A DNA stretch of 23,659 nucleotides. Origin: a virus. Each line of letters opens with the position of its first letter. The stretch's first letter is position 1. Positions 1 through 23,659 of this stretch are shown here, piece after piece. The stretch covers positions 1 through 23,659 of the IMG/VR virus record IMGVR_UViG_3300021963_000656; one strand, 5' to 3'. Position numbers and translations under genes: made by a program. Below the pieces are notes generated by a model. That model was not told the origin of the DNA, did no database searches, and was given only the letters and a program-made list of their open reading frames with translations.

Positions 1-100
1 CATTATATCCAGTATTAGAAAGCACCAAATCTCCAACTTGAATATTTGAAAGTTCTTTCATACCTTGCGGTGTTTGAACTTGTGTTTTCAAGTCCAAGCA
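1..100 (-). other. Intein N-terminal segment (gp41-1-like) inside gene 41
   Basis: The codon at 100-98 is Cys356 of the reading frame and directly follows TTRSGY. The next residues, CLDLKTQVQTPQG, then an I-x-VGD-x-VLS segment, match block A of Hint-domain inteins: a nucleophilic Cys1, a T-x-V-x-T strand and a VGD-hVLS turn. From memory the 33 visible residues differ from the split intein gp41-1, described from marine metagenomes, at about one position (Leu for Ile at position 17), and the N-extein TRSGY is the same. The block B histidine, any endonuclease and the C-terminal His-Asn lie outside the window. It may be the N-half of a split intein, in which case gene 41 here ends within about 60 more codons, or a contiguous intein. 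Confidence 0.93.
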
Positions 101-1165
101 ATACCCAGAACGAGTTGTCTGAGTAGCAGAGACAATGGGAACATTGAATTCCACCGCCAAACCGCGAAGTTCCTCAGCAATTGACTTGATATATGAATAA
201 GAATTGATAGAGCTGTTTCCGCGATACCTAGAGGAAGCACAAATATTGAGGTAATCAATGAAAATAATATCAGGTCTAAATGACTTCTTAAGTGCAAGTT
301 CATTAAGAAGTGACTTGAAGTGACCTGCATGTGCAGAAGCAGTTGGATACTCTTTAATTATAAGTGTACCTTGAGTTTTCTTTGCAAGATTGGTAACCTT
401 ATTCTCAAACATCTGCTTTGGTAGTTCTGCAATATCCTGAATGGGGACATTGAGGAGGTTGGCATCAATTCGCTCAGCAATTCGCTCCTCCGCCATTTCA
501 AGAGTGATGTAGAGAACGTTCCTGCCTTGCAGTAAGACGGAAGCAGCAACATGGCACATAAAGAGACTTTTTCCGACACCCGTACCAGCCAGAGCGATGT
601 TGAGAGTCTTATTAGGTAAACCACCTTTTGTGATTTTGTTGAAGAACTCCAAGTCGAATTCAATTTTATCTTCCTTTTTATGATAGGACTCATAACGTTG
701 TTCATAGTCTAACAGATAGTCGTGTCCAATGTGAGTATCAAAAGATACAGCAAGAGCATCTGATAGAATGCTAGGAATGCTATCACGATTTTTCTTTTCA
801 TCTTTACCATCTGCAATATGGATTGATTCCATAAGAGCAAGATAGATAGCACGATCACGGCACCACTTCTCAGTAGTATTGCATAACCAGTTAAACTCCG
901 CAGGGACATCATCAAGACATCCAATCAAATGAGTGATTTCTTTAAAGGAAGTATCATTGATATCCTGACGCTTCTCTACTTCAATACAAAGAACTTCTTT
1001 TGTAGCGGGTTCATTGTATTCTTGAATAAACTTTAGAATTTCTTCAAATACAACTTTTTGATTCGTATCCTCAAAGTATTCTGACTTGAGAAATGGAATG
1101 ACTTTACGAACATACTCTTCGTTATGTAAAAGGTTACGAAGAATAAGAAACTCAACTTGTTCCAT
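1..1165 (-). CDS. 41: Replicative DNA helicase gp41 (DnaB-like), 5' part, interrupted by an intein; runs off the window
   Basis: This is the 5'-to-3' helicase that loads the primase at the phage replication fork. It reads open from ATG at 1165 to the window edge, 388 codons. Walker A GTGVGKS is at residues 194-200. The Walker B region (IIFIDYLN) is followed by the conserved stretch ending IVSATQTTRSGY. At residue 356 the helicase sequence stops and an intein N-terminus begins (separate entry). In T4 gp41 the equivalent point continues directly with an SSDV segment, so the rest of the RecA-like core must lie beyond the left edge. The start overlaps the upstream 2OG-oxygenase-like gene by 14 nt. 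Short reading frames at 88-924 in another frame are shadows of this gene. The identity is firm; only the missing 3' part is unknown. Confidence 0.96.
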   Translation of the reverse strand, partial: MEQVEFLILRNLLHNEEYVRKVIPFLKSEYFEDTNQKVVFEEILKFIQEYNEPATKEVLCIEVEKRQDINDTSFKEITHLIGCLDDVPAEFNWLCNTTEKWCRDRAIYLALMESIHIADGKDEKKNRDSIPSILSDALAVSFDTHIGHDYLLDYEQRYESYHKKEDKIEFDLEFFNKITKGGLPNKTLNIALAGTGVGKSLFMCHVAASVLLQGRNVLYITLEMAEERIAERIDANLLNVPIQDIAELPKQMFENKVTNLAKKTQGTLIIKEYPTASAHAGHFKSLLNELALKKSFRPDIIFIDYLNICASSRYRGNSSINSYSYIKSIAEELRGLAVEFNVPIVSATQTTRSGYCLDLKTQVQTPQGMKELSNIQVGDLVLSNTGYN

Positions 1166-1694
1166 GCGGCATATCAAATACAAATGTTATTCTAGTTTCA
1201 TCACCCACGTTAACAGTTCCGTGAGGCAATTTATTATTAAACCATAAAAGAGTTCCTGGTTCAACAATCACTGTGTCTGTTCCACAGAAATACTGATATC
1301 TTCCAAGAATAGAAAGATGATATCTGTCCCTTGTTAGATAATAAGTTCCTTCATCAATATGTGCCCCTACAATTTCATCAACAGGCAAAGAAAGAAAACC
1401 ACAACGGTGTAATTCTCTATTTCCGAAGTGCTTGCGTATAATCTTTCTGATTTCACTGTGATGTTCGTATGCGGGAGTCTTGATACTGATTTCAGAATCT
1501 CCAACAAAATCTTCTTTACTTTTGACTCCACCTATTATAAGTTGAAGAGCACTTACAGGCAAGTCAGCAAATCCCCTATCGACTAAAGACTGGGAATCTT
1601 TAAGGTGTTTTTGGTGGTCCCAGTCTTGTGGATACTTTTTAAGTTGCTCTACAACTTTAGATACATTGATTCCAGTCTTAAGGACTTTAATCAT
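1152..1694 (-). CDS. Putative 2-oxoglutarate/Fe(II) oxygenase, aspartyl/asparaginyl beta-hydroxylase-like
   Basis: This 180-aa protein has a C-terminal double-stranded beta-helix pattern. HID at residues 112-114 gives the facial-triad His and Asp. RYH follows at 124-126, then a PGTLLWFNN strand, the distal His at 158 and a candidate 2-oxoglutarate-binding Arg at 168 (ETRITFVFD). This arrangement matches the aspartyl/asparaginyl beta-hydroxylase family, whose members hydroxylate protein side chains. The N-terminal 90 residues are not recognised. Its ATG overlaps the UvsX stop codon (ATGA), and its end overlaps the gp41 start by 14 nt, so it is translated within the recombination/replication operon. 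The substrate is unknown. 2OG oxygenases are common in cyanophages, but this position between uvsX and 41 is not part of the T4 core order. The family call is motif-based. Confidence 0.75.
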
Positions 1695-2695
1695 GAACCG
1701 TAACTAAACTCTTCCCTTGCAATCTCATCAAGTTTTTCCATTACTTCAGGAGTAAAATACTCTTCAGGTTCTTTGAGAATTTGTTTAGCATAAATTTTCT
1801 TACCATCAATCTCATAGCGTCCTGCTACATTCTTCCAGAGTCCACCAATCTCACCAAGTTCCAGAAGACCATAATAACGATCAAGGCCGCGCTCATCATA
1901 ATACAGACGGACTTCAACATCTTTATTCTCCTTGCTCAAACGCGATTTAGCAGTCTTAGCTTTGATAATATTGCCGACCACTTCTGTTCCATCCTTTTCT
2001 TTCTTTTTGCTGAGATAAATGATCGTACTTGCTGCGTATTTGAGTCCAGAACCTCCTCCCATTTCTTTAGTTGGTACGTAAGCTCCGATGACATCGTATG
2101 TATGATTTGTGACAATGAGCGGGACATTTGCTTGACCTAGTTTAAGAGTTAACATTCGGAATGCACCTTTAACCAGTTGTGATTTAGTCATATCACGAAC
2201 TTGCTTGTCGTTCAGTGCATCAGTAATTTCTTTCTCGGTGGAAAGCATACCAAGAGAGTCTAACACAAACATACAAGGTTTGCGTTCTTCTACAGGTTTT
2301 TTTAAGTAAAGGTCTACTGCTTTGAGTGCCTTTGTACGAAACTCCTCAATAGTAACAACGTTAACAACAACCAAACGAGAAGTATCAATTCCACGGGATT
2401 CTACAAGTGATTTGGTAATAGCGGCTTCAGTATCAAAGTAGAGACAATAACCATCGGGGTTAGTATCAAGAAAATTCTTAACCACAGCGAGAGAAAAGAA
2501 AGTCTTTCCAGTACTAGACTCTCCAGCAATAGCAGTAATTTTATTCCCAGATACACCACCAAATATGCTACCTGAAACCAGTGCATTAAAAATGTATGAA
2601 CCCGTATCAACATAAGTTTCAGTCTCATCAATGTCGGATGCTAACTTAGTAAAGTCATCACCGATTTCTTTCACAATATCTTTAAGAAAATCCAT
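1691..2695 (-). CDS. uvsX: UvsX, RecA-like recombinase
   Basis: UvsX forms filaments on single-stranded DNA and carries out strand exchange for recombination-dependent replication and repair, together with UvsY and gp32. At 334 aa it is somewhat shorter than T4 UvsX. Walker A GESSTGKT is at residues 58-65; a Walker B strand (CMFVLDSLG) and the motif around VTNHTYD and [11 protein letters not shown] follow, all typical of the family. I chose ATG at 2695 because the frame extends upstream only by one GTG codon (2698), and the ATG overlaps the TGA of the preceding 54-aa gene in a TGATG junction. The downstream oxygenase gene overlaps its stop by 4 nt. The identification is very secure. Confidence 0.97.
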
Positions 2696-2859
2696 CACGC
2701 AATCATCCCGTATTCTTCACGAAGTATTTTTTTATAAGGCAAACCTTGTTCTTTAAGTTCTTTAACTAGTTTTAGTTTATGATACAAAGCAGCATCTCCA
2801 CCAAAACCAAGTGCTTTTACAATTGTTTCAAGTTCTCTATCATTAATAGGTAAATCCAT
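2695..2859 (-). CDS. Small conserved-looking protein between gp43 and UvsX, 54 aa
   Basis: This short gene fills the only gap between DNA polymerase and UvsX. Its ATG (2859-2857) shares one base with the gp43 stop (TAATG), and its TGA (2697-2695) shares one base with the UvsX ATG (TGATG). It is therefore translationally coupled on both sides, which is strong evidence that it is real. The product begins [14 protein letters not shown] and ends REEYGMIA. It is highly charged, Lys- and Glu-rich and mostly helical by composition, with no cysteine, signal or membrane segment. No function is recognised. Its place between polymerase and recombinase suggests a small replisome or recombination accessory role, but that is inference from position alone. 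Confidence 0.8.
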
Positions 2860-5354
2860 TAGGCAAAAAATAGTTCAAGGTTTACAGTTTTTTCTACGTT
2901 CCACCCAATAGCATCAAGAATAATCTTGAGTGGTTCTAGAAATGCTTTCTCAAATTGTAGTTCATAGTCTATGTATTTGTCAAGATTAAGTTCCTTTGGA
3001 AAATCTTGAATGAATGAGATCACATTTTCGTGAATAATATTCGGTTTTTTCAGATAGACAAATTTAATCTTTTCCCCATTTTGTATAAGAGAATATTTAC
3101 CTATCAATTTTTTCTGTTTAATATAATGATTAAACAACAATGCCCCACGAACGTGAATAGGAGTTCCTTTTATATAAATGTCAGATGAAGATGAATATTT
3201 TTGCACATCAGATGCAGAGCGAGGGAATGATATTTCTTCTGGTGATAACTTTTTAAATTTTTCTCTACAAGCATCAATAAACTTAATCATATCATCTTCA
3301 CTACCACTCATCATAATGTTGAATGATTCTTTCAACAATTTGCGACAAGGAGCGGGAGTAGAAGATTTGATTGCTTCAATACCCTTAATCTTAAGTTTAG
3401 GTTCCTCATAACGAACACCTTCACTATCCCATACACTCAGAATGTATCTCTTCTTTGCAGTCCAGATACCACGTTCTGCAATACACTCACGTTTCATAAA
3501 CATCTTTTGGTCATAGGCATTCACATAGTCAGCCAATTCTTGGTAAGAACTTTCAATATACTTTTCAAATTCCACATCACAGACCTTATCAAGGAACGAA
3601 ACAACGCTTTGAGTAGTTTTCTCTCTGCCTTTGAATACACTTTCAACCAGAGGACCCATATTGATATACAAAGAATCAGTATCAGATGCAATGACATAAT
3701 CTTCACCTTCAGTTTTAAGAACTTTATTTAAATAAGAATTCATCTTATTCATAATCCACTGAATTGATACTTGACCAGAAAAAGTAATCGCTTCAGCATT
3801 TGCTAGTTTATAATATCGGAAATATTGATTGCCGATAGCACCATAAGCAGAGTTGAGTTGAATCTTCCTCGCCATTTGGATGTTGTTACACCGAGCAATC
3901 TCTTTAATTAGTTGCTTATTTTTTGTCTTTTCATATTCTTGCTCTGCAACAAGCATTTTCTTTTTGAAGATTACACGTTCATTGTAAATCTTTTCCATCA
4001 ACTCAGGAAGAAATCCACGAACATCTTTGCGATACATTGCACCATTTGCACACACTGCATAATCCTTATACATTTCGAATGTAAGTTCCTTGTTCAGGAT
4101 CTTATCAACATTAACCGTTGGATGTCTTTCTTCAAGTAATGTTTCTGGGGAAATGTTGTACTGCATAATGAGATGAGGGTAAAGGCTATTAAGGTCAAAG
4201 CTGACCACCCAATCATATAGCCCAGGAATCGGTTCTTTAACATACGCCCCCGCGTACTTTTCGTCCTTTGATGATTTATTCTTTTGGGGAATTACAATAT
4301 TTCTTTTCTTAAGATATGTGTAAATAATGTTATCCCACATTCTCACCTGATAAAAAACATCAGCATAATTTACCTTAGCATCATAAGCCATGGTAAGAGC
4401 AAGTTCAATCAATTTCATCTTATCTTCCAAACGGTCAACAAGTTCTACGTCAATGATGTTGTACTCAATAAATTTTTGCCAACCTTGCGTATAAAAGTCT
4501 TTGAATGTATCAAACTCTGAGTGGTCTAATTTTTTCTGACCAAGTTCCACTTCAGCAATATAGTCTAGACGATAAGATTCCTGTGCTTTATAAGTGAACT
4601 TCTTATAAAGATCAAGATAATCAAGTTGGGTTAATCCACCAACATCAAATGTCGTGTGCTTGCGACCATTGATGAATACTTCACCTTCAGTTACAAGTCC
4701 CCAGTTAGAGAAACGTTTCATTAGTTTCTCACCAAGAACACGATTCAAACGCTTACAAATATAAGGAATATCATACAATTGAATGTTCCAACCAGTAATT
4801 ACATCAGGAACATCAACCATCCAATAGTTGATAAAGTGATTCAAAAGCTCATATTCAGTTGGACAATGGTGATAAGTTAAATCACTACGATTATGTTTGA
4901 ATGGTTTAACCCCCCAAGTAATAATCTTTTTAGTTGTATAATCCTGAATTGTGATCGACAAAATTTCTTCAGAACAAGATTCAACATCAGGGAAACCTTG
5001 TTCTGAAGCAACCTCAATATCCAGGGTTACAAGTTTGATTCTACTAATGTCAAACTTAATTTCATCCTCTGGATATTTTTCCGAAATGTATTGGCAAATA
5101 TATCGATCATTACCATAGATTTCAAATCCATCTACTCCTTCATACTTACTATAGAACTCACGACAGTCTCTTACTGTTCCAGGATTAATTGGTTCAACAC
5201 ATTCACCACTTAATGTTCTGTATTTGGATTCTTTTTTAGTTTTTACATAAAGAGTCGGGAAAAACTCATCTCTTGTCTCAAATCTTTTACCATTATCTAC
5301 TCCACGAACCAAAAATTGATTTCCAATCAATTGAACATTAGTGTAAAATCTCAT
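2859..5354 (-). CDS. 43: gp43, family B replicative DNA polymerase with 3'-5' exonuclease
   Basis: This is the phage replicative polymerase, intact at 831 aa (T4: 898). Exonuclease motif I is D112-I-E114; exo II lies in VITGWNIQLYDIPY and exo III in YNIIDVELV. Polymerase motif A is SFDLNSLYP with D387, motif B is KIQLNSAYGAIGNQYF, and motif C is D558-T-D560-S. The C-terminus ends NLELFFA, which resembles the short hydrophobic sliding-clamp-binding tail of T4-type polymerases. The ATG overlaps the preceding Sm-like gene stop (ATGA), and the stop overlaps the next ORF by one base. There is no sign of the split or intein-bearing polymerase genes reported in some phages. It works with gp45 and gp44/62, encoded to the right. 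Confidence 0.98.
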   Translation of the reverse strand: MRFYTNVQLIGNQFLVRGVDNGKRFETRDEFFPTLYVKTKKESKYRTLSGECVEPINPGTVRDCREFYSKYEGVDGFEIYGNDRYICQYISEKYPEDEIKFDISRIKLVTLDIEVASEQGFPDVESCSEEILSITIQDYTTKKIITWGVKPFKHNRSDLTYHHCPTEYELLNHFINYWMVDVPDVITGWNIQLYDIPYICKRLNRVLGEKLMKRFSNWGLVTEGEVFINGRKHTTFDVGGLTQLDYLDLYKKFTYKAQESYRLDYIAEVELGQKKLDHSEFDTFKDFYTQGWQKFIEYNIIDVELVDRLEDKMKLIELALTMAYDAKVNYADVFYQVRMWDNIIYTYLKKRNIVIPQKNKSSKDEKYAGAYVKEPIPGLYDWVVSFDLNSLYPHLIMQYNISPETLLEERHPTVNVDKILNKELTFEMYKDYAVCANGAMYRKDVRGFLPELMEKIYNERVIFKKKMLVAEQEYEKTKNKQLIKEIARCNNIQMARKIQLNSAYGAIGNQYFRYYKLANAEAITFSGQVSIQWIMNKMNSYLNKVLKTEGEDYVIASDTDSLYINMGPLVESVFKGREKTTQSVVSFLDKVCDVEFEKYIESSYQELADYVNAYDQKMFMKRECIAERGIWTAKKRYILSVWDSEGVRYEEPKLKIKGIEAIKSSTPAPCRKLLKESFNIMMSGSEDDMIKFIDACREKFKKLSPEEISFPRSASDVQKYSSSSDIYIKGTPIHVRGALLFNHYIKQKKLIGKYSLIQNGEKIKFVYLKKPNIIHENVISFIQDFPKELNLDKYIDYELQFEKAFLEPLKIILDAIGWNVEKTVNLELFFA

Positions 5355-5614
5355 TCTTTAATTAAGTCCTCATATTTTTCAAGAAGTGTCGGAGTTGGAT
5401 TTGCAAGAGTTAAAATCTTGTCCGAACTCATCATAAAAGTGTTTTCCTTTGTATATTCACAAAGAAATGGTTCAAGTGTCTGATTGCTTCTTACTACAAA
5501 TGGATTGATGAGTTTGCAATCAGGTTCTCCAATATCAGCACCAACTTCTTCAATCTGAGTTATCAGAATTAGATTGTTCAGCAGTGCTAGAATTTTGATT
5601 GTTTTCTGTTCCAC
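5351..5614 (-). CDS. Sm-like (LSm-fold) protein, paralogue B, 87 aa
   Basis: The protein lines up with the neighbouring 127-aa protein and with the product of 20392-20784. All three have an N-terminal strand with an L(K)xxGExI-like segment (here ALLNNLILITQIEEV), a central strand around a conserved Pro (INPFVV), an L-x-P-(F/W)-L segment, and a C-terminal V-x-T-L followed by a helix containing Tyr. This is the pattern of the Sm-like proteins of cyanophage origin; Sm folds form rings that often bind RNA. The start at 5614 is needed for the first Sm strand, and it overlaps the end of the upstream paralogue by 65 nt in a different frame. The end overlaps gp43 by 4 nt. The target is unknown. Confidence 0.78.
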   Translation of the reverse strand: MEQKTIKILALLNNLILITQIEEVGADIGEPDCKLINPFVVRSNQTLEPFLCEYTKENTFMMSSDKILTLANPTPTLLEKYEDLIKE

Positions 5615-5933
5615 GAGATAACACGTCCTCCACGTACATTTCAGAAAGTTTTACAATAGGTTCTACAATAGTTACCACCCAGTCAGCAGCAACAGGAATA
5701 ACTTGGTCTTTTGATAGCGGCATCCAAGGATAAAGAGAAACTTGATATGCTGCTTTCTTTTGTTCCTCAGTGCTTTCTTCAGCAAGAAGACTTGGATCTC
5801 TCATTTTAACTAGACAAGGTTTGTTAAGAAAATATCCAACCACTCTACGGTCTTCATCTTCTCCGATAACCATTTCTTTTATATCTGAAATAATATCTTC
5901 TCCAGACTTCAAAAGTAAAAGTTTAATCGTCAT
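5550..5933 (-). CDS. Sm-like (LSm-fold) protein, paralogue A, 127 aa
   Basis: Residues 1-100 form a small beta-rich domain: LLLLKSGEDIISDI, then KPCLVKM, then LYPWMPL, then a C-terminal DWVVTIVEP strand followed by a helix. The last 20 or so residues are a low-complexity Asn/Ser/Asp-rich tail whose DNA also encodes the start of the next gene. The fold assignment comes from similarity to two other proteins in this window and to the Sm-like family known from cyanophages; the function is not established. It has a good ribosome binding site (GGAG at 5942-5939, with GGAGG further up at 5950-5946). It is the first gene after a terminator at 5966-6007 and leads the polymerase-UvsX-gp41 operon. Confidence 0.8.
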   Translation of the reverse strand: MTIKLLLLKSGEDIISDIKEMVIGEDEDRRVVGYFLNKPCLVKMRDPSLLAEESTEEQKKAAYQVSLYPWMPLSKDQVIPVAADWVVTIVEPIVKLSEMYVEDVLSRGTENNQNSSTAEQSNSDNSD

Positions 5934-5954
5934 TTGTACTCCATACCTCCATTC

Positions 5955-5960
5955 ATTTTA
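5955..5960 (-). promoter_or_regulatory. Candidate -10 element (TAAAAT) directly after a terminator
   Basis: On the minus strand, the terminator T-run is followed within five bases by TAAAAT, 22 nt before the ATG of the Sm-like A gene, with strong Shine-Dalgarno sequences between. No matching -35 box is visible because that position is occupied by the hairpin. It is listed because the same arrangement recurs upstream of hsp20 and the cobS-like gene. Confidence 0.4.
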
Positions 5961-5965
5961 GCAAG

Positions 5966-6007
5966 AAAAAAGAGGGGAGTCAACCTGGATTTTGCCAGGG
6001 TCCCCTC
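5966..6007 (-). terminator. Rho-independent terminator after the 58-aa gene
   Basis: On the minus strand a six-base stem GAGGGG/CCCCTC (6007-6002 with 5977-5972) encloses an inner stem CCTGG/CCAGG with a six-base loop, and is followed by TTTTTTCTTG. It ends the hsp20/58-aa unit 24 nt after the TAA at 6033-6031 and insulates the polymerase operon. Confidence 0.85.
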
Positions 6008-6030
6008 GCGCCGACGATATTCAATTGTAT

Positions 6031-6207
6031 TTATTCTCCACCGTTTCCGCCGCCGTTACCATTTCCACCATCTCCATCACCATTTCCACCAGCACTTGAG
6101 GGAGATCTTTTTGCATATGCTTTTCCTTTTGGGAGTCCCAAATGCGGTTTTGCCATTTTATATCCAATGACTTTTAACTCTTCAAGATACTGGAGAAAGG
6201 TTTTCAT
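6031..6207 (-). CDS. Candidate internal head (packaged) protein, 58 aa, capsid-targeting N-terminus and Gly/Asn-rich tail
   Basis: This short gene lies between hsp20 and a terminator. The product begins MKTFLQYLEELKVIGYK, continues with a basic stretch (PKGKAYAKRS) and ends in about 20 residues of Gly, Asn and Asp repeats. The first ten residues resemble the T4 capsid-targeting sequence MKTYQEFIAE of internal proteins IPI-IPIII, which the gp21 prohead protease cuts after a (L/I)-x-E motif; LEE is present here at the right position. A CTAAATA late-promoter motif lies 10 nt upstream of the ATG. No good Shine-Dalgarno is seen. The coding status rests on the clean frame, the terminator just after the stop and the similarity to the 124-aa protein at 13970-14344. 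Packaging is inference. Confidence 0.7.
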   Translation of the reverse strand: MKTFLQYLEELKVIGYKMAKPHLGLPKGKAYAKRSPSSAGGNGDGDGGNGNGGGNGGE

Positions 6208-6217
6208 TTTTTATTTT

Positions 6218-6224
6218 TATTTAG
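6218..6224 (-). promoter_or_regulatory. Late-promoter motif CTAAATA before the 58-aa gene
   Basis: CTAAATA on the minus strand matches the late-promoter core of T4-like phages (TATAAATA in T4, relaxed in cyanophages), read by the gp55 sigma factor. It overlaps the hsp20 TAA stop codon. The transcript would start only a few bases before the ATG at 6207, leaving a very short leader. Confidence 0.55.
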
Positions 6225-6655
6225 AGATAATCTTTTCGTTTATGATGGTCTGGAACAATTCGCCCAAGAGTGACAGTCAAAAGCCCATCCTCAAAATCAA
6301 CTGATCTAACTTCCGTGTCGTCAGAGAGTGTCCAGGAACGTGTAAATGACCGTTGAGCCAAACCCTTGTGGACATACCTGGTGTCAGTTTCTTTATCTTC
6401 TTTCTGACCCTCAATAAAGAGTTTACCATCTTGAGTGTAAACATAGACTTCTTTCTTTTTAAATCCAGCAAGTGCAAGTTCTAGTCGGGACTCCACATTG
6501 CTAACTTGAACCAAGTTATATGGTGGATAGTTAGAAGTCGTTTCGTGAATCGTAAATAAACGATCAAAATATTCATCCAGTCCTATGCTATTGCGGGTAA
6601 TCTTATCCATCAGCGTAGGAAGATCCGCAGCAGTGTAACGTGCAAGGTTAGTCAT
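6221..6655 (-). CDS. hsp20: Hsp20 small heat-shock protein
   Basis: This is a 144-aa alpha-crystallin-type chaperone that would bind unfolding proteins and prevent aggregation. The central domain runs from about residue 45 to 135, with the strand series VESRLELALAGFKKKEVYVY, DGKLFIEG, RSFTRSWTL and a final GLLTVTLGRIVP resembling the conserved Gly-x-Leu-x-Val signature near the end of the domain. The N-terminal arm is about 45 residues and the C-terminal extension is short, without a clear I-x-I tail motif. AGGAG (6668-6664) sits 8 nt before the ATG. The gene follows the RegA terminator and has its own candidate promoter. Phage hsp20 genes are a hallmark of T4-like cyanophages. Its partner substrates, perhaps capsid assembly intermediates, are unknown. 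Confidence 0.93.
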   Translation of the reverse strand: MTNLARYTAADLPTLMDKITRNSIGLDEYFDRLFTIHETTSNYPPYNLVQVSNVESRLELALAGFKKKEVYVYTQDGKLFIEGQKEDKETDTRYVHKGLAQRSFTRSWTLSDDTEVRSVDFEDGLLTVTLGRIVPDHHKRKDYL

Positions 6656-6715
6656 TATGGTAGCTCCTTTAAAAGCGAGTTTGTGTTGTGTGGACCCTTA
6701 CGGCATCCAATACTA

Positions 6716-6721
6716 ATTATA
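6716..6721 (-). promoter_or_regulatory. Candidate -10 element (TATAAT) upstream of hsp20
   Basis: A perfect TATAAT lies on the minus strand about 10 nt after the T-run of the RegA terminator, giving a leader of roughly 50 nt before the hsp20 ATG. No consensus -35 is visible at 17 nt because the hairpin lies there. The call is a host-sigma70-like promoter by sequence only. Confidence 0.5.
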
Positions 6722-6730
6722 CAAGAAACG

Positions 6731-6766
6731 AAAAAAAGAGGAAGGGTAAAAACCCAACCTCTTTTT
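6731..6766 (-). terminator. Rho-independent terminator of the replisome operon (after regA)
   Basis: The minus strand reads AGAGG TT GGGT TTTT ACCC TT CCTCT followed by seven T residues. The flanking A and T runs pair on both sides, so it could also stop rightward transcription. It ends the gp45-gp44-gp62-RegA transcription unit. Confidence 0.88.
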
Positions 6767-6786
6767 AGGGTGTTCCGACTTTTGTA

Positions 6787-6806
6787 GAGACCGCACGAAA
6801 GGTCTC
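6787..6806 (-). other. Perfect hairpin GAGACC/GGTCTC between regA stop and its terminator
   Basis: A six-base perfect inverted repeat with an 8-nt loop starts 8 nt after the RegA stop codon. It lacks a T-run on either strand, so it is not a classic terminator. It may protect the mRNA 3' end from exonucleases or act as part of a double terminator with the hairpin at 6731-6766. Confidence 0.55.
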
Positions 6807-6814
6807 AGTCTTAT

Positions 6815-7252
6815 TTATTCAGCGTCTGCTGCTTTTCCTTTTTTACCAATATTATACTTTTGCTCCAGAATCCAGTCGTTCTTGTCCTTATATGCAAGAA
6901 CTTTGATTTGGTTTAGAGGTGCAATATCAGTTACAGCACTTTCTTTTACAACTGTAATCAGTCCCCAGTCGGCAAGCAAACGAACAATGCGGTTGCGACG
7001 TTGCACATCATTTACAGTAAGATTGGCGTGTTTGCCATCAAGAGCAAACAGTTCCTTAAAGTGAACGATGTAGTATCTGCCCTGTTTATGTAGAATATGG
7101 CAGGACTGATAAAGTTTTTTCTCCTTTCTAGATGCAACTCCAATGCGGGTTAAAGTCTCACGGACTTTAAGGAAGTCATCAGGTTCATTAAGAAGTACCT
7201 CTACCATTTGGTCTTGAGACCATTCAACAGTAGGTTCTACCGTAGTAGTCAT
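6815..7252 (-). CDS. regA: RegA, translational repressor of early mRNAs
   Basis: RegA binds the ribosome binding sites of a set of early phage mRNAs and shuts down their translation, including its own in T4. The 145-aa protein aligns over its whole length with T4 RegA (122 aa): DDFLKVRETLTRIGVAS, then LYQSCHILHKQGRYYIVHFK, then VRLLADWGLI and a final WILEQKYNIG. The extra length is an N-terminal extension of about 20 residues and a Lys/Ala-rich tail. It is last in the operon; its ATG overlaps the gp62 stop by 4 nt (ATGA). A hairpin and a strong terminator follow. The gene order gp44-gp62-regA is as in T4, apart from two genes inserted between gp44 and gp62. Confidence 0.97.
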   Translation of the reverse strand: MTTTVEPTVEWSQDQMVEVLLNEPDDFLKVRETLTRIGVASRKEKKLYQSCHILHKQGRYYIVHFKELFALDGKHANLTVNDVQRRNRIVRLLADWGLITVVKESAVTDIAPLNQIKVLAYKDKNDWILEQKYNIGKKGKAADAE

Positions 7253-7623
7253 TTTGATCCTCCAATATCAAGTCGTTGTTTAATAAAATTTATTTGTTCT
7301 TGTGTCAGGATTTTCAGTGCTTGGGATGCTTTTTCATTACTATAACCATAGTAAGATTTAATACATTCTAAGTCTGTGACTTTATCCTTGCGGAGCCAGG
7401 GAGAAAATCTCTTCCGTTTCCTCAGACTATTTAGGTAAAATGAATATTGTAGATCTTTGTCAAGATGATGATTCATATTCATTTCGTTTGCATACATTAC
7501 ACAATCAATATGTCCGGACAGGCAACGATTGATAATATATGGGGGATATGATTTAATTCCCTCAGATAAATCTTCTTTTGTAGAATTAATTGAGTTCAAC
7601 CAGTCTTTAAGTTCGTATGTCAT
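7249..7623 (-). CDS. 62: gp62, clamp-loader small subunit
   Basis: gp62 joins four copies of gp44 to form the loader that opens and places the gp45 sliding clamp on primed DNA. The protein has 124 aa, shorter than T4 gp62 (187 aa), as is usual in cyanophages. It is all-helical by sequence, with recognisable elements DWLNSINSTKEDL near the N-terminus, YPPYIINRCLSGH, and a central block YSFYLNSLRKRKRFSPWLRK. It overlaps the 371-aa gene upstream and regA downstream by 4 nt each. The assignment rests on these family motifs plus the position directly before regA. Confidence 0.93.
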   Translation of the reverse strand: MTYELKDWLNSINSTKEDLSEGIKSYPPYIINRCLSGHIDCVMYANEMNMNHHLDKDLQYSFYLNSLRKRKRFSPWLRKDKVTDLECIKSYYGYSNEKASQALKILTQEQINFIKQRLDIGGSK

Positions 7624-8735
7624 CGTATAATTTGAATTTCCTCATCATCAGTCCAAAGTTCAACCTTATTTCTGAATCTATTTTCTTCTTTTAATTTTTC
7701 ATAACGCTTAGATGCCTTTTTCTTCCACCAAGCAATTATATTTTCCAGATAAAATTTATCCCAATTAGGACCACGAAGAAGTTTATCTTGTTCTCCAAGA
7801 ATTACTTCACGAACATTTGAGTACCCATACTCACAAATGTAGAATCTCTTTTTTTGAGTTAAGTTAAATGCTGCATTAATAACTTCATTAAAAATAAAAA
7901 GTTTATCTTGGTCTTTAAGAGAATTTTTAATGATTGAAATCATTTTTGTTTGTCTCTTCATCTTTTTAGAAGATGCTTTCTTATCAGTTAGGGGTTGATT
8001 ATTGTTCAGTACTGTAAAACGATCGTGAAGTTTATGAAATGCTTCGTCGTGAAGTAGAGGAAGAAACTTACTTTCTGTTAGTCCTTTGTAACGCATATAA
8101 GGTTTGAGTCCATCATATTGCGATGCATCTGTGGTAGAACCATAAAGTGAGGTGGTCTCAAAGAGTGCAATATCCTTCTCAAACACTTCATTCAGCGTCT
8201 CACGAGCAAAATGAGAACAACATAAAAGTGCCAAGAGTTTACCACCCAAGTAATTGTAACCGAATGGTTGAGATGGAACAATCACAAAACCCATAGCTGC
8301 ATGACGATTAAAAATAGAAAGATCAGGTGCTTTTCCTAACCATTCATTTCTAGGTTTTGAGTTAATCGTAGGAGATCCAAAACGAATAAATCCAAGAACT
8401 TTTTTTGTATTCTTTTCAAATATCATCCAACGAAGTTCTCTTCCAGGAATATTACTTTCGTTGTTATGAGATGATACTACTTGTAAAAGAGTATTGTAAT
8501 GTTCTTGCGGTAATGCTTTCTGAAAACGTTCACCTACAAACTTAATATCAAATTCCATATCCTCAGGATGAAGGTCTTCATTAAAAAACTCATCGTGAAG
8601 AGGAGCAAGAGTGTTTGTAGTTTTGATAACTTCTCTTTTTACAAAACGCAGATAATCTTCAATATTTCCCATTTGAGAAAAATATTTAATAAATTCATCC
8701 GCAGCCCATTGAGCGTCTTGTTCAGAAATAATCAT
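7620..8735 (-). CDS. Unrecognised 371-aa protein inside the clamp-loader operon; possible DUF4338-like core
   Basis: I do not recognise this protein with certainty. Residues about 100-230 contain an acyltransferase-like strand pattern: LRWMIFEKNTKKVLGFIRFG, then NEWLG, a hydrophobic GFVIVPSQPFGYNYLGGKLL helix-turn, an ALFETTSLYG segment and YMRYKGLT. This order (LG-strand, R-x-WLG, VP..., ETxxxYG, Y-x-GLT) recalls the DUF4338 family that includes the Druantia protein DruA, but the match is weak and from memory. The C-terminal third is Lys-rich and ends WTDDEEIQIIR. The start overlaps the 68-aa gene by 4 nt and the stop overlaps gp62 by 4 nt, so it is made with the clamp loader. A GNAT-like enzyme or a replication accessory factor are both possible. 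Confidence 0.85.
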   Translation of the reverse strand: MIISEQDAQWAADEFIKYFSQMGNIEDYLRFVKREVIKTTNTLAPLHDEFFNEDLHPEDMEFDIKFVGERFQKALPQEHYNTLLQVVSSHNNESNIPGRELRWMIFEKNTKKVLGFIRFGSPTINSKPRNEWLGKAPDLSIFNRHAAMGFVIVPSQPFGYNYLGGKLLALLCCSHFARETLNEVFEKDIALFETTSLYGSTTDASQYDGLKPYMRYKGLTESKFLPLLHDEAFHKLHDRFTVLNNNQPLTDKKASSKKMKRQTKMISIIKNSLKDQDKLFIFNEVINAAFNLTQKKRFYICEYGYSNVREVILGEQDKLLRGPNWDKFYLENIIAWWKKKASKRYEKLKEENRFRNKVELWTDDEEIQIIR

Positions 8736-8938
8736 TCAAACTGGCTCACTCTATTTGTTTTAGAACGTGGTACTTCATAAGGTACAACACAAGTCACAGA
8801 AATTGCAGTTGATTTTGTTGCCTTTGCCATTTCACGATAACCTAGTCCAACATAAATTTGCCCACCAACCACAGCAACTGCCATAGCACCCCAGAAAATA
8901 TAATACCACTTTGCTTTTACTTGATGTTCTTTATTCAT
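8732..8938 (-). CDS. Small single-pass membrane protein, 68 aa
   Basis: The sequence has a charged N-terminus (MNKEHQVKAK), one hydrophobic segment at about residues 11-32 (YYIFWGAMAVAVVGGQIYVG) and a polar C-terminal half with several Thr, Ser and Arg. There is no signal-peptidase motif, so a permanently anchored protein is likely. Both ends overlap neighbours by 4 nt (the gp44 stop and the 371-aa start), so it is translated in series with the clamp loader. Function is not recognised. Membrane tethering of the replisome would fit the context but is speculation. Confidence 0.85.
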   Translation of the reverse strand: MNKEHQVKAKWYYIFWGAMAVAVVGGQIYVGLGYREMAKATKSTAISVTCVVPYEVPRSKTNRVSQFE

Positions 8939-9882
8939 TTGAACTCACACTCCACCATAATTTCAGTAAGGGCGGCAAGAAGATTTATTTCTTGGTCAGC
9001 AACGAACGCACATTGGTATTGATACTTAGCAAGAATAAGAACGGCAGCAGGGATAGTTGCGGGTGAAAGACTATCATAAGCGGCGTCATAAACCCTGCGA
9101 AGTAGACTAGAAGCGTCGTTATCCAAGTTCCCGACCACCCACTTTCTGACTTCAGTAAAATTTTTATCTTTAAGATGCTTGATAAGATCATTGGTTTTTA
9201 CATCACTAAAAGTTGCAAGAATACCAGAGTTAATTTCTCCACCAGAGGAATAACGTTGACATTCATTTAGAACTCTGCGCCAGTCTGGGAAGTGTTTGTT
9301 GATAAGTTCTGCAATAACTTTGAGATCATATTTAATGTTTTCCGTATCCAGGATACTTTGCAGACGACTAAGGAAAGATACTGCCAGTTGGGCTTTTTCT
9401 TTTCCTTTGATAGAAAAATCAATAACGGCACATCGAGAATGAAGTGGTTCGATGATTTTGTTTTTGTAGTTGCAAGTGAAGATAAATCGGCAGTTGTTAG
9501 CAAATTCCTCAATAGACGCCCGTAGGAGGAGTTGTACGTCTGAGGTTGTGTTATCTGCCTCATCAATAATGATGACTTTGTGTTTAGCAGTTGACGAAAG
9601 CGATACGGTCGAAGCAAAGTTTTTCGCATTGTTTCGGACAGTATCGAGGAATCTACCTTCGTCGGATCCATTGATGACATAAACATCTACTCCAAGTTCA
9701 TTGCAGAGTGCCTTTGCTACAGTAGTCTTGCCACATCCAGCAGGACCAGCAAGAAGAAGATTAGGAACCTCTCCTTTATCTAAGAAGTCTTTAAAGGTTT
9801 TTTTAGTTGCATCTGGAAGGATGCAATCTTCAATAGTTTTGGGACGGTATTTTTCGACCCAGAGAAATTCATCACGACTCAT
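8935..9882 (-). CDS. 44: gp44, clamp-loader ATPase large subunit
   Basis: gp44 is a AAA+ ATPase that, with gp62, loads the gp45 clamp. Length is 315 aa, like T4 gp44 (319). The N-terminal WVEKYRPKTI box is typical of clamp loaders. Walker A GPAGCGKT is at residues 46-53, Walker B DEAD at 106-109 and the arginine-finger motif SRC at 148-150. The C-terminal third is the helical collar. ATG at 9882 follows the 170-aa gene stop by only 3 nt. The next gene starts 4 nt before its end. Identity is certain. Confidence 0.97.
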   Translation of the reverse strand: MSRDEFLWVEKYRPKTIEDCILPDATKKTFKDFLDKGEVPNLLLAGPAGCGKTTVAKALCNELGVDVYVINGSDEGRFLDTVRNNAKNFASTVSLSSTAKHKVIIIDEADNTTSDVQLLLRASIEEFANNCRFIFTCNYKNKIIEPLHSRCAVIDFSIKGKEKAQLAVSFLSRLQSILDTENIKYDLKVIAELINKHFPDWRRVLNECQRYSSGGEINSGILATFSDVKTNDLIKHLKDKNFTEVRKWVVGNLDNDASSLLRRVYDAAYDSLSPATIPAAVLILAKYQYQCAFVADQEINLLAALTEIMVECEFK

Positions 9883-9885
9883 AAT

Positions 9886-10398
9886 TTATACCCAATCAGG
9901 TTTACGTTCTGGCATACGAAGATAGTTATTTGCTACCCAAGGTTTGGATGCAATGTACATCTTATAAGCAGTAAAAGTGTCAATATTCGTGTCAAATTTA
10001 TACTCATCTGGCATAGCACGAGCGAATGGAGTTACCTCTGTTAGTTTACCTTTTGGAAAAAGATAGTATGCTTCTATCAAAGTATTTTGGCACGAATGCG
10101 TTTTATTATAACGCAAAGTATATTCGTCGCACAAGTTCAGTCCCCATTTAATCAACCAATAAGCATTGTCTATTGATTTTGCTGCCCACTGAGTACAGGG
10201 GTGATTACGAAAAGCACCCTTTTCAGTTTTGTATGGAGCGCCATCTGCCTTAGGGAGAGTTCCGTACCCGTGTCCCCACTTCTCTGATGCCACAATAGAG
10301 AGCATTTGGCACGCCTCTAAAGGCATTTTACATATGTGCTTATCCGGAAGTACGATTGCACTTTCTGCAGGCCACGGGGATGTAACAAATATATTCAA
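9886..10398 (-). CDS. Conserved phage protein, 170 aa, TTG start; family sometimes labelled pyrimidine-dimer glycosylase-like
   Basis: The product starts MNIFVTSPWPAESAIVLPDK and carries the family blocks KMPLEACQMLS, NHPCTQWAAKS, LCDEYTLRYNKTHSC and TPFARAMPDEYK. Proteins of this type are widespread in T4-like and other phages. Some are annotated as related to pyrimidine-dimer DNA glycosylase, but I see no direct resemblance to T4 DenV and do not assert that activity. The start must be the TTG at 10398: MNIFV is the usual beginning of the family, no ATG is available nearby, and AGGA sits 7 nt upstream inside the last codons of the endonuclease gene. It lies between that endonuclease and gp44. 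Confidence 0.85.
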   Translation of the reverse strand: MNIFVTSPWPAESAIVLPDKHICKMPLEACQMLSIVASEKWGHGYGTLPKADGAPYKTEKGAFRNHPCTQWAAKSIDNAYWLIKWGLNLCDEYTLRYNKTHSCQNTLIEAYYLFPKGKLTEVTPFARAMPDEYKFDTNIDTFTAYKMYIASKPWVANNYLRMPERKPDWV

Positions 10399-10400
10399 AG

Positions 10401-10982
10401 TTAGTTCCTCAAAGTTTTATAATAATTTAAAAGTAGTTCTAACTCTTCAACTGTAGCATCTCTTTTTAAGATGTTTGCTCTCCTACTGACAACTGTAACA
10501 TTTCCTTTTATATAACCTTTGGAACTGTCAATTCTATCAACACTAGGAGCAGACATCCAAGTTTGCTTATCCTCTCTTTTTAATTCAAATCCAAATACGG
10601 GACATTTTTCTGGAATTATAATATCTTCCAATTCAATAGAAAACTCTCTTCCAGTTCTTTTGCATCTCGATTTGATGTTTTTGTAGAGAAGTTTAGCAGC
10701 ATCAACTTTCCAATCTCTGTTTAATTTTTCAGTTTGTCTTATCTTTGTAGAACATTTTTTACAAATGTCTTTTGTTCCAGAATTAACATTCCATTTTTCA
10801 ATTAAACTAAACTTATTAAGATTTAGTGATTGATTACACTCTTCACAAACTTTGTATCTGTTTGGATTTTCTTCTCTATTCTTCATACCAAATTCTCTTG
10901 CATTATATACATTCATACATTTGCAAGAGCAAAACTTTTTTTGTCTTTTACCAAGAATAGAATTACATTCCAAACAATACAT
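10401..10982 (-). CDS. Putative HNH-like homing endonuclease with Cys-rich zinc-binding N-terminus
   Basis: The 193-aa protein has an N-terminal half with repeated Cys pairs (C3/C6, C18/C20/C22, C46/C49, C74/C77) suggesting zinc knuckles that bind DNA. The C-terminal half has IPEKCPVFG (residues 123-131), SVDRIDSSKGY (147-157), KGNVTVVS (159-166), RAN with N170, then LKRDATVEELELL. This series is typical of free-standing phage HNH-type endonucleases. The catalytic His is replaced or displaced in the DRID motif, as in many phage members. It sits between gp45 and gp44, which are adjacent in T4, so it is probably a mobile insertion. The last codons supply the ribosome binding site for the next gene. 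The subfamily and the target are not determined. Confidence 0.82.
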   Translation of the reverse strand: MYCLECNSILGKRQKKFCSCKCMNVYNAREFGMKNREENPNRYKVCEECNQSLNLNKFSLIEKWNVNSGTKDICKKCSTKIRQTEKLNRDWKVDAAKLLYKNIKSRCKRTGREFSIELEDIIIPEKCPVFGFELKREDKQTWMSAPSVDRIDSSKGYIKGNVTVVSRRANILKRDATVEELELLLNYYKTLRN

Positions 10983-11036
10983 TTGCTTGTTTTCTAACTA
11001 CATAACTATTTATAAAAAAGAATACTTACAGATGTA

Positions 11037-11339
11037 TTAATACATAAAATCTGTTACTTTTACTCTTTTAACCAATCCATATTTTTCAATAAACCAATCA
11101 ATAATTATTTGGAAATAACTTTTATTTACTGAAGGAATATTTTTAATATGAAGTGGTTTTTCGGTTGATAATCCCATTAAAGAAATACAGTTATCAATAT
11201 CATAACAATAAATTTTTTGCCTCCCATAAAATTCAATATTTAAGTAATCCCGTATAAACTTTACAGGAATTTTATTATCAATTTGTTGAGGAACAAAAGA
11301 AGAATCCCAAGATAAGCAACAAGATTTAAAATAATTCAT
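11037..11339 (-). CDS. Unrecognised 100-aa protein next to the endonuclease
   Basis: The product begins MNYFKSCCLSWDSSFVPQQI and ends VKRVKVTDFMY. I chose ATG at 11339, five bases after the gp45 stop at 11344; the reading frame is open further upstream but that part overlaps gp45 and looks non-coding. The protein is rich in Ile, Tyr, Lys and Cys and strongly AT-biased in its DNA, like the adjacent endonuclease gene. No domain is recognised. A 54-nt gap with stops in the region separates it from the endonuclease start. It probably arrived together with the endonuclease, or is a poorly conserved accessory gene; this is inference from position and composition. Confidence 0.65.
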   Translation of the reverse strand: MNYFKSCCLSWDSSFVPQQIDNKIPVKFIRDYLNIEFYGRQKIYCYDIDNCISLMGLSTEKPLHIKNIPSVNKSYFQIIIDWFIEKYGLVKRVKVTDFMY

Positions 11340-11343
11340 TCTA

Positions 11344-12009
11344 TCAACCAAAAGTAGAATCAGGTTCCAGAGCAATATAATACACCAGATCGTGATTTTT
11401 GGAAGTAAATCGTGACAAAAGTTTTGAAGAAACAACTACTTCATAAGTTCCAGGAAGAACTTTAATATTTTCTACTTTAAAGTTGAAAACGAAGTTAGTA
11501 TCAGTTTCACCAACAACAACAGCAAAGTCATTGGAGGTTTCATTCTTCTTATCACGAACCACCAGTTTTACTACACCCGCTTCACCAACAGCAGAAATAT
11601 CAGGAAGTTGATAAACAGCAGCTGCTTTCAGAAGTTTATCAAGTTGTTCAGTGCTCACCTCAAAACACACATCTTCACTGGGAAGATTGATTGCTTTATC
11701 AGGAGGAGTGATGATAACAGCGGGATCTGCAAAGAAATACTTAGAACGAGACTTACCTTCTTTGATGACAACATATCCATCATTCTGAAAATCAAGTTCA
11801 GGACTTTGATACAAACCAAGACCATTAAGGAACTGGTTTAGATCATAGATACCAAAATCTTTGGGGAGATCTTCGGTTACAGTTGCTTCTGCAAGGATAT
11901 TCTTCATTACAGAGATAGTGCGAAGTTTGCTACCTTGCTTGAAGAGAATAGATTGGTTAATAGAAGAAAAGTTCTTCAGTACAGAGAGAGTTTTATCAGA
12001 GAGTTTCAT
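11344..12009 (-). CDS. 45: gp45, sliding clamp (processivity factor)
   Basis: gp45 is the trimeric ring that holds gp43 on DNA; in T4 it also activates late transcription by contacting gp55/gp33. The 221-aa protein aligns with T4 gp45: MKLSDKTLSVLKNFSSINQS at the start, YDLNQFLNGLGL, ADPAVIITPPDKAI, a TNFVFNF strand and ALEPDSTFG at the end. I chose ATG at 12009; a TTG two codons upstream (12015) overlaps the DUF3310 stop and is less likely, because T4 gp45 begins with the same MKLS. The gene begins 2 nt after DUF3310 ends. Confidence 0.97.
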   Translation of the reverse strand: MKLSDKTLSVLKNFSSINQSILFKQGSKLRTISVMKNILAEATVTEDLPKDFGIYDLNQFLNGLGLYQSPELDFQNDGYVVIKEGKSRSKYFFADPAVIITPPDKAINLPSEDVCFEVSTEQLDKLLKAAAVYQLPDISAVGEAGVVKLVVRDKKNETSNDFAVVVGETDTNFVFNFKVENIKVLPGTYEVVVSSKLLSRFTSKNHDLVYYIALEPDSTFG

Positions 12010-12011
12010 AA

Positions 12012-12557
12012 TCAATAGGGATAATCGCTAACGTTATTTTTGTGAAGACCAGCAAAGTGATAGAGAAGAACGCAATAATGAATTGCTTTCAAAATATCCT
12101 GTTTAGATTTTCCGTTCTTTTTACCAAAACGAGAAAGATATTTGATTGCATTACTACGACAGAATGGTTCACTATCACCAATACTTTCAATCAAATCAAG
12201 GGTTTGAGTTTTGGATTCCTGAGAAGTATAGTGAGAATGATAAGTACTAGAAAGATACTGTTCAATTTCTTTTAGGGTTTTATCTTCCTCATATTTCCAA
12301 AATCCATTTTTGTTTGTATCTTCAGGCATTTCAAGATTAAAAGTCGAATTAAGTGTAATGTGGTCGTCACCAAGACCACCAGGAAGTCCAGACCCAGTAA
12401 AAACAATTGTATCTGGAGAATAAAAAGGATTTCCAGTTAAACTAATACCATCTTCTTCCCAGAAGTCTTGATTGTATTTTACAGAGTCTGCGGCAGGAAC
12501 TGCAGAAAATCCTTCTGGAAGAAGACTTTCATAAGTGCTCTCAAAGTTTTCAGACAT
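12012..12557 (-). CDS. DUF3310-domain protein
   Basis: The 181-aa protein has an N-terminal half of about 95 residues rich in Gly, Pro and acidic residues with no recognised domain, then a DUF3310-type helical domain. This runs from HSHYTS at about 108-112 through LDLIESIG, SNAIKYLSRFGKKNGKSK at about 135-152, to DILKAIHYCVLLYHF. DUF3310 occurs in many phages near nucleotide-metabolism or replication genes; its biochemical role is unsettled, although some members are loosely labelled nucleotide kinases, for which no P-loop is seen here. It is the first gene after the CobS-like terminator and leads directly into gp45, with a 2-nt gap, suggesting co-expression with the replisome. Confidence 0.82.
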   Translation of the reverse strand: MSENFESTYESLLPEGFSAVPAADSVKYNQDFWEEDGISLTGNPFYSPDTIVFTGSGLPGGLGDDHITLNSTFNLEMPEDTNKNGFWKYEEDKTLKEIEQYLSSTYHSHYTSQESKTQTLDLIESIGDSEPFCRSNAIKYLSRFGKKNGKSKQDILKAIHYCVLLYHFAGLHKNNVSDYPY

Positions 12558-12578
12558 TGTGTTTCATAGTAAAGGTAC

Positions 12579-12604
12579 AAAAGAGAAGGCACATTGACCT
12601 TCTC
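12579..12604 (-). terminator. Terminator after the cobS-like gene
   Basis: The minus strand carries the perfect seven-base stem GAGAAGG/CCTTCTC with an 8-nt loop, followed by TTTTGT. It begins 9 nt after the CobS-like stop codon. The short T-run suggests partial read-through into the DUF3310-gp45 operon. Confidence 0.75.
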
Positions 12605-12612
12605 ATATTCTA

Positions 12613-13713
12613 TCAATTTGTTTGCTGTTCGTCAACAGGAAGTTGAAAATCAGCATCTACTTTATCATAGAGTTCCAGGAAGGACTGCTTGGTCTCATCA
12701 TCAAAGCGGTTCACGCACACTTGGATTGCTTTTGCCTTATCTTGGAAGATGCTGTAGGCACGGATGATGTGAACCAGACGGCGGGTGCTGATGATTTCCT
12801 CAATACCACCATCATAGAAGGTCTTGCGGATAATGTCTGCCCAGTCCACCAGACGCTTGCAGAAGTCACGGTCTTCCACACCCAAGTCCAGAGCGATACC
12901 TTCCAGAATCTTCTGTTCAGTTGCAGGGGCAGGATAGGACTGCTCAAAGGTCACAGGGAAACGCTCCAGGAATGCTTCATTGAGGACATTGGTGCCGATG
13001 AAGCGGCCGTCATCACTACCCTTACCCTTGGTGTTAGCGGTAGCAATCACATTGAAACCAGCGGCAGGTTTCACGAAACGACCAATCTTTTTCAGAAAGA
13101 CACCTTTGCCTTCAAGGACGGATTGTAGACAAAGGATTTTGTTACTAGCGAGGTCGATTTCGTCCAGGAGTAGCACAGCACCTCGTTCAAGTGCTTCGAT
13201 GACTGGCCCGTTGTGCCAAGCAGTTTCGCCATTAACAAGACGGAATCCACCAATCAAGTCATCTTCGTCAGTTTCAATAGTGATATTCACACGAATCAGT
13301 TCACGCTTCAGTTGAGAACACGCTTGTTCCACACTGAAAGTTTTACCGTTACCAGAGAGACCTGTAATGAACGTAGGATAAAAGAAACCAGATTGAATAA
13401 TTTTTTTAATATCGTTAAAATTACCAAACTTGACGAAGGTATCATCTTTTTCAGGAATAAGGTTTTGATGCACTTCGGGGAGAACAGAAACATTATTGAA
13501 AGAACGTTCAATTTCCTGAACACGTTCCTGAGTCACTTCAAGATTCCACTTTCCACGACCAATTTTAAACTGCTCAAGACGTTTGGTAACAGTTTGATAA
13601 GCAATAGACCTTGAAGCACAGTAACCGCGAACATCAGCAGCAGTAAATTCTGTACCAAAAGTACTCTTAAGATCGTTAAGAATTTGATCGTCGGTCATTT
13701 GAATGCGGGGCAT
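12613..13713 (-). CDS. cobS: CobS-like AAA+ (MoxR-type) ATPase
   Basis: The protein (366 aa from ATG 13713) is annotated in cyanophages as cobaltochelatase subunit CobS. Walker A GLSGNGKT is at residues 118-125, the Walker B LLLDEID acid pair is at 184-185, ATANTKGKGSDDGRF is the sensor 1 region and a helical lid follows. An N-terminal domain of about 75 residues looks DNA-binding-like or adaptor-like. I prefer ATG 13713: the upstream frame only adds seven codons from a TTG close to the predicted transcript start. The partner VWA protein is encoded just upstream. True CobS inserts cobalt into the corrin ring together with CobN, for which no gene is seen here, so a general MoxR/VWA remodelling role is equally possible. 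Confidence 0.93.
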   Translation of the reverse strand: MPRIQMTDDQILNDLKSTFGTEFTAADVRGYCASRSIAYQTVTKRLEQFKIGRGKWNLEVTQERVQEIERSFNNVSVLPEVHQNLIPEKDDTFVKFGNFNDIKKIIQSGFFYPTFITGLSGNGKTFSVEQACSQLKRELIRVNITIETDEDDLIGGFRLVNGETAWHNGPVIEALERGAVLLLDEIDLASNKILCLQSVLEGKGVFLKKIGRFVKPAAGFNVIATANTKGKGSDDGRFIGTNVLNEAFLERFPVTFEQSYPAPATEQKILEGIALDLGVEDRDFCKRLVDWADIIRKTFYDGGIEEIISTRRLVHIIRAYSIFQDKAKAIQVCVNRFDDETKQSFLELYDKVDADFQLPVDEQQTN

Positions 13714-13742
13714 AATGTGGTTGTTTTGTTTCAACTGAAGTC

Positions 13743-13748
13743 ATTATA
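13743..13748 (-). promoter_or_regulatory. Candidate -10 element (TATAAT) upstream of the cobS-like gene
   Basis: A perfect TATAAT follows the terminator T-run (TTTTTTTGTTT) without a gap, 29 nt before the preferred ATG at 13713. No clear -35 hexamer is present since the hairpin occupies its place. It is the second perfect TATAAT directly behind a terminator in this window. Confidence 0.5.
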
Positions 13749-13752
13749 AAAC

Positions 13753-13774
13753 AAAAAAAGGGTCTCAAGGACCC
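13753..13774 (-). terminator. Terminator after the 61-aa gene
   Basis: On the minus strand GGGTC CTTGA GACCC is a perfect five-base stem with a 5-nt loop, followed by seven T residues. It starts 8 nt after the 61-aa gene stop and ends the CobT-like/124-aa/61-aa unit. Confidence 0.85.
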
Positions 13775-13781
13775 CCAGTGG

Positions 13782-13967
13782 TCAGTTAGCCAACTGGTTT
13801 CGAAGTGTTTCGAGATATTCCTTGCTACCACAATGACCTTTATATCCGGGATAGTACCTTTCAACCATAGCAGGAACACCCATTGCGGTAATAGAACTAC
13901 CACACTTTACCCAAACTTCTTTGGTATCATATTTAACAACGTGTTCAAGTGGGAATTTAGATTTCAT
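13782..13967 (-). CDS. Hypothetical protein, 61 aa
   Basis: The product begins MKSKFPLEHVVKYDTKEVWV and ends YLETLRNQLAN. It has two Cys (in VKCGSS and GHCGS), a Gly/Pro-rich middle and no membrane segment. It follows the 124-aa gene by 2 nt and precedes a strong terminator, which supports a real gene at the end of a transcript. No domain or function is recognised. The compact Cys/Gly layout with several aromatic residues could be a small folded domain. Confidence 0.72.
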   Translation of the reverse strand: MKSKFPLEHVVKYDTKEVWVKCGSSITAMGVPAMVERYYPGYKGHCGSKEYLETLRNQLAN

Positions 13968-13969
13968 AA

Positions 13970-14344
13970 TTATTTTGTTGATTTATATCCATGACGTTTA
14001 GCATAATCCATATAAGATTCGCCAGGTTTCAATTTTTTAGGATCTTCCTTTGGTTTAGATGCCCCTTCTTGATCTTCACGAGCACGAAGTTTTGGTCCTC
14101 TTCCGGGCATTTTTTTATCTTGTTCTGGATCTGGATGCCACCAGTCACCTGCCTCTTTTAACTTTTTTTGTTCTTTCTCTTTTTTCAACCAACCACTTTG
14201 CATCACCCCAGATAATGGAATTTTTACGGTTGGTTTATCATCTGGACCACCACCATAATCTCTGCCTTTATAATCAGTTCCACGGTGAGGACGACCCGTG
14301 GACCGATCATATGCTTCATTTATGAATTGCTGATAGGTCTTCAT
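13970..14344 (-). CDS. Candidate internal head (packaged) protein, 124 aa, T4-type capsid-targeting N-terminus
   Basis: The sequence begins MKTYQQFINEAYDRSTGRP. The first ten residues differ from the T4 capsid-targeting sequence MKTYQEFIAE at only two positions, and INE followed by Ala matches the (L/I)-x-E site cut by the gp21 prohead protease. The rest is very hydrophilic and basic, with repeated Lys-Pro, Lys-Glu and Gly-Pro stretches, like T4 internal proteins that are packaged with DNA and injected. A CTAAATA late-promoter motif lies 20 nt upstream. If correct, the mature protein of about 114 residues would enter the host at infection. The N-terminal match is seen directly; packaging and ejection are inferred. 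It could instead be a scaffold-core or prohead-associated protein. Confidence 0.75.
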   Translation of the reverse strand: MKTYQQFINEAYDRSTGRPHRGTDYKGRDYGGGPDDKPTVKIPLSGVMQSGWLKKEKEQKKLKEAGDWWHPDPEQDKKMPGRGPKLRAREDQEGASKPKEDPKKLKPGESYMDYAKRHGYKSTK

Positions 14345-14364
14345 ATTAACAGATACTTTTTAGG

Positions 14365-14371
14365 TATTTAG
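14365..14371 (-). promoter_or_regulatory. Late-promoter motif CTAAATA before the 124-aa gene
   Basis: CTAAATA on the minus strand overlaps the TAA stop of the CobT-like gene and lies 20 nt before the ATG at 14344. The arrangement is the same as in front of the 58-aa candidate internal protein, and the heptamer also precedes gp3. Confidence 0.55.
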
Positions 14372-16581
14372 GCAACAAGAGAAATGAACTCACCAAGAAT
14401 TTTTTTATTCAATTTTTTAGTTTTAAGTGACTTTACAAAAGCAGATTTAATTTGAGACTTGGTGGCATCCTCAGCAACTTCAAATTCAGCATCCTGAGAC
14501 AGAGTAGAAGAAGAAAGTCCAAAGTAAGCATCATACCCAGAATCGGTGATTGTAAAACTTCTGAGTTTCTTCCAATCATTTTGGATTTTTTCATATTGCT
14601 TGTCACCAATTTTGTGATAAAGATTGATGAAACGATTTGCATTGCGACTTTCAAGAACACGAATACCAATAAAGTTTACTGAAGAAAACTTATCTTTCAA
14701 GTTACGAATAAGAATATCGGTAAACTCGTGATATCCATAGTTCATTTTATAAGTGGTTCCAAGTTTACGATCTCTCAGAAAAGTTTTGCCAGGATTAATA
14801 CCACGAACACCCAAATAAGGCTCAGATTCCCAAGTGCGTTTCACTTCAACGTGATAAGGAAGGTGATTTGCCTCACCATCAGTCAGTACAATACATTGAA
14901 CTTTTTGTAGTTTGTTTTCTTTTTGAAATTTGGGAAGAATTTGATGAAGACATACTAACGCTTCATTCAAAGGAGTTCCAGAAAGACATAAACGAGTAGG
15001 ATAAGTATAAGGAGTGCGATAAGTATCAGCAAAACAAACAGCAAGACGCCAGACGTTTTGCATTTGGCGTTCAAGTTCTTTACCAGAAACTTTACTGGTA
15101 AGAAGATTCATCAGAGAGAAGGATTCCTCAACACACAAAACATTTTCTTTCTTTTCATAATGAGAGGTACGATCTGCAGAAATAAATCGTCCTTTATCAT
15201 AATCATAATCACCACGGCGCCACTCATTCGTAAAAGCATAAACCTCAAAAGGAATGTTAACTTTTTTACAAAACCAAACAAGATTGAAAAGTTGTTTGCA
15301 AGTATCTACAAGGACGTTTTGCATAGAACCGCTCCAATCAAGAATAAAAACAAGTCCATGGTTCTTACCATCAGGAACCACAGTAACTTTCTTGAACAAA
15401 TCTTCATTGAACTTATAAGAATGAAGACGAGCAGTATCAAGAACACCAGTGCGAGCAGTTGATGCACGAGCATATTGATCTGCGGCCTTACGACACTCAA
15501 ACTCTTTTACCAGATAATTGACTTCTTTTTGAGTAGATAGTTTGAATTTTTTGAATTCAATATCTGCATTCTCAAATAAACTATCAATAGGAAGATGTTT
15601 ATAATTATTTTTTAGATTTTCCTCATATGATTGCTGTTGTTGATTAAAAGCAGAATCAATATATTCATGAACTTCAGTATTTTTACCGATGACAGTATTG
15701 AGATTAACTTGAGGAACTTCTACATAAACATTCTCATATCCATCTTGATTTATCAAGTCACGAATTTTATCTTCCAAGGAATCTGCAGTGCGAACTTCGG
15801 GTTCTTTCTCAGAATTGTCCGAGGTTGAATCTCCTTCAGCAGTACCACCTTGAGAATCAGTTTCATTGGGTTGTTCCTGAGACTTATCACTCTCACCTTC
15901 TTCCTCTGAAGGAGAGTCATTACTCTCTACAATTTCGTTGGCAGGAGACTGAGAATCACCTTGTTGCTCATGAGAATCAAAGTCAGTAACTTTTTGTTGC
16001 TGTTCTTTTTCTTTTTTGCAATACTTATACAATTCCTCTGCAGCAATCAAAACATCTGCAAACGATTCAGATGCACCAATCAGATTGACAATTTCCTGTT
16101 CTTCTTGGCTAAAGTCCAAAGTGACAAAGTTACCAACTTTGAAGTACAGGTTAGCACGATCAGCAAGATTAAAACTGGAGATATCTTCATCTTCAATTTG
16201 AAAGAAGTCTTCTTCGTTCAGTTCCTTATAGCCACCATAAAAAGTCTTAGCAAGTCCAGCATACCGACGCTTCATCAATTTCTCAATACGAGCATCTTCA
16301 ACCACATTCACGAACTGCGGAGGAATCTTATGTTCCTTTAACCAATCCTCATCTGGAGTATAGAGAGCATGACCAACCTCATGACCAACCAACAAATCAT
16401 AAACAGTGTCAGTTGCCTTCTCCCACAGAGGCAGAGTCAGAACACGAGTATGAACGTTGAAGCAGGCAGTAGCAACTTGTTTGTGCTCCACCACCAAGTC
16501 TTCAGTAGCAAGCAGTTTCGCAAGTTGAGATTTGATTTCGTGGCGAACAGGCATTGGTTTCGTTTCGTATGAACCCATCAT
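14368..16581 (-). CDS. cobT: CobT-like protein: N-terminal zincin motif, acidic linker, C-terminal VWA domain
   Basis: This 737-aa protein pairs with the CobS-like ATPase. The N-terminal domain contains HEVGH at residues 67-71 and VEDARIE with E95, the layout of a metalloprotease (HExxH plus a downstream acidic ligand). Residues about 195-275 form a Glu/Ser/Asp-rich linker. The C-terminal VWA domain has the MIDAS motif DWSGS at 415-419 and a later VLTDGEANH segment. CobT of aerobic cobaltochelatase has the acidic linker and VWA domain; combination with a zincin-like N-terminus suggests a protease-like or metal-binding role. Translation starts at ATG 16581 or 16578; both lie inside the end of the 73-aa frame. 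A T4-like structural role is not indicated. Expression is probably continuous with gp46 upstream. Confidence 0.92.
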   Translation of the reverse strand: MMGSYETKPMPVRHEIKSQLAKLLATEDLVVEHKQVATACFNVHTRVLTLPLWEKATDTVYDLLVGHEVGHALYTPDEDWLKEHKIPPQFVNVVEDARIEKLMKRRYAGLAKTFYGGYKELNEEDFFQIEDEDISSFNLADRANLYFKVGNFVTLDFSQEEQEIVNLIGASESFADVLIAAEELYKYCKKEKEQQQKVTDFDSHEQQGDSQSPANEIVESNDSPSEEEGESDKSQEQPNETDSQGGTAEGDSTSDNSEKEPEVRTADSLEDKIRDLINQDGYENVYVEVPQVNLNTVIGKNTEVHEYIDSAFNQQQQSYEENLKNNYKHLPIDSLFENADIEFKKFKLSTQKEVNYLVKEFECRKAADQYARASTARTGVLDTARLHSYKFNEDLFKKVTVVPDGKNHGLVFILDWSGSMQNVLVDTCKQLFNLVWFCKKVNIPFEVYAFTNEWRRGDYDYDKGRFISADRTSHYEKKENVLCVEESFSLMNLLTSKVSGKELERQMQNVWRLAVCFADTYRTPYTYPTRLCLSGTPLNEALVCLHQILPKFQKENKLQKVQCIVLTDGEANHLPYHVEVKRTWESEPYLGVRGINPGKTFLRDRKLGTTYKMNYGYHEFTDILIRNLKDKFSSVNFIGIRVLESRNANRFINLYHKIGDKQYEKIQNDWKKLRSFTITDSGYDAYFGLSSSTLSQDAEFEVAEDATKSQIKSAFVKSLKTKKLNKKILGEFISLVA

Positions 16582-16723
16582 AAAACGAAAGGTCGCCTTT
16601 TGGACGACCCATGTGACGCTTTTTAAACTGGGCGAGTCGTGCTTTGGCTTGCCTCAGTGCTTGCGGTTTAAGTTTTCGTTTCTGTTCCTTCTTAGAGTGG
16701 TGTTGCCAGTTTGGAGTATTCAT
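16502..16723 (-). CDS. Small basic protein, 73 aa, overlapping the CobT-like start
   Basis: The product begins MNTPNWQHHSKKEQKRKLKP and contains the Lys/Arg/Gln-rich helix up to RHMGRPKGDLSFYDG. It would bind nucleic acid or acidic partners by charge; no domain is recognised, though the GRPKGDLSFYDG motif looks conserved. ATG 16723 is 14 nt past the gp46 stop. The last 27 codons overlap the first 80 nt of the CobT-like gene in another frame, which is an unusually long overlap here, and a hairpin with a T-rich tail lies inside the coding sequence. The C-terminal part after FYDG may be less constrained. Confidence 0.68.
   Translation of the reverse strand: MNTPNWQHHSKKEQKRKLKPQALRQAKARLAQFKKRHMGRPKGDLSFYDGFIRNETNACSPRNQISTCETACY
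16583..16609 (-). other. Hairpin with T-rich tail inside the 73-aa gene, just before the CobT-like ATG
   Basis: On the minus strand GGTCG-T-CC, a loop AAAA, and GG-CGACC form a seven-pair stem with one bulged T, followed by TTTCGTTTT and then the ATG at 16581. It resembles an attenuator or weak terminator, yet it lies within a reading frame. Confidence 0.45.
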
Positions 16724-16737
16724 TGTTCTTTGGTGTA

Positions 16738-18450
16738 TCAGGACACCATACGTGAAAAACCTTTGACTTTCTCAAATCTTATGACACTTTCAAATCTGTC
16801 CTCTAGTCCTGTCTTATGAGAAATAACAAAAATATTGGCATCCCTAATCACATAACGAATAATCTTAAGGAACTCTTCTGTCCCAAATCCATCAAGTGAA
16901 CTATCAAACACTTCATCCATAATCAGAAGATTTGTATTGACTGAATTTTTCATTCTTGCAACTTCTCTCCAAGTGAAAAGAAGTGCTAAGTCGATTCTCA
17001 TTTTTTCTCCTTCACTAAAGGAAGCATAAGAGAAATCTTCGTGAATAGGTGACTGGACGGTTTCGTTAAACTCCTCATCAAGTGTGAAGTTAATATAGAA
17101 ATCCATCATCTGAAGATAACGGTTAACTTGCTGATTTATCAGCGGTAGATACTTCTTAATGATTTTGGATTTAACTCCACCGTCTTTAAGCAAACTATAC
17201 GTAAAATCGTAATAGTTAATTGAGTCTTTTTTAGAAGCGAGTTCGTCGTATGTAGTTTTTAAGTTGTCTTTGAAGGATTCTAACTTCTCATGTTCAGAAT
17301 TTCGGTTTGCAATGTTCTCGGTAAGAGTTTGAATTTCAGATTCAAGATTTCGGATTTGTTTTTGTAATCCGCTAATCTTAATATTGTTTTGAGAAATGCC
17401 ATTCGTTAGTTTTGAAATCTCCTTCGACAGAGTATTGAATTGACGCTCTCGCTCCTCTTCCTCTTTAATTGCCTCCTCTAGTTCTTTATAACCAGATTGC
17501 AACTCCTTTGCTTTATCTTGAGCGTCCTTAATCCTATTTATTCTGAAGGTCTCTTCAATAGACTGTGTACAAGTAGGGCATACCGTATTTTCAGTAAAGA
17601 ACTTATATTCTTTAGTAATAGTAGATACTTTTTGCGAAACCTTACCTTTTAGATTACCCAACTTACGAAGTTTATCAGTTGCTCCTAGATACTCATTTAG
17701 TTGTTTTTCTAATAATTGACATTTATTAGAAATCTCAATATTTTCATCCATATGATTACCAATTTCCTGATCTAGATTGGTAATCTTTTCTTTATTGGCA
17801 TTAATATTGGCATTTCCACGATTCTCCAACTCTTCAATAAAGTTCTTCTGCATATCAACTTTATCTTTCAAGTTATCTTTTTTCAATTCCAAAGTCTTAA
17901 TTTCTTCCTTTGCTTGGCGAATCTTTTCTTTGATCACAGTGTTCATAGAAGAAAAGATTTTAATATCAAGCAAGTCTTCAATTACTTCGCGGCGATGAGC
18001 AGCGGGAAGTTGCATAAAGGGAACAAAAGTGCTCGAACCCAAAATTACAATTTGAGTGAAAGACTTATAGTTCATCTTAAGAACGTTTTGCTCCAACCAC
18101 TTTTGTTGATCCAAGGCTGCTGCAGATTGATCTAAAGCAGCACCATTTCTCCAGATTTCAAATACCGCTGGTTTGATTCCACGAATTACTTTCCATTCCG
18201 TAGAACCGATAGAAAACTCAACTTCAACTCTACACTCCCTATCATTTGTAGAGTTAATCAGTTGGGGTTTATTAATCTTACGAAACGGTTTTCCAAATAA
18301 AGAAAAAGTAAGAGCATCCAGCACAGTGCTCTTACCGGCACCATTAGTACCAATGATCAAGTTAGTTTTATTTTGTGTAAAATCAACTTCCGTATAATGA
18401 TTGCCAGTAGAAAGAAAATTTTTCCAACGAATAGTTTTAAATAAAATCAT
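16738..18450 (-). CDS. 46: gp46, SbcC/Rad50-like recombination nuclease subunit
   Basis: gp46 is the ATPase subunit of the gp46/47 complex, which resects DNA ends for recombination-dependent replication and helps degrade host DNA. It has 570 aa. Walker A GTNGAGKST is at residues 34-42, a long coiled coil follows, with the zinc-hook CPTC at 291-294, then a second coil. The ABC signature FSEGEKMR lies at about 478-485 and Walker B MDE at 511-513. ATG at 18450 overlaps the DUF3110 gene by 14 nt. It is followed by the 73-aa gene. Identification is certain. Confidence 0.97.
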   Translation of the reverse strand: MILFKTIRWKNFLSTGNHYTEVDFTQNKTNLIIGTNGAGKSTVLDALTFSLFGKPFRKINKPQLINSTNDRECRVEVEFSIGSTEWKVIRGIKPAVFEIWRNGAALDQSAAALDQQKWLEQNVLKMNYKSFTQIVILGSSTFVPFMQLPAAHRREVIEDLLDIKIFSSMNTVIKEKIRQAKEEIKTLELKKDNLKDKVDMQKNFIEELENRGNANINANKEKITNLDQEIGNHMDENIEISNKCQLLEKQLNEYLGATDKLRKLGNLKGKVSQKVSTITKEYKFFTENTVCPTCTQSIEETFRINRIKDAQDKAKELQSGYKELEEAIKEEEERERQFNTLSKEISKLTNGISQNNIKISGLQKQIRNLESEIQTLTENIANRNSEHEKLESFKDNLKTTYDELASKKDSINYYDFTYSLLKDGGVKSKIIKKYLPLINQQVNRYLQMMDFYINFTLDEEFNETVQSPIHEDFSYASFSEGEKMRIDLALLFTWREVARMKNSVNTNLLIMDEVFDSSLDGFGTEEFLKIIRYVIRDANIFVISHKTGLEDRFESVIRFEKVKGFSRMVS

Positions 18451-18709
18451 GATCAGAGTCAGGGGGAATTACAATGTCATCGGGAGTAATAAGGGCATAT
18501 TGATATCCATGAAGTTCACAGGTTTTAAGCATAACATCATCCTCAATTTCAATAACGTGCATTTCAGGATATCCATTTTCTTCTAACATCATAGCATATC
18601 TTACTGCATCGTCTTCCTCTTGAAAAAGATACAATATTTGTTCTCCTTCATCATCTGTTACAGAGTATGCCCCTTCCTTTTCTTTACCACTAATTGTGAT
18701 GATAAACAT
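18437..18709 (-). CDS. DUF3110-like protein, 90 aa
   Basis: The protein matches the DUF3110 pattern, a family found mainly in cyanobacteria: an N-terminal EGAYSVTDDEG strand-turn, then LYLFQEEDDAVRYAMMLEEN, GYPEMHVIEIE, a central CELHGYQYALI and a C-terminal PPDSD segment. The EDDAxRYAxxLE core is the most diagnostic part. No biochemical function is known for the family. It lies between gp47 and gp46: the ATG overlaps the gp47 TAA by one base (TAATG) and its end overlaps gp46 by 14 nt, so the three are coupled. It could be an accessory of the gp46/47 nuclease, but that is positional inference. It supports a cyanobacterial host. Confidence 0.82.
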   Translation of the reverse strand: MFIITISGKEKEGAYSVTDDEGEQILYLFQEEDDAVRYAMMLEENGYPEMHVIEIEDDVMLKTCELHGYQYALITPDDIVIPPDSDHDFI

Positions 18710-19749
18710 TAAACTAGTTCACACGCTTCCTGATAAATTTCTTGAATCATTTTTTGAATCATAGACTTATCAAGACTTACTTCAGCCTCCTCAATATATC
18801 TATTCAAAATAGATAAAGTGTCTTCAGATTCAAATGCTTCAAATTCTTCAGATTCTTGAATAACAAAGTTTTCAACAACCTTAAGTTCTGCGATATTAGC
18901 ACCATACAACTTATCGATAAACTTTTCAAATTTTTTGGTATCAGATTTTTTACGAACAATTACTCTTACAATTTTATTTTCATATTCCCTAGTATCAAAC
19001 GTTTGATAGTTTGTATCTTCATAATAAATATTGTAAAACAATCGGTGAGGATTGTTCACTGAAGTATGAGTAATTGTGTTCGTATCAAAAATATGAAATC
19101 CACGGGTATCATTCACATCATTCCAGAACATCTCATATGGATTCCCTAGATAAAAGACTGTTCCATTATCAGATCGAGTATGATAATGCCCAGAGTAGAC
19201 CCTGGTAAACTTACCAAATAGTTTACTCTCTAAACCGTGCTCCATAACAATTTGTTTATTCACACGAAATCCTTGAAGTTCAAGGTGCCCCATTGCACAT
19301 TTGCAAGACGTTTTTTGAATTAGTTTAAGAGTTTCTTCTTCATTTTCTTGATTAATCCAAGGTATGAAAAGAATTGGAAGTTTTCCCAACACTACTTCAG
19401 TTGGTTTAGAATAAACTGTTACGTTATCATATTCACGAAGCAATAAATCCACAGCATTTACTTCGTTTGTATTTTTATAGTAAGCAGTATGGTTACCAAC
19501 AATAGTATGAACTTTAACTCCCATTTCTTGGAGTCGGTCATAGTAATTATTCTTCGCCCAAGAAAGAGCAGAAAAATCAATACCTTTACGGCTATCAAAA
19601 GTATCACCCATATCAACAACTGTAGTGATACCTTCCTTTTCTAGGGTTGGGAAGAAGATGTCATTGTAGAACCTCAGGAAATAATCGTGAAAGAGTTTAG
19701 AGTTCTTTCGTGCCCCAAAGTGTTGGTCAGTGATGATAGCGACTTTCAT
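18709..19749 (-). CDS. 47: gp47, SbcD/Mre11-like nuclease subunit
   Basis: gp47 is the metallophosphoesterase nuclease of the gp46/47 complex. The 346-aa protein (T4: 339) has the five metal-binding motifs in order: D8-Q-H10, DMGD with D46 and D49, GNH at 85-87, GHLE at 154-157, and GHYH at 187-190. The C-terminal 120 residues form the capping and gp46-binding region, ending in an acidic helix. ATG directly follows the gp55 stop codon (TGAATG), so translation is coupled. Identification is certain. Confidence 0.97.
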   Translation of the reverse strand: MKVAIITDQHFGARKNSKLFHDYFLRFYNDIFFPTLEKEGITTVVDMGDTFDSRKGIDFSALSWAKNNYYDRLQEMGVKVHTIVGNHTAYYKNTNEVNAVDLLLREYDNVTVYSKPTEVVLGKLPILFIPWINQENEEETLKLIQKTSCKCAMGHLELQGFRVNKQIVMEHGLESKLFGKFTRVYSGHYHTRSDNGTVFYLGNPYEMFWNDVNDTRGFHIFDTNTITHTSVNNPHRLFYNIYYEDTNYQTFDTREYENKIVRVIVRKKSDTKKFEKFIDKLYGANIAELKVVENFVIQESEEFEAFESEDTLSILNRYIEEAEVSLDKSMIQKMIQEIYQEACELV

Positions 19750-20286
19750 TCAATAGCGAAGTTTAGAATGTACAGCGTCCTTGATGCTATTATAGTCTGA
19801 ATAATTGCTGCCGTCAACACTTCCATCTTCAAAAACTTCAGAGAACCCAGAACGCTCAAGAATTTTGTTTTTGATTTCCAACTGGCGTTTTTCTTTACCA
19901 ATCCTACGAACAAAAGCGTAATGAATAATCTGGGTAAAGTAGGCAAATGGATTTTGCGACTTCTCTGGATTGAAGTTATGAATGTATTGAACACAGTTTT
20001 CAATGCCATCAGAAATCATATCTTCCTTGAACATATAGTTCACGAAGTTTGGTTTGAAAGAAAGGTGATTAGCAATCTTCAAAAAACACTCACCAATGTA
20101 GCGTGGGATAGGTGGCTTTGTATCCCAAGACTTTCCTCTGTCTTCTTTCGTTGGTTCTCTGCCATACTTTTGAATGAAGGTGATTTCGACATCTTCACGA
20201 TATTTAATCAGTGCTGCAAGAAACTCTTTGTTATTGACGTAATGCTCTGACCTCTTTCTTTTGGTCATAACTGCTGTGGTTATCAT
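19750..20286 (-). CDS. 55: gp55, late-transcription sigma factor
   Basis: gp55 is the phage-encoded sigma factor that directs host RNA polymerase to late promoters, working with gp33 and the gp45 clamp in T4. The 178-aa protein (T4: 185) has the family blocks KRSEHYVNNKEF, PRYIGECFLKIANHLSFKPNF, KEDMISDGIENCVQYIHNF and NPFAYFTQIIHYAFVRRIGKEKRQ, which correspond to sigma region 2. I list ATG 20286; ATG 20268 (MTKRKRSEH) is an equally good alternative. A good sigma70-type promoter lies 25-55 nt upstream. Three CTAAATA motifs in this window are plausible targets. Confidence 0.96.
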   Translation of the reverse strand: MITTAVMTKRKRSEHYVNNKEFLAALIKYREDVEITFIQKYGREPTKEDRGKSWDTKPPIPRYIGECFLKIANHLSFKPNFVNYMFKEDMISDGIENCVQYIHNFNPEKSQNPFAYFTQIIHYAFVRRIGKEKRQLEIKNKILERSGFSEVFEDGSVDGSNYSDYNSIKDAVHSKLRY

Positions 20287-20311
20287 TAGTTTTTATCATT
20301 ATTATGTAGAG

Positions 20312-20340
20312 ATTATAACACTTTCAGAAATAGTTGACAA
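20312..20340 (-). promoter_or_regulatory. Sigma70-type promoter for gp55 (TTGTCA-17-TATAAT)
   Basis: On the minus strand TTGTCA (20340-20335) and a perfect TATAAT (20317-20312) are separated by exactly 17 nt. Transcription would start near 20305, 20 nt before the gp55 ATG. This is the best host-type promoter in the window and implies expression of gp55 before the late phase. Confidence 0.8.
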
Positions 20341-20362
20341 GGTATCCAAAACCCTGTACAAT
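20334..20362 (+). promoter_or_regulatory. Opposed sigma70-type promoter (TTGACA-17-TACAAT) on the plus strand
   Basis: On the plus strand a perfect TTGACA (20334-20339) and TACAAT (20357-20362) are separated by 17 nt. The -35 box overlaps that of the gp55 promoter, because TTGACAA is nearly its own reverse complement. No plus-strand gene follows; a transcript would be antisense to the Sm-like gene at 20392-20784 and to uvsW. It may be functional or a by-product of the symmetric -35. Confidence 0.5.
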
Positions 20363-20391
20363 AACCTTTGTGGAGGTTAAAAAGATTGGCT

Positions 20392-20784
20392 TTAGCTATT
20401 TTTAAAGAGTTTCTCTAGTATCTCCTTAGCATCATTAACATTCGAAATATATCCCATTCTGCGATTAATCTTTGATTGATTGCTTCTTGTTTTATCAGAC
20501 TGTCGGATATAGTTCTGGTACATCATAATCATTTCTAAATCTGAAGATTCGGAAAGAGTTAATACATCTTCAAGATTAATAATGAACATATCTTCTGTTG
20601 TTGTTTTTAACCAAGGTTCAATTTTATATCCCAAAATACCCGATCTACCTTTAATTTCAGAAACGATAATAGGACTAGAAACAATTAACATTGTTCTATC
20701 TTCTTCTTCTGAAGCTGCTACCTTTGCGAAGATTTCCTCTCCGGTTTTTAATTTAACTGTCGCATAAAAGTCTTCTTCAATCAT
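20392..20784 (-). CDS. Sm-like (LSm-fold) protein, paralogue C, 130 aa
   Basis: The N-terminal 95 residues follow the same plan as the two Sm-like proteins at 5351-5933: VKLKTGEEIFAKV, then VSSPIIVSEI, then KIEPWLKTTTEDMFII, then LEDVLTLSE and a helix with MMYQNYI. The C-terminal 35 residues are a basic, probably disordered segment ending in an amphipathic helix (KEILEKLFKNS), which the others lack. Sm-like rings often bind RNA, and cyanophage members of the fold are known, but the partner is not. The ATG overlaps the UvsW stop by 8 nt. Downstream lies the gp55 promoter region. Confidence 0.78.
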   Translation of the reverse strand: MIEEDFYATVKLKTGEEIFAKVAASEEEDRTMLIVSSPIIVSEIKGRSGILGYKIEPWLKTTTEDMFIINLEDVLTLSESSDLEMIMMYQNYIRQSDKTRSNQSKINRRMGYISNVNDAKEILEKLFKNS

Positions 20785-22252
20785 TCTTCTTAAGTTGTAT
20801 AGTGATTATCTCATAATTGAAATTCTCTTCATTATAGATTTTAATTCTTTCAATGAGATGATTTAAAGTATAATTTTTTCTTGAGTTATAAGTACAGTCA
20901 TCAGCAATATCATAAAGTGTTGCTTTTACTTTGTCTTTTCCTTTTCTAAGAACTCGTCCAATACTTTGAAGATTACGGATTCTTGATTTACTTGGAGAGG
21001 CAAAGATAACATTATGGAGGTTTTTAATGTTGATACCAGTAGAAAAAGTTCCATAAGAAGCAACAATAACTGCGTTGTTTTCCCTCTCAGTTATTTCTCT
21101 TACCAACTCCCTTTCTTCTGCATCTACACCGCCATGAACAAAGAATACTTTACGTTCATCTCGCTTCGAACTATTTATCTTTTCGTAGAGTATTGCTCCG
21201 TGTGCTTCTACTCTTGAAAATAGAACAAGAGTATTGCCTTTTAAATCTAGAGTAAGGTTTTTAATAAAGTTATTCCGTTGCTCGTGAGAGATTAGATATT
21301 GTATCTCATCCTCATATGTTTCAAACTTCTGTGGAGAATGTTTAAGAACAATACATTGGATATCAAGTTGAGATAAGTGTCCCTGTCTCATTAACTCATC
21401 AGTTCTGGTAACTTTATAAGATGGTCCAAATAATCCTTCTAAAACCCATTTATGAGTTTGTGTTCCATCTAGAGTTCCAGTAAAACCAAAACGATATTTT
21501 GCGTGATGAAGTTTAGTCATAATCTCTATAAGAGATTTAGACTTGAATAAATGTGCTTCATCACCTATAATTACACCATAGTCTTCAAAGAATGAACGTT
21601 CTAGTTTATATACAGATTGCCAGGTTGTAATTGTGACTGGAAATTCATTAGTTTTTTCTCTACCAGAATAAATGCGGTGACAGTATGACTCAGCATCCCA
21701 ACCATAATCCTGGAAGTCCTTATACATCTGCTCTACCAAGGATGTCGTGGGAACAACTAAAAGTATTTTTTCGTTCTTATCAACATAGTATCTCACTAAC
21801 GAATAAATCATCAGAGATTTGCCTGATGCAGTGGGACTTATCAGTAGCTTTCGATTATGTCTTAGAGCATCGTATACTCCCTCTATTTGATACTGACGTG
21901 GTGAGTGAGAACAAATAGATTTCATATAATCTTTCACACCTTCAAATGAAATCGTTTCATTAACTTCGAAGGGTTGTCCGTAAAATTTATTGTCTTCAAA
22001 CTTATAAGAATATCCGTATTGTTCGCAGAAATTTACAATCTTATCTAACAGACCAACATAGATCTGTTTAGATCTCATATCAAATAAATGAATTTCTCCA
22101 TTCCAATTTCTACCACGATATTGTGGCATAAATTTTGCATTAGGAACTTCAAACTTAAAATGATCTCTTAACTCATATTCAATATGGGGTTCTGTATTGA
22201 TTTTTAAAAATACTTCGTTTGATTTGGAAATTATAAGGTCTGTTGTATTCAC
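20777..22252 (-). CDS. uvsW: UvsW, recombination helicase (GTG start)
   Basis: UvsW is a RecG-like superfamily 2 helicase that unwinds R-loops and branched DNA and drives the switch from origin- to recombination-dependent replication. The 491-aa protein matches T4 UvsW throughout: the N-terminal substrate domain (LRDHFKFE, then GRNWNGEIHLFD), motif I TASGKS at 141-146, DEAH at 231-234, motif III FGFTGTL, VASYGTFSTGINIKNLHNV, and motif VI QSIGRVLRKG. The start codon is GTG at 22252; no in-frame ATG fits the conserved N-terminus, and GGAT lies just upstream. It follows UvsY after 28 nt. The Sm-like C gene overlaps its end by 8 nt. Confidence 0.97.
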   Translation of the reverse strand: MNTTDLIISKSNEVFLKINTEPHIEYELRDHFKFEVPNAKFMPQYRGRNWNGEIHLFDMRSKQIYVGLLDKIVNFCEQYGYSYKFEDNKFYGQPFEVNETISFEGVKDYMKSICSHSPRQYQIEGVYDALRHNRKLLISPTASGKSLMIYSLVRYYVDKNEKILLVVPTTSLVEQMYKDFQDYGWDAESYCHRIYSGREKTNEFPVTITTWQSVYKLERSFFEDYGVIIGDEAHLFKSKSLIEIMTKLHHAKYRFGFTGTLDGTQTHKWVLEGLFGPSYKVTRTDELMRQGHLSQLDIQCIVLKHSPQKFETYEDEIQYLISHEQRNNFIKNLTLDLKGNTLVLFSRVEAHGAILYEKINSSKRDERKVFFVHGGVDAEERELVREITERENNAVIVASYGTFSTGINIKNLHNVIFASPSKSRIRNLQSIGRVLRKGKDKVKATLYDIADDCTYNSRKNYTLNHLIERIKIYNEENFNYEIITIQLKKND

Positions 22253-22280
22253 GATGATCCATTCATCTGTGAATATTTAT

Positions 22281-22718
22281 TTACCCTAGTCCAGAGTTGA
22301 ATCTCATAAATTCTATAGAATTTTTAATTTGATATGTTCTATTTTGTATCATTTTTAAGATGCTTTCAATATAAACAAGCATTGTATCGTAATAGTCTAT
22401 CTTTAAACAAACTGTAGAAAGTTTCTCATCTGCATCAAGATATTTTTGCATTGTATCTTTATCACGAATCTTTTTAGGAAACGGATTATCCACATAAACT
22501 TCTGGATCTGATTTTCCAGAATAGTACTCATATCTTTCGTGGCGAATATTTCTTTTCTGTTGTTCTGCTTTCTTTCTTAAAAGAAAGATAGTATTATAAA
22601 GTTCAAAATACTTTGCGTGAAGAACTGGGATATTTAAAGATTCTGTGTGTAAATTATCTGGATCTATTTTTGAATCTTTCTCCCACATTTCTTGAATTTT
22701 ATCAAGATCAATGGTCAT
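22281..22718 (-). CDS. uvsY: UvsY, recombination mediator
   Basis: UvsY helps UvsX displace the gp32 single-strand-binding protein and load on DNA; in T4 it is a ring-forming, mostly helical protein of 137 aa. This 145-aa protein begins MTIDLDKIQEMWEKDSKIDP and has the block IPVLHAKYFELYNTIFLLRK, a basic Lys/Arg/Tyr-rich DNA-binding segment and a C-terminal pair of helices. ATG overlaps the gp3 stop by 4 nt (ATGA). The neighbour order UvsY-UvsW is the same as in other T4-like cyanophages. Confidence 0.95.
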   Translation of the reverse strand: MTIDLDKIQEMWEKDSKIDPDNLHTESLNIPVLHAKYFELYNTIFLLRKKAEQQKRNIRHERYEYYSGKSDPEVYVDNPFPKKIRDKDTMQKYLDADEKLSTVCLKIDYYDTMLVYIESILKMIQNRTYQIKNSIEFMRFNSGLG

Positions 22719-23269
22719 AGAGGATTTCCACCTAGGTCAGTTATATTGTAAATAGTATACTTGAAACTGACATCTGCTGTAAAGTATTGGATGTCTGTTT
22801 GAGTTGCATCAAAAGTAAGTGTTGCTAATGAATATGGAAACAAGTCTTTGAAGGAGACTTGGAAGTTTGGAATCTGACTGCTTGTTAAAACTTGTAAAGT
22901 GGCGTCAGAATAAATGTTTAACCCTTTCTGTATGTAGTTTGCTCCACCATATGCCTCCGCATTGTTTAATTCTGCAAACTGATCCAACTTTTCTGGATAT
23001 CCAAGACCACGAATCCAGTTTTGAATTGTGTTATAGTTTTCTAAACTTTCATCAACAAGAAACCTTAAGTTTAAATCGCCAAAAATAATTTTATCTCCAG
23101 GAATATCAATGTCTTTTAGATATGATGGTTGATTTGCAACTCCCAAAGTCATTTCTGGTATGTTTGCTTCGTTACAGAAGAATGATACCTTTGGAAATCT
23201 AGTTAATGTAAATTTAAATCCTGTAGGTGATAGAAAATTTCTATTTTCTATCTGTGATGCCTTTGCCAT
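22715..23269 (-). CDS. 3: gp3, tail-tube terminator / sheath-stabilising protein
   Basis: gp3 caps the tail tube and stabilises the sheath before head joining; it is related in fold to the gp19 tube protein. The 184-aa protein (T4: 176) has the hallmark middle segment IIFGDLNLRFLVDESLENY followed by a W-containing helix (TIQNWIRGLG), and the repeated beta-strand pattern of the C-terminal half. A late-promoter motif CTAAATA is 11 nt before the ATG, consistent with a structural gene. It lies between gp23 and UvsY, as in other cyanophages. A gp19- or gp54-like tube paralogue is the alternative, but the position and length favour gp3. Confidence 0.85.
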   Translation of the reverse strand: MAKASQIENRNFLSPTGFKFTLTRFPKVSFFCNEANIPEMTLGVANQPSYLKDIDIPGDKIIFGDLNLRFLVDESLENYNTIQNWIRGLGYPEKLDQFAELNNAEAYGGANYIQKGLNIYSDATLQVLTSSQIPNFQVSFKDLFPYSLATLTFDATQTDIQYFTADVSFKYTIYNITDLGGNPL

Positions 23270-23280
23270 CTTTTTTTAAG

Positions 23281-23287
23281 TATTTAG
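23281..23287 (-). promoter_or_regulatory. Late-promoter motif CTAAATA before gene 3
   Basis: CTAAATA lies between the gp23 terminator and the gp3 ATG at 23269. It immediately follows the T-run of the terminator, so transcription restarts at once after gp23 ends. It fits a gp55-dependent late promoter for a tail gene. Confidence 0.65.
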
Positions 23288-23290
23288 ATA

Positions 23291-23314
23291 AAAAAAGAGG
23301 GTCCGAAGACCCTC
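23291..23314 (-). terminator. Strong UUCG-loop terminator after gene 23
   Basis: On the minus strand GAGGGTC-TTCG-GACCCTC is a perfect seven-base stem with a UUCG tetraloop, followed by seven T residues. It begins 23 nt after the gp23 stop codon. Confidence 0.92.
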
Positions 23315-23337
23315 TCATTAAACCTTGTGAAATTAAA

Positions 23338-23659
23338 TCACATTAAGTTCTTAACAGCAACTCTACGATAGTAGCGGTTGGTGTTAACATTAAGTCTTCC
23401 AAGACCCTGGGTAGTACCCTCAGCGAATGGGTTTGCAACCATTCCATAACGGGTCTTAAAGCCAATCTTTGGTTGGAAGCTGTTCTCACCAACGGCACGT
23501 ACCATTTGGAGAGGAACATATGGGCAGTAGAAAAGACCAGCGTCATAAGGTGAAGAACCCTTATAACCAACAACATAGTATTGGTTACCACCGGTAGGTG
23601 CTGCGTTACCTGCAGTCAGGTTGGACGCATATGGGTCGATATAAACGCGGAATTTGCCC
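23338..23659 (-). CDS. 23: gp23, major capsid protein, C-terminal 106 residues (5' part outside the window)
   Basis: The open frame runs from the right window edge to TGA at 23340-23338. The sequence GKFRVYIDPYASN, VVGYKGSSPYDAGLFYCPYV, VPLQMVRAVGENSFQPKIGF, KTRYGMVANPFAEG and a final YRRVAVKNLM match the highly conserved C-terminal part of T4-like cyanophage gp23. In T4 it is cleaved by gp21 and forms the hexamers of the head. Only the last 106 residues lie here. A separate frame at 23343-23591 is a shadow. Gene 23 is followed by a terminator. Confidence 0.97.
   Translation of the reverse strand, partial: GKFRVYIDPYASNLTAGNAAPTGGNQYYVVGYKGSSPYDAGLFYCPYVPLQMVRAVGENSFQPKIGFKTRYGMVANPFAEGTTQGLGRLNVNTNRYYRRVAVKNLM

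Follow-up and report, generated by a model that had tools for sequence, protein, structure and literature searches.

Between the sliding clamp gene (gp45) and the clamp loader gene (gp44) of a T4-like cyanophage replication operon lie a 100-aa orphan open reading frame, an HNH endonuclease gene and a 170-aa gene, in that order and all on the minus strand of a 23,659-base virus record (the whole stretch of DNA analysed, here called the window). The last of the three starts with TTG, just 2 nt beyond the stop codon of the HNH gene, and the question is how an endonuclease gene came to stand there and whether it brought this start with it. The gene positions given in a previous examination of the letters alone (the sequence-only reading) were confirmed, and the identities of gp45 and gp44 were confirmed by Pfam and PHROG (Table 1). 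The orphan and the HNH gene are indeed more AT-rich than their neighbours, with GC contents of 0.234 and 0.292 versus 0.37–0.41 (gp45 0.368, 170-aa gene 0.409, gp44 0.403; window 0.360). Further along, inside the replication operon, a 371-aa gene at 7620–8735 matched the DruA family (PF14236, E 5.1e-10), and relatives were found downstream of gp44 in many of the fetched loci.

Table 1. Features of the gp45–gp44 interval and its flanks, in positions of the window
Feature	Position	Strand	Basis or remark
gp45 sliding clamp	11344..12009	-	upstream neighbour; PF09116 E 1.3e-10, phrog_223 E 2.7e-87
100-aa orphan ORF	11037..11339	-	set apart from the mobile unit
Leader of the putative mobile unit, with predicted hairpin ACATYTG...CARATGT pairing the HNH start codon	10979..11035	-	24-row alignment
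TATAAATA, match to the T4 late promoter motif within the hairpin	11007..11014	-	23/24 leaders
Predicted HNH (beta-beta-alpha-Me) endonuclease gene, 193 aa, core of the putative mobile unit	10401..10982	-	phrog_3322 E 2.9e-33
GAGGA ribosome-binding sequence for pyr, in the final HNH codons	10406..10410	-	sequence; junction motif in 49 viral-contig stretches
pyr, Pyr_excise family, 170 aa, probable interrupted resident gene with a TTG start that is most likely a replacement	9886..10398	-	PF03013 E 2.3e-15
pyr codons 16–26, probable homing-site region, here in a changed, putatively immune form	10321..10353	-	allele comparison
gp44 clamp loader	8935..9882	-	downstream neighbour; phrog_168 E 1e-133

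The 170-aa gene, called pyr here, is by its profile matches a repair gene of the Pyr_excise family encoding a putative glycosylase: it scored 57.1 bits against PF03013, passing the curated Pfam cut-off of 23, and matched phrog_624 (E 1.5e-72), while a PDB sequence search gave no match up to E 10. Relatives were detected by tblastn in 528 phage records, mostly of cyanophages, and the position between gp45 and gp44 is its usual residence in many of these, the ACG-2014f isolates being an example. Among the 106 pyr-bearing loci with a readable start retrieved by the gp45 and gp44 scans, 100 had no HNH gene and an ATG start. The nearest gp45 relatives of the window (L178 and L179, 98% amino acid identity) carry no insert, and their pyr ATG overlaps the gp45 stop codon. 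In phage B23 (L003) and in DSL-LC02 (L001) pyr was found away from the gp45–gp44 interval, so pyr too appears to move.

The HNH protein matched PHROG endonuclease families but no HNH Pfam model. An alignment of 29 sequences contained 11 invariant columns, and the structure model made from them (mean pLDDT 79.7) had PacI (3ldy) as its best Foldseek match, a modest one (E 6.2e-4, TM-score 0.34/0.45, 17% identity); when the HNH profile was run against PDB sequences up to E 1, PacI was not matched and the one hit was at chance level. The predicted identity as a beta-beta-alpha-Me endonuclease rests on the PHROG families together with this fold match. The HNH proteins look mosaic when L028 and L029–L037 are compared with the window, with two N-terminal types combined with several C-terminal types; L028, for example, joins the N-type of L032–L037 to the C-type found in the group of the window, a pattern that looks like an exchange of domains.

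A scan of viral contigs recovered 42 HNH loci. The HNH gene lies directly 5' of pyr in each of the 35 informative loci (one HNH copy being partial), made up of the 33 of L006–L039 with a visible next gene, DSL-LC02 and the ACG-2014f isolate Syn7803C25; L038 ends inside the HNH gene and L039 holds only part of it. In the eight more distant loci (L040–L047) pyr was not found. In DSL-LC02 the HNH and pyr pair is located among tail-fibre genes and neither gene is in the gp45–gp44 interval. Because the pair sits elsewhere in this phage, the target appears to be the repair gene rather than the gp45–gp44 junction, a correction to the sequence-only reading, which had the endonuclease inserted between the two replication genes.

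In the window, GAGGA falls in the final HNH codons (TTG AGG AAC TAA), 7 nt before the TTG, bearing out the earlier proposal that pyr borrows its ribosome site from the endonuclease gene. The same holds across the window's junction type (group A): pyr starts with TTG in 24 of 24 loci, which include L039 with its partial HNH gene and several near-identical contigs, and the ribosome site lies in a TTGAGGAAYTAAYY-like HNH tail. A second group of 11 HNH-bearing loci keeps the ATG of pyr; the HNH gene reads 20–80 nt into pyr in 10 of them, and that of L048 ends 51 nt before it. In 86 loci lacking HNH the pyr start was ATG in 79, TTG in five, GTG in one and ATC in one. Since TTG is constant in the junction type, ATG prevails in the loci lacking HNH, and the uninserted L178 and L179 also start with ATG, the start and ribosome site now used most likely arrived with the HNH unit; the suspicion of the sequence-only reading that the start of the downstream gene had been replaced is thus upheld. 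Some pyr genes in loci lacking HNH align from ATC (L125, behind GAGGAAC, and three further loci), with no usual start codon there. The idea that the group A HNH tail is a duplicated pyr start was dropped, since similar terminal residues are found in relatives whose neighbours differ.

The junction motif was matched by 49 stretches, of which 20 have a full HNH gene, 12 have HNH relics of 21–227 nt and the other 17 have at most 10 nt of it. In two of the relics (L147 and L173) the start of the leader is joined to the end of the HNH gene. The TTG arrangement without the endonuclease had been named beforehand as the observation that would count against a replaced start, and in these 17 stretches, with no detectable HNH, it does occur in part. 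They raise the alternative that the TTG and the GAGGAACTAAC ribosome site form an older pyr allele, upstream of which the HNH gene was inserted later, replacing no start and merely overlapping the site with its tail. Phage B23, whose pyr starts with TTG behind GAGGAATAAAT and has no HNH gene, can be cited for the same view. However, relatives in different contexts also have the arginine of the HNH tail (KRYRG in L048, ESIR in L040), so the AGG codon is plausibly native to the HNH gene, the graded series of relics retains the TTG block, and the uninserted relatives nearest to the window in gp45 start with ATG. In addition, six of 15 distinct TTG alleles lacking HNH have the DRH[IV]T motif of HNH-bearing alleles (see below), a form present in two of 81 ordinary ATG alleles lacking HNH; six others have the common motif. 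We consider an older TTG allele unlikely, and because the arginine codon of the ribosome site is common to HNH relatives elsewhere and six of the 15 alleles carry DRH[IV]T, most of the 17 are probably scars of a lost HNH unit.

The edges of the unit were sought by comparing loci, as the sequence-only reading had proposed, and the comparison revealed a sharp edge at the leader and identity falling within pyr. Between the window and 14 other group A loci, identity before the leader was 0.38–0.56 in 13 (shuffle mean 0.52), the exception being L006 (0.68–0.84), which shares the orphan; it was 0.83–0.91 in the leader, 0.77–0.99 (about 0.9) in the HNH bins, 0.83–1.00 at the junction, and in pyr it was for the most part lower. 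The mobile unit thus consists of the leader (~53–54 nt), the HNH gene and the new ribosome site and TTG start for pyr. No Pfam or PHROG match was found for the orphan, nor any tblastn match in phages, and among the loci scanned with it a homologue (66% identity) was found only in L006/L250 and in L147, there beside an HNH relic. As it recurs beside that relic and is absent from most HNH-bearing loci, the orphan is, on this distribution, separate from the unit. Of the insertion as first described, the HNH unit therefore stands; the 170-aa gene, a resident cyanophage gene, and the orphan are not part of it.

The history of the HNH gene also differs from that of its surroundings. Between the window and L007 or L012, pS for HNH was 0.17–0.20 (pN 0.02), and for cobS, gp45, pyr and gp44 it was 0.57–0.74. 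The low HNH value is not a ceiling effect, since the distant HNH group reaches 0.42–0.57, and L048 0.84. With the gp45 data, the AU test rejected a clade of the window and L007 (p 1.0e-9) and a group A clade (p 1.5e-43). In a pyr tree built by a quick method and with many weak branches, the state HNH_TTG needs at least five changes on the starred branches. The identity bins, the pS contrast and the AU tests indicate that the HNH gene moves independently of the genes around it.

Cultured isolates provide a with-and-without comparison. Among 45 ACG-2014f records (some of them RefSeq duplicates), 44 have an unbroken gp45–pyr junction and one (Syn7803C25, GenBank accession number KJ019152) has the HNH gene. 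The flanking genes of Syn7803C25 are 84–100% identical per 100 nt to those of three sisters, mostly more than 94%, and its pyr differs from that of the sister L049 at 36 positions in nt 1–100 and at none in nt 101–531. This pattern is the co-conversion expected of homing, if read at face value, but sisters lacking HNH vary there too. As two of these, L049 and L050, differ at 31 sites in the same segment (pyr nt 6–90), recombination is, judged from these alleles, concentrated in this short 5' stretch of pyr, a hot spot also in genomes with no HNH gene left. Across L049–L051, all lacking HNH, the classes differ almost only in the first ~90–150 nt of pyr (nt 6–153) and are near-identical in the rest.

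To locate the homing site, 24 distinct pyr alleles with HNH were compared with 81 intact alleles lacking it, fetched by gp45 or gp44; the latter were ATG-start only and hence of no use for testing the start codon. A first set lacking HNH had been picked by similarity to the window's pyr and was biased for the motif test; it gave the same peak, and the gp45/gp44-fetched set gave the stronger motif result. After correction for distal identity, the HNH-bearing alleles showed an identity deficit of −0.167 at nt 46–90 (P 5.9e-12), compared with about −0.04 at nt 1–45 and 91–135 and −0.047 (P 0.055) at nt 136–180; beyond nt 180 the values were within 0.033 of zero, with some weak P values. The 24 best-associated position/base entries all fell within nt 1–79 of the 528 columns. 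The motif xLPDKH[IV]VKMP (codons 16–26) was present in 79 of 81 alleles lacking HNH versus two of 24 with it (L026 and L031), and changed in 2/81 versus 22/24, the changes seen being KH to RH, KL or KY and V to T or C. In a larger set, it was changed in 14 of 142 alleles lacking HNH. A tree of the distal part of pyr (166 rows, 24 with HNH) yielded 14 independent pairs differing in HNH, and the motif went with HNH in 9.6 of the 14 on average and opposite to it in 0.0 (median p 0.002), the opposite being seen as a single case in one of 200 pairings. Because the peak of the deficit and the motif change both track HNH, and a stump of old pyr in L025 ends at the same place, the homing site is probably in pyr codons 16–26, and the altered codons suggest an immune form of that site.

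The stump in L025 lies between gp45 and the leader and consists of 22 codons of old pyr (MNIFVVNSCPVLAAVELPDKHI); a complete TTG pyr of another allele follows the HNH gene. Shorter pyr stumps were detected in L023, L024, L026 and L027 (p 0.002–0.008). In the test of left flanks against an uninserted consensus, with the window and L006 left out, four of 22 were below 0.05 and 18 were non-significant, including L025, whose stump was found by translation. Left flanks compared with each locus's own pyr were mostly negative (2/24 below 0.05). The left-junction pattern fits one-sided repair at microhomology, which is reported for T4 introns (PMC2988022).

Ordinary illegitimate recombination in a hypervariable gp45–gp44 interval, with no endonuclease activity, would account for the varied left junctions and for the other unrelated inserts that the interval holds (the orphan and other ORFs). 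It sits badly with the reuse of one precise edge in many backgrounds, with a conversion tract on one side only and with a change of the target motif that accompanies HNH in independent pairs, and we regard it as very unlikely. Even less probable is that HNH and pyr are functional partners, for instance as a co-regulated nuclease–glycosylase module under joint selection: the constant adjacency in the 35 visible loci and the relocated pair in DSL-LC02 favour it, but 100 of the 106 pyr-bearing loci do without HNH and start with ATG, the HNH gene decays while pyr stays intact, and the HNH and gp45 histories conflict.

The leader is predicted to form a hairpin. In the leaders of 24 HNH-bearing loci ACATYTG can pair with CARATGT, a sequence that contains the start codon of HNH, and 95.2% of the cells of this helix pair; for a 13-pair structure 89.7% of cells pair, with a covariation of 0.202 versus at most 0.128 for slid versions, a value reached by none of 500 shuffles. 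The measure counting pairs with a change on both sides was unexceptional (86/500 shuffles). In the window itself the hairpin is weak (−9.4 kcal/mol, z −0.99) and no more stable than shuffles, and seven single folds ranged from z −5.2 (L028) to about −1.0 (the window and DSL-LC02). TATAAATA is present in 23 of the 24 leaders; it occurs once in the window versus 1.7 expected by chance. A late promoter may work at this site, and the same hairpin and late promoter layout is described for I-TevI, SegB and MobE (PMC2988022). In control of this T4 type the late promoter stands where RNA made late is missing the 5' arm of the hairpin, which otherwise hides the start site. A resemblance of ACATCTG in the leader to pyr ATGAACATCT could also mean that the leader derives from a pyr start that has since diverged. 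This was not relied on, because ACATYTG is required for pairing with the HNH start codon and the likeness may be chance.

We therefore return to homing, and give a probability of roughly 0.82 to the reading that the HNH gene is a free-standing homing endonuclease gene that invades the 5' end of the resident pyr gene by intronless homing. Mobility, boundaries, start replacement, conversion tract, stumps, relics and motif change were each read from sequence comparison; cleavage, cut position, immunity and late expression are steps that we infer. The enzyme would probably cut an unoccupied pyr in a co-infecting phage near codons 16–26, and repair from the occupied genome would copy in the hairpin leader with its late promoter, the HNH gene and the first part of pyr. 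The right end would recombine inside pyr, where the isolates show a conversion tract of about 100 nt; the left end would be joined through a short homology or none, and in some cases a stump of the old pyr would stay behind. In the window's group the unit would bring its own start, the GAGGA in the HNH tail and the TTG, in place of the ATG that overlapped the gp45 stop codon. The occupied allele would be immune because codons 16–26 are altered, and the leader would keep HNH silent on early read-through RNA and permit late expression.

Patchy presence, independent history, co-conversion and a target-site difference, the features of free-standing homing genes that were tested, were all found as sequence patterns; the pyr stumps, the HNH relics and the hairpin with its late-promoter motif are also in keeping with homing of the T4 type, and by analogy the element may work like T4 intronless homing. 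MobE of Aeromonas phage Aeh1 and T4 is likewise a free-standing HNH gene embedded in a T4-type phage operon, and in Aeh1 it has a late promoter and an RNA hairpin hiding the translation start (PMC2988022). It differs, in a comparison by description only, in that MobE has nrd targets and the present element a Pyr_excise gene, and in the latter the predicted stem includes the start codon, and the ribosome site of the following gene is provided by the HNH tail. T4 SegF, SegG and SegB are also free-standing, have their target next to them and bring about marker exclusion, and some seg genes hold the promoters of the next gene, SegB having a hairpin with a late promoter (PMC2988022); unlike the HNH protein, they belong to the GIY-YIG enzymes, SegF as a hybrid, and have other targets. 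F-CphI of cyanophage S-PM2 is a free-standing homing endonuclease of a T4-like cyanophage, with an Endo VII motif, a psbA target and intron-based immunity (PMC6083498), whereas here the best fold match is PacI, itself a modest one by the scores given above, and immunity would come from codon changes. In a search of the homing-endonuclease literature (cyanophage; clamp, clamp loader, pyrimidine dimer) the element was not named in the titles or abstract openings among the matches listed.

For the repair gene, we put forward tentatively, and as somewhat less than an even chance, that the endonuclease has as its target the best-conserved motif close to the start of this DNA-repair enzyme family, that each invasion or escape alters amino acids there, and that a selfish nuclease may thus be a main diversifying force of the repair-enzyme core, with scars (the TTG and the changed motif) outliving it. 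The homing reading accounts for an unusual TTG start and ribosome site, which would otherwise pass as ordinary in annotation. Within one natural data set, including a cultured with/without pair (ACG-2014f Syn7803C25 and its sisters), the life cycle of a homing gene would be visible from uninserted and inserted loci through one-sided junctions and apparently immune alleles to relics and scars.
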